Assembly (NCBI GenBank): GCA_000526575.1
Contig: JAGI01000003.1
Span: 372,001-436,000 of the forward strand
Direction of reading: 5' to 3'
Source: Clostridium sp. 12(A)
GTDB lineage: Bacteria > Bacillota > Clostridia > Lachnospirales > Lachnospiraceae
DNA: 64,000 nt
The notes under the pieces are model-generated. The model was not told the origin of the DNA. It did not search any database and saw only the letters and a program-made list of their open reading frames with translations. Positions within the stretch are counted from its first letter, which is position 1. Every line of letters begins with the position of its first letter. The position numbers and the translations under genes are program-made. Below are positions 1 through 64,000 of this stretch, one piece after another.

Positions 1-866
1 CCATCCTTGGATACGTGAATGGTCATGCCTTCTTCAAATCCACGATAGACGCCCTCAGGAGCACCGGAGAATGGAGTACAGTCGGATATCATCATAAAAC
101 GCTCTGTGGACTTTATCCGAAAGAAAATTTCCAGCATTTCCAGGGAGATATGCATGCCGTCACAAATCACTTCGCAATCCACCTTGTCATTTAAAAGGGC
201 TGCTCCAAGGCCCCCCACATCTCTGTGGTGAAGTCCGGTCATCACATTGCCTGTATGGGTGGAAACAGAGAAGCCATGCTCATAGGCCCTCTTTGCTTCT
301 TCATAATTACTATCACTGTGGGCCATGGCCAGAACCACTCCCTCATTCAGGAAATACTCTGCCAAAGGGGCAATTCCCGGTATCTCAGGGGCCATAGCTA
401 CCAGTTTTAAAAGTCCCTGTCCATGGGAAACCATTTGTTTTGCTGTCTCTAAGGAAACCTCCGGCCAGCCGGTTCGCACTCCTTTTTCTCCTGTCCGGTT
501 TAACCAGGGGCCTTCGCTGTGAATGCCAAGAATGGAGGCCCCCTCATAATGTTCTTTTGCTGCTCTTGCGACTGCGGCAATGGCAGATCGTTCTGCTGTG
601 GGAAACACATTGGTGATTCCCTGAGAAGCACAGCCTTTAAGATAGCCTTTGATTTCTTCCTGGGTTACTTCTCCTGAAAGACCAAAACCGCAGGTTCCAT
701 GATTATGGGTATCAAAGATTCCTGGAATGATACGCATATCCCCATAATCAATGATTTCCTCATTATCTGTACGGGGCAGAAACTCCTTTATGGTTCCATC
801 TTCCACTATCAGAAACCCATCTTTTAAGCCGTCTTCCATGTAGATTCGTCTCGATTTTACAATCAT
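1..866 (-). CDS. nagA: NagA-family N-acetylhexosamine-6-phosphate deacetylase, 3' end cut by window
   Basis: Amidohydrolase that should remove acetate from GlcNAc-6-P or GalNAc-6-P in the cytoplasm. The reading frame runs open from ATG 866 off the left edge (about 288 residues visible). Visible family marks are PGIFDTHNHG (metal-site region), IHSEGPW in place of the usual HLEGPF, GLHHRD, EVICDGMH and MISDCTP, which holds the catalytic Asp. Several motifs depart from classical NagA (DTHNHG rather than DxHxHG), so this is a divergent branch. The start is set by GGGAGAGG just upstream. It is the last visible gene of the PTS operon, 17 bp after IID. With a mannose-family PTS this resembles aga (GalNAc/galactosamine) clusters, so an AgaA role is equally possible. 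Confidence 0.8.
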   Translation of the reverse strand, partial: MIVKSRRIYMEDGLKDGFLIVEDGTIKEFLPRTDNEEIIDYGDMRIIPGIFDTHNHGTCGFGLSGEVTQEEIKGYLKGCASQGITNVFPTAERSAIAAVARAAKEHYEGASILGIHSEGPWLNRTGEKGVRTGWPEVSLETAKQMVSHGQGLLKLVAMAPEIPGIAPLAEYFLNEGVVLAMAHSDSNYEEAKRAYEHGFSVSTHTGNVMTGLHHRDVGGLGAALLNDKVDCEVICDGMHISLEMLEIFFRIKSTERFMMISDCTPFSGAPEGVYRGFEEGMTIHVSKD

Positions 867-883
867 GTTTCATCCTCTCCCTT

Positions 884-1702
884 TTAGAATATTCCAATAA
901 AGGCTCCAATAAAGGCAAAGGCAAAGATTCCAACAATCAGCTGTACCGGGCGTCTGCCCTTTTTAATCAGTCGCATCAGGAATAATACAAGAATGATGCT
1001 CAAAATACCAGGAAAGATGGAATTTAATACATCTAAGATCACCACAGAGGTCTTTCCCATCTGAATGGTCCAGTTAAGAGGAACATTAACAATGCCTGCC
1101 GTCATCGCTCCTACCATGGTAACTCCCAGAATAGATGCTGACTTTCTAAGAGCCGGCATGAGTCCGGAGCTGAATATCTTATCGATAAATGAAGTTCCGT
1201 AAATGTATCCGAATTTGACACCAAAATATTTTAAAATAGACTGGGTGATGCCGTACAAAAAGATAAATATAGGGACTCCTAAAAAGTTTCCCTGTGAACA
1301 GAGTCCGATGGCAACGCCTGCTGCAATGATTCTCAAACAGTTAAAGAACAGGGAATCGAACATGCCTGCCGTAGGTCCCATTAATGCTGCTTTAATGCTT
1401 TCAATGGTCTTTGCGTCAACCGATTGTTTCTCCTTGTGCTCCTTTTCCATGGCATAGGATAGTCCGGCGATAAAGGAAAATGGAACAGCGTGTGTATTAA
1501 AAAAATTCTGATGTCTGGCGTAAGCCTCTTTTTTTCCTTCCTCATCGCCTTCGTAGGTTTTCTCGATGGCTGGCTGCATGGTAGCGGTAAAGCCATTGGC
1601 CTCCATCTTGGTCATATTAAAGGACAAAAAGGTCAAATGAGAACGGATAAACATAGATTTTAAGACTTTCTTTTCTTCAATGCTTAAATTTTTCTTTTCC
1701 AT
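884..1702 (-). CDS. PTS mannose/N-acetylgalactosamine-family IID component
   Basis: Membrane partner of IIC in the sugar channel of a mannose-family phosphotransferase system. The protein is 272 aa, normal for EIID. It has the family's soluble N-terminal half (KSMFIRSHLTFLSFNMTKME, then the GPTAGMFDSLFFNCLR region) followed by hydrophobic segments at about residues 120-160 and 185-270. The start codon overlaps the IIC stop by one base (TAATG), which indicates translational coupling. Substrate cannot be read from IID; the adjacent NagA-like gene suggests an N-acetylated amino sugar. Confidence 0.9.
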   Translation of the reverse strand: MEKKNLSIEEKKVLKSMFIRSHLTFLSFNMTKMEANGFTATMQPAIEKTYEGDEEGKKEAYARHQNFFNTHAVPFSFIAGLSYAMEKEHKEKQSVDAKTIESIKAALMGPTAGMFDSLFFNCLRIIAAGVAIGLCSQGNFLGVPIFIFLYGITQSILKYFGVKFGYIYGTSFIDKIFSSGLMPALRKSASILGVTMVGAMTAGIVNVPLNWTIQMGKTSVVILDVLNSIFPGILSIILVLFLMRLIKKGRRPVQLIVGIFAFAFIGAFIGIF

Positions 1703-2508
1703 TAGAAAAAATCCTCCTCATCGTCTGATGGCTTCTGTTCCGATGCCACCATGGAATTTTTTACATCAATCAATTGCTTTTCGTAGAAGAACATGGTAAT
1801 TGCAATGGCTCCTCCGATGATTGCGATGGATAAGGAATCCATTTTAAGAATTTTAGCCATTACATATCCAACAAAGAAGAAGCTGGCTACATCCTTGGAC
1901 CAGATCATGGAGATCAGGATGGCAAATCCAACTGCCACCATCATACTGGAAGCTGCTGTTAATCCAGTCATGACAAATGGAGGAAGTGCAGCAAGGGCAC
2001 TATTTAAACCGGTAACTCCAAAAGCGATTCCCAAAAAGATAATAATTACATTGGGAAGGGGATAGATTAAGCCGGAAAAAATTAAGTTCTGTGTAAGGAA
2101 CCTTCCGGGCTTTCCGGATAAGGCAAGCTTTTCCCAGTAAGGAGCCAGTGCAGAGCTAAAGGATAATAAGATGCTTGATAAGGAAGCCATAACGGTTCCA
2201 ATGGGAAGAGCAATGGCAAGTCCTGTTTCCACATCAGAGCCGGTCAAAACGGTATAACATACTGCTACAATACTGGCGGAGAGCGCATCTGCCGGGACAG
2301 AACCTCCGATGGCTGAAATCCCCATGAAGATAGATTCAAGAGAAGCTCCCATGATAATGCCCGTTTGAAAATCACCTAACAGCAGGCCGAGAATGGGGGC
2401 AACTACAATGGGACGATTCAAACACTGCCAGGAAAGAATATAGGGATCTAATACAAAAAAGATCCAATAGGTCAGAGTACCAATGAGTGCAACTGTTATT
2501 ACGGACAT
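1702..2508 (-). CDS. PTS mannose-family IIC component
   Basis: Integral membrane permease subunit, 268 aa, the typical EIIC-Man/Sor size. Hydrophobic helices cover most of the chain. The family features GASLESIFMGISAIGGSVPAD and the charged C-terminal tail are visible. It forms the translocation unit with the overlapping IID. It lies 13 bp downstream of IIB and is preceded by a GGAG-type site at about 2515. Role is known for the family; the amino-sugar substrate is inferred from context. Confidence 0.9.
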   Translation of the reverse strand: MSVITVALIGTLTYWIFFVLDPYILSWQCLNRPIVVAPILGLLLGDFQTGIIMGASLESIFMGISAIGGSVPADALSASIVAVCYTVLTGSDVETGLAIALPIGTVMASLSSILLSFSSALAPYWEKLALSGKPGRFLTQNLIFSGLIYPLPNVIIIFLGIAFGVTGLNSALAALPPFVMTGLTAASSMMVAVGFAILISMIWSKDVASFFFVGYVMAKILKMDSLSIAIIGGAIAITMFFYEKQLIDVKNSMVASEQKPSDDEEDFF

Positions 2509-2521
2509 AATTCACTCCTCC

Positions 2522-3013
2522 TTATTCCAATATTTTTGATAGTTCCTCCGGAGCATCATCCGGAACCGTCTGGTAATTACATTTGATGCCGGTTTCGATT
2601 ACTTTCTTTAATACAGCAACCTCTTCGTCGTAGGCGTATAAGTTTTTCCGGTAGGATTTCCTTGGTTCTGCATTGATCTTTGCTGCTACCCTGCCGTAAT
2701 TTCCTACATTCACAAGAGGGATATCAGGTACTTCCGTAACGATCCGAAGGAGGTCCAAAGGAGTGCTGACGATGATCAGTATCTTATGCTCCGCTGCCTT
2801 TGGATTTTTAAGAAGTTCAATGGAAGAATTCACATCCTTAATGGCTGTTTTCGCCGTGCTGGGGGCTGCCATCATCAGGGATTTTTGTATGAGCGGATTG
2901 TTTGCCGCTTCATCATTGGCTACAATGATCCGGTCCACTTCTGTGTGTCTTGACCACTTGATTGCCACCTGTCCGTGTATCATTCGTTCATCAAGTCTTA
3001 CCATAACAATCAT
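2522..3013 (-). CDS. PTS mannose/sorbose-family IIB component
   Basis: Cytoplasmic phosphocarrier that passes phosphate from IIA to the incoming sugar. It is 163 aa when started at ATG 3013, which has GAAGGAG upstream. A longer in-frame ATG at 3106 would lie inside the IIA gene and adds about 31 residues unlike the family, so it is rejected. The N-terminus MVRLDERMIHGQVAIKW holds the phosphorylated His (H13 from this start). The motif RIIVANDEAANN and the length match EIIB-Sor proteins. Confidence 0.9.
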   Translation of the reverse strand: MIVMVRLDERMIHGQVAIKWSRHTEVDRIIVANDEAANNPLIQKSLMMAAPSTAKTAIKDVNSSIELLKNPKAAEHKILIIVSTPLDLLRIVTEVPDIPLVNVGNYGRVAAKINAEPRKSYRKNLYAYDEEVAVLKKVIETGIKCNYQTVPDDAPEELSKILE

Positions 3014-3029
3014 GTTTTTCACGCTCCTT

Positions 3030-3437
3030 CTAAAAAAAGTCATCCTCTGGTGTCTTATCATCCTGCTCCAATTGTACGATGCAAAGCATCTCCCGGCTCT
3101 GCTCAATCAATTGATTTAATTCCTCTTCTGTGACGGAGTCTCTGCCCATAAGTCCGATTAAAAATGCCAGATTCGCTCCTGCCACAAGAGTGGTGTTAGG
3201 TCGATGCAAATGCATGCTCATGGCCTGGTTGACACTGCTTCCGTAAAGATCGGAAATCAGAAGAACCTGCTCTCCTTCCTTTACTGTTTCAAAAAACAAT
3301 TCCAGTTGTTCCTGTACGGAATTTTCATCTACATATGCATCAAATACTGTAATATTTTCACAGTTCCCATAGAGTATTTCCAGGGAACTTTTTAATCCGC
3401 TAGCTAAATGGCCATGAGACGATAAGAATATTTTCAT
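3030..3437 (-). CDS. PTS mannose-family IIA component
   Basis: First sugar-specific phosphocarrier of the system, phosphorylated by HPr. It is 135 aa, a stand-alone EIIA-Man domain. The N-terminus MKIFLSSHGHLASGLKSSLE places the active-site His in SHGH (H8 by alignment with ManX THGW). LLISDLYGSSVNQA corresponds to the conserved core strand and loop. It is the first gene of the operon, with a strong AAGGAGG-type site and a promoter just upstream. Confidence 0.9.
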   Translation of the reverse strand: MKIFLSSHGHLASGLKSSLEILYGNCENITVFDAYVDENSVQEQLELFFETVKEGEQVLLISDLYGSSVNQAMSMHLHRPNTTLVAGANLAFLIGLMGRDSVTEEELNQLIEQSREMLCIVQLEQDDKTPEDDFF

Positions 3438-3463
3438 ATGCTCTCTCCTCCTTTGATACGTTT

Positions 3464-3492
3464 ATTATAATACGGATACTGCATTTTTTCCA
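3464..3492 (-). promoter_or_regulatory. Promoter of the amino-sugar PTS operon
   Basis: On the minus strand TATAAT (3464-3469) lies 17 bp downstream of TGGAAA (3487-3492), a 4/6 match to TTGACA. Transcription would begin about 20 bp before the IIA ribosome binding site. No sigma-54 -24/-12 element was seen, although mannose-family PTS operons often use one. Confidence 0.5.
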
Positions 3493-3521
3493 TGTCTGTA
3501 TTTGTTTGTAAAAAGTGAAAA

Positions 3522-3547
3522 GCACTAATTCTGCTTCGAATTAGTGC
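3522..3547 (-). terminator. Terminator after the PRD regulator
   Basis: Perfect 10-bp stem (GCACTAATTC / GAATTAGTGC) with loop TGCTTC, followed on the minus strand by TTTTCACTTTTT. It separates the regulator transcript from the PTS promoter. Confidence 0.8.
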
Positions 3548-3566
3548 AAATATTTGCATAGATATA

Positions 3567-5543
3567 TTATTCACTTTTTATACAGGTTTCAATCATTTCC
3601 AGCAGAACCGGGCGGCCCCTGTCTGAAAATGCCTTCATGCTTTTGTAGTCAGAAAAAAGCTGGCGCAAACAGTTCTCCATTGCCTTTACTCTCTTCCAGT
3701 CATTGTTCCAGTCAATGGATAAAAGAAGGAGAAATTCAATCTCCTTCCCCTTCCAGGTTCCCGGTGACTGAAGACAATATAATTCCATGCAGTCCTCTTT
3801 ACACAGCGAATAAGGAAGATATAATACGGCTAGCCTGGCAGGAAATTGTTGTCCGGAGTCGTAACGGCTGATGGTTTTTAAATGCTTTAACACTTCCTCC
3901 CTCTCTTTCGCTGTTTTTCCGTGACGGTATGATAAAAACTGAAGAAACTGAAGTTCGTCCGTATAGTGATAGTTTTTATTTATTTCAATCTGACTCTTCG
4001 GTAGCACCAGTTCATCCGTCTGAAAGGCTTTAATCAGGCTCCGGTTGAATAAGATGTCCATCTCTTTTTCACTGCTTAAGGTGTGGATGACACAGCATGG
4101 CAGATCATAATGATAGGCAAGCTCGGTGGTATCCGTAAGGACTACATCGTATTCTTCCTGGTTCATCCCTCTGATCTCATATAATTCTACGATTGTAAAA
4201 GACTCTATCAAAGGCTTGTACCTTCTTAAAATCCTTTTTATGATAATTTCATTCAGTCCAAGACCATTGGAATTAACCAAAAGCAGCTTCTGCCCCTTAA
4301 TCTCATATTCCGCAAGTGAAGCCATCTTAAATACAAAAGATGCCAATCTGGAATAAAAGGAGGTAGAAAGTGAAATCTGAAACCTCTCTTTTAAAAACTC
4401 CGATGCAATGGAAGCTATGGCACAGGACACCGGGCTTTTAAACGCTTGATTTTCATAATCATACCAGAACCGGTCAATGCTTTCTAAGCCAAAGTGTATA
4501 TGGATGATGAGCGAAATAAGGAGACTGATCAATTCCTTTTTCGCCCATGGCTGATCGGAGAAATCCAGTCTGCACGTATCCCTTATCACATCACGCAGCT
4601 CTTCATAAATAAGGCTTGCCTCTCCATAATAAGAGGCGTACTCTATCTCCGGATAATCCACATTCCACATATCCCGGCAGGCCATGAGATAGACGGCCAA
4701 AAATATGGTCTCCTCTTCCACAAGGTCATAGCCCTCAAACTGAGTTCTGAGATTTTCATAGATTTTGCCTGCCAGACAATATTCCTTGGAATCTTTTATC
4801 TCTTCCTTCCACTGTGAAGGCAGCTTAAGACGGTAGCCTGCCTGGCAGCGGTTTCTTACAATAATAAAATAAATGGCAAGGCGTTGAGTGTTGACATCCG
4901 ATATTTTGATTTCCGTTTCCCGCAGTGTCTTTAAAAATACGTGGCGGATATCCTGCCGCTCCTCATAATCACAGGTGGTCCATTTGGCATAATCCATCCC
5001 TGCGTTATCTAAAAGCACCTTATGAAAATGTACCGCAAAGAGCTCCGTCATGGCAAGTCTCATGTGATATTCTGTTCCAAAAGCCCGGATGCCAAGGCCC
5101 GGTTTACTTTCTGTTTCCAGATGATAGCTTTTTAAAAAGTTCATCACATGATTGACCGCTTCCCGGATGGCGCTTCTTGATAAGTAAAGTTCATTTGCAA
5201 TGTCTTCCAGTCTGGAAAAGCGTGAGGAGGAAACCAGCTTTCGTGCAATATAAAGAAACCTGGCATTGTCGTCGGAGCCAAAGTTATTGGCAAGGCTGGA
5301 TTGAAATCCGATGGGCTCTAAATATTGTTTAAACAACTCCTGGTCAATAACATGAAGGGAGTAGCCTTCATTCCGCTTTGCAATGAGCTCGGCTCCAATG
5401 CCTCTAAGACGTTCTCTGACCTCGGTCATCTCATATTTTATGGTACGGGAACTGACTGACAGTCGTTTCGCCAGTTCATCGGTAGTCAGCGGCCTGTCGC
5501 TGACAGCTAATTGATATATAATGCTTTCCTGTCTGCGCTTCAT
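3567..5543 (-). CDS. PRD-containing BglG/MtlR-type transcriptional activator with degenerate phosphorylation sites
   Basis: Likely regulator of the downstream PTS operon. It is 658 aa: HTH_11 at about 13-60, a second Mga-type helix-turn-helix at about 105-150, PRD1 about 200-290, PRD2 about 310-415, an EIIB-like domain about 418-500, then a divergent tail. Normal regulators of this class are tuned by phosphorylation of PRD histidines and an EIIB cysteine. Here PRD1 reads YFIIV and VYLMACR where His is expected. PRD2 keeps SLIIHIHFGL. The EIIB phosphate loop reads LLLVNSNGLGLNE with no Cys. Signal input may therefore be reduced or different. The regulated target is inferred from adjacency. Confidence 0.8.
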   Translation of the reverse strand: MKRRQESIIYQLAVSDRPLTTDELAKRLSVSSRTIKYEMTEVRERLRGIGAELIAKRNEGYSLHVIDQELFKQYLEPIGFQSSLANNFGSDDNARFLYIARKLVSSSRFSRLEDIANELYLSRSAIREAVNHVMNFLKSYHLETESKPGLGIRAFGTEYHMRLAMTELFAVHFHKVLLDNAGMDYAKWTTCDYEERQDIRHVFLKTLRETEIKISDVNTQRLAIYFIIVRNRCQAGYRLKLPSQWKEEIKDSKEYCLAGKIYENLRTQFEGYDLVEEETIFLAVYLMACRDMWNVDYPEIEYASYYGEASLIYEELRDVIRDTCRLDFSDQPWAKKELISLLISLIIHIHFGLESIDRFWYDYENQAFKSPVSCAIASIASEFLKERFQISLSTSFYSRLASFVFKMASLAEYEIKGQKLLLVNSNGLGLNEIIIKRILRRYKPLIESFTIVELYEIRGMNQEEYDVVLTDTTELAYHYDLPCCVIHTLSSEKEMDILFNRSLIKAFQTDELVLPKSQIEINKNYHYTDELQFLQFLSYRHGKTAKEREEVLKHLKTISRYDSGQQFPARLAVLYLPYSLCKEDCMELYCLQSPGTWKGKEIEFLLLLSIDWNNDWKRVKAMENCLRQLFSDYKSMKAFSDRGRPVLLEMIETCIKSE

Positions 5544-5622
5544 TTTAATTCCCCCTGTTTGCCCCTATTATATCAGAAATTCCAAGGTGGTGCTTCCTGT
5601 TTTTTAATGCTTTTTTTATCTG

Positions 5623-5651
5623 TTACAATATAAGGAATGTTATAGTATAAT
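5623..5651 (+). promoter_or_regulatory. Promoter of the saccharopine-dehydrogenase-like gene
   Basis: TTACAA (5623-5628), 17-bp spacer, TATAAT (5646-5651). The predicted start near 5658 leaves an untranslated leader of about 130 nt. Confidence 0.65.
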
Positions 5652-5663
5652 AAACTTATAATA

Positions 5664-5756
5664 AAACCACACCAACCAGATTGATTCTCTGACTCATGGG
5701 AATCATAAAAGTATATGTAATCACACGATACCAGACGCATTCTTCTGTTGTGGTTT
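5664..5756 (+). promoter_or_regulatory. Structured 5' leader, function unknown
   Basis: The leader closes on itself through AAACCACA (5664-5671) and TGTGGTTT (5749-5756), a perfect 8-bp outer stem. Inside is a hairpin TGATTC / GAATCA (5682-5687 / 5700-5705). The arrangement resembles a cis-acting RNA but I could not match it to a riboswitch class. There is no long U-run, so any control would be on translation or stability. The gene's RBS lies just outside the outer stem. Confidence 0.35.
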
Positions 5757-5790
5757 AAAAATCATTTGGAAAGGAGACTGATACATTCCT

Positions 5791-6789
5791 ATGAGAGATA
5801 AAATAATGATCGTGGGTGGTCATGGCCAGGTGGGCCAATATATTTCCCGGGCCTTAAACGGCGAAAACCTTGTGCTGGCTGGACGTAGCCAGGAAAAAAT
5901 TGCTGCTTTCTTAAAAACCAGTCATATCAAAGCAGAAATCAGGATCTTGGACATTCACACCCCTGACTGGGCACTTCTTGAGGATATCAGAGCCCTGATT
6001 GTATGTGTGGACCAGACAGACACAAAGCTGATTCAATACTGCAACAACAATGAAATGGCTTACATGGATGTCACTGCTAACTCTGATTTTATACAAAAGG
6101 TCTATGATTTAAACATTGACCGGGCTTCCATTGTTCTTGGAATCGGCCTGGCTCCTGGAATTACGAATCTCCTGGCCCATGATCTCACCAAGAAACTGAC
6201 TCCTCCTGCCGAAGTCCAGCTTCATGTAATACTTGGTATGGGGGACAAGCACGGAGATGAAGCTATTTCCTGGACGTTAAAGCAGTTTACCACTCCTTAC
6301 ACTCACAAAAAATATAACCAGCTAAAGCCACTTTCCCTGGCATCTTCTACCAGATACAAAAACAAGCAGCTGCCTACCTACAATTTTAATTTTGTGGATC
6401 AGCATATGTTAAACAGAAACAGGGAAGATATGGTTTATACCACATACTTTGGGTTTGATGTGGCCTTTTTAAGCCGGCTTCTGCATCTTATGCAAAAAAT
6501 AAACGTAATGGGGGTATTCAAGTGGCCCTTCCTTCAGTCCGGGATCCGAAAGATGATGAAAAAGCCATTTATGGGTTCTGATATGTTCATGGCAACAGCA
6601 GAAGCTCAGGGGAAAGCTTTAAAAGTAGTGGGAAAAGATGAAGCAAAGTTTACCGGATTGGTGGCTGCAGAAGTTGCTAAGAATCTGGCTGGCAGTAAGC
6701 TAAGGCCAGGCTTACTTGGAATTGAAGATGTGGTCACCTTAGACCAGCTAAGTAAGGCAATTGGCTTTAAGGTAATTCAAAGAGATTAG
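5791..6789 (+). CDS. Saccharopine dehydrogenase-like NAD(P)-binding oxidoreductase
   Basis: 332 aa cytoplasmic protein. A Rossmann fold starts at once with MIVGGHGQVGQYISRAL (GxGxxG-type motif GGHGQVG) and continues with the saccharopine-dehydrogenase-like pattern VCVDQTD and GIGLAPGITNLLAHDL. Substrate is unknown: many family members are not lysine enzymes and no lysine genes are nearby. AAAGGAG sits about 14 nt before ATG 5791, which is long, and an ATG at 5806 just before IVGG could be used. It stands alone between its own promoter and a strong terminator. Confidence 0.75.
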   Translation: MRDKIMIVGGHGQVGQYISRALNGENLVLAGRSQEKIAAFLKTSHIKAEIRILDIHTPDWALLEDIRALIVCVDQTDTKLIQYCNNNEMAYMDVTANSDFIQKVYDLNIDRASIVLGIGLAPGITNLLAHDLTKKLTPPAEVQLHVILGMGDKHGDEAISWTLKQFTTPYTHKKYNQLKPLSLASSTRYKNKQLPTYNFNFVDQHMLNRNREDMVYTTYFGFDVAFLSRLLHLMQKINVMGVFKWPFLQSGIRKMMKKPFMGSDMFMATAEAQGKALKVVGKDEAKFTGLVAAEVAKNLAGSKLRPGLLGIEDVVTLDQLSKAIGFKVIQRD

Positions 6790-6790
6790 A

Positions 6791-6834
6791 AAAAAGAAAG
6801 CAAAGAACAGGGCACCTCTCTTTGCTTTCTTTTT
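6791..6834. terminator. Bidirectional terminator between convergent genes
   Basis: Perfect 15-bp stem AAAAAGAAAGCAAAG / CTTTGCTTTCTTTTT (6791-6805 / 6820-6834) with a 14-nt loop. It is A-rich on one side and T-rich on the other, so it can stop both the plus-strand oxidoreductase and the minus-strand GH112 transcript. Confidence 0.9.
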
Positions 6835-6847
6835 ATTTATCCATTGC

Positions 6848-9004
6848 TTACAGCTCGATCACTGTAGTGTCATATGGCTCCAGCCTTATTTCTGTCATGC
6901 CATCATCCGTCTTAATACGGGTGCTTTGCACCGAATCACTGTTGTTGATGACAACCAGCTTTCTGCTGTTGGGATACCAGGCACATTCTGTTTGCGCATT
7001 ATCCGTCAGATATTTTTGCTCCAGCTCCATCTTTTTTCCAAAGAGCATGAGATTTAAGAGCAGCCTTGTGTTCTCGTTGGTCACCTTAAAGCTACTTAAA
7101 AAGATGCCGCAGCCCGTTCCAAAGGCGTGGTATGTAATCAGTGGCTGCTTATCCTTAGCTGCCAGTACTCTGGTGTCCAAACCGGTCAGGTAAAGGTTGG
7201 TTCCTTCTTTTATCTTGGCTCCATCAGGAATCAGTCCTGTAATTTCTTCTTTTATAAAATCATATCGGCCATGACACACTCTGGCTCCTGTGTCCTTATC
7301 AAGCCCAAGAACGTGAGACATACGTAAGAAGGTGTGATATCCCTCTATAGCAGATGGCTCATTGACTCCAAGGAATACTCCTCCCTGAGAAACAAAGCCG
7401 GATAAGGCCTCCACAATACCAGCATCTGACCATGCCTCGCCGCCGCTCCAGGCTGTGCCTGCTGCACCTGCATTGATGACCACATCGATATTTTTTAATC
7501 CGTCCTGTCTGATATCATCAAAGTTTATAAAATCCACCGTAACAGGAAGACCGGACAAGGCTTCATTGATATGAATCAAATCGTGCATAAAGGTTTCATG
7601 AAAATGGCCGGATAAGGTCCAGGATCTGAGTTTTCCCCAGGAATGAAGGACTGCTACCCGGATTGGCAGGCAGTATACCTCTCCATCTTCATGAAAGGAT
7701 TTAAGACTGCGGAATTCATCGGCCACCTTTTCCATATAGCTGCAAAAATCAGGATAATCTTCCACCAGATGAAGATACCCACCCAGGCCAATACGGTCGA
7801 TTTTTTCCCGCAACAGGGCACGCCGCACTCGAATCCAGTATTCCTTTGCATCCCTCACAGGATCTCCCCCTTCACAGAAGGTGGGAGCACCGCCAAGACC
7901 AACGGGGAAGAGATAGGGGTGAAGCCTTAGCTCATGGGTGTCTACAAGAGCGCCTGCACACAGTCTTGCTTCATAGCCAGAGAATACACATTTAATCAAT
8001 CCGTCAAATCCAAACTCTTTAAACCTACTGCCATAGGGCTCCAGGCCGATCCAGCTGTCATCGTAAAATACATAAGCCTTTTTATGATAGGTATGAACCA
8101 GCTCTACAAGCTCTTTTCCGAATTCCACTACAAACTTATTTACAAAATCCATATAATCAAGCTGCTGCTTTCTAGGAGGCATATGAGTGACATGGAATTT
8201 TCCCTGATGAATGAAATCTTCTGCGGTTAAGGCATAACCGTATTCTTTCTCAAACTCCATAAGTGCCCTTGGGCTTACGGTGAAATCATAGGAGCCCCAA
8301 TCGCTGAACAGATTCCGTTTTCGATCACTGCTTCCCCACATCCAGACAAAATTATAAAAGAGGGAAGTGAAACGAACTACGGTTGTAGTGGGATGCTCTT
8401 CACACCATCTTTTAAGCCATTGGTATAAATAATTCCTGGTCTCTTCATGTCTTGGGTCCAGAGGCATCAGGTGCTCTTTCTCCCAGTGATTTGTTACATG
8501 GTTGTACATAGATATCTCTTCCCATATCCGGTATGCCAGAAAGCTGACCGTATATTCATGAAAGGGAAGGACGTTGTTAATCTCTACTTCTTTTGTTTCC
8601 GAATGATAGGACCAGGAATCATGTGGCATCTCCTCATTGACGGTGCGGTCATAAACCTGCCAGTATTTCATGGAATCAGAAGTTTCGTTGATCTGAAACT
8701 GATCCTCATAAAAATCTTCCATCAGGGGAATTCTTAATTGGCCTGTAAATGCCACCCTTGGCTCTGTCATCAAAAAGGTCTGCTGAAGGTGCTCTGTATG
8801 GGTGCTTGCCCATTCATTGTGATCACGAATCAGACAGATGGTAGAATAAATTCCGTATCCTGCTTCTGTTATCTCATCGGATAGGGCAGTTCCGTCACTG
8901 TCACGGATCACATCCGCTCCCCAGCGGTCCGCCAGGGTAAGGGTCAGTTCTTCATAGCCGGATTCTCCCGGAAGGGTAAAGCTTCCTCTCTTTGTCTCTC
9001 TCAT
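6848..9004 (-). CDS. GH112 beta-galactoside phosphorylase, probably D-galactosyl-1,4-L-rhamnose phosphorylase
   Basis: Cytoplasmic inverting phosphorylase releasing alpha-galactose-1-phosphate from a beta-galactosyl disaccharide. It is 718 aa, the usual GH112 length. The N-terminus (GSFTLPGESGYEE, LADRWGADVIRDSDGTALSD, RDHNEW) is diagnostic. The segment VFYDDSWIGLEPYG at about residue 320 lies in the active-site region where the family's acid Asp sits. Its start overlaps the acetylesterase stop by 4 bp (ATGA). GH112 enzymes act on lacto-N-biose, galacto-N-biose or galactosyl-rhamnose. The rhamnogalacturonan esterase and YtcQ-type importer favour galactosyl-rhamnose from RG-I side-chain branch points. 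Specificity is an inference. Confidence 0.85.
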   Translation of the reverse strand: MRETKRGSFTLPGESGYEELTLTLADRWGADVIRDSDGTALSDEITEAGYGIYSTICLIRDHNEWASTHTEHLQQTFLMTEPRVAFTGQLRIPLMEDFYEDQFQINETSDSMKYWQVYDRTVNEEMPHDSWSYHSETKEVEINNVLPFHEYTVSFLAYRIWEEISMYNHVTNHWEKEHLMPLDPRHEETRNYLYQWLKRWCEEHPTTTVVRFTSLFYNFVWMWGSSDRKRNLFSDWGSYDFTVSPRALMEFEKEYGYALTAEDFIHQGKFHVTHMPPRKQQLDYMDFVNKFVVEFGKELVELVHTYHKKAYVFYDDSWIGLEPYGSRFKEFGFDGLIKCVFSGYEARLCAGALVDTHELRLHPYLFPVGLGGAPTFCEGGDPVRDAKEYWIRVRRALLREKIDRIGLGGYLHLVEDYPDFCSYMEKVADEFRSLKSFHEDGEVYCLPIRVAVLHSWGKLRSWTLSGHFHETFMHDLIHINEALSGLPVTVDFINFDDIRQDGLKNIDVVINAGAAGTAWSGGEAWSDAGIVEALSGFVSQGGVFLGVNEPSAIEGYHTFLRMSHVLGLDKDTGARVCHGRYDFIKEEITGLIPDGAKIKEGTNLYLTGLDTRVLAAKDKQPLITYHAFGTGCGIFLSSFKVTNENTRLLLNLMLFGKKMELEQKYLTDNAQTECAWYPNSRKLVVINNSDSVQSTRIKTDDGMTEIRLEPYDTTVIEL

Positions 9005-10242
9005 AAATGTTCTCCTTTTTCATATGATAACCAGGCATTCCCCCTGGAGGGTACCCATACCGGTATTTCCCTCCCCGAAGCAGATATTACACCTAAATCA
9101 AGCAGTTCTTTCCAAACGTAACCAGCCATATGAAAAGCCCCATAATCATTGGTGTGTGTATAATCAAGTGGATAGAACCATTGTTTGGATTCTTCCATTC
9201 CATTCTCCTTCATAAGCTCCATGCTCTTTCCATGAAGGTCAACAACTGGAACACGTAAGATGGCTCCAAGGCCTATGACCTCTTTTGCATAATCTTTTAA
9301 CAGGTCATTATAAGTAGCTCCATTGTCGATCCAGCTATTTCTCGCAAGAGGCGTGACAAGCACGGGTAAGGCTTCCTTTCCCCGTATCTCCTTCACAAAT
9401 TCCATCAGATTTTTACGATATCCCTCATCTGCTTTTAGATGGTCAAGCTTCTGGTCGTTATGACCAAACTGGAACAGGCAGATATCTCCTTTTCCTATTC
9501 CTTCCATCATGATCTCATGATGGCCCTCCGCCCGAAAGCTTTCTGTGGTCAGACCGGAGTGGGCATGATTGGATACTGTGTAATCTCCTTCTAAATAAGC
9601 AGGCAGCATCTGGCCCCAGCCTCCGTAGCAGACATTGGGAGCATAAGGATACTCTCCGGTTTGATCTGTCAATGTAGAATCCCCGGCAAGGAATATTGTT
9701 TTTCCAATCCAAGGCTCTACCTTCAGCTTTTTTATACGAACAGACCTGCTGATGACCGATATTTTTATTGCCTGATCCGGGAACCGTTTCGTCTGTCCTC
9801 TGGGTATAAAGTCACAGACCGATACAGGAAATGCACCGTTCCATTCTACCCCTGCCTTAAGACTTCCCTGAAAGACCAGCTGCCTCCTCCCAACGAATAC
9901 CAGAACCTCAGGCTCATCTTCCTCTGCACAAAGATTTATAGACAGGAGATAATTTCCCTGAGCCTTAACACCTGCCTGAAAAGATAAGGGAATATCTCCA
10001 TACGTTGATTTAGAATCCATATAGCAGCCCAATTCTTCCTGTTTGATTCTGATTTCTTCCCCAAAGCCAGCAGCAGGAACAAAACCAGTATTAATCTCCG
10101 GCAGGCTGAAAGAAAGAGACGAGCCATGAGACTTCTCCGTAAAAAAGCCATACCCAGAACCAGGCATATAAATGTCACTTGGATCTACCGAAATTCCGTC
10201 TTTTCCCATTTCCTCTGTTTGATAAAACAAATATTCTGTCAT
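9001..10242 (-). CDS. Rhamnogalacturonan acetylesterase-like SGNH hydrolase
   Basis: 413 aa esterase expected to remove acetyl groups from rhamnogalacturonan oligosaccharides. An N-terminal beta-rich region (1-165) precedes the SGNH domain: block I IFLAGDSTLTDQ (Ser nucleophile), YGGWGQML with the Gly, FQFGHNDQK with the Asn, and DYTHTNDYGAFHMA holding the catalytic Asp and His. No signal peptide is seen, so it acts in the cytoplasm after import. ATG 10242 with GGGAG upstream is chosen over an in-frame ATG at 10302, which lies in an intergenic hairpin. It overlaps the GH112 start by 4 bp. Confidence 0.85.
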   Translation of the reverse strand: MTEYLFYQTEEMGKDGISVDPSDIYMPGSGYGFFTEKSHGSSLSFSLPEINTGFVPAAGFGEEIRIKQEELGCYMDSKSTYGDIPLSFQAGVKAQGNYLLSINLCAEEDEPEVLVFVGRRQLVFQGSLKAGVEWNGAFPVSVCDFIPRGQTKRFPDQAIKISVISRSVRIKKLKVEPWIGKTIFLAGDSTLTDQTGEYPYAPNVCYGGWGQMLPAYLEGDYTVSNHAHSGLTTESFRAEGHHEIMMEGIGKGDICLFQFGHNDQKLDHLKADEGYRKNLMEFVKEIRGKEALPVLVTPLARNSWIDNGATYNDLLKDYAKEVIGLGAILRVPVVDLHGKSMELMKENGMEESKQWFYPLDYTHTNDYGAFHMAGYVWKELLDLGVISASGREIPVWVPSRGNAWLSYEKGEHL

Positions 10243-10270
10243 AGAAAACTCCCATTTTGTTTTTAAGAAA

Positions 10271-10297
10271 GGGCTGCTGCCAGATCTGCAACAGCCC
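10271..10297 (-). terminator. Intercistronic stem-loop after the binding-protein gene
   Basis: A 10-bp stem (GGGCTGTTGC / GCAGCAGCCC on the minus strand, one G-U) with a 7-nt loop, then TTTCTTAAAAAC. The T-tract is weak, so it probably acts as a partial terminator or 3' stabiliser. That would keep the lipoprotein mRNA more abundant than the enzymes, as is common in ABC importer operons. Confidence 0.6.
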
Positions 10298-10305
10298 TCC
10301 AATTC

Positions 10306-11973
10306 TTATTGCGCAATAAAATCTCCGGAATCAATCAGCTTCTGCTTTTCATCAAGAATTTCCTGATATCCGTTGTCTAAATATTCCTTACAGTACTTTT
10401 CATACTTGGCATCCAGTTCTTCTGGCTTACAGGTAATCATATCCACATAGAATTCCTGCCACATGGCTGTTAAATCTGCTGCATACTCTCCAGTGGATTC
10501 AATGCTCTTTGTAAAGATCGGACTGATTAGTCCATACTGCTCCACTTCTTTTGTATAATCATAGGACTGCTTTACCAGGTCTTCATAGCCGGCTGGGGCA
10601 AGGGTTCTGATATTTGCTTTCAGATTTTTCTCTTCGTCCCCGTAATCTGCCATTTCCGTTACCAGACACCAGTAATCCTTGTTATTGTTATTGGAAAGCT
10701 TGCTTTCTCCTTTAAAATCCTTGACAGGTTCTGCAATTCCATCGGAATCCATAGTATAATTAGCTCCCTCCACACCATATTGCAGGAAGAAAAGATTATC
10801 AGGCTGTGACATCCAATTTAAGAACATATAGACTGCCGCTCTTTGCTTTTCGTCTGTCTTTGAATTGATTCCCATAATCATTCCGTAGGGTGGGTATTTA
10901 TAATAGTACGCATGACTGCCCTTTGGTACACCAGCGGTTGGACTAATAACAGAAACCTCTGCTTTTGGGTCGTTGGCCTTTAAGCTGTTTATCACATCTG
11001 TATTAGAAGTGATATAAAATGAATAGGTTCCCACATTGCCAGCCACGAAATCTGCTTTCCATGCGGCATCATCAGTATTTAAATAAAATTCCGGGTCAAG
11101 AATGCCATCGTTAAATTCCTGGTTTCTTACTTTTAAGTAATCCTTAGTCGCACTCCAGGTAAGAGGTGCCACATTTAAGTCCAGATACAGGTTCAAATCC
11201 TTTTTATCTGGCGTGGAACCGATAAATGGATATTCGTAGGTGTAGCTTTTATTAATGATCTGGTCTCCCAGTTTACCAAGACCAGCTTCCTTCCAGGCCT
11301 TTGCAGCCTCCTGAAGCTCCTCTCTTGTTGTTGGCTTTTCTTTTCCTACCTGATCCAGCCAGTCCTGGCGAATCAGAGTGACCCAGTTATAATAGATAGG
11401 ATTTCGTTCTGCAAAAAAGAACGTATTCTTACCATCCAGGTTTCCGTATGTACTAATATTTTTTTCCGTTTTCTTAAAATAGTCAGGAGCGTAATATTTC
11501 ATCTCTTCTAAATTAAGCTCCTGCATGGCACCCTCTGAATTATAGTTCACTGCCTGAGGCATATCGTAATGATAAATAATATCAGGTGCGTTTCCAGCGG
11601 CAATCATCTGCATATAATCTGCAATCTCATTTTGCCGGTTAATGGCAACATACTGAACCGTTACATTGTATTTATCTCCAAATTCTTTCTGAATCCAGCG
11701 GGTGTAATAATTATTGGCAGGATCCCAGCCTTCAAAGCCTCGGTCATATACCGGGATTTTTATGGTCACATTTTCAGGAAATCCTTTGGAGTAATCGGTA
11801 AATCCATTGCCCTCCGCCTTTGATGCTTCTGTCTGGCTCCCCTCTTCTTTTTTGTCATTTGCCGTAGTAGCAGAAACCTTAACCTTTGCGCCACATCCCG
11901 ACAGAACCCCCGCTGCCATCATGGATGCAAGACCAAAGGCTGCTGCCCGTTTGAAACCCTTCCCTTTTCTCAT
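10306..11973 (-). CDS. YtcQ/LipO-type sugar-binding lipoprotein of ABC importer
   Basis: 555 aa extracellular solute-binding protein, a size typical of the YtcQ/LplA group. The N-terminus MRKGKGFKRAAAFGLASMMA ends in lipobox LSGC, so it is membrane-anchored through Cys. AAGGAGG at about 11979 fixes ATG 11973; the in-frame ATG at 12006 overlaps the permease stop. In B. subtilis this group (YtcQ with YteP/YtcP) imports rhamnogalacturonan fragments, matching the two downstream enzymes. No ATPase is encoded here; such systems usually share an MsmX-type ATPase. Confidence 0.88.
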   Translation of the reverse strand: MRKGKGFKRAAAFGLASMMAAGVLSGCGAKVKVSATTANDKKEEGSQTEASKAEGNGFTDYSKGFPENVTIKIPVYDRGFEGWDPANNYYTRWIQKEFGDKYNVTVQYVAINRQNEIADYMQMIAAGNAPDIIYHYDMPQAVNYNSEGAMQELNLEEMKYYAPDYFKKTEKNISTYGNLDGKNTFFFAERNPIYYNWVTLIRQDWLDQVGKEKPTTREELQEAAKAWKEAGLGKLGDQIINKSYTYEYPFIGSTPDKKDLNLYLDLNVAPLTWSATKDYLKVRNQEFNDGILDPEFYLNTDDAAWKADFVAGNVGTYSFYITSNTDVINSLKANDPKAEVSVISPTAGVPKGSHAYYYKYPPYGMIMGINSKTDEKQRAAVYMFLNWMSQPDNLFFLQYGVEGANYTMDSDGIAEPVKDFKGESKLSNNNNKDYWCLVTEMADYGDEEKNLKANIRTLAPAGYEDLVKQSYDYTKEVEQYGLISPIFTKSIESTGEYAADLTAMWQEFYVDMITCKPEELDAKYEKYCKEYLDNGYQEILDEKQKLIDSGDFIAQ

Positions 11974-12005
11974 GAATATCCTCCTTTTCATTTTATTCCA
12001 TATCA

Positions 12006-12920
12006 TTAGCCCTTCACCGCACCTATCATAGTTCCCTGAACAAAATATCTCTGTACAAAGGGATAGATACAGATAATTGGCAATGTTGCAAATATAATAC
12101 AGGAAGCCTTTAACACCTCAGGACTTGTGATCTGCCCAGCCAAAGATCCTCCCTCCGCCTTAAAGGATTCACTGGCAGCTACCACAAGATAATAAAGCTT
12201 TAACTGTAAGGGCCGTAAATCCACACGCTGCTTAATGTAGAACAGAGCATCGGAATAAGCATTCCACCGCCCTACCGCGTAAAACAGGGAGATGGTTGCT
12301 ATAATAGGTTTTGATAAAGGAACCACTATGTGGCTTAAAATCTTAAAATGGCTGGCTCCGTCGATCAGTGCGGATTCAATCAGGCTGTCAGGAATGGAGG
12401 CCTTAAAGTTATTTTTCATAATCAGAAAATTATAGGCTGCAAAGGACAGGGGCAAAATCATGCACCACCAGGTATCCAGCATACGAAGATTATTCATCAG
12501 CAGGTAATCCGGTATGGTTCCTGCTGTGAAATACATGGTAAACATAATCAAAAAGGTCATGACCTTTCTTCCCTTTAGCTGAACTCTGCTTAAGGCATAG
12601 GCAGCGCTTATGGTAAGGAAGGTTCCTATGGCTGTAAAAGCAGCCGTCACAACTACGGATACATATAAGGACCTTACAATAGAAGCATCCTGAAAAACCT
12701 TCTTGTACGCATCAAAGTTAATTCCCTTGGGAATCAAGAAAATTTTGTTTGCAATGACATAGGCTTCTTTGCTGATGGACTTTGCAAAGATATGGATAAA
12801 TGGCAAAAGGCAGGTCATTGATATGGCAAGGAGCAATGCGTAAAAGAATAAGTCTACCAGTAAATTCTTTGCTCTGGTTTTGGTCCATGCCCTATGCCTC
12901 TGGTTCTTACTATACTGCAT
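12006..12920 (-). CDS. YtcP/LplC-type sugar ABC transporter permease
   Basis: 304 aa membrane protein with about six helices and the MalG-type coupling-loop signature ESALIDGASHFKILSHIVVPLSKP (about 195-218), which contacts the ATPase. The LplC-like opening is followed by LLPFIHIFAKSIS. AAGGAGG-like site (ATAAGGAGGGAAG) precedes ATG 12920. It sits 12 bp from the first permease. Confidence 0.9.
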   Translation of the reverse strand: MQYSKNQRHRAWTKTRAKNLLVDLFFYALLLAISMTCLLPFIHIFAKSISKEAYVIANKIFLIPKGINFDAYKKVFQDASIVRSLYVSVVVTAAFTAIGTFLTISAAYALSRVQLKGRKVMTFLIMFTMYFTAGTIPDYLLMNNLRMLDTWWCMILPLSFAAYNFLIMKNNFKASIPDSLIESALIDGASHFKILSHIVVPLSKPIIATISLFYAVGRWNAYSDALFYIKQRVDLRPLQLKLYYLVVAASESFKAEGGSLAGQITSPEVLKASCIIFATLPIICIYPFVQRYFVQGTMIGAVKG

Positions 12921-12932
12921 GATCTTCCCTCC

Positions 12933-13889
12933 TTATATAAGACCGTCTTCTCCAAGACGTTTGGCTATGTAGTCAGCGAGAACAACAAGTAAAAGGCCGA
13001 TGACAGACTGGAATAAGCCCAAAGCCGTGGCTTCACTGAATTTGCCGCTTTCAATTCCCCAACGGTATACCAAAACAGGTATGGTGGTGGTAAATTCTGT
13101 GGCCTTCGCATTGGCCAGGGCGTAAATCCGTTCAAAGGAGCCTCCCATCAGTTTTCCAAGATTCATGATTAAGAGTGTGACAATGGTGCTCCGGATGCAG
13201 GGAAGTGTCACATGAAGGCACTGCTTTAACCTTCCAGCGCCATCCACCCTGGCTGCCTCATAAAGCTCAGAATTCACACCAGTAATGGCCGCCAGATATA
13301 TAATCGTCCCCCAGCCCATGGACTGCCATACTCCAATCAGTACGTAGCTGATCAGCCACCAGGTATTATCCTGCAAAAATGGAATCGGACTGTGGCCCGC
13401 ATTCTGGATCAATACGTTAACTACCCCGCTGCTGATGGAGAACAGGGAATAACCAATTCCTCCAATGATGACCCAGGACAAAAAATGAGGGAGGTATAAA
13501 AGAGTCTGCATGACGCTTTTGAAATATCTGTTTTTAATTTCATTGAGGATTAAGGCTAAAATCACTGGCATGGGAAAGGAAAAAACCAGGTCCAGAATAT
13601 TTAAAAGCAGCGTATTGCCTACGGCCTGACCAAAATCCCGTTTTCCAAACACCTTCTGAAACACAGAAAATCCCACCCATGGACTTCCGGAATACCCTTT
13701 TGCCACCTTGTAATCCTTAAACGCGATGGATAACCCGCTGTAAGGCAGAAATTTAAATACCAGTATAAAGAGCATGGGAAGAATCATGAGTACATAAAGC
13801 TGCCAGTCTCTTTGTAAATAACGAAGGAACCCATTCTTTTTTTCCCGATTTGTTCTGCTCTGGTTCGTCATTCTTTCCGATTTTTTCAT
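12933..13889 (-). CDS. LplB/YteP-type sugar ABC transporter permease
   Basis: 318 aa permease, first gene of the RG-I operon. It carries the LplB-family loop LPYSGLSIAFKDYKVAKG early and the EAA-type loop LYEAARVDGAGRLKQCLHVTLP. ATG 13889 follows a GGGGGGAT purine run; the in-frame ATG at 13910 is less well placed. It pairs with the YtcP-like permease to form the channel. Confidence 0.9.
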   Translation of the reverse strand: MKKSERMTNQSRTNREKKNGFLRYLQRDWQLYVLMILPMLFILVFKFLPYSGLSIAFKDYKVAKGYSGSPWVGFSVFQKVFGKRDFGQAVGNTLLLNILDLVFSFPMPVILALILNEIKNRYFKSVMQTLLYLPHFLSWVIIGGIGYSLFSISSGVVNVLIQNAGHSPIPFLQDNTWWLISYVLIGVWQSMGWGTIIYLAAITGVNSELYEAARVDGAGRLKQCLHVTLPCIRSTIVTLLIMNLGKLMGGSFERIYALANAKATEFTTTIPVLVYRWGIESGKFSEATALGLFQSVIGLLLVVLADYIAKRLGEDGLI

Positions 13890-13924
13890 AATATCCCCCC
13901 ATAGGTGCAAATATTGTTACATCT

Positions 13925-13953
13925 ATTATAAAAAATTCATAAATCCGTTTCCA
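13925..13953 (-). promoter_or_regulatory. Promoter of the RG-I transport operon, with possible cre overlap
   Basis: Minus strand: TGGAAA (13948-13953), 17-bp spacer, TATAAT (13925-13930). The -35 is embedded in TGGAAACGGATTTATG, a loose match to the CcpA cre pattern, so catabolite repression is possible but weakly supported. Confidence 0.5.
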
Positions 13954-13974
13954 ATCAATTACCGGTTAAAACTA

Positions 13975-14118
13975 TGCAATTTCAACCTTTTATTTCTTTT
14001 ACCTGCCTTGTAATACCTTTTGTTTTTCTTCCTATTTCGAGTTTATTTGCATTTTCAACGGATACAGAAGGATTTTTTACATGCAAAACCACTTATTCAA
14101 AAAGATTTTTGGTTGAAA
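13975..14118. repeat. Three TTTCAAC boxes between the RG-I operon and araC
   Basis: TGCAATTTCAACC (13975-13987) and TGCATTTTCAACG (14048-14060) match at 11 of 13 positions and are 73 bp apart, close to seven DNA turns. A third copy is inverted (GGTTGAAA, 14111-14118) and covers the araC -35 box. The layout suits an AraC-type regulator controlling both the importer and its own gene. Confidence 0.4.
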
Positions 14119-14142
14119 TGAGAATTATATATCATGTATAAT
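14113..14142 (+). promoter_or_regulatory. araC-type gene promoter
   Basis: TTGAAA (14113-14118), 18-bp spacer, TATAAT (14137-14142). The predicted start near 14149 lies after the first in-frame ATG (14134), so that ATG cannot be used. Confidence 0.7.
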
Positions 14143-14175
14143 AAAAGGAATAAAATCAGGAAGGATTCAGTACAT

Positions 14176-15129
14176 ATGCCCAAGCACAAAAAGACAGTGA
14201 TTGAATTTAGAGATTATGATCTGCCCACCCACTTTCCTGTCCTTCTTTTAACTGGAGAACATTGGAGGATCTCTGATGTACCTTCGGGGCGTCTTCATAT
14301 TCACAACTGCCTGGAAATCGGTATATGCGAGACAGACAGCGGCATTATGATTTTTGAAGATACCTCCTACCCCTTTCAGGCTGGTGACATCACAGCCGTA
14401 TCCTGTGACATTCCCCACACCACCTGCAGCGCTTTCGGCACCAGCAGCAAATGGTCCTATTTATTCGTTGATATGGGGGAACTGCTCCACCCCTTTTTCT
14501 CTGGTGCAGATCTTCACAATATGGAGCTTTTCTCGGTCTCTGAGCACCATCTAAGCCTGATCTTGGGGAAAAGGGAGTATCCAGTCATTCATTCCCTTGT
14601 TACGGAAATCATAGAGGAGCTTAAAAGGAAGGAACCTGGGTTTGAGCTGGCGGTGCGGGGATTGTTTCTAGCCCTGGCTTCCAATCTTATGAGAATTTCT
14701 GCCCTCCATCATCAAAAAAAAGACCAGCCCCCGGAAAATGCACTTGTCATTGCACCGGCACTGGAATTTATTCGCTACCATTATATGGAAGACTTCCCTA
14801 TGGAACATCTGGCCGCTTTATGCGGTCTAAGTCCTACCCATTTTCGAAGGCTGTTTTCCTCTATTACAGGAACAAGACCGCTAGAGCATCTTAATACCAC
14901 ACGCATCCGAAAGGCGTCTGATCTGCTGCGCATGACAGAGGAATCCGTCTTAAGCATTTCCGAACGGGTGGGGTTTCATTCTATCTCTAGCTTTAACCGG
15001 CATTTCCTATCTGTAACAGGAAAATCACCAAGGGACTGGCGCAAACAGATGTCAATTCTTAAGGACCAGTCCTTGTATAAGTATAATGGCTGGATGTATG
15101 CAGAAATCCTTAAAAAATCTGATTCTTAA
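14176..15129 (+). CDS. AraC-family regulator of the RG-I locus
   Basis: 317 aa. An N-terminal cupin sugar-sensing domain (about 1-150, LHIHNCLEIGI and FQAGDITAVSCDIPH) is followed by two helix-turn-helix motifs at about 215-305 (MEHLAALCGLSPTHFRRLFS and SISERVGFHSISSFNRHFLS). ATG 14176 has AGGAAGG upstream and lies downstream of the mapped promoter. Divergent from the importer operon, so it most likely activates it in response to an RG-I-derived sugar. Confidence 0.88.
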   Translation: MPKHKKTVIEFRDYDLPTHFPVLLLTGEHWRISDVPSGRLHIHNCLEIGICETDSGIMIFEDTSYPFQAGDITAVSCDIPHTTCSAFGTSSKWSYLFVDMGELLHPFFSGADLHNMELFSVSEHHLSLILGKREYPVIHSLVTEIIEELKRKEPGFELAVRGLFLALASNLMRISALHHQKKDQPPENALVIAPALEFIRYHYMEDFPMEHLAALCGLSPTHFRRLFSSITGTRPLEHLNTTRIRKASDLLRMTEESVLSISERVGFHSISSFNRHFLSVTGKSPRDWRKQMSILKDQSLYKYNGWMYAEILKKSDS

Positions 15130-15130
15130 A

Positions 15131-15158
15131 AGACCGCCTGGGAAATGCCAGGCGGTCT
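15131..15158. terminator. Bidirectional terminator between araC and anti-sigma genes
   Basis: Perfect 11-bp stem AGACCGCCTGG / CCAGGCGGTCT with loop GAAATG. On the minus strand it is followed by TTTTAAG, so it is strongest for the sigma/anti-sigma transcript. Confidence 0.85.
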
Positions 15159-15177
15159 TACCACGTTCAAACTATAA

Positions 15178-15957
15178 TTATTTCATATCAATGATATCTC
15201 TGGCCATTCCAGTTAAGGGTTCCAGACCGAATTCATCAAAGGTAAACAGCAGATAATCAATTCCATTTTCAGACCAGCTTACCATTTGGTATACCTTTCG
15301 TTCTTCCTCACTGCTTCCATAACTGATCATCAATTTTCCTTCCTCTTCAAGCTTTTTATCTTCTGGAGAAGGCTCTTTATCTGGGGGAAGAAACAAATAG
15401 CTTTGAGATGAAACTGTCATTGTTACGTTATGATAGACTTCTTTTTTAGCAGCCTTGTCATTCTCCTCTGCCAATGCTTCCTGATGAACATGACTGGTAA
15501 GCGTTACCTGTTTATTCTTTCCATAGTTGGCATAAGCCTGTGGATATTCCATCACCTCAATATTGTCATCGCCCACACCCCTGACCTTTGAAATATGTCC
15601 ATTTAGAAAGCTCAGATCATTGGATAATGATTCTGGGATTTTGGGTGACATTTTCATCTGGTCCGCTGCCTTTTCACGAAGTTCTGCTATGGTATAATTA
15701 TCCCTATTATCTGAACTACTAATAAAACTTGTGATTTTTCCTGAAGCAACTGCAGTCACTGTACCTAATACTGTAATAACTGCCACTGCCATAAATGCTG
15801 CTGCCAGCTTATTGGTTCTTAATTTCATATGACCACTCCTTTGATTACATTTTTTATGAATTTCTAATAGGCGGCGTTCCCTGTCCACCATGGGTTCTAA
15901 GGAATCTAATTCTGTTTTTATCTTATCTCTTAACTCATCATCCAGATTTCTAGCCAT
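15178..15957 (-). CDS. Putative membrane anti-sigma factor
   Basis: 259 aa. A cytoplasmic N-terminal region of about 50 residues (MARNLDDELRDKIKTELDSL) is followed by one transmembrane segment (KLAAAFMAVAVITVLGTVTA, about 52-72) and an extracellular domain of about 185 residues. The start at 15957 overlaps the sigma gene end by 8 bp and has AGGGGA upstream; the longer ATG at 15993 is less likely. Layout and coupling are typical of an ECF anti-sigma factor. I do not recognise the external domain or its signal. Confidence 0.7.
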   Translation of the reverse strand: MARNLDDELRDKIKTELDSLEPMVDRERRLLEIHKKCNQRSGHMKLRTNKLAAAFMAVAVITVLGTVTAVASGKITSFISSSDNRDNYTIAELREKAADQMKMSPKIPESLSNDLSFLNGHISKVRGVGDDNIEVMEYPQAYANYGKNKQVTLTSHVHQEALAEENDKAAKKEVYHNVTMTVSSQSYLFLPPDKEPSPEDKKLEEEGKLMISYGSSEEERKVYQMVSWSENGIDYLLFTFDEFGLEPLTGMARDIIDMK

Positions 15958-16561
15958 GACAGATTCCCCTTTCCTCTTCCTCTCTGCTGTCATCCTCCAG
16001 CAAATCCTTTAAAAGCTTCCTGGCCTTATATAGACGGGATTTTACAGTTCCCTCCAAGGTTCCGGTCACTTTAGCTATTTCCTTTGTACTCAGCTCATTG
16101 TAATAATACAATAGAACAACTGTCCTGTATTTTACGTCAAGGCACTGGAGTGCACTTTGAATCTCTAAAGCAGACTCTGCTTCCAGAACTGTCCCAAGGG
16201 GCCCTTTATTTGTTTCATCTTCCAGAATCCGCTCCGCCCTCATTTTATCCTCCTCATTATAAAGAATCCCTTCAAATGAGAGCTCATATCTTCCCTTTTT
16301 TCTTTTCTCATACCGCCAGGCTGTTCTCACCATAATCTGGTAGAGCCAGGGTTCAAACCGTTCTGGCTCTTTTAGCGTGGCTCTGTGGAGAAAGCATTTC
16401 ACAAATGTTTCTTGAATGATATCTTCACTGTCGCTTCGGTTTCCAGTTATGAAATATGCCATTCTGTAAAGCTTTCCGAAGCAGGAACGGTATAATTCAT
16501 CAAACGCTGTCTCGCTGCCGGCAAGCATGCTTTCCACCAATGTCTTTTTCGCTTCGTCCAT
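15950..16561 (-). CDS. ECF-type RNA polymerase sigma factor
   Basis: 203 aa. Region 2 contains FDELYRSCFGKLYRMAYFIT, SEDIIQETFVKCF and the -10-binding FEPWLYQIMVRTAWRYEKR. Region 4 ends with LSTKEIAKVTGTLEGTVKSR, the -35-binding helix-turn-helix. ATG 16561 follows GGAAAGG and gives a normal family length; the in-frame ATG at 16663 adds an untypical stretch. Coupled to the anti-sigma gene. No clear autoregulated ECF promoter was found upstream. Confidence 0.9.
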   Translation of the reverse strand: MDEAKKTLVESMLAGSETAFDELYRSCFGKLYRMAYFITGNRSDSEDIIQETFVKCFLHRATLKEPERFEPWLYQIMVRTAWRYEKRKKGRYELSFEGILYNEEDKMRAERILEDETNKGPLGTVLEAESALEIQSALQCLDVKYRTVVLLYYYNELSTKEIAKVTGTLEGTVKSRLYKARKLLKDLLEDDSREEEERGICHG

Positions 16562-16668
16562 TACCTTTTCCTTTCCTTTTTCGATGCATCTATATACTAA
16601 GAGCCAGCAAAGACTCCATTGGTTCATTTTGATTGAATCTTTTTGAAATTTTTTCCAGTCCAACGCAA

Positions 16669-16769
16669 AAAAAGAACCAGAGAATGAAACAACTGGCTGC
16701 AGTCTTACGGCATTCGTAATCCTTGTTCCTACACTGCAGTCAAAGCCGTTTTCGTCTCTGATTCTTTTT
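16669..16769 (-). terminator. Long imperfect hairpin terminator after ftsH
   Basis: Outer arms 16669-16690 and 16748-16769 pair over about 18 of 22 positions. Nested inside are CTGCAGT / ACTGCAG and TTACG / CGTAA. On the minus strand it ends in a run of seven T. Unusually large for a simple terminator. Confidence 0.65.
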
Positions 16770-16771
16770 AT

Positions 16772-18634
16772 TTATCCTTGTACCGCTTCTTTTCGGAAGA
16801 TTTCCATAAACTCTTCTCCGGTTATGGTCTCCCGTTCTAAGAGGTATTCTGCAATTTCATGAAGCTTATTGATGTTATCCTTTAAGATCTTATACGCCTT
16901 CTGGTGCTGCTCACGAACGATCTGGATTACTGCCTCATCGATCCGTTTTGCAGTCTCTGGGGCACAGGCAAGTGACGTATCTCCGCCCAGATATTGGTTG
17001 GTCACGGTCTCAAGGGCTACCATATCAAACTCATCGGTCATACCGTAGCGGGTAACCATGGCTCTGGCAATTCTAGTCGCCTGCTCGATATCATTGGAAG
17101 CACCGCTGGTAACTGTTTGAAATATCAGTTCTTCTGCCGCTCTTCCTCCGGTAAAGGTGGCAATCTTATTAAGAGCCGCCTCCTTGGTAAGAAGATGACG
17201 TTCTTCTTCATCTACCTGCATGGTATATCCAAGGGCTCCTGAGGTTCTTGGAATAATCGTAATCTTATGAACCGGTGCGGATTGTGTCTGGGAAGCGGCT
17301 ACCAATGCATGTCCCACCTCATGGTAAGCAATGATCTTCTTCTCTTCCACATTGACAGAGGCATCCTTTTTCTGATAACCAGCGATTACAACTTCCACGC
17401 TTTCTTCCAGATCCCTCTGTGTTACTGTTTTTCTTCCCAAACGCACGGCTCTTAATGCGCCCTCGTTAATAATATTGGCAAGCTCCGCTCCGCTTGCTCC
17501 AGAAGTGGCAAGAGCGATTCCTCTAAAATCCACATCATCAGACAGCTTAACATTCTTTCCATGAACCTTTAAAATAGATTCTCTACCATTTAAATCCGGC
17601 AGCTCCACTGGAATACGTCTGTCAAACCGGCCTGGACGTAACAGGGCTTTATCCAGAGAGTCGGGACGGTTGGTGGCCGCCAATATAACGACACCCTTCT
17701 TTCCGTCAAACCCATCCATCTCAGCCAGAAGCTGGTTTAAGGTCTGTTCTCTCTCATCATTACCGGAAAAGCCGCCACCATCACGTTTCTTACCTATGGT
17801 ATCTATCTCGTCAATGAACACGATACAAGGTGCTTTGTCGTTGGCCTGCTTAAATAAATCTCTGACCTTAGCGGCACCCATACCTACGAACATTTCCACA
17901 AATTCCGAACCGGAGATAGAGAAAAACGGTACGTGAGCCTCACCCGCCACTGCTCTTGCAAGAAGTGTCTTACCAGTTCCAGGAGGTCCTACTAAAAGGG
18001 CTCCCTTTGGTAGTGAGGCACCGATTTCTGCATACTTCTGAGGATTATGAAGAAAATCTACAATTTCTTTTAAGGCGTCCTTTGCCTCTTCCTGACCGGC
18101 AACATCACGGAAGGTCTTACCAGTCTCAGATTCCGCATAAATCTTTGGATTTGACTTTCCAAAGGACATGGTATTGGGACCTCCCATACGCTTTTGAAGC
18201 TGCCTTGACAAGAAGTTACCTAAAAATACAAAAATCAGGATCGGTATGATCCAGGTGAGCATAAAAGAAAGAATGGGTGACATCTGGGCAACGATGGTCT
18301 TTTCAAACTGAACATTATGAGAAACCAACCGCTGCATTAAAGTATCATCCGGCCATGGTCCGGTTTTATATACCTGATATACTGGCTTTCCTTCCCAGTC
18401 CTTTTTCCCGGTATCGGATTTAAACTGAATCTCTGTTTCTGTTTTTGCCACTGCCTGGACCTTACCCTGATCCACCATTTCCAAAAAGGTACTGTATGGT
18501 ACCTCTGTCATGGCTTTTGACTGAATCCATGGTACTGTCAGTGCGTTAAATATGATCATAAGCACTAAAACAATGGCGTAATAGTACATAAATGATTTTT
18601 TATTTCCAGAGTCTTTATCATCTTTTAACCCCAT
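16772..18634 (-). CDS. ftsH: ATP-dependent zinc metalloprotease FtsH
   Basis: Membrane AAA+ protease that degrades misfolded and regulatory proteins. It is 620 aa: transmembrane segments at about 15-35 and 120-140 flank a short external domain. Walker A GPPGTGKT is at 216-223, Walker B IVFIDEID near 271-278, and the second region of homology includes TNRPDSLDKALLRPGRFDRR. Zinc site HEVGH is at 438-442. All catalytic motifs are intact. The start overlaps the flavodoxin-like gene by 17 bp, so the two are co-translated. It may be one of several FtsH copies, because it is not next to tilS/hpt. Confidence 0.97.
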   Translation of the reverse strand: MGLKDDKDSGNKKSFMYYYAIVLVLMIIFNALTVPWIQSKAMTEVPYSTFLEMVDQGKVQAVAKTETEIQFKSDTGKKDWEGKPVYQVYKTGPWPDDTLMQRLVSHNVQFEKTIVAQMSPILSFMLTWIIPILIFVFLGNFLSRQLQKRMGGPNTMSFGKSNPKIYAESETGKTFRDVAGQEEAKDALKEIVDFLHNPQKYAEIGASLPKGALLVGPPGTGKTLLARAVAGEAHVPFFSISGSEFVEMFVGMGAAKVRDLFKQANDKAPCIVFIDEIDTIGKKRDGGGFSGNDEREQTLNQLLAEMDGFDGKKGVVILAATNRPDSLDKALLRPGRFDRRIPVELPDLNGRESILKVHGKNVKLSDDVDFRGIALATSGASGAELANIINEGALRAVRLGRKTVTQRDLEESVEVVIAGYQKKDASVNVEEKKIIAYHEVGHALVAASQTQSAPVHKITIIPRTSGALGYTMQVDEEERHLLTKEAALNKIATFTGGRAAEELIFQTVTSGASNDIEQATRIARAMVTRYGMTDEFDMVALETVTNQYLGGDTSLACAPETAKRIDEAVIQIVREQHQKAYKILKDNINKLHEIAEYLLERETITGEEFMEIFRKEAVQG

Positions 18635-19160
18635 TTTGATCCTCCTCTTCTTTTGTTACCTGCTTTAATACGGATTTTACGAACCGGCATACATTATCTA
18701 AATCCTGCTCATTGGGATGCAGCATGGCATCCTCGTAAGCAGATATCAAAGCCCTGATCTGCGGCGTATTGCTCACCGCCTGCATCTGTCTGTATTTTTC
18801 AAGTATAAAGGGTCCTAACTTCCCTCCACACAAAAAGCAGCCAAGATATTCGTTATCTTCCGGCAGAAAAACAGCCACTTGCCGCTCCACCTGCTTTAAA
18901 TAATCTTCATTTCCCATCAGCCCGCAGGTTCCAAATAATGCAACCCGTTTTCCATGCAGACTGGAAAGAAAGTCCATCATCTCAGTCTCACAGGTTCCGC
19001 GGTTATTCCAGAAACCAATAAAATACGTATCAGCTTCCTCCGCTCGTAATTCCTCCAGTCTGACGATATCTTTGGACTTTCCGGGAAGGGCTTCAAAAAT
19101 TTTCATAGCCACCTTCTGAGTATTTCCGGTTTTACTAATATATACAACCAAATAGTCCAT
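18618..19160 (-). CDS. Flavodoxin-family protein
   Basis: 180 aa FMN-binding-type electron carrier. The phosphate-binding loop appears at the N-terminus (VVYISKTGNTQKVAM). FIGFWNNRGTCETEM and VALFGTCGLMG correspond to the flavin-contacting loops. GAGGAGG fixes ATG 19160; the in-frame ATG at 19223 is not preceded by a site. Co-transcribed with ftsH, an unusual pairing. It resembles single-domain flavodoxins sometimes linked to tetrapyrrole reduction, and the hem operon lies just upstream, but no reductase partner is visible here. Confidence 0.75.
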   Translation of the reverse strand: MDYLVVYISKTGNTQKVAMKIFEALPGKSKDIVRLEELRAEEADTYFIGFWNNRGTCETEMMDFLSSLHGKRVALFGTCGLMGNEDYLKQVERQVAVFLPEDNEYLGCFLCGGKLGPFILEKYRQMQAVSNTPQIRALISAYEDAMLHPNEQDLDNVCRFVKSVLKQVTKEEEDQNGVKR

Positions 19161-19310
19161 AGATTGAGCCTCCTCTATGAATAAAATATACCAGAGTTGG
19201 TTTTTTATCAATAGAAATTCCAAATGTTAATACAATTTATGTAATTTTTAGAATTTTAAAGAATTTGATCCAGCAATATTCGATAGAGGAAATACTGATT
19301 TCTTACACAT

Positions 19311-19347
19311 AAAAAGACCGCAGAAGGAAGTTTTTCCTCTTTCTGCG
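19311..19347 (-). terminator. Terminator of the hem operon
   Basis: Stem CGCAGAA / TTCTGCG with inner GAGGAA / TTCC pairing (19320-19347), followed on the minus strand by GGTCTTTTTATG. It lies 18 bp past the hemL stop. Confidence 0.8.
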
Positions 19348-19364
19348 ATCCATGTTTCAACCGA

Positions 19365-20639
19365 TTAAAGATGGCTGGCTGCTTCTTTTATAATACGACA
19401 GGTCTTCTCAATATCCTCTTCCGTATGGGCTGCGCTTAAGAACAGAATCTCAAACTGAGATGGGGCTGTGTAAATGCCATGGTCTAACAGATAATGGAAG
19501 TAGGCTGCATATTTCTTCGTATCAGAGGTGAGGGCTGTTTCAAAGTCCACCACCGGAGTTTTGGAAAAGAACACGCTGAATAAGGAACCTGCCTGATTGA
19601 TCTGAGTGTCAGGCAGCGCCTCTTTCAGTGCCGATATAAGCCTGTCTGCCTTTTCTTCCAGCCCCTTATAAATTTCTGGGCGTTCCATTAACGTTTTAAT
19701 GGTAGCGATTCCTGCCGCCGTTGCAATTGGATTGCCGGAAAGGGTTCCTGCCTGATACACCTTTCCCACAGGAGAAACCGTTTCCATGATTTCCCTGCGT
19801 CCTCCATAAACTCCCATTGGCATACCGCCTCCTGCTATTTTGCCAAGAGTGGTCATGTCAGGAATCACACCGTAATATTTTTGAGCACCTCCAATTGCCA
19901 TTCGGAATCCGGTAATGACCTCATCAAAAATAAGCAGCGCCCCATAGCGGGTGGTAATCTCTCTTAAGAATTCCAGAAAGCCCTGACTTGGAGGAACCAG
20001 ACCCATATTGGCAGCCACAGGCTCAACCACAACTGCAGCTATTGACTGTGGAAACTGTTGAAACAACGTCTTAACGGATTCTTCCCCATTGTATGTGGCA
20101 AGCAGAGTATGCTCTGTATAGGAAGCCGGTACACCGGCACTGTCTGGTGCCGATCCGGTTAAGGCACCGGAACCTGCTTTCACCAAAAGGCCGTCGGAAT
20201 GGCCGTGATAGCAGCCTTTAAATTTTACAATTTTATCTCTTCCTGTAAATCCTCTGGCTGCACGAATGGCGCTCATGACTGCTTCTGTGCCGGAGCTTAC
20301 CATTCTCATCATCTCCATGGAAGGAATGCATTCCCGGATGAGCCCACCAAGGACCAGTTCCTTTTTCGTCGGCGCCCCAAAGGACAGGCCATCAAGACAC
20401 GCTTCTCTGACTGCCTCTATGACAGGTCCGTAACCATGGCCTAGGATGCTTGGCCCCCAGGAATTTACGTAATCAATATATTCATTGCCATCCTCATCAA
20501 AGATATGGGAACCTGATGCCCGTTTTACGAACACAGGTGCCCCTCCTACGGATCCAAAGGCTCGGACGGGACTATTTACCCCTCCCGGGAAATAGTTCCT
20601 GGATTCCTCAAATAATGCGTTTGATTCTTTGAATTTCAT
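19365..20639 (-). CDS. hemL: Glutamate-1-semialdehyde 2,1-aminomutase
   Basis: PLP enzyme converting glutamate-1-semialdehyde to 5-aminolevulinate, the second step of the C5 pathway. It is 424 aa, full length. The substrate region NSPVRAFGSVGG, KGCYHGHSDG and LLIFDEVITGFR (PLP-contacting Asp) are visible, with catalytic Lys267 in TTLGKIAGGGMPMG. It is 3 bp downstream of cobA-hemD with AAAGGAG upstream. Confidence 0.97.
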   Translation of the reverse strand: MKFKESNALFEESRNYFPGGVNSPVRAFGSVGGAPVFVKRASGSHIFDEDGNEYIDYVNSWGPSILGHGYGPVIEAVREACLDGLSFGAPTKKELVLGGLIRECIPSMEMMRMVSSGTEAVMSAIRAARGFTGRDKIVKFKGCYHGHSDGLLVKAGSGALTGSAPDSAGVPASYTEHTLLATYNGEESVKTLFQQFPQSIAAVVVEPVAANMGLVPPSQGFLEFLREITTRYGALLIFDEVITGFRMAIGGAQKYYGVIPDMTTLGKIAGGGMPMGVYGGRREIMETVSPVGKVYQAGTLSGNPIATAAGIATIKTLMERPEIYKGLEEKADRLISALKEALPDTQINQAGSLFSVFFSKTPVVDFETALTSDTKKYAAYFHYLLDHGIYTAPSQFEILFLSAAHTEEDIEKTCRIIKEAASHL

Positions 20640-20642
20640 TTG

Positions 20643-22187
20643 TCAAACTCCTTTCCTGCCATTGGTCTTCTCACTCCAGTGCTGGCATATAGCCTTTGCC
20701 ACTCCCTGAATGCTGTATTCTTTTGCAATCAGATCTGCTTTTCTTCCATTGGCCTCCAGCGCCTGTGCCGTGATATCTCCGATACAGACAACCATAAGAC
20801 CCTCTAATGACTTTAATGCTGCCAATGAATCCTCTTCGAAAAATGCGTCAGCTCCGGAAGCACTTGCAAAGGTGATATAATCGAATTCCTTTGTAATATC
20901 TGCTCTTTTACCTTTTGCCTGTTCTTCTTCCCGCCCTTCTTTCCTTACATCGTAAAGCACCACATCATCGTAATCAGCTTCTGTCTCATTGAGAATCTGA
21001 TTTAATTCTCTGGAGCCTCGTGATGATCTTGGGATCAGCAGCCTGTCATGTTTCGTGATTCGTTCCCTTAATCCTTCTGCCAGATCAATGACCTGGTAAT
21101 GCTTCGGAGTATAATCCGACCGAAAGCCATATTTTAATAGCTCATCTGCCGTTCCTTTTCCTACCGTGGCAAATTTAATATGTCCAAGAGCCCGGTGATC
21201 CTCTCCCTGCTCCATCAGTCCAAGAAAGAACTCCCGGACCGCATTGGCACTGGTAAATACAATCCAGGTATAGCTTTTTAAGTCCTCATAGGCTGCTCGC
21301 ATCCGTTCACCCGCCCGGTAAGATTGTAAGGAAAGACTTAAGAGATATTCTACTGTTCCCCCAAGAGAAGACAGCTCCTTATGAAGCTTTCCTGTAAAGG
21401 AAGGAGTTCCTGTTATTCCGATGCGGCAGCCCTCCAAAGGCTGTTTTCCTGTGGAGGAGAAATCAAGAGCCGCCGTTTCTCCTACCACAATAATGGCAGG
21501 GCTTTTGACTCCAAATGCTTCTACCTTCTGCTGAATATCCAGTAGATTTCCACGTACCACCTTTTGACCGGACAGGGTCCCATTCTCAATCACAGCGGCT
21601 GGTGTGGTACCAGGCTTTCCCTGATCCATAAGCCCCGATACAATCAAAGGGAGATTTCCCAGTCCCATAAGAAAGATAAGCGTCCCGGATAAGCTTGCGA
21701 AGGCATTAAAATCAGGAGGCAGGGTTCCTTCCTCTGACAAGGTATGTCCTGTCATCACATGAAAGCTGCGGCTGATGGCCCGATGGGTCACCGGAATTCC
21801 TGCGCTTGCAAGGGCAGCCACTGCTGAAGTAACACCAGAAACCACTTCATATGGGATGTCTGCCTTTTTAAGCGCCAGAATCTCTTCTCCGCCTCTTCCA
21901 AATACAAAGGGGTCTCCTCCCTTTAAACGGACTACCTTACGTCCCTTTTCTGCCAGTTCCACCAAAAGCTGATTGATTTCCTCCTGCTTCATGGAATGGA
22001 AACCTGCCCGTTTTCCCACATAGATTTTCTCACAGTGGTCTGGCACTGCCTTTAGAAGAAGATCAGAAGCCAGGGAATCATATACCACTGCGTCACAGCT
22101 TTTCAGTCTCAGCATTCCCTTTTCCGTAATAAGCCCCGGATCCCCGGGGCCTGCACCTACCAGATAGACAATTCCTCTTTCCTTCAT
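20643..22187 (-). CDS. cobA-hemD: Fused uroporphyrinogen-III C-methyltransferase / uroporphyrinogen-III synthase
   Basis: 514 aa bifunctional enzyme. Residues about 1-245 are the SAM-dependent methyltransferase (VYLVGAGPGDPGLITEKG, RLKGGDPFVFGRGGEE, VIENGTLSGQ), which makes precorrin-2. Residues about 255-505 are the HemD fold, which closes hydroxymethylbilane to uroporphyrinogen III. The fusion is common in Clostridia and channels flux toward siroheme and corrinoids. GGAGG precedes ATG 22187. Confidence 0.95.
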   Translation of the reverse strand: MKERGIVYLVGAGPGDPGLITEKGMLRLKSCDAVVYDSLASDLLLKAVPDHCEKIYVGKRAGFHSMKQEEINQLLVELAEKGRKVVRLKGGDPFVFGRGGEEILALKKADIPYEVVSGVTSAVAALASAGIPVTHRAISRSFHVMTGHTLSEEGTLPPDFNAFASLSGTLIFLMGLGNLPLIVSGLMDQGKPGTTPAAVIENGTLSGQKVVRGNLLDIQQKVEAFGVKSPAIIVVGETAALDFSSTGKQPLEGCRIGITGTPSFTGKLHKELSSLGGTVEYLLSLSLQSYRAGERMRAAYEDLKSYTWIVFTSANAVREFFLGLMEQGEDHRALGHIKFATVGKGTADELLKYGFRSDYTPKHYQVIDLAEGLRERITKHDRLLIPRSSRGSRELNQILNETEADYDDVVLYDVRKEGREEEQAKGKRADITKEFDYITFASASGADAFFEEDSLAALKSLEGLMVVCIGDITAQALEANGRKADLIAKEYSIQGVAKAICQHWSEKTNGRKGV

Positions 22188-22199
22188 TCTTTCCTCCTG

Positions 22200-23102
22200 T
22201 TATGAAAGGCCTTTCGCGGCTAAATGAGCCAGATCGTCCAATTCCGTTAATTCCCCTTTTAAGTGAATCCTTTTTGTTTCTTCTCCTCTTCGGTTGATGC
22301 CAAAGACCTCCATCTTATCACCGATTAATCTGGAGTAAATGCCGATTGGCTCATGACAGCCGGCCTCCAGAAGCTTTAATATCTTTCGTTCCAGAGAAAG
22401 ACAGAGTCCTGTCTCTTCATCATGAATCTTAGCATAGAAAGCTTCCATGCCAGAATGGAGGCGCCCTTCCACAGCCAGGATTCCCTGGCCTCCTGCCGGT
22501 ACAAAGGATTCACAGTCAAAGCATTGATACTGATATCTTTTATCTTCCCAAAGTCCAAGCCTTTTAAGCCCGGCCGCTGCCAGGATAATTCCGTCGTATT
22601 CCCCTTGGGACAGCTTATAAAGCCTTGTCTGAACATTGCCTCTTAAATTCTCACAGCGAACCTCCATATCCGGCCACAGATTTTTTCCCATTTCATAAAT
22701 CTGCATCTGTCTTCGTAAGCTGGAGGTCCCAATCACTAATTCTTTTTTTCCCGTAAAGCTGCTGCCAGCCATGGTCACCAGAACATCTCTTGGGTCCTCT
22801 CTCTTAAGAACGGCTACGATTCCAAGCCCCTTCTCCAGTTCCATTGGCATATCCTTGGCACTGTGGACGGCAAGGTCTATTTCCCCATGCAAAAGGGCCT
22901 GTTCAAATTCTGTCACGAACACGCCCTTTCCGCCAAATTCCAAAAGTGGTTTGTCAAGGATCCGGTCCCCTTCTGTCTGCTTTAATACCAGTTCTGTCTT
23001 CATTCCGTTTCCGGTCTTTTCAATGGCCTCTGCCACTAAATTGGTCTGGGTAACGGCCAATTCACTTCTCCTGGTTCCGATTCGTATGACTTTTTCCTTC
23101 AT
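22200..23102 (-). CDS. hemC: Porphobilinogen deaminase (hydroxymethylbilane synthase)
   Basis: Joins four porphobilinogens into hydroxymethylbilane. It is 300 aa, complete. RIGTRRSELAVTQT opens the fold, VHSAKDMP carries the catalytic Asp84, GTSSLRRQMQ binds substrate, and Cys249 in LEAGCHEPIG carries the dipyrromethane cofactor. The start lies inside the end of sirC (41-bp overlap), a sign of translational coupling. Confidence 0.97.
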   Translation of the reverse strand: MKEKVIRIGTRRSELAVTQTNLVAEAIEKTGNGMKTELVLKQTEGDRILDKPLLEFGGKGVFVTEFEQALLHGEIDLAVHSAKDMPMELEKGLGIVAVLKREDPRDVLVTMAGSSFTGKKELVIGTSSLRRQMQIYEMGKNLWPDMEVRCENLRGNVQTRLYKLSQGEYDGIILAAAGLKRLGLWEDKRYQYQCFDCESFVPAGGQGILAVEGRLHSGMEAFYAKIHDEETGLCLSLERKILKLLEAGCHEPIGIYSRLIGDKMEVFGINRRGEETKRIHLKGELTELDDLAHLAAKGLS

Positions 23103-23733
23103 GTTCCAATAGCTTCCTCTCTATCAGTTCTTCTGCCTGTTCTCTGGTAAAGACTCCTCCCTGCCGGATTCCTTCCTCTACCATGGTCTGAAATATATCC
23201 GTCCGTATGGAAATTAAATCCACCTTTTCCTTTACTAAATCCCGGTAAGACCCAAGCTGCTCTGCCAGATCACCAAACCCGTCTGGAATAGCCTCTTTAA
23301 ATTTGCCCTTTAAATACTTGGCTATGGTTGGGGAATCTCCTCCCGTGGATATGGCAACCGTAATATGCTTCTCCTTTATTAAAGCAGGAAAAATAAAGCT
23401 GCACTCCTCCTGCACATCGACCACATTAATAGGAATGTTCTTCGCCTTACATAATAGAGAAATATGTCTGTTCAGCTCTTCCTCTGATGTTCCGGCTATG
23501 ACAAAGTCCGCATCTTCTAAATCAGAGTCCTGAAACTTCCGCTCCAAAAGTGTAAGCTTACCGCCCAGTTCCTTTTTAAGCAGGGGAAGCTCCGGGTGAA
23601 ACTGAGGCGCTACTACCGTAATTTGAGGTCCGTACTCCATGAGTACCAGAACCTTCCGGTACGCCACGATTCCTCCTCCTGCAATCAGACACTTTTTTCC
23701 TTCCAAATCCACAAAAAACGGAAAATAAGCCAT
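23062..23733 (-). CDS. sirC: Precorrin-2 dehydrogenase (possible sirohydrochlorin ferrochelatase)
   Basis: 223 aa. It oxidises precorrin-2 to sirohydrochlorin with NAD and may insert iron, as in Met8p or the CysG N-terminal half. It opens with FFVDLEGKKCLIAGGGIVAYRK (NAD-binding GGGxxAxRK). The family-conserved ISTGGDSPTIAKYLK segment follows. ATG 23733 with AAGGAGG 8 nt upstream is preferred to an in-frame ATG at 23754, which overlaps the hemA end. Its presence ties the operon to siroheme/cobalamin rather than only heme. Confidence 0.92.
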   Translation of the reverse strand: MAYFPFFVDLEGKKCLIAGGGIVAYRKVLVLMEYGPQITVVAPQFHPELPLLKKELGGKLTLLERKFQDSDLEDADFVIAGTSEEELNRHISLLCKAKNIPINVVDVQEECSFIFPALIKEKHITVAISTGGDSPTIAKYLKGKFKEAIPDGFGDLAEQLGSYRDLVKEKVDLISIRTDIFQTMVEEGIRQGGVFTREQAEELIERKLLEHEGKSHTNRNQEK

Positions 23734-23735
23734 CC

Positions 23736-24899
23736 TTATCCCTCCTTGATCCAACTCTCCAGGCCGTCCAACGTCTTAAGTATCACCTTAAGCTCCTCGC
23801 TGTTTAACTGATCTCTTACACGAAAGAGAAGGCTTTCCAGCCGCTTTCCGGAAAATGCCGCCTTAAGCTCGTCCATGCGGTGGATATAAGGGTGAAATAC
23901 CATCTCTTTTATGGCACTGTCCAAATCTTCCTCCATAATGGCACTGGCAAGATCCAGCTCCCTTAGCTTTATCTCCGTGTTGTTCTTTGTCAGGGTATCA
24001 AAATAATCGATATCACAAAGGGTCACTCCATCTATCTTTTCAATGGATGCATCCATATCAACAGGCACTGCCACATCTATAAAAAGACGCTTCTTTTTAC
24101 TGGTCAATGCTCCACATAAATCTTCATAGGTTACGGTATAATGGGGACCTAAGGTTGCACTTATGACAATGTCCATGTCATCCATATATTGATACCGGTC
24201 TTTATACTCTACTACCTTTACCCGTTCGTGCTCAATATTAACGGTTAAGTAATCGTTGTGTCTTCTGACGGTACCAGTGACCTCAATGCCTCCCTTTGAG
24301 ACAAGGTTCTTTGTAATGGTGGTTCCCATCTTTCCAGACATGCCGATGACCATTACCTTCTTGCAGTCCCCTCCATGCTCAAAATGAAATACTTCATTGG
24401 CAACGAGGGTTGCTATGGACAATGGTGTCTTAGATAAATTAGTATCCGTTTTGATTCGTTTGGCACAGGTGACCGCTCTTTGGAACAGTACATTCATCTC
24501 ATAATCTACCGTCTTCATATCCTTAGACATCTGATATGCTTCCTTTACCTGTCCAAGAATCTCATCTTCACCCAGCACCATGGAATCAAATCCGCAGGTC
24601 ACTTTAAATAAGTGTCCGATGGCACTTTCTCCTCTGTAGATATTTAAATATTTCAGTACTTCCTCAAGCCGCACATTTTTATAATCAGCCAGCTCTTTTT
24701 GAAGCTCGGAAACTGCCTGTTTACTTCCTGACACGTAAATCTCACTCCGGTTACAGGTACAGAGGATAACAATTCCCGTAATCGCTTCCCTGCCAGCCAG
24801 AAGCTCTATGAACTCTTTTTTCTCCTCTTCCCGAAACGCAAACCGTTCCCGAACACTAACGGGAGCCATCTTATGACTCACACTTATACAGTACATCAT
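23736..24899 (-). CDS. hemA: Glutamyl-tRNA reductase
   Basis: First committed enzyme of C5 tetrapyrrole synthesis; reduces glutamyl-tRNA to glutamate-1-semialdehyde. It is 387 aa, slightly short for the family. The N-terminal domain has SHKMAPVSVRERFAF and the nucleophile Cys49 in LCTCNRSEIYV. GEDEILGQVKEAY follows, then the NADPH domain (VMVIGMSGKMG) and a dimerisation helix region at the C-terminus. It heads the operon. No clean promoter or T-box/B12-type leader was recognised in the 160 bp upstream. Confidence 0.96.
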   Translation of the reverse strand: MMYCISVSHKMAPVSVRERFAFREEEKKEFIELLAGREAITGIVILCTCNRSEIYVSGSKQAVSELQKELADYKNVRLEEVLKYLNIYRGESAIGHLFKVTCGFDSMVLGEDEILGQVKEAYQMSKDMKTVDYEMNVLFQRAVTCAKRIKTDTNLSKTPLSIATLVANEVFHFEHGGDCKKVMVIGMSGKMGTTITKNLVSKGGIEVTGTVRRHNDYLTVNIEHERVKVVEYKDRYQYMDDMDIVISATLGPHYTVTYEDLCGALTSKKKRLFIDVAVPVDMDASIEKIDGVTLCDIDYFDTLTKNNTEIKLRELDLASAIMEEDLDSAIKEMVFHPYIHRMDELKAAFSGKRLESLLFRVRDQLNSEELKVILKTLDGLESWIKEG

Positions 24900-25005
24900 T
24901 TTATTCAGCCTTCTTAATCGTTAATATCAATCTAATTGTAAACTCTTTCCTATTCTAACATAACCAAGGCAAAAAGAGCAATCCATAATCACAGGAAGTA
25001 ACAAA

Positions 25006-25033
25006 TTGAAACTCCTCTTAATTGTGATATAAT
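25006..25033 (+). promoter_or_regulatory. Promoter of GNAT gene
   Basis: TTGAAA (25006-25011), 16-bp spacer, TATAAT (25028-25033), with a TG dinucleotide at 25025-25026 giving an extended -10. Confidence 0.7.
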
Positions 25034-25066
25034 AAAGCAAATAAATAGAAGACAGGAGAATGATGG

Positions 25067-25561
25067 ATGAATTTCAGACAAGCTACCCCGCAGGATTCCA
25101 ACTGCTTTTTAGAGCTGATGAAGCAGCTGGATTATGAGACAGAATTTATGATGCTGGAACCAGGAGAACGTACCTCGACCGCAGAAGATATGGAGCATTA
25201 CTTACATACGATGGAAACATCAAATTCCCTTCTCCTGCTGCTTTTTGACGACCAAAGGGCCGTTGGCTTTCTATCTGCCAAACGAGGGGCCGCGAACCGA
25301 ATCAGGCATTCCGCCTATATTGTCTGCGGCATCTTAAAGGATTACAGGGGAAAGGGCTGGGGGAAACTACTGTTTCAGGAGCTGTTAACATGGGCCCCTG
25401 AAAATGGCATTACCAGACTGGAATTAACCGTCATGGCTCATAATGATAAGGCCATATTATTATATCGGAGCATGGGTTTTGAAGTGGAAGGAAAGCTTGT
25501 CCATTCCATGATTGTAAATGGAAGCTACGTGGATCAGTACTCCATGGCAAAGCTTTTGTAA
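25067..25561 (+). CDS. GNAT-family N-acetyltransferase
   Basis: 164 aa acetyl-CoA-dependent transferase of unknown substrate. The acetyl-CoA-binding loop is DYRGKGWGKLLFQELL (about 98-113), followed by LELTVMAHNDKAILLYRSMGFE, as in ribosomal/small-molecule GNATs. AGGAGA precedes ATG 25067. Monocistronic, between its own promoter and a strong terminator. Confidence 0.85.
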   Translation: MNFRQATPQDSNCFLELMKQLDYETEFMMLEPGERTSTAEDMEHYLHTMETSNSLLLLLFDDQRAVGFLSAKRGAANRIRHSAYIVCGILKDYRGKGWGKLLFQELLTWAPENGITRLELTVMAHNDKAILLYRSMGFEVEGKLVHSMIVNGSYVDQYSMAKLL

Positions 25562-25567
25562 TAAAAT

Positions 25568-25609
25568 AAGGGTGATGCAAGAATGGAACTTCCATTTTGC
25601 ATCACCCTT
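25568..25609. terminator. Bidirectional terminator
   Basis: Perfect 13-bp stem AAGGGTGATGCAA / TTGCATCACCCTT (25568-25580 / 25597-25609), with the inner loop able to extend through AATGG / CCATT. It lies between convergent GNAT and amino-acid transporter genes. Confidence 0.85.
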
Positions 25610-25617
25610 ACCTATAT

Positions 25618-26367
25618 TTACAGTACTTTACTTAAAAATGATTTCAGTCTGTCATTCTTTGGATGTTCAAAGAATTCCACCGGCTCATTCTCTTCCAGGA
25701 AATAGCCGCCATCCATGAACATGACCCGGGTGGCTACCTCTTTGGCAAAGCCCATCTCATGGGTCACCACCACCATGGTCATCTTCTCTTCGGCAAGCTC
25801 TCTCATAACATTTAAAACCTCGCCTACCATCTCTGGATCAAGAGCAGATGTGGGCTCATCAAACAGCAGCACATCTGGATTCATACATAAGGCACGAACA
25901 ATGGCAATACGCTGTTTCTGACCGCCGGAGAGCTGGTTTGGATAGGAATTTGCTCTGTCCTTTAATCCTACCTTATCCAGAAGCTTTAAGGCCTGCTCTT
26001 CTGCTTCCTTACTGCTTTTACCCTGCAGCTTCATGGGTGCAAGGGTCAAGTTCTTTAATATCGTCATGTGAGGGAATAAATTGAACTGCTGGAATACCAT
26101 TCCCATCTTCTGACGGTGCTTGTCTATATTTGTATTTTTATCTACAATATCGGTTCCCTCAAAGAGGATATGGCCGCTTGTCGGTTCCTCCAGGCGGTTT
26201 AAGCACCGAAGAAATGTACTCTTACCGGAACCGGAAGGACCAATGACACAGACCACATCTCCTTTGTAAATATCAACGGAGATGTCCTTAAGGACCTCCA
26301 AATCACCGAATTTCTTTCCCAGATTCTGAACCTGGATTAAGGGGTTTCCCATTTCATTAATGCTCAC
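25618..26367 (-). CDS. Polar amino-acid ABC transporter ATPase (GlnQ-type)
   Basis: 249 aa ATPase. Walker [11 protein letters not shown]-loop [11 protein letters not shown], signature LSGGQKQR, Walker [15 protein letters not shown] and switch His in VVTHEMGFA are all intact. The start is GTG 26367, inside the permease gene end (11-bp overlap), with GGAGG upstream; an ATG at 26352 is an alternative. It powers uptake with the two genes upstream in the operon. Confidence 0.95.
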
Positions 26368-27049
26368 TCTTTTTCAGCCTCCTCTCCAGTAATGTTACAA
26401 GATATGAAAATACCATTACCATGACCAGATAAATAAGGGCCACAGAGATCAGAGGAAAAAATGCGGAATAGGTCCGGCTCTTTATAATATCGCCACCCTT
26501 TGTTAAATCCTGGAGACCTATGTATCCGGCTACGGACGTCTCCTTTAACAGGACGATGAACTCGTTGGCCAGAGTAGGGACCACATTTTTGAAGGCCTGG
26601 GGCATAATGATAAACCACATGGTCTGGGCATAATTAAAGCCCAGGCTTCGTCCTGCTTCAAACTGTCCCCGCTCAATGGAACTGATTCCGCTTCGGAAAA
26701 TCTCTGCCACGTAGGCGCCGGAGTTGATTCCGAATGCCAGGATTGCAGTAAATATCTGCCCCGGATCATGAAATGAAAATATAATGAAATACATGATCAT
26801 AAGCTGTACAACCACCGGCGTTCCGCGGATAACGGTCAAATAAACACTACAGATGGCATTTAAAATCTTTAATCTGCCGGTATTTTCATAAGTGGAGCGA
26901 ATGATGGCAACCAAAAATCCTAATAAAATACCAATCAAAACTGCAAAAAACGTGATTTTCAGCGTATTTTGCAGACCTTCCGTAATGTATTTCCAACGGT
27001 CATCCACAATAAAATTCTGATAAAAATCATCCCTTAGCTTTTCCCACAT
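26357..27049 (-). CDS. Polar amino-acid ABC transporter permease (HisM/GlnP-type)
   Basis: 230 aa membrane subunit, about five helices. It starts with the typical [20 protein letters not shown], has the conserved [16 protein letters not shown] and the ATPase-coupling loop [22 protein letters not shown]. It probably works as a homodimer, since only one permease is encoded. Confidence 0.95.
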
Positions 27050-27066
27050 GGCACTCTTCCTTTTTC

Positions 27067-27888
27067 TTATTTTGCAGTAATGTATTTATCTATGATTTTC
27101 TGCAATTCGCCAGAGTCCTTTAATTCCTTAATGGCTCCGTTCATCTTCTCTAATAATTCTGTATTGCCTTTTTTAACAGCAATGGCATACTCTTCTTCTG
27201 TAAAAGCCTCATCAAGAATCTTTAATCCTGTATTATCCTTAACGAATACAGTTGCAGGCTCACGGTCAATAACAACCGCATCGATTTTATCCTGAGTAAG
27301 AGCCATTACAGCATCCATTCCTTTGTTAAAACGCTGTACAGCGGCATCCTTGATATCATCTGCATAGATATCACCGGTCGTTCCAGTCTGAACGCCTACC
27401 TTCTTTCCTTCCAGACCATCTGGATTAACAATGTCGCTTCCTTCTTTTACGATAATGACCTGAGCAGCTTTTGCATAAGTATCAGTGAAATCAACGTTTT
27501 TCTTACGGTCTTCATTCACAGTCATACCAGCAGCCGTAAAATCTGCCTTACCTGACTGTACGGCTGGAATCAGAGAATCAAATGCCATATCCTGAATCTC
27601 AAGCTCCATGCCTAATTTATCAGCGATTGCCTTAGCGATCTCTGCATCAATACCAACGATTTCATTATTGTTATGGTATTCATAAGGTGGGAATTCGGCA
27701 TTGGTGACCATAACGAGCTTTCCACCTGCTGCACTTTCTGCTGTTTTTGTCTCTGCAGCAGTGCTTTCTGCTCCTGCTTTTTCCGTTGCTTTCGCAGTTG
27801 TTTCTGTTTTAGTACCTGTTCCGCCACAAGCGGTTAAAACTGCGGCCATACATACGGCAGCGGCTATTGCGATTACATTCTTCTTCAT
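27067..27888 (-). CDS. Amino-acid-binding lipoprotein of ABC transporter
   Basis: 273 aa. Signal MKKNVIAIAAAVCMAAVLTA is followed by lipobox Cys (TACGG) and a Thr/Ala/Lys-rich linker to about residue 52. The type-II binding fold then starts with KLVMVTNAEFPPYEYHNN. DFTAAGMTVNEDRKKNVDFT and VGVQTGTTGD are the ligand-binding signatures of polar/charged amino-acid receptors. The exact amino acid is not deducible. First gene of the operon, with a strong AGGAGG. Confidence 0.93.
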   Translation of the reverse strand: MKKNVIAIAAAVCMAAVLTACGGTGTKTETTAKATEKAGAESTAAETKTAESAAGGKLVMVTNAEFPPYEYHNNNEIVGIDAEIAKAIADKLGMELEIQDMAFDSLIPAVQSGKADFTAAGMTVNEDRKKNVDFTDTYAKAAQVIIVKEGSDIVNPDGLEGKKVGVQTGTTGDIYADDIKDAAVQRFNKGMDAVMALTQDKIDAVVIDREPATVFVKDNTGLKILDEAFTEEEYAIAVKKGNTELLEKMNGAIKELKDSGELQKIIDKYITAK

Positions 27889-27947
27889 AATGCTTCCTCC
27901 TTATATGCACAAATCTGCATAATTATTAAACAAAGTATCAGTTATAC

Positions 27948-27975
27948 ATTATATAGCATTTTCGGAATTAATCAA
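27948..27975 (-). promoter_or_regulatory. Promoter of amino-acid ABC operon
   Basis: Minus strand: TTGATT (27970-27975), 16-bp spacer, TATAAT (27948-27953), about 60 bp before the binding-protein start. Confidence 0.6.
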
Positions 27976-28095
27976 GTACTTCGTCCTAAGAAAACGCTTA
28001 ATTTTATACATAGTTTCATTTACCTTGCATGTTTTTTTCCAATCCTTTATAATATAGTTTAAATTTGGATGACAGGTAGAATTGAGGGTATCAAT

Positions 28096-28875
28096 ATGAA
28101 GGATTTCCTTGAAAAAACCGCATGGCCTATGAATCCGCCGCTCCCTTACTCCTTGTTTCATATTCTCTTTCTGGCGGTGGGGCTTACACTGGCTGTTTTA
28201 CTGGCCTACTATACCAGCAGGAGAATTGATAAAAAGAAGCTTCCGCGCCTGCTTTTTATCTGTGGGCTGGTCCTTTTAGGCACGGAGCTTTGGAAGCAGC
28301 TTTTTCTTTATTATGTAGTCAATGAGCAGACCTATAACTGGTGGTATTTTCCATTTCAGCTTTGCAGCCTTCCCATGTATTTTTGCCTCCTCCTTCCCTT
28401 TGTCCCAGGGAGACAAGGTCAAAGGATTATCTGCACCTTTATGCAGGACTTTAACTTGTTAGGAGGAATCATGGCACTGGCTGAGCCTTCCGGGCTCTTT
28501 CACCCTTACTGGCTCTTAACGCTTCACGGTCTTATCTGGCATCTTTTGCTGGTCTATATCGGTCTCTTAATCGCATTCTCCCGCTTTTCAGATGTCTCAC
28601 TTAAGGGATTTGTAAAAACCTTGCCCCTGTTTTTGATTTGCTGCATTATCGCTTCTATTATAAATCGAACTGCCAAGCCTTTGGGTCAGGCTGATATGTT
28701 CTATATTTCCCCCTATTACCCTTCCGCACAGATTGTATTTCATGAAATCGCTGTAGCGTTTGGTATAGGAGCTGGAAATGTAGTCTATTTATTTTCAACC
28801 TGTCTGGGTGGATTTATCTTTCACGTGATCTTTAACAGAATCCATCTGCGACCGGTACAGCCAATAGAAAAATAG
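28096..28875 (+). CDS. YwaF-like integral membrane protein
   Basis: 259 aa with about seven hydrophobic segments. The conserved pattern WWYFPFQLCSLPMYFCLLLPF, followed by FMQDFNLLGGIMALAEPSG and LTLHGLIWHLLLVYIGL, identifies the TIGR02206/YwaF (TMEM164-like) family. The function in bacteria is not established. GAGGG at about 28085 favours ATG 28096 over the in-frame ATG at 28069. It sits next to the C_GCAxxG_C_C gene, 35 bp away. Confidence 0.75.
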   Translation: MKDFLEKTAWPMNPPLPYSLFHILFLAVGLTLAVLLAYYTSRRIDKKKLPRLLFICGLVLLGTELWKQLFLYYVVNEQTYNWWYFPFQLCSLPMYFCLLLPFVPGRQGQRIICTFMQDFNLLGGIMALAEPSGLFHPYWLLTLHGLIWHLLLVYIGLLIAFSRFSDVSLKGFVKTLPLFLICCIIASIINRTAKPLGQADMFYISPYYPSAQIVFHEIAVAFGIGAGNVVYLFSTCLGGFIFHVIFNRIHLRPVQPIEK

Positions 28876-28910
28876 TAACTTATAAGAGTTAGAAAAAGGA
28901 GGAATTTCAC

Positions 28911-29333
28911 ATGTCAGATACAACAAAAAGAATGGAAGAAGCTTTGAAAAAGCACGATATGGGATATAACTGTGCCCAGGCCGTTTCCTGTGTCTTCTGC
29001 GACAAAGTGGGCATTGACGAGGAAACCATGTTCCGTATCACCGAAGGTATGGGACTGGGAATGGGCGGCATGGAAGGCACCTGTGGAGCCATTGGCGCTG
29101 CATCCATACTTTCCGGACTGAAAAACAGCTCCGCCCATTTAGACAGCCCGGACTCTAAAAAGATTTCTTATCAGATGTCCAGGCAATGCTTATCAAATTT
29201 TAAAAACCAGAATGGAAGCTTAATCTGTAAAGACATCAAAGGCGTGGAAACAGGAAATGTCCTGCGCTCCTGCAATGACTGCATCGCTGATGCCGTGAAG
29301 ATTATTGACGAAACTCTTTTCTCGCCTCTTTGA
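28911..29333 (+). CDS. C_GCAxxG_C_C family protein (putative redox/metal protein)
   Basis: 140 aa. It carries the defining Cys pattern: GYNCAQAV, then GMEGTCGAIGAASILSG, then Cys in RQCLSNF, LICKDI and SCNDCI. The family is thought to bind a metal or cofactor, but its role is unknown. GGAGG precedes ATG 28911. Its last 32 bp overlap the convergent amidase gene. Confidence 0.85.
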   Translation: MSDTTKRMEEALKKHDMGYNCAQAVSCVFCDKVGIDEETMFRITEGMGLGMGGMEGTCGAIGAASILSGLKNSSAHLDSPDSKKISYQMSRQCLSNFKNQNGSLICKDIKGVETGNVLRSCNDCIADAVKIIDETLFSPL

Positions 29334-30030
29334 CGTCCTGTAAGAACTTTTTCCACTCATCTTCATGGGCTACAAAGTATCTGGGACAATCCTTTCCAGT
29401 GGCATCGTAATGGCGGATGACATCTTTCTCCGTCAATCCCAGATTCTCACAAAGCCAGGCAGTGAACTTGACAAGTGATCCATAGGTATCATCACTAAAC
29501 TTGCCGGTCTCATCGGGATGGCAGCATTCAATGGAGATGGTATTGGGATTCTTTTCTTTTGATGTGGCGTATGCCATCTCAGTGATTGGAATCCCCTGAA
29601 GGACCTCACCATCCAGACCAATGATAAAATGACTGCTGGCAGAGATTTTTTTAATCCCCTTCTGATCCTTTAAACTGTCAAAATAGGCCATGTTCTGCTT
29701 GGCAGTGGTTCCTGGATTTGCTACGTAATGTATGACTATTTCCTTGACCCGCTTCATCTCTGTCTGGGGCCTGGAGTATTCGTTGGGGGTTATGAAATCC
29801 TGCTCCACCCAAGAGGGCATGGTCACGGATTTTAAATCCACATAATTTCTTTGAAATATCTGACTCAGTGCGATTAAAAGCACGGTCAGGGCGGAAGCTA
29901 ATATCAGTGTTTTACCGATTATGTACAGGATATTTAAAAATGTCTGTTTCTTCTTTTGCTTCCTGCGTCTTTCTCTTTGGCGCCGGCGCCGTTCCAGCTC
30001 GTTAAAGCTATCCTTTGTCTGATTTTTCAT
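29302..30030 (-). CDS. Membrane-anchored N-acetylmuramoyl-L-alanine amidase (Amidase_2)
   Basis: 242 aa cell-wall hydrolase. A very basic cytoplasmic head (RRRRQRERRRKQKKKQ) precedes one transmembrane helix (about 33-53); the catalytic domain faces the wall. Zinc ligands are visible in IVIHYVAN (His), IRHYDATGKDCP (His and Cys), with SSHFIIGLDG and SIECCH typical of the fold. CAGGAG precedes ATG 30030. Cleaves the bond between muramic acid and the stem peptide. Confidence 0.88.
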   Translation of the reverse strand: MKNQTKDSFNELERRRRQRERRRKQKKKQTFLNILYIIGKTLILASALTVLLIALSQIFQRNYVDLKSVTMPSWVEQDFITPNEYSRPQTEMKRVKEIVIHYVANPGTTAKQNMAYFDSLKDQKGIKKISASSHFIIGLDGEVLQGIPITEMAYATSKEKNPNTISIECCHPDETGKFSDDTYGSLVKFTAWLCENLGLTEKDVIRHYDATGKDCPRYFVAHEDEWKKFLQDVKEARKEFRQ

Positions 30031-30096
30031 ATGCCAAACTCCTGAAATGACTTTTCCTTAGTTTACGTCTTTTGAAGGGGGAAAGTCAATAAAAAA

Positions 30097-31698
30097 TCAG
30101 GATTCAGGGAAGATTTTAGCCTTAGACTCCATATTCACGGTCTCACAGACCTCCTGTAAGAGCTGATGAAGATCCCTCTGGACCATCTCTTCACAAAGGA
30201 TCACCAGTTTGTCTCCTGCCAAAAAGGAAGTCTCACCTCTCGGAACAAATTCTGCCTCTCCCCGGATTAAGGAAACCAAAAGACAGGTCCTTGGCCACTG
30301 AATTTCTGATACCTTTCGCCCCTCTGCTTCACTTCCATGAAAAATCATGCCTTCTACCAGTACCTTTTCTCCTCTGGAGACAAGACCATTCTGGGGATTT
30401 AGTCTGGCTAACAAACGGTGTAGCAGCTGATCGTAGACCGGAGCACAGTGTGCCATATCCGGTATCACATAAGCCACAAGAGATACCATGGAAAGCGTCA
30501 ATAGATGGGAGAAGCTTCCCGTCATCTCACTAATTAAAATAATTCCTGTAATCGGTGCACGGACAATGGCAGCGAAATAACCAGCCATTCCAAGGATGAT
30601 GAAATTATCCAAAAGCCCGTCTAAGGAGCCGGTCACCCCTTCGGCAGTCTTATAATATATGCTGCCAATGATTGCCCCTAAGACCAATAGAGGCAGGAAT
30701 ATCCCTCCTGGGGCACCAGAGCCAAAGCTAATGAGGGAAAAACTGAATTTAAGGATAAATAAGAGACAGAGTCCTCCTATGACCAATTGATCCGTGGTCA
30801 GGTTCTCTACCAGAGGGTGGCCTCCTCCCAATACATAAGGATAGGTAAAACCAAACACTCCGGCTAAGAAAAAGGGAATCAAAAGCCGTATTGTCTGCTT
30901 AGGAATTTTCTGAAACACATCCTGTGTCTTAGCCAGACAGGTATTATACACGATTCCAAGGCCACCAAGAAGCACCCCCAATAAAATCACGTGACCATAG
31001 CTTCCAAGGGGCATCATACGGGTAATCTGAAAGTTAAAGACTGGCTTTAATCCAAACACATTTCTGGAAACAAAGTCGGCCGTGATAGAAGAAGCCATGG
31101 TAGATAGAAGGATTTCCGGTGAGAAATGCTTATGTACCTCTTCCAAAGAGAACAGGACTCCGGCAATTGGTGCGTTAAACGCTGCGGAAAGACCAGCACT
31201 TGCCCCGCAGGTAATCAACAGCTTTTCTTCTGTTTTTCCCCGTCTTATCATACGGGACACACCTTTTGCAGACATGGCTCCAAGCTGGATGCTGGGACCC
31301 TCTCTTCCCAGTGATAAGCCGCAGCCAATGGCTAAGAGCCCACCTGTCAGCTTTGCTATGAGGACCTTCCACCAACAAGGATCAAGCGCCCCGATCATCT
31401 CCCCTTCCACCTGGGGAATGCCGCTGCCGGATATGAAAGATTCCCATTTTAATAAGCGGGAAACTATAAAGGCTGAAAAGAATAAGAAAGCAAACCAGAG
31501 CGGTATCATGAAGGTATGAGCTTTTCCATAGGCTAAGAGGAATTGAAGCAGTTTATCTGCATAGATCAGCAAATATCGAAACAATACCACCACCCCGCCA
31601 GAAACCGCTCCTACGAGGATTCCTTCCAGTATTAATTCATAGCGAAAGCTGCGAAATCGATGAATGGTATTTTTAACCGAATGGTCGTCTGGCTGCAT
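30097..31698 (-). CDS. ClC-family chloride transporter with RCK/TrkA-C domain
   Basis: 533 aa. The membrane part (about 20-430) carries GSGIPQVEGE and GREGPSIQLGA (with the gating Glu) and GAPGGIFLPLLVLGA. SLEEVHKHF contains the Glu pair at the position used for proton coupling, which suggests Cl-/H+ exchange. The C-terminal 80 residues resemble a TrkA-C ligand-binding domain. GGAGG is 8 nt before the third codon ATG 31698 but only 2 nt before ATG 31704, so 31698 is preferred. Confidence 0.9.
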   Translation of the reverse strand: MQPDDHSVKNTIHRFRSFRYELILEGILVGAVSGGVVVLFRYLLIYADKLLQFLLAYGKAHTFMIPLWFAFLFFSAFIVSRLLKWESFISGSGIPQVEGEMIGALDPCWWKVLIAKLTGGLLAIGCGLSLGREGPSIQLGAMSAKGVSRMIRRGKTEEKLLITCGASAGLSAAFNAPIAGVLFSLEEVHKHFSPEILLSTMASSITADFVSRNVFGLKPVFNFQITRMMPLGSYGHVILLGVLLGGLGIVYNTCLAKTQDVFQKIPKQTIRLLIPFFLAGVFGFTYPYVLGGGHPLVENLTTDQLVIGGLCLLFILKFSFSLISFGSGAPGGIFLPLLVLGAIIGSIYYKTAEGVTGSLDGLLDNFIILGMAGYFAAIVRAPITGIILISEMTGSFSHLLTLSMVSLVAYVIPDMAHCAPVYDQLLHRLLARLNPQNGLVSRGEKVLVEGMIFHGSEAEGRKVSEIQWPRTCLLVSLIRGEAEFVPRGETSFLAGDKLVILCEEMVQRDLHQLLQEVCETVNMESKAKIFPES

Positions 31699-31786
31699 GT
31701 TCATATCCTCCTGTTTTTAATAATCAATCTTTATCTGAAATAAACAGTTTCAAATTATAACTCTATTATATGTGGTTTGCAAGGAA

Positions 31787-31818
31787 AAGCCTGGTAAAAA
31801 CAAAAAGAAACCAGGCTT
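31787..31818 (-). terminator. Terminator after the HPr-like gene
   Basis: 8-bp stem AAGCCTGG / CCAGGCTT with a T-rich 16-nt loop, followed on the minus strand by TTTTCCTT. Moderate strength. Confidence 0.55.
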
Positions 31819-31867
31819 GTATCGTAAAAAATACAAGTCTGATTTCGTACCTTATTACATAGAAGAA

Positions 31868-32089
31868 TTAAGCAGCACGCCCAACCAGCTCCTCTGGAGA
31901 TGCGGTTTCGTTATGGCAAACGATTTCTACCTGCCGCCCAATTCCTATAATCATGACTCCCATCAGGGATTTTCCATCAATGACTAATTGATTGCATATC
32001 ACATCTACCTCATAGCTGCATTTCTCGGCTCTCACCACAAATGCAACCAATTCTTCTACGGTAGTAAATGTGTGCTTTATATTCCTCAC
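31868..32089 (-). CDS. HPr-like protein lacking the phosphorylated histidine
   Basis: 73 aa, HPr/Crh fold. DGKSLMGVMIIGIGRQVEI corresponds to the HPr helix with the regulatory Ser (S41 here, Ser46 in HPr). The active-site GIHARP loop is absent; TTVEELVAF stands there. It therefore cannot act as a PTS phosphocarrier but could be a serine-phosphorylated regulator, as Crh is. GTG start with GAGGTG 5 nt upstream. Lies alone between the ClC gene and tRNA-Ser. Confidence 0.75.
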   Translation of the reverse strand: MRNIKHTFTTVEELVAFVVRAEKCSYEVDVICNQLVIDGKSLMGVMIIGIGRQVEIVCHNETASPEELVGRAA

Positions 32090-32365
32090 TCCTACACCTC
32101 TTCCATGAATTTCTTTGGTTTTATATTCATATTTAACAAAATTTTCTGGATTTTATTTATTATTTATGCAGTTTTTTCTAATCTCAATCCTATTATTTCC
32201 ATTGTATAAAACCTTATTCTGTTAAAATGCATTTATTTCACGAAAAACACTACACAAACCCGACATTATCGTGTATAATCGTATCGTTCGCATTTTTATG
32301 GTATGATGTTAAAAAGTAAAATGGGAATGATTTTATGAATAAAATGAAAATTATTTATATTATAT

Positions 32366-32451
32366 GGAAGCGTATCGAAGTGGTCATAACGAGCCGCACT
32401 CGAAATGCGGTTGTCCGCAAGGGCACGTGGGTTCGAATCCCACCGCTTCCG
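32366..32451 (+). tRNA. tRNA-Ser (anticodon CGA)
   Basis: Acceptor stem GGAAGCG / CGCTTCC, anticodon arm CCGCA-CTCGAAA-TGCGG giving anticodon CGA (reads UCG), long class-II variable arm, T-arm GTGGGTTCGAATCCCAC, discriminator G. CCA is not encoded. All stems pair. Confidence 0.97.
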
Positions 32452-32460
32452 TCATCGACA

Positions 32461-32490
32461 AAGCCTGTAATCAAACTCGATTACAGGCTT
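32461..32490 (+). terminator. tRNA-Ser terminator
   Basis: Perfect 12-bp stem AAGCCTGTAATC / GATTACAGGCTT with loop AAACTC, 9 bp past the tRNA. The T-tract is broken (ATCCTATTTC). No gene is seen between here and 32652. Confidence 0.75.
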
Positions 32491-32651
32491 ATCCTATTTC
32501 TGTGGAGTTAACTAATCGTACCGGCTGGGCTCGTATCTAAAGGCTGATTGGATTGCCCTTTTCCATTGTCACACAAAATCAAACATACATACGCCCATAT
32601 ACCCATCCACTGTCTCTTAAACGGTACTGCCGATGCAGGCAAAGCCTCCAG

Positions 32652-33086
32652 CTATGGTTCCATTTTCTGCTTTTCTGCGTTTAAGCTGGTAATCCTTTTG
32701 CACATCATGGAAAAGGCGTGTACTTCTTCCTCTGTTAATGCTTCTTCAATCAGGTTCATGATTTCGTTTCCAAAGTCCTCAACACGGTCTAAAAAAGCTT
32801 TTCCTTCTTTGGTAAGAACAATATGGTAAGAGCGGCGGTCACTGGTCTGCCTTTCCTGAGTAATATAATTCTTTTCCAGCAAACGCTTAGTTAGTTTTGA
32901 AATGCCAGACTGTGAGATACCTCTCATCTCAGCAAGTTCTTTCGTGGTTTTTTGCCCTTGCTTATTCAGTGTATCCAGTATATAGTATTGTGCCGTTGAA
33001 ACACCTTCCACATTGAACCGATTGGAATCTGATACAATCATGCATTGAAAGGGAACATAACTTTCCTCTAATTCTTTTTTTGCCAT
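32652..33086 (-). CDS. MarR-family regulator
   Basis: 144 aa. The winged helix is clear: TAQYYILDTLNKQGQKTTKE, the recognition helix SQSGISKLTKRLL and the wing QTSDRRSYHIVLT. It lies 12 bp downstream of the UvrA-like gene and is translated from AGGAGGT. It probably represses this two-gene operon through the inverted repeat at 35388-35411. Confidence 0.9.
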   Translation of the reverse strand: MAKKELEESYVPFQCMIVSDSNRFNVEGVSTAQYYILDTLNKQGQKTTKELAEMRGISQSGISKLTKRLLEKNYITQERQTSDRRSYHIVLTKEGKAFLDRVEDFGNEIMNLIEEALTEEEVHAFSMMCKRITSLNAEKQKMEP

Positions 33087-33098
33087 TAAGTCAACCTC

Positions 33099-35360
33099 CT
33101 AATTTTCATTGATATACTTTTTCAAATGAGTTCCAGTCAGAGAATCTGGACAGTGAACCAGATCCTTAGGTAATCCTGTAAACATAATCTTACCACCATT
33201 CTGTCCTGCATAGGGGCCTATGTCAATCACCCAATCTGCTTCACAAATAATATCCAAATTGTGTTCTATGACAATAAGAGTGGAATTTTGTTCTACAAGG
33301 CGATTCATTACACCTATTAGTTGTTTTATATCTGCCATATGAAGGCCTGTTGACGGTTCGTCCAAGACATAAATCTGACCAACGTTTTCAAGCTCGGAAG
33401 CAAGTTTCATTCGCTGTAATTCACCACCTGAAAGGGTGCTTAATGGCTGTCCCAAAGAAAGATACGTGATACCAACGTCTGATAGTCGTTTTAAAACCGT
33501 TACGATTTCTTTTTCCTGAAAAAATTCAAGAGCTTCTGTGACCGTCATTTCAAGAACATCGGATATATTTTTTCCTCTTAGCTCATAGGCAAGCACTTCG
33601 TCCGTATAACGGTTTCCGTGACATTCTTCGCATACTGTAACAATTGTGTCCATAAACGCCAAATCTGTATAAGTAACTCCCAGACCTTTACAGGCAGGGC
33701 AGGCACCCTTTGAATTGAAACTAAATAGGGAGGGGCTTACATCGTTCCTCTTGGCAAATAATTTTCTGATCATATCAAAGATACCTGTAACGGTTGCAAT
33801 GTTGGAGCGTTTTGAAGCTTGTATTCCTTTCTGGTCAATAAAAACAGTTTCTGGATAAAACCGTGGCAATACTCCATGAATAAGCGTACTTTTTCCTGAA
33901 CCGGCAACTCCGGTTACAACAGTCATTACTCCTTTGGGTATCTCAACTGATAAATTCTTTAGATTATGCATGGCTGCATTTTGAATGCAAAGGGAACCTT
34001 TCGGGGTACGAGTTTCCGGTTTTAGCTTGGGAATGTGGGATAAGTATTTCCCCGTAAGAGTGCCCGAAGTCTTTAGTCCATCTAAATTTCCCTGATATAC
34101 AACTTCCCCACCGCGGGTTCCAGCACCTGGTCCCATATCAATAATATGGTCTGCAATTTTTATCATGTCTGGGTCATGCTCTACGATGAGAACGGTGTTC
34201 CCTTTGTCACGCAGCAATCTCATAAGCTCATTCATTTTACTTATGTCATGAGGGTGAAGCCCGATACTCGGTTCGTCAAAGATGTAAGTGAGGTCGGTCA
34301 AACTACTGCCAAGCTGACTAACCATTTTAATTCTTTGAGACTCCCCGCCTGAAAGTGTAGATGTTTCTCTGCTTAAGTTTAAATAGCCAAGCCCTATGGA
34401 TACCATGTGATTCATCCGATTCACAAGCTCTGAAACAATTGTAGTGGCTACAGGAGCATGAACGGACTTAACAAAATCAAGAAGCTCATTCATCTGCATC
34501 TCCCCGCACTCCCCGATACTTTTACCGTTTACTTTACAAGACAACACCTTATCATTTAAACGGGTTCCGTGACAGTGGGGACAGTCCTGTTTTACAACAA
34601 ATCGTTCTATTTCTTTTCCGTATCTGACTTTTTCGCCATCTTCTTTTTTAAGAAAACTCCGCTCAATGCGGGGAATCAGCCCCTCATATAATGAGGTTTT
34701 ATGCCATTCTGGTGTGGGATTCTTAATCTTGATTCCATCTGCGTAAAGTAACAGTTCCAGCTCCTCAGCAGAATAGTCTTTCAATTTTTTATCGTTATCA
34801 AAAAAGCCTGAATGAATATAACGGGTCAATCGCCAACCGCCAGGTTCAAAGGTTGAAAAACGGATAGCTCCCTGATTTAAGGATTTATTCTTATCCAACA
34901 GTCTTTCCAGATCAATGGTTTCAATTTTCCCCAAGCCCTCGCAATGTTCACACATTCCGGACGGATTGTTAAAGGAAAAAACATCGGAATAACCGACAAA
35001 TGGCTCTCCAATTCTGGAAAACAATAAACGTAATACAGAATAAATATCGGTAATTGTCCCAACCGTTGACCGGGAATTACCGCCTAATCTTTTTTGATTG
35101 ATGATAAAGGCAACAGACAAATTTTCAATGGCATCCACATCGGGCTTTCCGTAATGTGGCAAGCGGTGACGGATAAAACTGGTGTAGGTCTCATTCAGTT
35201 GTCTTTGCGATTCTGCCGCTATTGTATCAAAGACCAAAGATGATTTTCCCGAACCGGAAACACCTGTGAAAACCGTAATTTCTTTTTTGGGTATCAGAAC
35301 ATTTATATTTTTTAAATTTCGCTCCCTTGCACCTGATACTTTGATGTAGTGATCATACAT
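33099..35360 (-). CDS. UvrA-like ABC protein, class II (drug-resistance type)
   Basis: 753 aa, about 190 residues shorter than true UvrA. Two ATPase halves are present (GVSGSGKSSLVFDT and GVAGSGKSTLIHGV; signatures LSGGESQRIKM and LSGGELQRMKL), with zinc Cys pairs CEHCEG, CPHCHG and CPACKG, CEECHG. The UvrB-binding domain appears missing, as in UvrA2/DrrC-type proteins linked to tolerance of DNA-binding drugs. Coupling to marR and the nearby cat gene supports a resistance role. It does not replace genomic uvrA. Confidence 0.85.
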   Translation of the reverse strand: MYDHYIKVSGARERNLKNINVLIPKKEITVFTGVSGSGKSSLVFDTIAAESQRQLNETYTSFIRHRLPHYGKPDVDAIENLSVAFIINQKRLGGNSRSTVGTITDIYSVLRLLFSRIGEPFVGYSDVFSFNNPSGMCEHCEGLGKIETIDLERLLDKNKSLNQGAIRFSTFEPGGWRLTRYIHSGFFDNDKKLKDYSAEELELLLYADGIKIKNPTPEWHKTSLYEGLIPRIERSFLKKEDGEKVRYGKEIERFVVKQDCPHCHGTRLNDKVLSCKVNGKSIGECGEMQMNELLDFVKSVHAPVATTIVSELVNRMNHMVSIGLGYLNLSRETSTLSGGESQRIKMVSQLGSSLTDLTYIFDEPSIGLHPHDISKMNELMRLLRDKGNTVLIVEHDPDMIKIADHIIDMGPGAGTRGGEVVYQGNLDGLKTSGTLTGKYLSHIPKLKPETRTPKGSLCIQNAAMHNLKNLSVEIPKGVMTVVTGVAGSGKSTLIHGVLPRFYPETVFIDQKGIQASKRSNIATVTGIFDMIRKLFAKRNDVSPSLFSFNSKGACPACKGLGVTYTDLAFMDTIVTVCEECHGNRYTDEVLAYELRGKNISDVLEMTVTEALEFFQEKEIVTVLKRLSDVGITYLSLGQPLSTLSGGELQRMKLASELENVGQIYVLDEPSTGLHMADIKQLIGVMNRLVEQNSTLIVIEHNLDIICEADWVIDIGPYAGQNGGKIMFTGLPKDLVHCPDSLTGTHLKKYINEN

Positions 35361-35380
35361 ATTTTTCCCTCGTTCTTTAT

Positions 35381-35411
35381 ATGATACAGTTAATATATGA
35401 GTGGGTTAACT
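35381..35411 (-). promoter_or_regulatory. Promoter with overlapping MarR operator
   Basis: Minus-strand promoter TTAACC (35404-35409), 17-bp spacer, TATCAT (35381-35386). The inverted repeat AGTTAA-N12-TTAACT (35388-35411) covers the spacer and -35, an ideal position for repression by the MarR protein encoded by the second gene. Confidence 0.6.
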
Positions 35412-35481
35412 ATATATTATCACCATTTTTATTTCTATGCAATAACTGTAGTCGAATTTAGTAAATAGCATATCCACGAAC

Positions 35482-35520
35482 AACACCCCCACGCAAACCA
35501 TAGGTTCACGCGGGGGTGTT
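35482..35520 (-). terminator. Terminator after cat
   Basis: Stem AACACCCCC / GGGGGTGTT plus partial pairing of CGC/GCG inside, 17 bp beyond the cat stop. The T-tract is poor. Confidence 0.6.
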
Positions 35521-35537
35521 AAGATAATCTTTGAAAA

Positions 35538-36194
35538 TTACTTATAGAGCCAATCGTTATAATTGTCTGCCAATTCTTGCAGCGCATTGATAAATCGCCC
35601 TACATGAAATCCATCACATACGGAATGATGTACTTGTACTGCTAATGGCATCAAAATCCTTTTATCCTGCTGGATAAACTTGCCAATCGTAAAAATAGGG
35701 GGCAGATAGCAGCCATCTGAGTATACATTTAAGTTAAATCCCGTAAAACTCGTCCAGGGCAAGCATGATATATTGAAAGTATTAAGTGGTCCATCAGGTT
35801 TTGGCATTAGATTCGTGGCACTTGAATAACAGACCATATCAGAGATACAGTGTTCATAAAATGTAATAAAAGAAGTGCTATACATCGTCCATATGCTTGA
35901 AAATGTTTCTTTTTCTTTATTGAAAATGGTGTAGCTCGGATTGAGCTCATCCCAAACCCCTAAATTCCCATCAGCATCAACATTCATGCGAAACTCCTGA
36001 TACTGATTCACAATTGTTGTAAGCATATAGATCTGCGCCGGATATATTTTTTTGTCCATACGTTTTAATGCCGTTCTCAAACCGGTTATATCAATATTAG
36101 CGGTTAAACTATAAGTGCAACGTAGCTCGCGCATATAGTGATTATAATAATCCCTGCGCGGCCAATTACTTATATCAATCAAATGAAAGCTCAT
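35538..36194 (-). CDS. cat: Chloramphenicol O-acetyltransferase, type A
   Basis: 218 aa cytoplasmic enzyme that acetylates chloramphenicol with acetyl-CoA; active as a trimer. The catalytic motif VQVHHSVCDGFHVGRF near the C-terminus contains the essential His and structural Asp. The middle contains the substrate-side CLPWTSFTGFNL. GGAGA precedes ATG 36194; ATG 36215 is weaker. The sequence is AT-richer than its neighbours and lies in the block bracketed by tRNA-Ser and a tRNA-like remnant, so acquisition by transfer is likely. Confidence 0.93.
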   Translation of the reverse strand: MSFHLIDISNWPRRDYYNHYMRELRCTYSLTANIDITGLRTALKRMDKKIYPAQIYMLTTIVNQYQEFRMNVDADGNLGVWDELNPSYTIFNKEKETFSSIWTMYSTSFITFYEHCISDMVCYSSATNLMPKPDGPLNTFNISCLPWTSFTGFNLNVYSDGCYLPPIFTIGKFIQQDKRILMPLAVQVHHSVCDGFHVGRFINALQELADNYNDWLYK

Positions 36195-36282
36195 AATTAT
36201 TCTCCATAATTTCATTTATTTTAACGTGCAAAAGCTCATGCCATGCACGATAAAGAAATTGTTGATACCATTGTTTATACAT
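36175..36282 (-). CDS. Possible leader ORF of cat
   Basis: A 35-codon ORF (starts MYKQWYQQFL, ends YELSFD) begins 88 bp upstream of cat and stops inside it. An inverted repeat CGTGCA / TGCACG (about 36234-36250) lies within it. Inducible cat genes are often controlled by a leader peptide plus hairpin, but here the hairpin does not cover the cat ribosome site and the ORF's own ribosome site is poorly spaced. Could be the tail of a lost gene instead. Confidence 0.3.
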   Translation of the reverse strand: MYKQWYQQFLYRAWHELLHVKINEIMENNYELSFD

Positions 36283-36345
36283 TCCTCTCTCTTTATACTA
36301 TAACAATAAATTATACTGCATTCGTTCGTATATCACAAGGCTAAT

Positions 36346-36380
36346 GATTCGCCAAAGTACAGTATGCGCTTTGGCGAATC
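36346..36380 (+). terminator. Orphan terminator-like hairpin
   Basis: Perfect 12-bp stem GATTCGCCAAAG / CTTTGGCGAATC, 11-nt loop, followed on the plus strand by GTTTTAAG. No plus-strand gene lies upstream, so it may be left over from a gene lost at the island boundary. Confidence 0.6.
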
Positions 36381-36424
36381 GTTTTAAGGCTATTGTTCAG
36401 ACCATAAAGGGAGCCTTAATAAAA

Positions 36425-36468
36425 AGGTTATCTGCAAGGGCTCGTAGGTTTTAATGCTGCCGTTACAG
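36425..36468 (+). pseudogene. Decayed tRNA-Ser-like sequence
   Basis: An ungapped alignment with the 3' half of the tRNA-Ser gene (32408-32451) matches 31 of 44 positions, including GGTT-TC-GCAAGGGC-CGT-GGTT. Weaker similarity continues upstream (CATAA, GAGCC). It cannot fold into a tRNA. Best read as a degenerate second copy or old attachment-site duplicate. Confidence 0.45.
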
Positions 36469-36592
36469 ACAAGATTGTCGCTGAATATCTTGATTTTACA
36501 AGACTTTGGGCTTTTTTTATTTGTTAAGCACATTTGCAGCTATTCGTTCAAAATATAATTTTAACTAATTTAATAAAAGCAGTATATTTTAA

Positions 36593-36606
36593 TGACAACG
36601 TTAATA
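36593..36606 (+). promoter_or_regulatory. Possible cre (CcpA) site
   Basis: TGACAACGTTAATA matches the relaxed cre pattern except one position and lies about 80 bp upstream of the PTS promoter. Low confidence. Otherwise the stretch 36470-36680 holds only AT-rich sequence. Confidence 0.25.
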
Positions 36607-36685
36607 AAATGGATCAAACATTGAAGTTTCCAGGCATAATATGTGCAATGAGTATGAATAATTGCATTTATACATAATTAAATTG

Positions 36686-36714
36686 TTGACTTTTTACAAA
36701 AGAGCTGATATGCT
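36686..36714 (+). promoter_or_regulatory. Promoter of the BglG-type PTS operon
   Basis: TTGACT (36686-36691), 17-bp spacer, TATGCT (36709-36714). Transcription would begin about 15 nt before the RAT site. Confidence 0.75.
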
Positions 36715-36736
36715 AAAAAAAAGTTAATATTGTAAT

Positions 36737-36764
36737 GGGTTGTTACTGACAAGCAGGCAAAACC
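36737..36764 (+). promoter_or_regulatory. RAT ribonucleic antiterminator site
   Basis: A 28-nt element from GGGTTGTTACTG to GCAGGCAAAACC closely matches RAT sites bound by LicT/SacY/GlcT-type proteins. Its last four bases are the first bases of the terminator stem, so RAT folding and terminator folding exclude each other. Confidence 0.85.
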
Positions 36765-36818
36765 AATTTTAATTTAGAAAACAGAATTCTATTTTCTAAA
36801 TTAAGATTGGTTTTTTTT
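36761..36818 (+). terminator. Antitermination-controlled leader terminator
   Basis: Arms 36761-36781 and 36792-36812 form a 21-bp stem with one G-U, loop CAGAATTCTA, then eight T (36811-36818). It stops transcription before the antiterminator gene unless the RAT structure is stabilised. Confidence 0.92.
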
Positions 36819-36835
36819 ATTCACAGGTGGGGTTT

Positions 36836-37663
36836 ATGAAAATTGATAAGATTATTAACAATAACATTGTAAGCGCACTGGATATTGATGGAAAAGAAGT
36901 AATTGTCATTGGCAAGGGAATTGGATTCGGTACAAAACCTGGGAAAGCCATTGCGGAAGATAAGGTTAGCAAGGTGTATCACTTAGACAACCAAAGCAGT
37001 ATGGATAAATTTAAGGAACTTCTTGTAAATTTACCACTGGAGCATCTTCAGGTGTCTACCGAAATCATCAATTATGCAAAAAGTGTTTTAAACAGAAGCC
37101 TGAATCAAAATATTTACATTACACTGACGGATCACATTAATTTTGCTATCCATCGTTTTAAAAAGAACATTGAGTTTTCCAACCCTCTCATTCATGAAAT
37201 AAAAACCTTTTATAAAGAGGAATATCTGATTGGAGAATATGCAATCGCTTTAATTGAACGGAAGGTCGGAGTCAAGTTACCAGTGGATGAAGCGGGATCG
37301 ATCGCTCTTCATATCGTAAATGCGGAACTCAATAGTGCCATGCGGGATACCATTGGGATCACCAATTTGATCGGAGGTGCGGTGAAGCTTGTGAAAGAGC
37401 ATTTTTCCAGAGAACTGAATGAGGCATCCCTTAATTATCAGCAGTTTATCAGCCATCTGAGGTTTCTCTCTCAGAGAATTGTTACCAAAGATCCTATCAA
37501 CTATTTGGATGAGAGATTTAGCCATGCAATCTCTCAGATGTACCCGGCTGAATATGAGTGCAGTCTTAAAGTCAGGAATTATATCTTTGAAACATTTCAT
37601 TATCAGTTAGCAGATGAGGAGATTGCATGTCTGGCAATTCACATCAAAAGATTAGGGGTTTAA
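36836..37663 (+). CDS. BglG/LicT-family transcriptional antiterminator
   Basis: 275 aa. The RNA-binding CAT domain comes first (KIDKIINNNIVSALDIDGKE, GKGIGFGTKPGK), then PRD1 (about 65-165, LTDHINFAIHRFK and EYAIALIERK) and PRD2 (about 175-275, SHLRFLSQRI, DEEIACLAIHIKR). Phosphorylation of PRD histidines by the PTS should gate its binding to the RAT site just upstream. ATG 36836 is preceded by AGGTGGGG; a GTG at 36827 lies within that site and is rejected. Confidence 0.93.
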   Translation: MKIDKIINNNIVSALDIDGKEVIVIGKGIGFGTKPGKAIAEDKVSKVYHLDNQSSMDKFKELLVNLPLEHLQVSTEIINYAKSVLNRSLNQNIYITLTDHINFAIHRFKKNIEFSNPLIHEIKTFYKEEYLIGEYAIALIERKVGVKLPVDEAGSIALHIVNAELNSAMRDTIGITNLIGGAVKLVKEHFSRELNEASLNYQQFISHLRFLSQRIVTKDPINYLDERFSHAISQMYPAEYECSLKVRNYIFETFHYQLADEEIACLAIHIKRLGV

Positions 37664-37679
37664 CAGGAGGACAATTCAT

Positions 37680-38171
37680 ATGTTTGATTCATGGAAAAAG
37701 CTCTTTATAGGCGACGAAAAAGAGAGAGATAAGGTATTGGCGCCTGTGGAGGGAAAGGTGGTTCCTCTAAGCGTAGTCAATGACCCTGCCTTTAGTCAGG
37801 AAATTCTGGGAAAAGGCGTCGCTATCATTCCGGAAAGAGGAAGAATTGTGGCACCGTTTGACGGAGTTGTTTCAGTTATGTTTGAGACAAAACATGCAGT
37901 CAGCGTTACATCAGAACATGGCACAGAAGTAATTATCCATGTGGGATTAGATACGGTTCGTCTAAAAGGAAGCTATTATACTTCTTTTAAAAATCAGGGG
38001 GACCATGTAAAACAAGGAGATCTTCTCCTGGAGTTTGATAGAAAGGCAATCAAAGAGGCTGGTTATGATTTGATAACGCCTGTTATTGTCTGCAATCCAT
38101 CGTGCTATCCCCATATGGTATGCCATAGCGGGAAGCAGGTAAAAGAGCTGGAACCAATCATTGATTTATAG
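37680..38171 (+). CDS. PTS glucose-family IIA component
   Basis: 163 aa Crr-type EIIA. The phosphorylated His is in TEVIIHVGLDTV (about residue 84) and the second active-site His in MFETKHAVSV (about 69). The C-terminal strand DLITPVIVCN is typical. AGGAGG precedes ATG 37680, 17 bp after the antiterminator. It donates phosphate to the IIBC protein that follows. Confidence 0.93.
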   Translation: MFDSWKKLFIGDEKERDKVLAPVEGKVVPLSVVNDPAFSQEILGKGVAIIPERGRIVAPFDGVVSVMFETKHAVSVTSEHGTEVIIHVGLDTVRLKGSYYTSFKNQGDHVKQGDLLLEFDRKAIKEAGYDLITPVIVCNPSCYPHMVCHSGKQVKELEPIIDL

Positions 38172-38281
38172 ACAGAGGAGAATTTGTTGAAGAAAAGGTT
38201 TTTATGGGGTGAAATCTAAACCTGCATTCATGCAGGAGTGGATAAAAAATGTCCGGGAGGACAAAGGAAGGGAGTTACTTT

Positions 38282-39715
38282 ATGAAGTATTTACAGAAAC
38301 TGGGGAAATCGTTAATGCTTCCGGTGGCGTGTCTGCCTGCAGCAGGCATCTTAATGGGGATTGGCTATTGGATCGATCCCACGGGCTGGGGAGCCAACAG
38401 TGCCATTGCCGCTTTTCTGATTAAGGCCGGGGGAGCCATTATTGATAACATGGCCGTCTTATTTGCTATTGGTGTTGGAGTGGGAATGTCAGATGATCAC
38501 GAGGGGACTTCGGCTTTGGCAGCGATTGTTTCCTGGCTGATGATTCAAACAATTTTATCTCCAGGAGTTGTTGCCATGTTAAAGGGCATTGATGTTAAAG
38601 AGGTAAATGCTGCCTTTGGACATATCAGCAACCAGTTTATTGGTATTGTATCAGGAATCATCGGTTCCACCTGTTACAACAAGTTCAAAAATACGAAGCT
38701 TCCTGATGCTCTGGCATTCTTTAGCGGAAAGCGTTCTGTTTCTATTGTAACGGCACTGGTCTCACTGGTCGCTTGTCTGGTACTGTTTTTTGTATGGCCC
38801 GTTGTATATACAGGACTTGTTACATTTGGTAAAGGTATTTTAGGTATGGGAGCTGTAGGAGCCGGTATCTATGGTTTCTTAAACCGTATTCTGATTCCGG
38901 TAGGACTTCACCATGCTCTGAATTCTGTATTCTGGTTTGATGTTGCTGGCGTAAATGATCTTGGAAACTTCTGGGCAGGAACCGGCACCCTGGGCCAGAC
39001 CGGTCAGTATATGACAGGCTTCTTCCCGGTTATGATGTTTGGTCTTCCGGCGGCAGCTCTTGCTATGTACCATACGGCTAAGCCTGGAAAGAAGAAAAAT
39101 GTCTATGGTTTATTATTGGCAGCCGCCGTATGTTCCTTCTTTACGGGAGTAACAGAGCCATTGGAATTCGCATTTATGTTTCTTGCACCAGGTTTATATT
39201 TGATTCATGCCATCCTTACCGGTATTTCTTTGGCAATCTGTTCCTTGCTTCCGGTGCGTACAGGATTTAACTTTAGCGCTGGTTTTGTTGACTGGATCTT
39301 AAGTTTTAAAGCTCCGATGGCTATGAATCCGCTTTACATCATTCCGCTGGGTCTTGCTTATTCAGCAATTTATTATTCTATATTCCGTTTTGCGATTAAA
39401 AAGTTTAACTTCAAGACTCCAGGACGAGAGGATGACGATGCAGATGAAGCAAAAATCACTCTATCCAATAATGATTATACCCAGATTGCAGCCATCATTC
39501 TGGAAGGTCTTGGAGGGAAGGACAATGTTACCAGCATTGATAACTGCATTACAAGATTAAGGCTTGAAATTAGAGATCAGGCACTGGTAAATGAAAAGAT
39601 GATAAAATCTTCGGGCGTAACCGGAGTGATCCGGCCTGGTAAGAACAGCCTGCAGGTAATCGTGGGAACCCAGGTACAGTTTGTAGCTGACGAATTTAAG
39701 AAGTTGTGTCAATGA
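38282..39715 (+). CDS. PTS glucose/N-acetylglucosamine-type IIBC component
   Basis: 477 aa membrane transporter. The IIC domain (about 1-370) starts MKYLQKLGKSLMLPVACLPA and contains IPVGLHHALNSVFWFDVAG and GVTEPLEFAFMFLAP. The IIB domain (about 400-477) has the phosphorylated Cys in DNCITRLRLE. The INxLGNFWAG-like stretch after the LHHALN motif resembles N-acetylglucosamine-specific members, but glucose cannot be excluded. GGAAGGGAG supports ATG 38282 over an in-frame ATG at 38249. Confidence 0.88.
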   Translation: MKYLQKLGKSLMLPVACLPAAGILMGIGYWIDPTGWGANSAIAAFLIKAGGAIIDNMAVLFAIGVGVGMSDDHEGTSALAAIVSWLMIQTILSPGVVAMLKGIDVKEVNAAFGHISNQFIGIVSGIIGSTCYNKFKNTKLPDALAFFSGKRSVSIVTALVSLVACLVLFFVWPVVYTGLVTFGKGILGMGAVGAGIYGFLNRILIPVGLHHALNSVFWFDVAGVNDLGNFWAGTGTLGQTGQYMTGFFPVMMFGLPAAALAMYHTAKPGKKKNVYGLLLAAAVCSFFTGVTEPLEFAFMFLAPGLYLIHAILTGISLAICSLLPVRTGFNFSAGFVDWILSFKAPMAMNPLYIIPLGLAYSAIYYSIFRFAIKKFNFKTPGREDDDADEAKITLSNNDYTQIAAIILEGLGGKDNVTSIDNCITRLRLEIRDQALVNEKMIKSSGVTGVIRPGKNSLQVIVGTQVQFVADEFKKLCQ

Positions 39716-39743
39716 GTATCTGATACATAAAAACCTTATATAA

Positions 39744-39789
39744 GGAGCTGTTGCGAAATAACGGTGTTTCAGTTATACGCAATGGCTCC
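39744..39789 (+). terminator. Hairpin after the PTS operon
   Basis: Stacked stems GGAGC/GCTCC, TTGCG/CGCAA and ATAAC/GTTAT form a 46-nt hairpin 28 bp after the IIBC stop. What follows is only moderately T-rich, so termination is probable but not certain. Confidence 0.55.
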
Positions 39790-39831
39790 AGCTAATTTCT
39801 CTGTTTCACTGCTAATCCATGGGCTCTATTC

Positions 39832-39880
39832 ACAAAAAAACTGCACGTCTCCAGCGATTGTCTATCGTTAGATCGTGCAG
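39832..39880 (-). terminator. Terminator of the small membrane-protein gene
   Basis: Stem CTGCACG / CGTGCAG with nested TCT/AGA and CGAT/ATCG pairs (39841-39880), followed on the minus strand by seven T (39840-39834). Confidence 0.85.
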
Positions 39881-39899
39881 CCATACCAATGTAATTAGA

Positions 39900-40331
39900 T
39901 TATTTAATATTAAGCTTATGTTTCAATTCTGGATAAATCTTATTATACAGCTTGTTTTTTGTTATGTAAAACAACAGTGACACAATAAGAATGAGTGCAA
40001 GCAAAACTCCTGCTCCAATCCACAGGAAGGTATTCTCTAAAATAAAAGCAAAGATATTAACCTCTTCATTTAACTTACTGTAAACAATAACACCTACGAT
40101 AAGGAGCAAAACAGGAAACGCCATAACTCCAGACAATATATTTAAGGTGCGCATTCTTTTATAGACGTTTTTATAATTATCCTCACCTAAATATTCTTCT
40201 AAAAGAATACACTGTTCGTCAAAGGCATCCCGTTTCTTTACAGGCAATTCATTTAAGCTGATATGCTTATGCAGTATGTCTAATTGCTCGCTAAAGTGTA
40301 ATACATTTCCTACTTCTCTACCAATGTTCAT
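39900..40331 (-). CDS. Hypothetical membrane protein
   Basis: 143 aa. A charged N-terminal half (about 1-65, helical, EQLDILHKHISLNELPVKKR) is followed by two transmembrane segments (about 68-85, 100-125) and a basic tail. No family recognised. A TATAAT with TG extension (40384-40389, minus) lies 53 bp upstream. The 380-bp gap to the next gene holds this promoter and otherwise AT-rich sequence. Confidence 0.6.
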   Translation of the reverse strand: MNIGREVGNVLHFSEQLDILHKHISLNELPVKKRDAFDEQCILLEEYLGEDNYKNVYKRMRTLNILSGVMAFPVLLLIVGVIVYSKLNEEVNIFAFILENTFLWIGAGVLLALILIVSLLFYITKNKLYNKIYPELKHKLNIK

Positions 40332-40711
40332 AAATAAATTCCTTTCTTACTATTTATAGCATAGTCCAAAATAAACCTCTTATATTATACCATAATTTTC
40401 TACTTTTCGCTCTATGTCAATTGGAAAAATCGTTCCTACGAAGATATTTTTCTTAAGTTAATACCTTAGGATATGGATTATCTGCCAATCTGATGCTTGA
40501 ATTTTTTATAACTATCCATATTAAGCCTTGAGAAATTACATTTTTGATATTACAGTAGAACTAACTGAATATTACAATATTCATATTTCACGTCCTAATA
40601 CAGGCTGGTCTTATTGCTTTATCTTTTCTGTAACCTGTGATTAACCGCAACAACTATAACAGGATTTGCATTGAGTTCTCATGTAGGATAGCTTTAAAGG
40701 AGGAATCAAAA

Positions 40712-41587
40712 ATGAATATATTAGCTCATTTCAATGAAGCTATGGATTATATTGAAAAAAACTTGATGTGTGATATTGAGCCAAGCCAGATTTCACACAT
40801 AGCTGGTTGTTCGGAATACCATTTTCGCAGAATGTTTTCTTTTCTGGCAGGAATGCCCTTAGGAGAATACATTCGCCGCAGACGGTTGTCAACCGCAGGT
40901 ATTCTGCTACAGACCAAACCAATCAAAATCATTGATTTAGCTTTACAGCTTGGATATGAATCACCGGAAGCTTTTAGCAAGGCTTTCTTAGCAATGCATG
41001 GTGTTACTCCATCTCAGGCAAAAAAAGAAAATACCAGCCTGAAAGTGTTTCCCGCAATGACATTTCAATTAACAATAAGAGGTGGAATAGAGATGAATTA
41101 CCGTATCATAGAGAAGAATGAATTTTATATCGTCGGATTTAAGAAAAGGATTACGATGAAGTTTAAAGGCATCAATCCACAGATGGACTCAATCGTAGAG
41201 AAATTAACTCCACAAGTAATCGCAGAGCTAAAAGGCTTAAGCGATGTAGAGCCAAAAGGTATTCTTAGTGTATCAGCCAATTTTGAGGAGCGGACCACAG
41301 AAGACTCCCAGCTTGATCAATATATTGGCGTAGCAGCTTCGAAAGCAGGATCAAGCGGATACGACATCCTTCCTATTGCTGCTTCAACCTGGGCGGTGTT
41401 TAACGTGGTTGGTATATTTCCTGATGCCATACAGGAAACCTGGTCTAAAATATATGCCGAGTGGTTCCCGGCATCCGGTTATGAAATGACCGGAGGACCT
41501 GAATTATTATGGAATGAGAGTCCTGATACCAGCAGAACCGATTATAAAAGCGAGATCTGGATTCCTGTCCGCAGGATTGAATTCTAA
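40712..41587 (+). CDS. AraC-family regulator with GyrI-like effector domain
   Basis: 291 aa. Two helix-turn-helix motifs are at the N-terminus (PSQISHIAGCSEYHFRRMFS and IIDLALQLGYESPEAFSKAF, about 20-95). A GyrI/SOUL-type ligand-binding domain follows (about 125-290, MNYRIIEKNEFYIVGFKKR). The Rob/TipA-like plan suggests sensing of amphipathic drugs. AAAGGAGG 7 nt before ATG 40712 rules out the upstream ATG at 40637. The target may be the convergent peptide-resistance operon, but no operator was identified. Confidence 0.85.
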   Translation: MNILAHFNEAMDYIEKNLMCDIEPSQISHIAGCSEYHFRRMFSFLAGMPLGEYIRRRRLSTAGILLQTKPIKIIDLALQLGYESPEAFSKAFLAMHGVTPSQAKKENTSLKVFPAMTFQLTIRGGIEMNYRIIEKNEFYIVGFKKRITMKFKGINPQMDSIVEKLTPQVIAELKGLSDVEPKGILSVSANFEERTTEDSQLDQYIGVAASKAGSSGYDILPIAASTWAVFNVVGIFPDAIQETWSKIYAEWFPASGYEMTGGPELLWNESPDTSRTDYKSEIWIPVRRIEF

Positions 41588-41606
41588 TATTTATTAGTTC
41601 GACTCC

Positions 41607-41681
41607 ATACATCTATAGGAAATCTCCTAACCCCTTGATGCACAACGATTCATGCTAGGGAGGTGACTCCTATAGATGTAT
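41607..41681. repeat. 75-bp inverted repeat between convergent genes
   Basis: Perfect 14-bp arms ATACATCTATAGGA (41607-41620) and TCCTATAGATGTAT (41668-41681) enclose 47 bp with further partial pairing. It lies between the araC-gyrI stop and the histidine kinase stop, so a bidirectional terminator is possible, but it has no clean T-run and a small mobile hairpin element is an alternative. Confidence 0.5.
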
Positions 41682-41708
41682 TTATTGGGAACCGATATTG
41701 ATATGAAT

Positions 41709-43079
41709 TTACACAGGTATCTCTATGGTAACGATTGCCCCTTGTTTCGTCTTATTATTTTCCAGAATAAGCCGGCCACCATGCTGTATGGCCACAGAGT
41801 CCGCCACATAAAGTCCAATTCCATAATGAGATTTTGAATTGCGGCTTTGATCATCCATATAGAATTGAGTCGTAGCATATTTTAGTGCTTCTGGAGAGAA
41901 GCCAGTTCCTGTATCCCGGATCGAAAATCTTAGGTAACCGTTCTCCTCCTCAGTCATAAAGGTAATATTCCCACCAGAAGGAGTGTATTCTGTTGCGTTT
42001 GCCAAAACATTACTTAATGCTCTCATTAACAGGTTTGGGTCTATTGTAATGTTTGGGATTGTATGGTTGGTTTCCCATACTAACTGAATATCCTTCCCCA
42101 TACATAATCCTTTTGCTTGTTTTTGGACCTCCTGTAAAAAAGCATTTATGTCAACCTTTTGCAGCTTTGGAGATACCAAATTACCAGACTTATTTATTTC
42201 CATTAACATCTGCACATACTCTTGTATTTGCAGAGAGCTCTCTTCAATGTAACTGATACAATCCAACTGTTCGTCCGTAGGATTTGTTTCGTATAATAAT
42301 TCTGCATTTCCCCTAATCAATGTCAGGGGTGTTTTTAAGTCATGTGCCAGCGCGGATATCTGCTCTTTTCTTGACTGCTCCATATTCCATTGACTTTCCA
42401 GAGAAAGCTTTAAGGCATGACGCATATTATCCATGGATGACAAGACCTTGTTTATTTCTTTGATATTGCCTTTTTCCGGAATATAATCCAGGTCTTCATG
42501 CTGTATGTGATCTGCGGCTGAGATTAGGGTATTTAGCTTTTTCCTGAGTACATGCCCAAAACGGAGTGCTGTTGTTATTACAAGGGAAAAAATACATGCA
42601 ATTAGAGTCACTCCAAAGAGAGCTTCCGGGGGGGGAAGGTATCTTCTCAAGGTTTCTGATTGATATTGGGGAATGATTTTATATCTTAGCACGCAATATT
42701 CCTGATCCCGTGGAATGACTTTGTAATAATTCCCCTTTATATCTGACGTGCTCCCCTGTACTGCCTCCCAAGCTCTATCCGTTTCTCCAGCCTCAATATT
42801 TCCATATTTAACACGCCCATCTAAGGTAAAAATGATATACTGGTTTAATTCAGGAATCATATCTTCGCTTACTTTATCTGCCGTACGTATCTTATCAAAG
42901 GAAGCATTTGCCTGTTTTTCTGCATAGTTAGCATAATAGATGAGACCAAAACTATCTAAACTGCTAAAAATCAAGAATAGCACAATGCAGATTGCGATCA
43001 CACCAAAAAATAAATACAGAAAATATTTTAAATAAAACAGGCTTAACGGAATTTCTCTTTCTTTCCTTACTCTTCCCAT
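41709..43079 (-). CDS. Sensor histidine kinase
   Basis: 456 aa. Transmembrane helices at about 12-37 and 158-178 enclose an external domain of about 120 residues. A HAMP region (about 180-235) is followed by the H-box SALAHDLKTPLTLIRGNAEL. N-box LMRALSNVLANATEYTP, G1 IRDTGTGFS and G2 HYGIGLYVAD form the ATPase. The start overlaps the response regulator by 13 bp. It should sense an antimicrobial peptide or envelope damage, judged from the transporter genes upstream. Confidence 0.92.
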   Translation of the reverse strand: MGRVRKEREIPLSLFYLKYFLYLFFGVIAICIVLFLIFSSLDSFGLIYYANYAEKQANASFDKIRTADKVSEDMIPELNQYIIFTLDGRVKYGNIEAGETDRAWEAVQGSTSDIKGNYYKVIPRDQEYCVLRYKIIPQYQSETLRRYLPPPEALFGVTLIACIFSLVITTALRFGHVLRKKLNTLISAADHIQHEDLDYIPEKGNIKEINKVLSSMDNMRHALKLSLESQWNMEQSRKEQISALAHDLKTPLTLIRGNAELLYETNPTDEQLDCISYIEESSLQIQEYVQMLMEINKSGNLVSPKLQKVDINAFLQEVQKQAKGLCMGKDIQLVWETNHTIPNITIDPNLLMRALSNVLANATEYTPSGGNITFMTEEENGYLRFSIRDTGTGFSPEALKYATTQFYMDDQSRNSKSHYGIGLYVADSVAIQHGGRLILENNKTKQGAIVTIEIPV

Positions 43080-43729
43080 TTATATCCAATCCCCCATACC
43101 GTTTTCACCGGTGCATAATTCAGGCTCTCTAATTTTAACCGAATATTTTTAATATGAGTTGAAATCGTACTGTCATTGCTTTCCCCATCATATCCAAATA
43201 CCTTTTCATAAATCTGCTCTCTGGAAAATACCTGGCCTGGGCTGCGAGCCAGAAATTCACATATCTGATATTCCCCCTTTGTTAAAGGAACCGTTACCTC
43301 GCCAACGATAAGCTGTTTCCCTGATAGATTAAAGTAAGAATTGGAAAATGTAAGTCTTGAAGTATGTTCTCTTCGGTCCCGCCTTAAATGAGCCGATACC
43401 CTTGCACGCAGCTCTAATTTCCCAAAAGGCTTTAAGATATAATCATCTGCACCTGCTTCCAGACCACTTACTAAACTACTTTCTTCTGCTTTTGCAGTTA
43501 GAAATAAGATGGGACAGTCCACATAGGAACGTATTTCCTTGCAGAGGGTATAACCATCCACCCCCGGCATCATCACGTCCAATAAAATCAAATCAAACCC
43601 GCAAAGATTGAGCTGCTTAACGTCAGCTGGTTCTGAAATAGTTGTTACCATATGTCCGTCTCTCGTTAAGATTTTTTGTATCATAACAAGAATTGCTTCC
43701 TCGTCATCAACTGCCAGGATATTTCCCAT
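43067..43729 (-). CDS. OmpR-family response regulator
   Basis: 220 aa. The receiver has the acidic pair in ILAVDDEEAIL, the phosphorylated Asp in LILLDVMMPGVDG and the Lys in DDYILKPFG. The C-terminal winged helix ends with the recognition helix DSTISTHIKNIRLKL. ATG 43729 with AAAGGAA upstream is preferred to the longer ATG 43777. It probably activates the transporter genes in the same operon. Confidence 0.93.
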   Translation of the reverse strand: MGNILAVDDEEAILVMIQKILTRDGHMVTTISEPADVKQLNLCGFDLILLDVMMPGVDGYTLCKEIRSYVDCPILFLTAKAEESSLVSGLEAGADDYILKPFGKLELRARVSAHLRRDRREHTSRLTFSNSYFNLSGKQLIVGEVTVPLTKGEYQICEFLARSPGQVFSREQIYEKVFGYDGESNDSTISTHIKNIRLKLESLNYAPVKTVWGIGYKWEE

Positions 43730-43783
43730 ACTTATCACTTCCTTTCTGCAGAAATTATAACCGTTCTCTATTTCCAAGTAAAG

Positions 43784-44533
43784 TTAATCACTGGTATTTC
43801 CTCCCTCCCATCTGCATGACCAGACACAGTATAAAAGGAAAGCTGCAATTGTAGTAAAAATGCAAAGGCTGATTGCAAGTGAAACATCAGGCCCATCGAA
43901 TATTGAGCCTTTCTCTTTTGCCAGTGCATAGGTGACGAATCTAGAAGCCCATGAGCAAGGAGTATATTGCCATCTCCCTTCTCCCATCCCAGTAAGAAAC
44001 AGAGCAGAAATCAGGCTTTCTGTAATCCCTACTCCAATGGATAAGCCTTTGTTAAAGCGTAAGGACAAAAACAAATGCCAAATATATAAATGGAAGCTAC
44101 TTGCCAGTAGTATCAATGATGCCTTTCCGTAGAACAAAATACTGACTGGAGATCGCTGCAAAAGAAAGGTGTAACCTGCACCAAAAAGCAAACATGCAAA
44201 GAAGACAGCCAATACTCCTGCTAAAAACAGAAACATTAATTTACTTAAAAATGCTGGCAATCTTTTTGGAGAACAAAGGAGAATCTGATAATGTCCCGCC
44301 GACATCTCCTGCTCAGAAACCATGACACTAAATAATGCAATGAGAAAAGGAAAACCAATTCCCAAAACCTGAACGTAAGCTTCCACCATGCCATAAGCAT
44401 TTCTTGGGACAGATGCACTATATGCAAGAAATACTCCCGAAATCAATATCGGAATTACAATATGCCAAAGCCAAAAATACATGTGCCTGACCTTTAGGAA
44501 CTCAGACTTTAGACATCTATAAAATGCAATCAT
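43784..44533 (-). CDS. Lantibiotic-immunity-type ABC permease (LanG/CprC-like)
   Basis: 249 aa with about six hydrophobic segments. The opening MIAFYRCLKSEFLKVRHMYF and the motif VSEQEMSAGHYQILLCSPKR are typical of LanE/LanG-type permeases. Its start overlaps the stop of the preceding permease (TAATG). It forms the membrane channel with that protein and the ATPase. Confidence 0.85.
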   Translation of the reverse strand: MIAFYRCLKSEFLKVRHMYFWLWHIVIPILISGVFLAYSASVPRNAYGMVEAYVQVLGIGFPFLIALFSVMVSEQEMSAGHYQILLCSPKRLPAFLSKLMFLFLAGVLAVFFACLLFGAGYTFLLQRSPVSILFYGKASLILLASSFHLYIWHLFLSLRFNKGLSIGVGITESLISALFLTGMGEGRWQYTPCSWASRFVTYALAKEKGSIFDGPDVSLAISLCIFTTIAAFLLYCVWSCRWEGGNTSD

Positions 44534-45267
44534 TATGCTTCCCTCTTTTTCTTAAACCAAAACGTTGTACAGAGTGTTATTCCAAGAAACCATATCAAAG
44601 ACAGACATATTCCGGGAATTATTACATTTGTATTATAAAGTTGGTTATCAACTGGCATCGGAATTCCATTTGGAAAAATTCCTAATACTGGACACATGAG
44701 GCGAATGGGAATACAAGGTGGATATACCCACCAATAGCTGCTGCTTGGCAGTGTGACGGTGCCAAAAATAGACAGCACCATGCTGGTAAATATGCTGGCA
44801 AACATTCCAAACCTCGCACTTAAAAACAGGAACAAGGGAATTTCCCACATGTAGGAAAGGGTTAACAATAACGCAGCGACACTCCCAGGCCAAAGTGAAA
44901 TATTGGTACCAGATATAGCTCCTCCTACATAGGTTCCAATGAACATCATAAAATTTGAGAACAGAAGGACAAGTATACAATATCCAACTTTCCCCAGCCA
45001 GCTTTTCTCCAGAGCGAAAGGCAGCAACAAGATATGATGATATTTCATTTTTTTATCTTTTTTAATGCAAAGATAACTTACAATGGATAGCATTCCAGGA
45101 AGAAATAATGTATACCACCAATTCCATGCCCCTGCCTGAAACGCCCGATCAAAGCCACCTGTAAAGAATAGTGCAAGAAACATAACCATGAATGGGGCGA
45201 TGATTGGAAGAAATAATCCAAATGTGTGTTTCAGCTTAAGATGCTCCGCCTTTATCATATTAACCAT
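44533..45267 (-). CDS. Lantibiotic-immunity-type ABC permease (LanE/CprB-like)
   Basis: 244 aa, about six helices. The start MVNMIKAEHLKLKHTFG and the central KMKYHHILLLPFALEKSWLG match the LanE/MutE/CprB pattern. ATG 45267 has GGAGGG 7 nt upstream and overlaps the ATPase stop by 8 bp. Pairs with the second permease. Confidence 0.87.
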   Translation of the reverse strand: MVNMIKAEHLKLKHTFGLFLPIIAPFMVMFLALFFTGGFDRAFQAGAWNWWYTLFLPGMLSIVSYLCIKKDKKMKYHHILLLPFALEKSWLGKVGYCILVLLFSNFMMFIGTYVGGAISGTNISLWPGSVAALLLTLSYMWEIPLFLFLSARFGMFASIFTSMVLSIFGTVTLPSSSYWWVYPPCIPIRLMCPVLGIFPNGIPMPVDNQLYNTNVIIPGICLSLIWFLGITLCTTFWFKKKREA

Positions 45268-45973
45268 TTGTTCCCTCCTCCTTTCGATTCTCTCTTACTA
45301 CCTCCATAAAAAGCTTCTCTAAGTCTTCTTTCGGATCTATTTTACCGGTATACCCCAAGACACCACCTACAATAATCCCAATATGATCAACAATTTGCTG
45401 TACCTCTGATAGATTATGGCTTGATAGAATCACCGTAATTCCCTTTGCAGGAAACGATTGGATTAACGTTCGCATTTCTTCTATTCCGATAGGATCCAGA
45501 CCATTGGTAGGTTCGTCAAGAATAAGGAGCTTTGGCTGGCTGATTAAGGCATTTGCAATTCCAAGCCGCTGCTTCATGCCAAGGGAAAACTGACCTGCTC
45601 TTTTCTTTCCTGTATGGGTCAGGCCAACAATCTGAAGCACCTCCTCTATTCTTTTATCACTGCAGCCAAGCAAGGTAGTTTTGACCTTTAAATTTTCATA
45701 TGCAGTGAGATTCTCATAAAGCGGCGGCATTTCAATCAAAGCACCTATGTCGTTTAAATGTTCTCTGGTCCATTCCCTTCCATTAAATTCAATGGTGCCT
45801 GAGGTCGGCCTCATAATGCCGGTTATCATTTTTAAAGTTGTAGATTTCCCAGCACCATTGGGTCCCAGCAGACCATAAATAGAGTTTTTTTGTATGCTCA
45901 GGGATACTTGGTTGACTGCTATTTGATCATTAAATTTTTTACAAAGATTTTTAGTTTTCAAAATCGTATCCAT
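45260..45973 (-). CDS. Lantibiotic/bacitracin-resistance-type ABC ATPase (LanF/CprA-like)
   Basis: 237 aa. Walker A GPNGAGKSTTLKMITGI, Q-loop region ALIEMPPLYENLTAYENL, signature FSLGMKQRLGIANAL, Walker B LLILDEPTNGLDP and switch LSSHNLSEVQ are all present. The LanF/BcrA-type Q-loop with Glu (IEMP) is diagnostic of peptide-immunity transporters. First gene of a five-gene operon (ATPase, two permeases, regulator, kinase), comparable to cprABC-cprKR of C. difficile. Confidence 0.92.
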   Translation of the reverse strand: MDTILKTKNLCKKFNDQIAVNQVSLSIQKNSIYGLLGPNGAGKSTTLKMITGIMRPTSGTIEFNGREWTREHLNDIGALIEMPPLYENLTAYENLKVKTTLLGCSDKRIEEVLQIVGLTHTGKKRAGQFSLGMKQRLGIANALISQPKLLILDEPTNGLDPIGIEEMRTLIQSFPAKGITVILSSHNLSEVQQIVDHIGIIVGGVLGYTGKIDPKEDLEKLFMEVVRENRKEEGTNG

Positions 45974-46040
45974 TTGATATCAGTCCTTTCTATTGATTGA
46001 TATAGATAGGATAACCAATAATTTTGAAGAATTTATAAAG

Positions 46041-46059
46041 TTATTCCTTATTGGAATAA
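46041..46059. promoter_or_regulatory. Inverted repeat in the divergent promoter region
   Basis: TTATTCC-TTATT-GGAATAA is a perfect 7-5-7 palindrome 13 bp upstream of the -35 box of the secreted-protein gene and about 70 bp from the ATPase start. Placed to be a binding site for the response regulator. Confidence 0.35.
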
Positions 46060-46071
46060 TTCGTCAAAAAC

Positions 46072-46100
46072 TTGATAATTGCTTCACCACTCTTTATACT
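46072..46100 (+). promoter_or_regulatory. Promoter of the secreted-protein gene
   Basis: TTGATA (46072-46077), 17-bp spacer, TATACT (46095-46100), about 85 nt before the RBS. Confidence 0.7.
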
Positions 46101-46192
46101 AAGATTATAATCCATCATCTTATGAGTCTCGGTTGTAAGAAATTATTTTTATAAAGAGCAAGTTGTCATACTGCATAAGAAGGAGGATTTAA

Positions 46193-46771
46193 ATGAAAAA
46201 GCTATCTACCCTGTTTTTAAGTATGGTTATTACCCTAAGTTTTGCAGCATCCGCATGGGCTGCCGATAACACCGCGAGCTCTGGAACCCGAATTGGGTAT
46301 ACGGATTTTAATCTGTCAGACTTGGTTGGTACAGAAACACTTTCAGCTGCCAGAGCTGCTACTGCAAGCAAAGATGCTACCGTTGGTACAGTGGAAGCAA
46401 GGCTTTTTAACAATGCAACAGGAACTATTGTAGGTACAAGCCCTACCTTTAAGTTCAATGGTATTCCCACTGGTGCGAAAATCACCAACGTCCAGGCATG
46501 GAATCCCTCGAAAAGCAATATTTCTCAAGGAAAATTTACAGCCATTGAAAAAGTACAGGTATTCTGCGGCGGACAAGGGTCTGGATTCTTTAATTACTGG
46601 GTGACTTCAGCGCCCAGCACTTCAAATCCATGTAATACACCAGTATTAAATGGTTTAAATGCTGACAGTACTTATCAGATTCAGATTCAGGGCCGTGTAT
46701 TAAGCAACTATACCGGTATGGATGGTTTTACCATCAGGGGGACAATCGTCCGCGTCACATACAGCTATTAA
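46193..46771 (+). CDS. Secreted protein of unknown function
   Basis: 192 aa. A clear Sec signal (MKKLSTLFLSMVITLSFAAS, cleavage after AWA) leads to a mature protein of about 167 residues, rich in Thr, Ser, Gly and Asn. Alternating hydrophobic strands suggest a beta-sandwich. Two Cys (VFCGGQ, NPCNTP) could form a disulfide. No family recognised and no wall-anchor motif. AAGGAGG precedes the ATG. It is divergent from the peptide-resistance operon and may share its control region. Confidence 0.7.
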   Translation: MKKLSTLFLSMVITLSFAASAWAADNTASSGTRIGYTDFNLSDLVGTETLSAARAATASKDATVGTVEARLFNNATGTIVGTSPTFKFNGIPTGAKITNVQAWNPSKSNISQGKFTAIEKVQVFCGGQGSGFFNYWVTSAPSTSNPCNTPVLNGLNADSTYQIQIQGRVLSNYTGMDGFTIRGTIVRVTYSY

Positions 46772-46826
46772 TTCAGTTACCATAACATGAAATAATGAAG
46801 CGAAGCAGATGACAACTTGCTGAATG

Positions 46827-46874
46827 CAACAAAAAGCAGGGGCTTGTTTTGAGACAAGCCCCTGCTTTTTGTTG
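46827..46874. terminator. Bidirectional terminator
   Basis: Perfect 21-bp stem with loop TTTGAG (46827-46847 / 46854-46874), GC-rich in the middle and A/T-rich at the ends. Serves the secreted-protein gene and the convergent hypothetical gene. Confidence 0.92.
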
Positions 46875-46881
46875 TTATATT

Positions 46882-47586
46882 TTATGCGAGATAATCCACT
46901 CTGTTTTTAAGTTCTGTGGAAGGTTCCATCTCCTGTCCTTGACTTAAGGAGTCACTGTTTATATATTGTCTGTAATACCGTTCTTCCGCTTTATTCAGTT
47001 TGGAAAGAAAGGATTTTTGCATGCTTTGTTCCTGGGGGGTATTTACATGATACCAATTACCGGAGGCATATCCCATAACCGTCTGCCCTGCTTTGCTGCC
47101 CTTTATCTCAAACGTATCCGGCTGTAGATCATTTCCCGTAAACACCACTGTGGTACCGGATTTAGAAGCTTTGGAGCTGCGGCCATTCTCACCATATTCC
47201 CCTATCCCGTCCTTCTTATTTAAGTAATCAATGAGATTCAGGGGTATATCAGTCTCCTTATTTCCAGTATTGGAACGGGACTGCTTCATTACCTCAGAAG
47301 CCTCCTTTGCCATGGTCTTCCGGTCTGGTGACACGAGAGAGATATATTGTGCTCTTAACTTATCTCCTGCTGCGCTCAAACTCTCATATTGGCTTTTGTT
47401 ATCATGATAACGTGCCTTTGCCAGTTCCTTTGCCAGAGCATCAATCTTACCATCAAATTCCGCTTCTGATGGTCGTTCCATTCCTTTATGGGGTATCTTC
47501 TCCCAATCTGGACTACTGACTTTTGATGATTGTGAGAAGGATTGGTATGAAATTCCAGACATTTTGCTGATATTAAAATTCGACAT
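46882..47586 (-). CDS. Hypothetical soluble protein
   Basis: 234 aa, no signal peptide or membrane segment. Ser/Lys/Gln-rich and largely helical. The N-terminus MSNFNISKMSGISYQSFSQS is followed by a helical stretch (EFDGKIDALAKELAKARYHD) and a Tyr-rich C-terminal part (EERYYRQYINSDS). No family recognised. The Ser-rich, low-hydrophobic N-terminus recalls clostridial proteins exported without a signal peptide, but nothing here proves that. Confidence 0.6.
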   Translation of the reverse strand: MSNFNISKMSGISYQSFSQSSKVSSPDWEKIPHKGMERPSEAEFDGKIDALAKELAKARYHDNKSQYESLSAAGDKLRAQYISLVSPDRKTMAKEASEVMKQSRSNTGNKETDIPLNLIDYLNKKDGIGEYGENGRSSKASKSGTTVVFTGNDLQPDTFEIKGSKAGQTVMGYASGNWYHVNTPQEQSMQKSFLSKLNKAEERYYRQYINSDSLSQGQEMEPSTELKNRVDYLA

Positions 47587-47719
47587 ATATTATCACTCCC
47601 TTTCCTGGGTTATCCTGCGAAATGATAAATAATTCCTCTACTATTTCATATCGGCAATATATCACTGGAATTAATAAAAACAGGGTTATTTAAGCATCTT
47701 ATACACTTTCTTAACGTTT

Positions 47720-47884
47720 TTGACCAGCAATACATAGTCCAAAGAACGCTCTGGTCACCACTGCATTACGAAGCTTTGATTGACGGAGCAGCTCAGTGAT
47801 TCCGGAAGTGATCATACCACCCACGCCATTCCAGCCCTTTCTCTCATCTTTCCGGCATGTAAATCAAACATCTCTGCAGCAACT
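47720..47884 (-). pseudogene. Possible gene remnant after the UDG-like gene
   Basis: One minus-strand frame reads KGWNGVGGMITSGITELL, continues through SKLRNAVVTRAFFGL and stops at TAA. It has coding-like composition but no start, ribosome site or upstream continuation. It may be the tail of a deleted gene. Family not recognised. The rest of 47587-47720 shows nothing. Confidence 0.25.
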
Positions 47885-48490
47885 TCATTCTGATTCTGTA
47901 TTTAAGATAGTAAGCATTGTTTCAATATCTTCCGTGGTCATCTGAAGCTTTGACTTTTCAATCAAAAGATTTCCCCCTGTCATGATATAGGAGGGAATGA
48001 CCCGTATGCTCCCATAATAGAATTCACTGCTTCTTAGTTTATAAGTGGCGGTAGAAGGTATCACGTGTTTCTTCGTAGCTTTTTTTGCAATCATATTGAA
48101 GGCTTTTTTTGCAACATCTCCCATAAGCATAATTACCTTAAGATTAGGAAACAAAGCAAGCTCCCTCTCTAAATATGGAAGATGGTCTTCTATCACATTC
48201 TTTTCTATGGTGTATTGGGATTTTGGAGTTTTAACAGCATTGGTAATGTAAATCCCCATCTGCAGGATGTCATCAATGGTAGTGATCTTTGCCCCTGCTT
48301 TTTGAAATAGGGGAATCGTTGTTTTCAGATAATCGGCATCTGCTTGTCCATAAAAATCCTGCCTGGAATCAGATGGTACAACTTCATTAATCATAACTGC
48401 CTGAATCTTCTGTGGGTCGAGGTCAATATTGTTAAAATAAAAGCCCTCTCCCCCACCGGTCACCTGCTCCAATTCTTTCTTTACATTCAT
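47885..48490 (-). CDS. Uracil-DNA glycosylase superfamily-like protein
   Basis: 201 aa cytoplasmic protein. The pattern VMINEVVPS (N-terminal strand), ILQMGIYITNAVKTPK and KVIMLMGDVAKKAFN follows the UDG/TDG fold (COG1573-like). No Fe-S Cys set is evident, and the second catalytic motif is not classical, so enzymatic activity is uncertain. AAGGAG fixes ATG 48490 over ATG 48520. Stand-alone gene. Confidence 0.65.
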   Translation of the reverse strand: MNVKKELEQVTGGGEGFYFNNIDLDPQKIQAVMINEVVPSDSRQDFYGQADADYLKTTIPLFQKAGAKITTIDDILQMGIYITNAVKTPKSQYTIEKNVIEDHLPYLERELALFPNLKVIMLMGDVAKKAFNMIAKKATKKHVIPSTATYKLRSSEFYYGSIRVIPSYIMTGGNLLIEKSKLQMTTEDIETMLTILNTESE

Positions 48491-48614
48491 AGGTTGCTCC
48501 TTCCCAATGTCCCAATTCATTTGCCTGCCTCATTCGGCAGTAACCATCTCCGTGTTCTAATGTTATTACAAGCAATCTGGGAGCAAAAGTCAAGATTTAT
48601 TTATTCGATTTCAG

Positions 48615-48728
48615 TTATTCTAAGTTTGATAAAAACTTATACGTTTCGCCGTTATTATAGGTATGACTCTCATCATTTGCGATATTATCTAAATATGTGA
48701 TTAATTCATTATAGCTGCTAATTCCCAT
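48615..48728 (-). CDS. Possible small protein
   Basis: 37-codon ORF starting MGISSYNELITYLDN with TAGGGTG 8 nt upstream. It lies alone in the 336-bp gap between the UDG-like gene and the methyltransferase, and a TATAAT is present about 45 bp upstream. Acidic and soluble. No homologue recognised; could be chance. Confidence 0.3.
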   Translation of the reverse strand: MGISSYNELITYLDNIANDESHTYNNGETYKFLSNLE

Positions 48729-48826
48729 AATTTTTCACCCTAGCTGTCTTTATGATTGATTACCATTCTATTATAACTTACTTCTGAGATCTTGTATCCA
48801 GTTAGTATATCGTTTCTTCATATCCC

Positions 48827-49657
48827 TTACTTTTCTAACAAAATAGCCATGGTTTTCTTATCCTTCTGATACAATCCGCCTGCAACATCTCCAAAGATTT
48901 CAATCACCTTAAATCCTGTCTCTTTCACTTCCTGAATCAAGGATTCTTTTGTAAAACAGGTGTTCCACAGATAGTGGGGTGTTATGCTATCATCTGTCAT
49001 CAGAATATATTGTTCTAATGTCACATGCTCCTCATACTTATACGTTCCTTGAAACATCATGTATTCACTCCCACTCCAAAATCCACCCTCTGGACAGATC
49101 TCCCACGATTTTTCCTCTTTGAATTGATGGAAGAATTCCATAGAAAACACATCAAATAAAAAACTTCCCCCTTCAATCAAATGCTGGTACACATAAGTTC
49201 TTAAAGTCTTTCTGTCTTCGGTTGACAATGCGCCATAATCGCAATAAATCATGGTGGAAACATCAAACGTCTTATTCAAATCCATGTTTAAATAATTCTG
49301 GCAATGATATGTTATGTCCAGCTCCTGCTGTTTGGCCGCTTTCTTTGCATACTCAATGGACCTCTCTGAAACATCAATCCCAGTAACCTGATAGCCCATC
49401 TTAGCAAACCGTTCCGTATATAATCCAGGGCCGCAGCCAAGGTCCAAAAGCTTATGATACTTGTCAGGAGGCAGCCGTTTCCCTATCCATTGAGCTGATT
49501 TCTCAATAAAGTCTGCTTTTCTGCTGGCACCTTCAAAATTGGGATCCAGATGTGCATGTAACATTTGTTTGGAAATATGTTCCTCATTCCAAAATGCTGC
49601 TTCTGACTTCTTATATAGGGCTGGTTGTTCAAACATCTGTTTCATTCTTTGATACAT
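48827..49657 (-). CDS. SAM-dependent class I methyltransferase
   Basis: 276 aa. Motif I LLDLGCGPGLYTERFAKMG (about 79-97) binds SAM, followed by motif II VTGIDVSERSIEYAKKAA. IYCDYGALSTEDR and GGSFLFDVFSMEFF are typical of the Methyltransf_25/11 group. The substrate is unknown. GGAGG precedes ATG 49657. Divergent from the membrane methyltransferase gene. Confidence 0.85.
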   Translation of the reverse strand: MYQRMKQMFEQPALYKKSEAAFWNEEHISKQMLHAHLDPNFEGASRKADFIEKSAQWIGKRLPPDKYHKLLDLGCGPGLYTERFAKMGYQVTGIDVSERSIEYAKKAAKQQELDITYHCQNYLNMDLNKTFDVSTMIYCDYGALSTEDRKTLRTYVYQHLIEGGSFLFDVFSMEFFHQFKEEKSWEICPEGGFWSGSEYMMFQGTYKYEEHVTLEQYILMTDDSITPHYLWNTCFTKESLIQEVKETGFKVIEIFGDVAGGLYQKDKKTMAILLEK

Positions 49658-49788
49658 AATTTCCTCCTATTATCTCTATCAATGATTTACGATTCTGTAA
49701 ATGATTACTTCTCTTCCATCAATTTTAATTCGTACATTCTCTACTTCTGTGATATAATAATCCAAAATACAATATCAGGATGTGAAAA

Positions 49789-50379
49789 ATGATAATGAAA
49801 CCTTTATTATTTATACTGATTACCACGTTTTACATTGCATACTTTGCAAAGCAGATTCTTCTAAAAAAAAGAGGAATCGTTACAAACCGTCTGGCAAAGG
49901 GACAGAAGCCAAGGAAAACAGCTATGATAGAAACCGGCCTGCTCCTTATTACTTACGGTATGGCAATATTCCAATATGCCAGCTTATTTCTTGAGAGATA
50001 TTTACTTCCACTGAAACTGCCCGCATCGCTTCGCTGGCTGGGCATTGTCCTGGCTTTCATTGGAGTCCTTTTCTTTATTCTTGCCATTACTACCATGAGG
50101 GACAGCTGGCGGGCCGGAATCGACGAAAGCCAGAAAACAGCCATGGTTACAAGAGGAATTTACAGCATCAGCCGGAATCCGGCGTTTGTGGGATTCGACC
50201 TGCTCTATATTGGCTCTGCTCTGGCTATGCCAGGAGTACTCATCTTTGTCTTAGCCCTTGCAGGCGTCCTGTTTATGCATTTGCAGATTTTAGAGGAAGA
50301 GGTTTACTTACCGCGGATTTTCGGTGATGAATATGCAGAGTATCAAAAAAGAACCCCTCGCTATTTTCTCTTTTTTTAA
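49789..50379 (+). CDS. ICMT/PEMT-like membrane methyltransferase
   Basis: 196 aa with four or five membrane segments. The C-terminal signature GIYSISRNPAFVGFDLLYIG and EEEVYLPRIFGDEYAEYQKR forms the SAM-binding site of the isoprenylcysteine carboxyl methyltransferase/phospholipid methyltransferase fold. Bacterial substrates of this family are mostly unknown. AGGATG is 8 nt before ATG 49789; ATG 49795 is an alternative. Confidence 0.85.
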   Translation: MIMKPLLFILITTFYIAYFAKQILLKKRGIVTNRLAKGQKPRKTAMIETGLLLITYGMAIFQYASLFLERYLLPLKLPASLRWLGIVLAFIGVLFFILAITTMRDSWRAGIDESQKTAMVTRGIYSISRNPAFVGFDLLYIGSALAMPGVLIFVLALAGVLFMHLQILEEEVYLPRIFGDEYAEYQKRTPRYFLFF

Positions 50380-50404
50380 TTTTATTTGACTACGTTATAT
50401 GTAT

Positions 50405-50482
50405 GGGTATTGCAACATGAAAAATGTCAACAAGATAAGATTTCTCTTGTGTAAAACATTCATGTTACAATACCCCTTTTTA
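50405..50482 (+). terminator. Terminator after the membrane methyltransferase
   Basis: Long stem pairing GGGTATTGCAACATG with CATGTTACAATACCC (one mismatch), inner ACAAGA / TCTTGT, followed by CCTTTTTATTTTG. It ends just before the convergent ABC-F gene stop. Confidence 0.8.
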
Positions 50483-50487
50483 TTTTG

Positions 50488-52017
50488 TTATTTCTCTATT
50501 TTTATCACCTGGTCAATCCAGTCGCAGTAAAATGCCTGTTCATGAGAAACAAGTAAAACCGTGCCGGAAAAATCAATTAAGGCTGACTTCAGTGAATCCT
50601 TTGCCTGAGCATCCAGATGATTGGTAGGCTCATCGAGGATTAAAAAGTTGCACGGTTCAAACTGGAGTAAGCATAGTTTAACCTTTGTCTGTTCTCCTCC
50701 GCTTAAGGTTCCTATGGGCTGCATGGCATGTTTACTGGATATTCCGTTTCGGGCAAGATGCTCTCTTACTTCCTTTATGGTCAGGGCTGGATTTTTATCC
50801 GAAACTACTTCCATCGGCGTTTTCCTACCATTTTCCCATCTTAAATCCTGTTCAAAATAACACACCTTCACCTGATCTGAAAATCGGTAACAGCCATCAA
50901 GAGGTGAAAGCTGGCCCATCAAGGTCTTTAATAGTGTGGATTTACCGATCCCATTAAAGCCCGTAATGACTGCTTTCTGGCCTCCTTTTAAGCTAAAATG
51001 AATGCCTTCCAGAACAGGAGTATCATATCCCACTGCCAGATTTTTCACAGTCAGATGCTCTCCATTGGTAACAGGAAGCTCTGGAAAGCAAAAATATGGC
51101 TTTCTCTCTTTTTGATGCAATGCCTCCATCCTATCCATGCGGTCAAGCTGCTTTTGACGCCCCCTTGCCATCTTTGATTTTCTTCCGGCAATGTTTTTAC
51201 GGATAAATTCTTCTGTCTTTTTAATCTCTTTTTGCTGGGCGGAATACTGCCTGATATAATCCTCTCTTAGAAGTGATTTTTTCTTCAAGAACTCGGAGTA
51301 CGTGCCGTAATATTTGGTTATTTTCAGATTATCAATATCGCAGATTCGGTTGGCGATTCTTTCCAGAAACCCATAATCATGGGATACCACCAGAAAGGCG
51401 TTTTCCAGGGAAGACAAATAATCCGATAACCAGCCGATATGCTCTTTGTCAAGGAAGTTGGTAGGCTCATCTAAAAGGAGAACATCCGGCTTTTCTAAAA
51501 GCAGCTTTGCAAGAATCACTTTTGCCCTTTGACCTCCGCTTAATTGATGAATGGAACGTTCCAGTCCCACTGCAGTCAGCCCCAGTCCATTGGCTACCTG
51601 CTGGATATTGGTATCAATAGAGTAAAACCCCTTTCTCTCAAGCTCTTCCTGATACCGGGCTGCCACACTTAAGGCATCCAGGCTTCCCTTAGCTCCTTTT
51701 TCATAGAGCCGGAGTGTTTCTTCCTCCATTTCGTAAAGTTCCTTAAAGGCAGACTTTAAAAAGTCAATGATAGTTACCTCTTTTAAAATTTCTGCATACT
51801 GATCCAGATACCCTACGGATATATCCGGTTGCCAATAAGCCCGGCCTGCATCCGGTACCACCTGGTCCGTACAGATTTTAATGAGTGTACTTTTTCCTGT
51901 TCCATTCTGACCTACTATGCCGATATGCTCTCCCTTATTTAAAGTCAGTTCTGCTTCTTTGTAAAGCAGGTTATCTCCAAACGAATGTGTTAATCCTTCC
52001 AATTCTAATAAACTCAT
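50488..52017 (-). CDS. ABC-F protein, probably ribosome-protecting antibiotic resistance factor
   Basis: 509 aa with two ATPase domains and no membrane segment. Walker A GQNGTGKSTLIK and GFNGIGKSTLLK, signatures LSGGQRAKVILAKLL and LSGGEQTKVKL, Walker B LLLDEPTNFLD and LILDEPTNHLD. Between them lies a basic helical linker (about 240-310, ARGRQKQLDRMDRMEALHQK), the arm that reaches the ribosome's peptidyl-transferase centre in resistance ABC-Fs. A 380-nt leader with ORF and tandem hairpins precedes it, the usual sign of antibiotic-induced expression. The drug range cannot be read by eye. Confidence 0.88.
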   Translation of the reverse strand: MSLLELEGLTHSFGDNLLYKEAELTLNKGEHIGIVGQNGTGKSTLIKICTDQVVPDAGRAYWQPDISVGYLDQYAEILKEVTIIDFLKSAFKELYEMEEETLRLYEKGAKGSLDALSVAARYQEELERKGFYSIDTNIQQVANGLGLTAVGLERSIHQLSGGQRAKVILAKLLLEKPDVLLLDEPTNFLDKEHIGWLSDYLSSLENAFLVVSHDYGFLERIANRICDIDNLKITKYYGTYSEFLKKKSLLREDYIRQYSAQQKEIKKTEEFIRKNIAGRKSKMARGRQKQLDRMDRMEALHQKERKPYFCFPELPVTNGEHLTVKNLAVGYDTPVLEGIHFSLKGGQKAVITGFNGIGKSTLLKTLMGQLSPLDGCYRFSDQVKVCYFEQDLRWENGRKTPMEVVSDKNPALTIKEVREHLARNGISSKHAMQPIGTLSGGEQTKVKLCLLQFEPCNFLILDEPTNHLDAQAKDSLKSALIDFSGTVLLVSHEQAFYCDWIDQVIKIEK

Positions 52018-52060
52018 GCTAATTCATTTCCTTTCTTCTCTTATGGCTTGCGCATAAACG

Positions 52061-52110
52061 AAAAAAGGCAGAAGACAAAGATACACAATGGTATCTGCCT
52101 TCTGCCTTTT
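52061..52110 (-). terminator. Attenuator terminator immediately upstream of the ABC-F gene
   Basis: 12-bp stem AAAAGGCAGAAG / CTTCTGCCTTTT with inner ATAC/GTAT, followed on the minus strand by six T and CG. It ends 44 nt before the ABC-F ATG, so it must be read through for the gene to be expressed. Confidence 0.85.
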
Positions 52111-52141
52111 GGCCTGAATGGGCCAATGGTGATATCAATGC

Positions 52142-52177
52142 AAAAGGCTGGGGACAAAACATTGTCCTCAGCCTTTT
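52142..52177 (-). terminator. Upstream leader hairpin of the ABC-F attenuator
   Basis: Stem AAAAGGCTGAGGAC / GTCCCCAGCCTTTT (one A-C mismatch on the minus strand), 8-nt loop, ends in TTTT. Its 3' arm GCCTTTT is complementary to the 5' arm AAAAGGC of the terminator at 52061-52110, so the two hairpins can switch. Between them TTGGCC/GGCCAA (52109-52126) forms a small spacer hairpin. Confidence 0.7.
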
Positions 52178-52274
52178 CATACGCAAAATGACACACGGAA
52201 AACAAGCTATAGCGAAAATGATACTTTCATTCCTGCTATGGCTATGTTTCCCGATGAAATCTTATGGCGTTGAT

Positions 52275-52364
52275 TTATACGCTATACTCTGCACAATGTT
52301 TCACCGGTATGGATTGTACAGAGTTGAATATTCTTGTAGGTTTATCTGTTAAATAAAAGTTCAT
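52275..52364 (-). CDS. Leader peptide of the ABC-F gene
   Basis: 29-codon ORF beginning MNFYLTDKPTRIF and ending KHCAEYSV. It has the best kind of ribosome site (AAAAGGAG, 6-nt spacing to ATG 52364) and starts about 30 nt into the transcript. A stem CTTAAG-AAGGGC / GCCCTTAA just before that site could modulate access. Expected role: a translating ribosome stalled by an antibiotic alters downstream folding. About 100 nt, including a further imperfect hairpin (about 52200-52252), separate the ORF from the first terminator-like stem. Confidence 0.65.
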   Translation of the reverse strand: MNFYLTDKPTRIFNSVQSIPVKHCAEYSV

Positions 52365-52400
52365 GCTGATCTCCTTTTAAGGGCACTGCCCTTCTTAAGC

Positions 52401-52429
52401 ATCATACTACATCATGTTTTTGCTGTCAA
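52401..52429 (-). promoter_or_regulatory. Promoter of the ABC-F leader transcript
   Basis: Minus strand: perfect TTGACA (52424-52429), 17-bp spacer, TATGAT (52401-52406). One of the best promoters in the window, consistent with constant transcription controlled later by attenuation. Confidence 0.8.
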
Positions 52430-52441
52430 ACCCAAACTTTT

Positions 52442-53200
52442 TTATATGCCAAGTTCTTTCATTTTCTCCATTACTTCAAGAAGATTCTTGTCCTGGGCCA
52501 TCTCGTCCTTATTCTGGAACCTTAACTCACTTACGATCTGTCCGTCGCTCATAAATAAGACTCTTCCTGCCCTGGCTGCTACTTTGGGATCGTGGGTCAC
52601 CAGTAAAAGGGCCGTTCCCTCCCTGTTGATTTCTGCAAAGATATCCATGATCTCATGAGCAGTTTTGGAATTTAAGGCGCCGGTCGGCTCATCTGCCATT
52701 ATAATTCTTGGTTGGCTCATAAGAGCCCGGCAAATTCCTGCCCGCTGGAGCTGGCCTCCGGATACTTTGGTGATTTCCCGCTGGGAAAGCTCCCCAATTC
52801 CCATTCCATCCATAAGTTCTCTGGCTCTCTTTTTAAGCCTTTGGGAATCCTTTTTATGGTCCCTTAAGGACGGGAGTAAAATGTTATCAAGGATATTTAG
52901 ATTTTTTAACAAAGTGGGCTGTTGAAAGACAAAGCCGATTTTACTGCGCCTTAAATCCGCCAGCGCATCTTCCGAGAGGCCATCTAACGCTCTGCCATCA
53001 AAGGCAATGGTTCCGCCATCAGCAGGGTCCATTCCGCTTAATACATAAAGCAGAGTGGATTTTCCCGAGCCAGAAGGACCCATGACTGCTGCAAATTCCC
53101 CTTCTCCTATCTCCAGAGACACGCCAGTAAGTACTGTCTGAGGTTCCCCGCCCTGGTCATATACTTTTACAATTCCTTCTGCTGTGATCAGTTTTTTCAT
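52442..53200 (-). CDS. MacB/LolD-type ABC transporter ATPase
   Basis: 252 aa. Walker [20 protein letters not shown]-loop FVFQQPTLLKNL, signature VSGGQLQRAGICRAL, Walker B IIMADEPTGALNS and VTHDPKVAA are intact. Works with the FtsX-type permease 3 bp upstream. The family usually performs mechanotransmission, exporting or extruding peptides and drugs, rather than import. Last gene of the TetR-controlled operon. Confidence 0.92.
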   Translation of the reverse strand: MKKLITAEGIVKVYDQGGEPQTVLTGVSLEIGEGEFAAVMGPSGSGKSTLLYVLSGMDPADGGTIAFDGRALDGLSEDALADLRRSKIGFVFQQPTLLKNLNILDNILLPSLRDHKKDSQRLKKRARELMDGMGIGELSQREITKVSGGQLQRAGICRALMSQPRIIMADEPTGALNSKTAHEIMDIFAEINREGTALLLVTHDPKVAARAGRVLFMSDGQIVSELRFQNKDEMAQDKNLLEVMEKMKELGI

Positions 53201-53203
53201 CTC

Positions 53204-55522
53204 TTACTCCTTTATATGCTGGGATATTTGAATGCTCCTGATCCCTGACGTTCCAAGAAGTGTCGCCAGCAATACGGTACTTCCCATCAGTAACGGCATG
53301 ATCAGATAAGCGGATACAGGATCTATGACAAATCGAAAGGCTGCAGCTCCAAAAGATGCGATTAAGGCGCCTGCCATGGCCTCTCCCAGCGTATTGGAAA
53401 GAACCGTACCAAGCAGGACTCCCAGCAGAAGAATTACCAGGAAACGGGTGATATACTGTGCAGAAATATCCTTAAAGGTATATCCCAATGATTTCATGAC
53501 CGCTATGGAATATTTCTCTTTTGCAAGAAGCAGCTTCATCATCAGCATGGTAACCAGAAGAATCATGAAAAGTGCCGATACCATTCCAATGGAAGCGGCT
53601 CTCCCTACGGCACGAATGGTAGGTCCAAAGGTCTGCAAAATATAACCGTCGATGCCCGAAATCTTAGCAAAGGGAAAGCTCTCCCCGTACTCTACTGTTT
53701 TCTTATGAGCGGATACCCCAGGCGCCGCTTTTACGGCAATGGTTGTCCACATCGGCTTTTTCCAAGCCCCATCAAAAGATGCCTTAGCTGTTTTTCCGCC
53801 GTTGGTAATATCCGAATAAATACCGCAAACCACCAACTGCCTTTCCATACCAACTTCCACCAGCACCATGGTATCTCCCACCTGTTTGTTCCATTCATTT
53901 CCATTGAGGACAGAAAGAGCAATCTCCCCTTCTGCTTCCGGTGGTTTTCCCTTTACGTACTGCACGGGAAATGTGGTGTGGCTGCCTAGTTCAATTTTTA
54001 ACGGTTCCACACTGCCTGAGGCAGATCTGGCATAGAATCGTTTGGTGGTCAATACTGCGTACTCAGCCACCTCCGGATCCCCCTTTAACCTCTGAATTAT
54101 TTCCTTTCCCATTTCTTCTTCACCTGGTGTAGTTTGGATTCTTATGAGAAAATCACTTCGTCCAATCCCCATATAGGTGCTAAATTCAGGGGAGGAAATG
54201 GTGTGGTTCAAATTCATTGGTACCAGTATGATAAATGCAGAAGCTATTATTACAAGGAGCATGGTGGCATAAAGCTTTTTCCGACAAAGAACCTCTTTGA
54301 TTCCAAGAAACACGTTTGTACTGAAAAACATTTGATTGCTTAAGGATAGTCTGCTTGATTTTCCCTTTGTCTCTCCTGCTCCTACAAAGCGGATGGCCTG
54401 CGCGGCAGATTGCTTGCCCATGCGTCTTAATACACGGTTAACAAAAAACAGTATAAAGCAATAAATCACCAATATGCCAGCGGCACCCAGACCTATGGCA
54501 AGGAGTTTACTTCCTCCCTCTCCTATGGTCTGACGGATATTTTTAAGAGCTGCCCCTGAAAGCCATAAGGATACCATGCCTCCAAGGAGACAGCCGGCAC
54601 CACCTATGACTGCGTATTTGCCTAGATACAGCTTTTTCAAATCAGAGGTACGCATTCCGATGGCTTTCATGACCCCAATTTCCCTGGCCTCTTCCTCCAT
54701 TTTTTCAAGAAGGGTAAAGCGAATGCATAAAAAGGCAATGAGGACCACCAAAGCGCTGATAAGAAGAATAACTGCAATCATCAGGCCATCGGATACACCA
54801 TTCATCATTTTAAATAAAGGATAGGTCACCGTTGGTCCATCGGCTTCCAGACCGGCATTTATATAGGCAGATTCAAAGGCACCCAGGTCCTTTAGATCCT
54901 TTAGTCTGAATTCAATGAGATACTCGGGGCTGCCTAAGTCCCTTATCTCATTATAATCATGCTCACTAATAAGGAAACGCTTGGAGGAAGCCAGTAAGGA
55001 GTTCATCTGGGAGTCCTTAAGAAAGCCAGCCACAATAAACTGCTTTCCTAAAATAACAGCCTTATCTCCAAGGTGTGCGGTGCCATCTCTTCCATAAGCA
55101 ATGGGAACAAAAAGTTCTCCATCTCTAGGGTGAAGGATTTCTCCGTCAAGGGAAAGAAGAAAATCAAAGGATTTACTTTGAGTGGAGAGACCATTATCCT
55201 GGACGCTTTCAGATAAGTTATTGGCACCTATTACAATTTCTGATCCCTCTGCATTTAGAAATTCCAGGACCTGAAAATCGGTAACGCTTTCCTCATTGTC
55301 TGCAAACTGCTCCAGACGGGCAAGGTCCGGCTTTTCGGAATTCATCTGAAGAAAATGAGGCGTTTTTGCCTGAACCATAAGCCCGTCAATGGCCCCGGTC
55401 AAATGAACCATCAGCAGTGCTGCCAGGGAAACCAGGGCAGCTGCTGCGGCAATAAAAACAAAGGTAATGAATGATACTGCAGGACTCTTTACAATGTCGT
55501 TGCGGATGATCCGTCGAAACAT
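53204..55522 (-). CDS. FtsX-like ABC transporter permease
   Basis: 772 aa. A transmembrane helix at about 20-42 is followed by an extracellular domain (about 45-245), three helices (about 250-365), a linker, a helix at about 415-435, a second extracellular domain (about 440-630), and three C-terminal helices. The FtsX signature REIGVMKAIGMRTSDLKKLY lies after the first bundle and is repeated as YSIAVMKSLGYTFKDISAQY. Start overlaps the MFS gene by 34 bp. Confidence 0.9.
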   Translation of the reverse strand: MFRRIIRNDIVKSPAVSFITFVFIAAAAALVSLAALLMVHLTGAIDGLMVQAKTPHFLQMNSEKPDLARLEQFADNEESVTDFQVLEFLNAEGSEIVIGANNLSESVQDNGLSTQSKSFDFLLSLDGEILHPRDGELFVPIAYGRDGTAHLGDKAVILGKQFIVAGFLKDSQMNSLLASSKRFLISEHDYNEIRDLGSPEYLIEFRLKDLKDLGAFESAYINAGLEADGPTVTYPLFKMMNGVSDGLMIAVILLISALVVLIAFLCIRFTLLEKMEEEAREIGVMKAIGMRTSDLKKLYLGKYAVIGGAGCLLGGMVSLWLSGAALKNIRQTIGEGGSKLLAIGLGAAGILVIYCFILFFVNRVLRRMGKQSAAQAIRFVGAGETKGKSSRLSLSNQMFFSTNVFLGIKEVLCRKKLYATMLLVIIASAFIILVPMNLNHTISSPEFSTYMGIGRSDFLIRIQTTPGEEEMGKEIIQRLKGDPEVAEYAVLTTKRFYARSASGSVEPLKIELGSHTTFPVQYVKGKPPEAEGEIALSVLNGNEWNKQVGDTMVLVEVGMERQLVVCGIYSDITNGGKTAKASFDGAWKKPMWTTIAVKAAPGVSAHKKTVEYGESFPFAKISGIDGYILQTFGPTIRAVGRAASIGMVSALFMILLVTMLMMKLLLAKEKYSIAVMKSLGYTFKDISAQYITRFLVILLLGVLLGTVLSNTLGEAMAGALIASFGAAAFRFVIDPVSAYLIMPLLMGSTVLLATLLGTSGIRSIQISQHIKE

Positions 55523-56805
55523 AGGTCACCTCCACCTTCCAGCTTCTGGACCGCTTTGATGCGGTATAAAGCGATCGAAACGATACACAGCAATCCGCCG
55601 GCTATGACGATTAAAAATCCGGCGCCTCTGCCTTCTCCTGTTCCAAGAATCTCTCCAACGCTTCCAGACAGCCCTCCGCCCTCTATGAGAAGGGGAGTAA
55701 ACACATAGTCTGCCAATACTCCTGAGGTTGCATAGGCTGCGATATATCCCAGCTGGGAAATCAGTCCCACAAGCCCCCAGACACGTCCTTGCAGCTCGTT
55801 ATCAATGTTGGTACGAAGGAGATAATCTATACTCATATTGGCAAGAGGGAGCATGGCAAAGAATAATATTCCTGATATGGTTATAAAGGTTAAGTTCTCC
55901 TTCATACCAAAGAGTGCCATGAACACCCCAGAGCCAAACAATGAAATACATAATACTTTAACATAACCTTTTTTAATGGGTATGATTCCTAAAAGGATGC
56001 TGGTAATGAGCATTCCCGATGCCATTAAGGTCTGTACCAGACCAAGAGTGGTGCTGTCTGAAAAACTTAAGATCATGGGAGATGCAAGCGTCTGGATATA
56101 GCCTAAGCACAAGGTGATAAACGTACCCATCCATACCAGTGTCATGACTCCTTTATTCTTAGAAAGGGCTCGGATTCCTTCCTTAAAATCCGAAAGAAAT
56201 GCAGTGTCTTTCTCCCTTTCCTTTGTTGCCAATCCCTTTCGAACTACCAGTGTGGTTGCCAGAGTAACAAAAAATGTACTCACATCAATAATAAGCAAAA
56301 GACTGATATCAAAGTGTCTCAGCAAAAAGCCGGCAATCACCGGTGAAATCAAATATTTCGCCGATCCGGCTGCCTGAACAAGACCGCTGGCTTTTGTATA
56401 CTGGTCCCCTGAGAGCATATCGGTAACCGTGGCACGGTAAGCCGGCTCCAGTAAGGAGAAAAATACGGAGCTAATCGTAACTCCCACATATATCTGCCAC
56501 ATCTGTACATCCTTGTATAAGAAACAAAACAGGATGAACAAAGGACCAAAGGCAGAAAGTCCGTCGCCTAATATCATAATCAGTCTGCGGTCATACCGGT
56601 CTGCCAATACCCCTGCCGGAGCACTGAGAAGCAGAGTGGGAAGAAAGGATAAAAGTGTCACCATGGCAACGTGGGAAGCCATGCCAGTCTTTTGATACAC
56701 GTAAACTCCAAGGCCAAAGGCTGTAAGACCTCCTCCAATGGAAGAAATTAAGTCTCCCAGCCAGAGGAGAAAAAATTTCTGAAATGCATTGTCTTTATGA
56801 TTCAT
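55489..56805 (-). CDS. MFS efflux transporter (Mef-like)
   Basis: 438 aa with about 12 helices. The Mef/macrolide-efflux group start (KFFLLWLGDLISSIGGGLTA) and motif A GVLADRYDRRLIM between helices 2 and 3 are visible. ATG 56805 with AAAAGGATG upstream is chosen; it overlaps the TetR stop by 11 bp, and the longer frame from 56901 lies inside tetR. Controlled together with the ABC genes, so the operon combines two pumps. Confidence 0.88.
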   Translation of the reverse strand: MNHKDNAFQKFFLLWLGDLISSIGGGLTAFGLGVYVYQKTGMASHVAMVTLLSFLPTLLLSAPAGVLADRYDRRLIMILGDGLSAFGPLFILFCFLYKDVQMWQIYVGVTISSVFFSLLEPAYRATVTDMLSGDQYTKASGLVQAAGSAKYLISPVIAGFLLRHFDISLLLIIDVSTFFVTLATTLVVRKGLATKEREKDTAFLSDFKEGIRALSKNKGVMTLVWMGTFITLCLGYIQTLASPMILSFSDSTTLGLVQTLMASGMLITSILLGIIPIKKGYVKVLCISLFGSGVFMALFGMKENLTFITISGILFFAMLPLANMSIDYLLRTNIDNELQGRVWGLVGLISQLGYIAAYATSGVLADYVFTPLLIEGGGLSGSVGEILGTGEGRGAGFLIVIAGGLLCIVSIALYRIKAVQKLEGGGDLCFDGSSATTL

Positions 56806-57439
56806 GTTCATCATCCTTTTCAAATATTTGCTTAGCAAATGTGAGGGTTCCTGTTTCCACGCCAAGGAGACGCTCTGTGTGAAAAATAAAAGCTTTGGCA
56901 CGGCTCAGCCTGTCTTCATCGGTTAGCTCTATCATATCTCCGTCGAATACGGTATTTGCATAGACTACCAGCATCTCCATGGCTTCATAGGGATATGGCG
57001 TGGTGCATAATCCCTGCTCCACTCCTTCTCTGATAATTCCAGCCAGGATAGGGGTCACTCCATTTAAGACAGCTTTCTGGGCCTTAAAATGCATCAGTGC
57101 ATTCTGTGGCTTATGAATCTGCTCAATAATTTCCCTTCCGCTTCCGTGGTTCATATTAAGTGCCAGAACCGTACTTACGATCCGTTCATAAACAGGAATG
57201 CTTTTATTTTTAGCAATCTCCTCTGCTCTGGTTAAAATGCCTCCACTGTACCGTTCTATCAGGGCATCCATAATGTCTTCCTTGGATTTAAAATGATAGT
57301 ATAAGGTTCCCCGTGCAATGCCAACGGCTTCTAAAATATCATTGGTACTGGTACCATCAAAGCCTTTCTGGGTAAATAAGTGATCTGCTGCATCTAATAT
57401 TTCATTTTTACGTTCTTCCGGATTTTTTATTATTTTCAT
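56795..57439 (-). CDS. TetR/AcrR-family repressor
   Basis: 214 aa. The N-terminal helix-turn-helix reads EILDAADHLFTQKGFDGTST and ILEAVGIARGTLYYHFKSKE (about 14-58). The rest is a helical ligand domain. First gene of the operon tetR-MFS-permease-ATPase, with AAAAGGAGAT upstream. It should bind the palindrome at its own transcription start and release on drug binding. Confidence 0.93.
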   Translation of the reverse strand: MKIIKNPEERKNEILDAADHLFTQKGFDGTSTNDILEAVGIARGTLYYHFKSKEDIMDALIERYSGGILTRAEEIAKNKSIPVYERIVSTVLALNMNHGSGREIIEQIHKPQNALMHFKAQKAVLNGVTPILAGIIREGVEQGLCTTPYPYEAMEMLVVYANTVFDGDMIELTDEDRLSRAKAFIFHTERLLGVETGTLTFAKQIFEKDDEHES

Positions 57440-57454
57440 TTTAGCATCTCCTTT

Positions 57455-57509
57455 TATAGACCGACTGTCTGTCTATAGCTATCATATGACAAAATTCTAC
57501 TTCTGTCAA
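57455..57509 (-). promoter_or_regulatory. tetR promoter with TetR-type operator
   Basis: Minus strand: perfect TTGACA (57504-57509), 17-bp spacer, TATGAT (57481-57486). Immediately downstream is the palindrome TATAGAC-N9-GTCTATA (57455-57477), which covers the transcription start. A 23-bp operator here would block initiation. Confidence 0.8.
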
Positions 57510-57636
57510 TGGAAAAATCAGAGATTCCAATGGGACCTTGTACCAAATGGGGATTGTTGATATAATAGGATAAGTCAGATGATCCTTCCTAAGAAAGCAT
57601 GGTCTGACTTATAGTATAAACGAAATGGAGAATAAC

Positions 57637-58059
57637 ATGATTAGAGAGTTTACCGCCAATGATCTTGATGTGGTCATGAAGATCTGGTTAGACACCAACA
57701 CAAACGCACACGACTTCATTCCAGCCAGCTACTGGCAGGGTAATTTTGAAGAAGTGAAACGCATGCTGCCGGAAGCCGATATTTTTGTATACGAAAATAA
57801 TAACGCAATTCAAGGCTTTATTGGGCTTATGGAAAATTACATCGCAGGCATTTTTATTGATTCTAGCTGTCAGTCCCAGGGGATTGGTAAGGCACTGTTA
57901 AATCATGCGAAGGAAATCCGGTCAGAATTGTCCCTGCAGGTGTATAAAAATAACACAGGAGCCGTGAAATTTTATGTCAGAGAAGGCTTTCATCAGGTAA
58001 AAGAACAGACAGATGAACATACTGGTGAAACAGAGCTTGTCATGGAATGGACAAAATGA
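57637..58059 (+). CDS. GNAT-family N-acetyltransferase
   Basis: 140 aa. The acetyl-CoA loop SCQSQGIGKALLNHAKEI (about 85-102) and LQVYKNNTGAVKFYVREGFH are standard. The N-terminal IREFTANDLDVVMKIWLDTN resembles the YjaB/PhnO-like group. Substrate unknown. GGAG is 6 nt before ATG 57637; an in-frame ATG at 57625 contains that ribosome site and is less likely. Confidence 0.85.
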   Translation: MIREFTANDLDVVMKIWLDTNTNAHDFIPASYWQGNFEEVKRMLPEADIFVYENNNAIQGFIGLMENYIAGIFIDSSCQSQGIGKALLNHAKEIRSELSLQVYKNNTGAVKFYVREGFHQVKEQTDEHTGETELVMEWTK

Positions 58060-58096
58060 GAATCCTGGATTTACTTGTTTTTATAAAATCACGATA

Positions 58097-58135
58097 AAAA
58101 CGGCAGTTTTGAAATCATTTCAAAACCGCCGTTTT
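58097..58135. terminator. Bidirectional terminator
   Basis: 19-bp arms (58097-58115 / 58117-58135) pairing at all but one position around AAAACGGC / GCCGTTTT. Between the convergent GNAT and MerR genes. Confidence 0.9.
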
Positions 58136-58143
58136 CCTTATTT

Positions 58144-58968
58144 TTATTGCGCCTTTAAACGAACCGGATAACAGACCTCTGTCACAAGCTCCTCCGGATT
58201 CTTCGTCTGGGCTGGGCTCACATGATAAATGCAGAACAGGGACCCATTAAATTCGTACCCATTGTCATTGACCCAGCTGGCCACAGAATGGTTGGCATCT
58301 GTAATGTGTTCATAGCTGCCTTTATAGATCGCAGATGCGATTTCTACCTCAGGAACCATTTTAAATGTTACGTGCTCCGTATCCTCATAGCTTCCTTTTA
58401 CGGAAATCTGAATCTCCACGTCAGGGTCGCTTTCTTTATGTTCCTGGTCATGGAATACGGCAAGACTTAAGCAATTATCATCGTATTGCAGATTCAGACC
58501 GGAGGTCTCTGTCATAAGAAGGTTCCACAAGATACCCTCCTGATCGTAAGCCGGTATTTTGTCTCTGACGCTTGCCACATATCTTTGGGGCATTGTTTTT
58601 AATGTTACATTATAATTCATGGAAGTCTCATCCTTTCTCAGCCTTTCTATGGCTGTTTCAAGGAGCCTCATACGGCGGCTGGTCTCCTGCAGTTCAGAAT
58701 ACACCTCTGACTGCTTAATCTCCAGAAATTTAGCCAGTTCCCCTGGGTTGTGGTAATTTCTGATGATATCACCGATGGCGGCAAGTCCAAATCCCATCTC
58801 TTTTAAGGATGTGATGCGACAAGCCATAGGCAGCTGATCCTCACTGTAATAGCGGTAACCCGTTGCCTGATCTATGCTTTTTGGCACCAGCAGACCTATT
58901 TCATCGTAATGACGCAGCATCCGTATACTGATCCTTGCTAATTTTGAAAAATCTCCTATTTTCAGCAT
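58144..58968 (-). CDS. MerR-family regulator with GyrI-like effector domain
   Basis: 274 aa, BltR/BmrR/TipAL plan. The winged helix LKIGDFSKLARISIRMLRHY (1-75) is followed by the dimerisation coiled coil (about 80-118) and a GyrI-like ligand pocket (about 120-270, YNVTLKTMPQRYVASVRDKI). It likely binds amphipathic drugs and activates its own distorted promoter. No efflux gene is in the same transcript, so any other target lies elsewhere. Confidence 0.9.
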   Translation of the reverse strand: MLKIGDFSKLARISIRMLRHYDEIGLLVPKSIDQATGYRYYSEDQLPMACRITSLKEMGFGLAAIGDIIRNYHNPGELAKFLEIKQSEVYSELQETSRRMRLLETAIERLRKDETSMNYNVTLKTMPQRYVASVRDKIPAYDQEGILWNLLMTETSGLNLQYDDNCLSLAVFHDQEHKESDPDVEIQISVKGSYEDTEHVTFKMVPEVEIASAIYKGSYEHITDANHSVASWVNDNGYEFNGSLFCIYHVSPAQTKNPEELVTEVCYPVRLKAQ

Positions 58969-59007
58969 GTTTTTACCTCACATATATGTGTTTTTGAGCT
59001 CAGGATC

Positions 59008-59038
59008 AGTATATAGTATCTCACTGTGTGAGAGTCAA
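59008..59038 (-). promoter_or_regulatory. MerR-type promoter with 19-bp spacer and dyad
   Basis: Minus strand: TTGACT (59033-59038), 19-bp spacer, TATACT (59008-59013). The dyad TCTCAC-TGT-GTGAGA (59019-59033) fills the spacer. An overlong spacer with a central dyad is the hallmark of MerR-activated promoters and shows autoregulation. Confidence 0.85.
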
Positions 59039-59054
59039 CCAGAATTTTTTATTT

Positions 59055-59639
59055 TTAAAGCAATTGACTTAAAAGCCCCTGCCCGGTGCTGTACCAGATC
59101 AATATCCCATGGCCTCTTTTGGGGATCCGCACGTTTAAATCCCACTCCGGATACTGCTTGATGACCTGAATCCGGTCTCCGGACGCAAAGGCAAGAAATG
59201 AGATATAGCACTCCTTATTCATAGGGTGGCTGCTGGTGATGTACCAGTCCTCTTCCATTGCTTCCACATGAAGCTTTTCACTCTCACCGGCCTTTTTAAG
59301 CTCCAGGGAAGAAAGCTTCTTTCCGCAACAGGAAATCTCCGCCTCTCCGGTACAGAAGGTCAGGCTGTTGCAGGAAGGACATACATAATATTTTGTATTT
59401 TTCATATTACCTCCATCGGATTCATTGGGCGTTAAATCACCTGACAGCAGGTTTACCATCTCGACTCCTAATATGGCAGTCAGTTCCGGCATCAGTGATA
59501 TATCCGGAAGCCCCTGGCCCCTCTCCCACTTGGAGACCGTTTTGTCACTGATATTCATTTTATCTGCAAGCTGTTTTTGGGTCATGTTCTGTTCCTGCCT
59601 CAGAGTGCGGATCACAGCTCCAATTTTACGGTACTCCAT
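59055..59639 (-). CDS. HTH regulator fused to a desulfoferrodoxin/superoxide-reductase-like domain
   Basis: 194 aa. Residues 1-65 are an XRE-type helix-turn-helix (IGAVIRTLRQEQNMTQKQLA, then NISDKTVSKWERGQGLPD). After a linker, residues about 82-105 hold a rubredoxin-like knuckle CPSCNSLTFC ending in SCCG, as in desulfoferrodoxin. A domain like superoxide reductase follows, with SSHPMNKECYISFLAFASGD where the enzyme has HPMxxEHY, so one iron-ligand His is Cys here. GGAGG fixes ATG 59639; the longer ATG at 59738 lies in the upstream gene. Probably an iron- or redox-responsive regulator; this function is inferred. Confidence 0.8.
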   Translation of the reverse strand: MEYRKIGAVIRTLRQEQNMTQKQLADKMNISDKTVSKWERGQGLPDISLMPELTAILGVEMVNLLSGDLTPNESDGGNMKNTKYYVCPSCNSLTFCTGEAEISCCGKKLSSLELKKAGESEKLHVEAMEEDWYITSSHPMNKECYISFLAFASGDRIQVIKQYPEWDLNVRIPKRGHGILIWYSTGQGLLSQLL

Positions 59640-59661
59640 GGTTGTTTCCTCCGTGTGCTTA

Positions 59662-59946
59662 TTAGCTTTGTTCTTCTTGTTTCTTTGGCCTCCAATAACT
59701 GGAGCCATCCGGTTTACGGTTAAGCAGTTTGTGTTCAATGAGTTCCCGCCTTAATAAGAAAAAATCTCCGAACGTATGCCATTCCTCTAAGATTTCGTTT
59801 ACTTCTTTTTCTCTGTATTCCCGGTCTTCCATAAACTTATCAGCAAGATACTCTAAAACGGCCGTTCTGCTTCCCTTTTTCTTTGGGAACTGCTCAATTC
59901 GACCAGAGGAATCCAGCATCCGGCTGATATCAATCTTCTCTTCCAT
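59662..59946 (-). CDS. DUF2087 family protein
   Basis: 94 aa. The pattern RTAVLEYLADKFMEDREYRE, VNEILEEWHTFGDFFLLRRE and LIEHKLLNRKPDGSSYWR is the DUF2087 fold (winged-helix-like, often appended to regulators). The function is unknown, but the fold suggests nucleic-acid binding. The start overlaps the GIY-YIG gene by 17 bp. The HTH gene follows 22 bp later, so the three are one operon. Confidence 0.85.
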   Translation of the reverse strand: MEEKIDISRMLDSSGRIEQFPKKKGSRTAVLEYLADKFMEDREYREKEVNEILEEWHTFGDFFLLRRELIEHKLLNRKPDGSSYWRPKKQEEQS

Positions 59947-60286
59947 ATTCTTCTCCTTCCTCCGCTTTCTCCTGCCACATTTCCAATAATATTTTTATAT
60001 CCTCGGAAAATTCTTCCTCGGTCTGGGTTTCTTTCTTTTTTAATTCCTCCAGGACTTCAAAGGAAAATGCTTCTTCCCCGTACTTATCCCATAGCTTGCG
60101 CATCCCATGTTCCGGACAGGAATTCATGGACTTGGAAAATAAAAAGCGGTTTTCAGCTCCTTTTAAATCCACGGTGCTCCGCAGCCAGGCCACTTTTTCT
60201 TCCTTGCATACAATTCGGTATACGCCACCAATAAGAGCACGGCTTTTATATTGTTCTTTCAGGGATTTTCTTGAAAGTTTGTCCAC
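59930..60286 (-). CDS. GIY-YIG nuclease family protein
   Basis: 118 aa. GGVYRIVCKEEKVAWLRSTV is a divergent GIY segment, followed by NRFLFSKSMNSCPEHGMRKL and a helical C-terminus. Close relatives in Clostridia are annotated as GIY-YIG, but the second Tyr-Ile-Gly is not present, so nuclease activity is doubtful. GTG start at 60286 right after an in-frame TAA, with AAAGGA upstream. First gene of the three-gene operon. Confidence 0.65.
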   Translation of the reverse strand: MDKLSRKSLKEQYKSRALIGGVYRIVCKEEKVAWLRSTVDLKGAENRFLFSKSMNSCPEHGMRKLWDKYGEEAFSFEVLEELKKKETQTEEEFSEDIKILLEMWQEKAEEGEEYGRED

Positions 60287-60429
60287 TTAAGTTTCACCAT
60301 CCTTTCCTTCTGCCATACAAATGGCAGCACTCTTTTATGGGAATACTGACTTTTTTCAGGCATTTTATAACATCATTGTAACTGAAATACACCACTATTT
60401 CAATCTACGCTTCGTAGAGTATAAAACAA

Positions 60430-60460
60430 AGCAGCCCGGCTAATGTTCCTGCCGGACTGC
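60430..60460 (-). terminator. Terminator of the LysM gene
   Basis: 11-bp stem AGCAGTCCGGC / GCCGGGCTGCT on the minus strand (one G-U), loop of about 10 nt, followed by TTGTTTTAT. Confidence 0.8.
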
Positions 60461-60468
60461 TGCTATTC

Positions 60469-61998
60469 TTATCTGAAATACTGTGGGAACTGTCTTATGA
60501 TTCCATCGGTCATAATATCTGCCAGTTCAGTTGCCTGGCTCTCAATATCAGTAAAAGCTATTACACTTTCCTCAAAATTACCTGCCAGCATATCATTTAC
60601 GCTGTTTTTGATCATATCCAGGTGATCCCGAAGGAGATTCTGCAAGCTTTCCTGTGACCAGTTGGAATTGATGCTGCTTAAGAAGGAAGCCATCTGATCT
60701 GCATTGGCATACCAGCGTCTCTCCGCATCTGCGGCAGCATTGGCATTGGAATTCATGAGCGCAGTGACAAGCTCATTGGCAATGGTAATATGATTGGATA
60801 ACAGCTCTGCAAATGCCGCTGCATCATCGTTACCGTAGAAGGTCTGCATTGCCATTTCAAAATCTCTTGGATTCTGCATAAGGCGTGCATTGGAAATTCC
60901 AGCATCCGGTAGATCAAAAATCATACTCTGAATGGCCATTTTAAGCCAGTAAACATTTTCAAGCCACAGAAGACGAAGATAATTATTCAAATTCTGTTCT
61001 GCCTTACTTACCCACATGACCAGGGGAGATTCCGGCTGGGGTGTTGGCTGAGGCGCTGGCTGTGGTGCTGGCTGAGGCGCTGGCTGGGGTGTCGGCTGTG
61101 GCATCGGCCTGGGCGCTGGCTGAGGCATTGGCCTGGGCGTTGGCTGTGGCATCGGCTGCGGCGTTGGCTGCGGCATCGGCTGAGGCGTTGGCTGTGGCAT
61201 CGGCTGAGGCGTTGGCTGTGGCATCGGCTGCGGCGTTGGCCGTGGCATCGGCTGCGGCGTTGGCCGTGGCATCGGCTGAGGCGTTGGCTGCGGCATCGGC
61301 TGCGGCGTTGGCTGCGGCATCGGCTGAGGCCTTGGTGTTGGCTGAGGCATTGGTTGCGGACATGTATTGACTCTGGCAGCCGGTACGCAGATTACCTGAC
61401 CTACAAACAGGTTATTGGGATTAATACCTGGGTTTGCAGTCATAAGTGCTTCTACGGTGGTGTTATAGCGTTGAGAAAGAAGCCAGAGTGTATCTCCTGC
61501 CTGAATAATATAGGAATGATGTCCCTCCGGGCAGCCGGAAATCTGGTTGCCTTCCATTAATTCATCATTAGATTCCTCCTGCATACGGGGCCATGACGGG
61601 AAGTTACGGAATTTGTAACCGGCAGGAATCCAGATTACCTGGCCCTCAACCAAATTGTTCGGGTTGATTCCAGGATTAATTGCCATAATGGTCTCTACGG
61701 TGGTGCAGTAGGTCTGAGAAAGTTTCCAGAGAGTATCTCCCCGCTGAATGGTATAAGTACGCAATCCTACCGGACAATTAGCTGGCGGCTGGGGGCTCGG
61801 GGGCTGAGGAGCCGGAGGCTGAGGTCTTCCTCTGCGAGGCACACAGATGGTTTGACCGACCTTTAAATTACCTGGCATTAATCCCCGGTTTGCAGACATA
61901 ATTGCATCAACGGTAGTATTATAGCGTCTTGAAATCAGCCAAAGAGTGTCACCGGCCTGAATGGTGTAAGAAGTCATTCCTTGTGGACAAGAACTCAT
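60469..61998 (-). CDS. Triple-LysM protein with Pro-rich repeat and helical C-terminal domain
   Basis: 509 aa. Three LysM domains (about 10-54, 81-125, 161-206) share YTIQAGDTLWLISRRYNTTV-type motifs and bind peptidoglycan or spore cortex. A Pro-Gln-Thr-Met repeat of about 110 residues (214-325) acts as a rigid spacer. The C-terminal domain (about 335-509, WLENVYWLKMAIQSMIFDLP, RRWYANADQMASFL) is a helical module found in clostridial LysM proteins and of unknown function. There is no signal peptide, so export may occur with the spore coat or by another route. ATG 61998 follows AAAGG; the longer frame would need a TTG start. Confidence 0.85.
   Translation of the reverse strand: MSSCPQGMTSYTIQAGDTLWLISRRYNTTVDAIMSANRGLMPGNLKVGQTICVPRRGRPQPPAPQPPSPQPPANCPVGLRTYTIQRGDTLWKLSQTYCTTVETIMAINPGINPNNLVEGQVIWIPAGYKFRNFPSWPRMQEESNDELMEGNQISGCPEGHHSYIIQAGDTLWLLSQRYNTTVEALMTANPGINPNNLFVGQVICVPAARVNTCPQPMPQPTPRPQPMPQPTPQPMPQPTPQPMPRPTPQPMPRPTPQPMPQPTPQPMPQPTPQPMPQPTPQPMPQPTPRPMPQPAPRPMPQPTPQPAPQPAPQPAPQPTPQPESPLVMWVSKAEQNLNNYLRLLWLENVYWLKMAIQSMIFDLPDAGISNARLMQNPRDFEMAMQTFYGNDDAAAFAELLSNHITIANELVTALMNSNANAAADAERRWYANADQMASFLSSINSNWSQESLQNLLRDHLDMIKNSVNDMLAGNFEESVIAFTDIESQATELADIMTDGIIRQFPQYFR
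61027..61359. repeat. Tandem 24-bp coding repeat (PQPTPQPM)
   Basis: About 13 imperfect copies of a 24-bp unit encoding PQPTPQPM, PQPTPRPM or PQPA variants within the LysM gene. The 12-bp half-unit also repeats. Such arrays change length by slippage. Confidence 0.9.
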
Positions 61999-62256
61999 AA
62001 TATGAATGCCTTTCAATAAAACAATTTGTCTTATGTTATGTTGAAAAAATCAGAATAGTACCTGTCAGCAAAAGAAAATTTTTATTTTTTTTCCTGGTGA
62101 TTTTATTTCACTTTTCCATATGTAGATGTTCTCTTTTTTATTCCAAATGTGTGAAAAAATACAGGTTATCACTATCATCTCTTTTTCGTAATATATTATA
62201 ACATAATTGTACATGCAGAAATGGTACCAAAGGTGGTGAGAAACTTCCTGTCATTC

Positions 62257-62285
62257 TTGTATTCTAAAAAAAGTTCTGATATTAT
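62257..62285 (+). promoter_or_regulatory. Promoter of the PAS-GGDEF gene
   Basis: TTGTAT (62257-62262), 17-bp spacer, TATTAT (62280-62285), with TG at 62277-62278 giving an extended -10. The rest of 62017-62257 is AT-rich and shows no other element. Confidence 0.55.
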
Positions 62286-62333
62286 TTCATTACTACAAAA
62301 ATAATGCGAATAAGTAAGAAGGAGGGGTCTATC

Positions 62334-64000
62334 ATGACAGCCGAAATTGCAGGTAAGATTTTTATGCAAATCCCGCTGGGCTGTGCGTTTTTTGAGATGG
62401 TATCAGAAAACACCAGTCACAGAAATGAATATGTTCTGGCAGATGCCAATGAAGCTTTTTTAAAGTACTTAGGTCTGGACCGGGAAAATGCTATCTCTAA
62501 AAATATTTCGCTGCTTCCTGAATTAACATCAGATGCCCCTCATTGGCATACATTCTTTTCCCAATTAAGTCAGTGGAATCATGATATGCCCCTTATGGTC
62601 TCAATGGAGAGCCGAACCTTTAAGGTAACAGCCACCAAGCTTAATGAAAACAGTCTGTTCACCGTTTGGGATGAAATTACGGATACATGGCAGCAATATG
62701 AGAACGAACAAAAAAGGAATGAATCTCTTTCCCGCTTCAATGACGTTTTCTTTGAAAACACTCAGGATGGACTCTTTCTTGTAGAATATGTAAATGGAAC
62801 GCTTCGTTACGTAAAAAACAATGAGGCCCATGAACAGATGACAGGCGTGTCCTCTTCCCAGCTAAAGGGGAAGACCCCTGTAGAAGTACTGGGTGAGGTC
62901 GATGGGGGTGCTTTGGAGCAAAGCTATCTGCGATGCATCGAATCGAAAAGAAGTATGATGTATGAAGAAAGTTCCTACGTAAATGGCTCACAAAAAAACT
63001 GGCTGGTGAGACTTACTCCCATTGAGGATCGTGACAAGAAAACTTACCTGTTTGGTTCCCGCATGGATATTACGGAGCTGAAAGATTTAAAAAAGGATAA
63101 GGAACGGCTTTTAAAGAACTTAAATTCCATGTTTACGGAGCACGCTGCTGTCATGCTCATCACAGATATGGAAACGGGACAAATTCTGGATGCCAATCCT
63201 CCGGCCTGCTTATTTTACGGCTACTCCAAGGAAGAGCTACTGGCAATGAACATACAGGATATTAATGATATGCGCCAGGAGGCCCTCTGCCGTGAAAACC
63301 GGTATTTCTTATACTGCCACCGGTTAAAGAGCGGCGAGACCAAAATGGTCGATGTCTACTCCTCCCCTATTACTTATGAAGGGACTCCGCAGCTCTTTTC
63401 CATTATCTTTGATGTATCTGACAGGGAAAAGTTCCGGGATGATTTATATATGGAAAAGGTGCTTCTTAAAGTCACCTTAAATTCCATCGGAGATGGTGTG
63501 GTCACAACAAACAACGAAGGACGCATCACCTACTTAAACCAAACAGCTCAGGTCATTTCCGGTTGGAATCAGGCTGATGCTTACTTAAAGCCCTTCCATG
63601 AAATCTTTGATTTAAGAAATGCTGTCAATGGAAAGCACGTTACAAATCCCATTCAAAAGGTACTGAAAACAGGGAGAACTGTGGAGCTTGCCCATGATAC
63701 CGTGCTCTTAAATAAACAAGGGAACATCATTCCAATTGCCGACAGTGCAGCTTCTATTCGGGATGATAACGGAATCGGATATGGAGTAGTCATGGTCTTT
63801 CGTGATGTAAGCCAAACCTTAAAGCAGCAACAGCGAATCCTGTATCTAAGCTATCACGACCCTTTGACCGGAATCCACAACCGCAGATATCAGGAAGAGG
63901 AAATCCTGCGGCTGGATAAGGAAGCCATGCTCCCGTTAACCGCGATTATGGGAGATGTAAATGGGTTAAAGGTAATTAATGATGTTTTTGGTCACAAAAC
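62334..64000 (+). CDS. Multi-PAS GGDEF protein (putative diguanylate cyclase), 3' end cut by window
   Basis: 555 residues are visible from ATG 62334 (AAGGAGGGG upstream). An N-terminal PAS-like region (about 1-120) is followed by PAS domains at about 140-250 (FENTQDGLFLVEYVNGTLRY), 265-375 (VMLITDMETGQILDANPPAC) and 385-495 (NSIGDGVVTTNNEGRITYLN). A GGDEF domain starts at about 504 (LSYHDPLTGIHNRRYQEEE, IMGDVNGLKVINDVFGH). The active-site GGDEF loop is beyond the window, so activity cannot be judged. No membrane segments, so it is a cytoplasmic sensor that would make c-di-GMP; an HD-GYP domain could follow. Confidence 0.9.
   Translation, partial: MTAEIAGKIFMQIPLGCAFFEMVSENTSHRNEYVLADANEAFLKYLGLDRENAISKNISLLPELTSDAPHWHTFFSQLSQWNHDMPLMVSMESRTFKVTATKLNENSLFTVWDEITDTWQQYENEQKRNESLSRFNDVFFENTQDGLFLVEYVNGTLRYVKNNEAHEQMTGVSSSQLKGKTPVEVLGEVDGGALEQSYLRCIESKRSMMYEESSYVNGSQKNWLVRLTPIEDRDKKTYLFGSRMDITELKDLKKDKERLLKNLNSMFTEHAAVMLITDMETGQILDANPPACLFYGYSKEELLAMNIQDINDMRQEALCRENRYFLYCHRLKSGETKMVDVYSSPITYEGTPQLFSIIFDVSDREKFRDDLYMEKVLLKVTLNSIGDGVVTTNNEGRITYLNQTAQVISGWNQADAYLKPFHEIFDLRNAVNGKHVTNPIQKVLKTGRTVELAHDTVLLNKQGNIIPIADSAASIRDDNGIGYGVVMVFRDVSQTLKQQQRILYLSYHDPLTGIHNRRYQEEEILRLDKEAMLPLTAIMGDVNGLKVINDVFGHK

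Follow-up and report, generated by a model that had tools for sequence, protein, structure and literature searches.

A uup RNA overlapping a predicted leader ORF ahead of an ABC-F gene of Clostridium sp. 12(A)

The ABC-F gene and its leader

The window, by which we mean the whole analysed stretch of 64,000 nucleotides, contains an ABC-F gene (50488..52017, minus strand) that encodes a protein of 509 amino acids, and the gene is preceded on the same strand by a leader with the layout of an attenuator. The protein was assigned to the profile NF000355 ("ribosomal protection-like ABC-F") with 390 bits against a cut-off of 380, and it misses the cut-offs of Vga, Lsa, Msr, Sal, OptrA and CplR by a wide margin. 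Membership of a named ARE ABC-F resistance subfamily was ruled out, the general NF000355 cut-off alone being passed. The best sequence matches of the protein among solved structures are YbiT and EttA, and PoxtA ranks lower. Directly upstream, an efflux-looking cluster follows on the same strand (52442-57439, minus strand) with a MacB/LolD-like ABC ATPase, a large permease, a Mef-like MFS gene and a TetR-type regulator. The only tRNA gene detected in the window encodes a tRNA-Ser (cga; 32365-32453, plus strand).

The features of the leader all lie on the minus strand and their coordinates are given in the direction of transcription. The promoter TTGACA-17-TATGAT is located at 52429..52401, where the initial annotation had described it as perfect; this holds for the -35 box, whereas the -10 box agrees with the consensus at 5/6 positions, giving 11/12 altogether. 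A promoter with at least 10/12 matches was also found in the 110 nt ahead of the ORF in 54/72 related leaders (see below), compared with 3/72 after shuffling. A 6-bp hairpin, AAGGGC-AGT-GCCCTT (52393..52379), lies at the 5' end of the transcript just ahead of the leader ribosome site, and one related leader (L025) has a similar hairpin with different letters. The ribosome site AAAAGGAG (52378..52371), a Shine-Dalgarno (SD) match, and the leader ORF of 29 codons (52364..52275; MNFYLTDKPTRIFNSVQSIPVKHCAEYSV) were located as previously proposed.

A hairpin of 11 bp inside the ORF, which had been overlooked, is the uup RNA (Rfam RF03060). It covers 52333..52286 and matches model positions 1-48 of 48 with 51.3 bits (E 8.7e-9), the curated gathering score being 36.8. 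The motif was reportedly described by Weinberg and co-workers in 2017. Its end is separated from the start of the ABC-F gene by 269 nt. The 5' arm of the hairpin, segment A (52323..52313), corresponds to codons S15-V16-Q17 of the ORF, and the 3' arm, segment B (52302..52287), to codons 23-26. The loop, segment L (CCGGTGAAA; 52307..52299), is complementary to segment C (TTTCATCGG; 52259..52251) downstream of the ORF. Besides segment C, the gap between the ORF and the first terminator-like hairpin contains a small stem spanning the stop codon (52282..52267) and a long stem (52253..52196), both predicted by folding. The own genome carries a second ABC-F gene (L002, C2:3515180-3516703; 42% identity to the ABC-F of the window), and despite this the Rfam search found a single uup copy in it.

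The two terminator-like stems that had been proposed were recovered as strong folds, T1 at 52177..52142 (-19.9 kcal/mol, z -6.2) and T2, which has a long T run, at 52110..52061 (-26.4 kcal/mol, z -7.0), the energies referring to slightly different end points. The apex of T1 is formed by segment D (ACAATGTTTT; 52165..52156), which is complementary to GAAACATTGT (52302..52293), a part of segment B, at 10/10 positions including one G-U pair. The folding check that had been suggested revealed that the leader as a whole is considerably more stable than 100 shuffled versions (z -7.9). A scan for consensus terminators yielded 0 sites in comparison to 3.2 on average in shuffles, perhaps because the short T run of T1 has a mere four T's and T2 contains a bulge.

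The leader ORF in related genomes

With the window's genome counted in each case, RF03060 was found in 13/299 genomes of the same family (11 above the cut-off), in 5/295 genomes of the order (4 above the cut-off) and in 4/398 genomes of the phylum. Moreover, a scan of named genomes with a uup letter pattern yielded at least 119 stretches, of which 80 were used. The matches listed include Lachnospiraceae, Oscillospiraceae, Clostridioides, Peptoniphilus, Anaerococcus, Enterococcus avium, Bacillus, Paenibacillus and others, as well as one gamma-proteobacterium (Izhakiella). Searches with the leader (52050-52440) against plasmids and with 60 nt of the related leader L012 against phages gave no match. 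The pattern loci and 22 Rfam loci, among them the window, were combined and near-identical ones were removed, which left 72 leaders; 12 of these originate from Rfam loci, and some close relatives are still included. Two loci below the Rfam cut-off (L020, L021) were left out of the counts and a third one (L027) was retained. L021 has its uup-like match at 1501-1552 (minus strand), and a leader ORF is missing from the expected frame. Since most leaders were fetched by the uup letter pattern, the uup letters are conserved in them by construction; this does not apply to the ORF start, the segments C and D and the promoter of the pattern loci.

The gene following the leader encodes an ABC-F protein in 47 cases, a MATE protein in 10 and a Mef-like MFS protein in 6; the remaining leaders precede one methyltransferase gene (Izhakiella) and one unclassified gene (L027), or are without gene sequence (7). 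These contexts were determined by HMM for the gene of the window and ten representatives and by short sequence patterns for the others. The pattern count alone gave 46 ABC-F and 5 Mef-like MFS genes, to which L115 was added by sequence and L118 by HMM. In Izhakiella australiensis (L054), none of the hairpins of the uup-like leader ahead of the methyltransferase gene fits the 3' arm of uup, and a leader ORF was not found in the usual frame.

Several observations argue for translation of the ORF. The 16 codons ahead of a conserved CAA are free of stop codons in the coding frame of 70/72 leaders, as compared with 11/72 and 17/72 in the other frames. If the start is picked by the ribosome site, the CAA is codon 17 in 48/72 leaders and one of the codons 15-19 in 65/72. 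At least 4 bases of the SD sequence are matched in 67/72 leaders, the ORF is 27-34 codons long in 61/72, and 69/72 leader peptides contain S-x-Q. Furthermore, the mismatch rates over codons 2-14 are 0.218, 0.206 and 0.365 at codon positions 1, 2 and 3, respectively, and 764/2211 codon differences are synonymous in frame, while the shifted frames give 292/1867 and 221/1794; the upstream control for this substitution analysis comprises 14 pairs only. As had been suggested, the regions upstream of orthologous ABC-F genes were compared, and the ORF together with segments C and D is present in 21/22 Lacrimispora orthologues, the window's own included. The remaining orthologue (L038, G981) has no uup leader within 800 nt. 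Based on these sequence patterns, the leader ORF is a genuine coding frame that is predicted to be translated. A basic residue is found at codon 12 in 62/72 leaders, which points to no particular drug. The macrolide-type +x+ arrest motif was rejected as a candidate signal; it is not enriched (40/70 leaders versus 35.7, sd 3.6, in shuffles). No match to the leader peptide strings was found in the literature searched.

Pairings of the uup hairpin and the terminator-like stems

The 5' half of the ORF varies in the manner of a coding sequence. In 8/72 leaders, five of which are Paenibacillus records, the spacing shifts the 3' half of uup into a different reading frame, and its letters are nevertheless kept, thus an RNA constraint acts there. 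Within the hairpin, one pair of the A:B stem occurs as T-A in 45 loci, C-G in 21, T-G in 5 and C-A in 1, and in L023 residues 15 and 26 of the peptide differ jointly with their stem pair retained. Over all loci, the A arm fits its own B arm slightly better than those of other loci (18.4 versus 16.9 of 20). The loop L is complementary to segment C at 12/16 or better in 68/72 leaders, compared with 1.8% of shuffles; segment C is located 42-47 nt downstream in 63/72 leaders, and the last pair of L:C is not formed in 19/70 loci.

The complementarity of the loop to a downstream segment, the strong conservation of the letters and their retention in leaders with a different frame could be explained by uup being the aptamer of a small-molecule riboswitch, in which A:B and L:C would form a pseudoknot and the overlapping ORF would be incidental. 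The classification of RF03060 by Rfam as cis-regulatory is in agreement with this explanation. However, the start codon, the ribosome site, the frame and the coding-type substitution extend over 14 codons outside the motif, and three unrelated resistance-type gene families lie downstream. Moreover, the section on uup of a 2024 review of C. difficile RNAs, which names CD3359 as the uup-linked gene of this organism, finds no further evidence for uup being a riboswitch (PMC11477304). A metabolite riboswitch is therefore an unlikely explanation for uup. The overlap of the leader ORF with the motif rather suggests that uup, an orphan RNA, switches resistance-type genes by monitoring translation, as far as can be judged from sequence.

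A second conserved relationship connects the uup hairpin with T1. Without making use of segment B, T1 was identified in 64/72 leaders, and none was found in the other 8. The complementarity between segment B and the T1 apex reaches at least 14/20 in 54/64 loci, as compared with 2% for shuffled B; in several of the 10 weak loci the automatic choice of T1 had picked a different hairpin. One variable position of B:D occurs as A-T in 42 loci, G-C in 10, G-T in 2 and A-C in none, and a second one as A-T in 38, G-T in 7 and G-C in 5, with 4 non-pairs among the 54 loci. For the commonest B type, the fit is better to T1s of the same loci than to foreign ones (17.6 versus 11.4), whereas for the three rarer B types the own T1 is no better (14.3, 13.9 and 14.0 versus 15.2, 14.9 and 15.4). 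When B:D was mapped onto a tree of 42 ABC-F proteins, its letter changed 3 times, far too few events for a covariation test; on average 0.9 of 3 independent pairs change together and none is opposed. Fisher values for the pairings take no account of kinship and are not relied on here. An anchored scan recovered the uup-to-T1 pairing in 89% of own and 76% of crossed pairs. Since L:C and B:D share nucleotides, the two pairings are mutually exclusive.

The initial annotation had assigned the switch to T1 and T2 themselves, whose arms would be exchanged between a 1:2/3:4 and a 2:3 state, and the uup hairpin would then be uninvolved in termination. As claimed, the arm GCCTTTT (52148..52142) is complementary to the arm AAAAGGC (52110..52104), and the pairing between the 3' arm of T1 and T2 amounts to -12.0 kcal/mol in the window and to -13.4 and -9.0 kcal/mol in the two nearest relatives shown. 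Furthermore, a second hairpin follows T1 in 53/58 loci examined, although in the MFS loci the gene starts had been set too far upstream, so that T2 was not properly assessed there. However, over 53 loci the 3' arm of T1 pairs with foreign T2 hairpins about as well as with its own (means of -6.65 and -7.0, respectively; median rank 0.46), and in the anchored scan the T1/T2 pairing is seen in 46% of own pairs as against 38% of crossed ones, well below the values for uup-to-T1. An exchange of arms between T1 and T2 is thus highly improbable, and the link that is conserved instead joins the T1 apex to the 3' arm of uup. The wider claim of a leader-peptide attenuator ahead of the ABC-F gene stood with respect to the ORF, its coding pattern and the attenuator-like layout, but not with respect to the T1/T2 swap. 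The anchored scan found no conserved pairing able to open T2. In L013, L014 and L024, T2 and the ABC-F gene are separated by a hairpin-rich stretch that, by eye, resembles an inserted repeat.

Proposed mechanism and comparison with known attenuators

Taken together, the leader is probably a ribosome-mediated transcription attenuator, whose sensor would be the uup RNA overlapping the leader ORF that is predicted to be translated. If no ribosome is slowed down, the A:B hairpin would form, probably locked by L:C, and T1 and then T2 would terminate transcription. A ribosome covers nucleotides -14 to +16. With approximately codon 16 in the P site it would cover segment A, and its front edge would lie just ahead of GAARCRTTGT, leaving segment B free. 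The free B strand could then capture segment D as it emerges from RNA polymerase, at a time when the far arm of T1 is still to be transcribed. The B:D pairing may delay T1 and thereby suppress termination, allowing readthrough into the gene. Ribosome-targeting drugs are the presumed cause of the stall, the position of which is likewise a prediction, and the polymerase would also have to pass T2.

Pseudoknot-free folding was computed for 20 leaders, which were hand-chosen from the 72 and in one of which (L030) the place of D is doubtful. When segment A is masked, as if a ribosome held codon 16 in its P site, and D is just out, the probability of B:D in the window rises from 0.00 to 0.99, and it is at least 0.8 in 19/20 leaders. 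At the same stage without a stall, B:D is already favoured (at least 0.69) in 7/20 leaders. Once the far arm of T1 has emerged, B:D has a probability of 0.00 in 20/20 leaders, stalled or not. Thus, B:D must act by timing or beside a part of T1, of which D forms the apex and not the base. The coexistence of L:C with A:B is not visible in these folds because pseudoknots were excluded.

The fact that T1 wins at equilibrium with or without a stall, together with its weak T run, would also fit a leader ORF that acts mainly on translation or RNA stability, T1 and T2 not being drug-controlled terminators. Such a mode of action has a precedent in the leader of cplR, for which the results relevant here describe both translational and transcriptional attenuation (PMC10201436). 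However, the anchored scan, which extended up to T2, revealed no conserved pairing of the ORF region toward the stretch ahead of the gene, and the uup-to-T1 pairing is, by contrast, conserved. We therefore regard control at the level of translation or stability as improbable and prefer transcription attenuation through the uup hairpin.

Beyond this locus, it may be speculated that uup is one portable drug-responsive translation sensor in Bacillota that drives ABC-F, MATE and Mef-like MFS defences. This would be accomplished by a pseudoknot-locked ORF hairpin; the strand set free from it would capture the nascent terminator at its apex, so that the terminator could not nucleate in time. We put this generalisation forward tentatively, and it may well turn out to be too broad. 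If it is true, inducible resistance-type genes from three families would be recognisable by a single type of leader across many Bacillota of gut and soil, C. difficile included, and a strand capturing a terminator apex would be an unusual route of antitermination. In any case, a testable function can be offered for an Rfam family that was left without one in the uup section of the 2024 review (PMC11477304), and the search is shifted toward ribosome arrest in the ORF and away from a metabolite ligand.

The literature searched contained no match to RF03060 or 'uup motif' and no link between uup and a leader peptide; the original uup description of 2017 might mention the ORF. The term 'uup' is also absent from the main text of the reports on the attenuators compared in the following (PMC8632094, PMC9226507, PMC10201436). 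The nearest relative is the uup RNA itself, since the window matches the full-length RF03060 model above the curated cut-off ahead of an ABC-F gene. In contrast to the Rfam model, a conserved leader ORF overlaps the motif here, and the motif is linked to two segments that the model does not cover, C and D.

The leader also resembles that of vmlR from B. subtilis, which, according to the passages describing it, consists of a uORF, an anti-antiterminator and an antiterminator (PMC9226507). In vmlR, the uORF lies in a first hairpin that serves as the anti-antiterminator, an antiterminator competes with an intrinsic terminator and an ABC-F gene follows; the present leader, likewise ahead of an ABC-F gene, would work with the same elements. 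However, the uORF described for vmlR is a tripeptide (MIN) on which ribosomes arrest at initiation, whereas the present ORF has 29 codons and a stall is expected near codon 16; unlike in vmlR, the strand that would be freed matches the terminator apex. The cplR leader of C. difficile, which is drug-responsive, combines a uORF and a terminator ahead of an ABC-F gene in a clostridial host, a combination that is predicted for the present leader as well; in the part of the report concerned, it differs by its uORF(MRI) and by the gene controlled, CDIF630_02847 (PMC10201436). Given the ORF lengths in the window and in most related leaders, assignment to the vmlR/cplR type with a tripeptide uORF and initiation arrest was rejected. 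A further parallel is uORFC-6-1 ahead of hflX, an RNA motif from a comparative search that holds a leader ORF and precedes a ribosome-rescue gene; as far as this motif is described, its peptide contains Arg-Leu-Arg, which the uup peptide does not (PMC8632094). By analogy with these systems, the uup leader is predicted to work like the vmlR and cplR attenuators, with a different anatomy.
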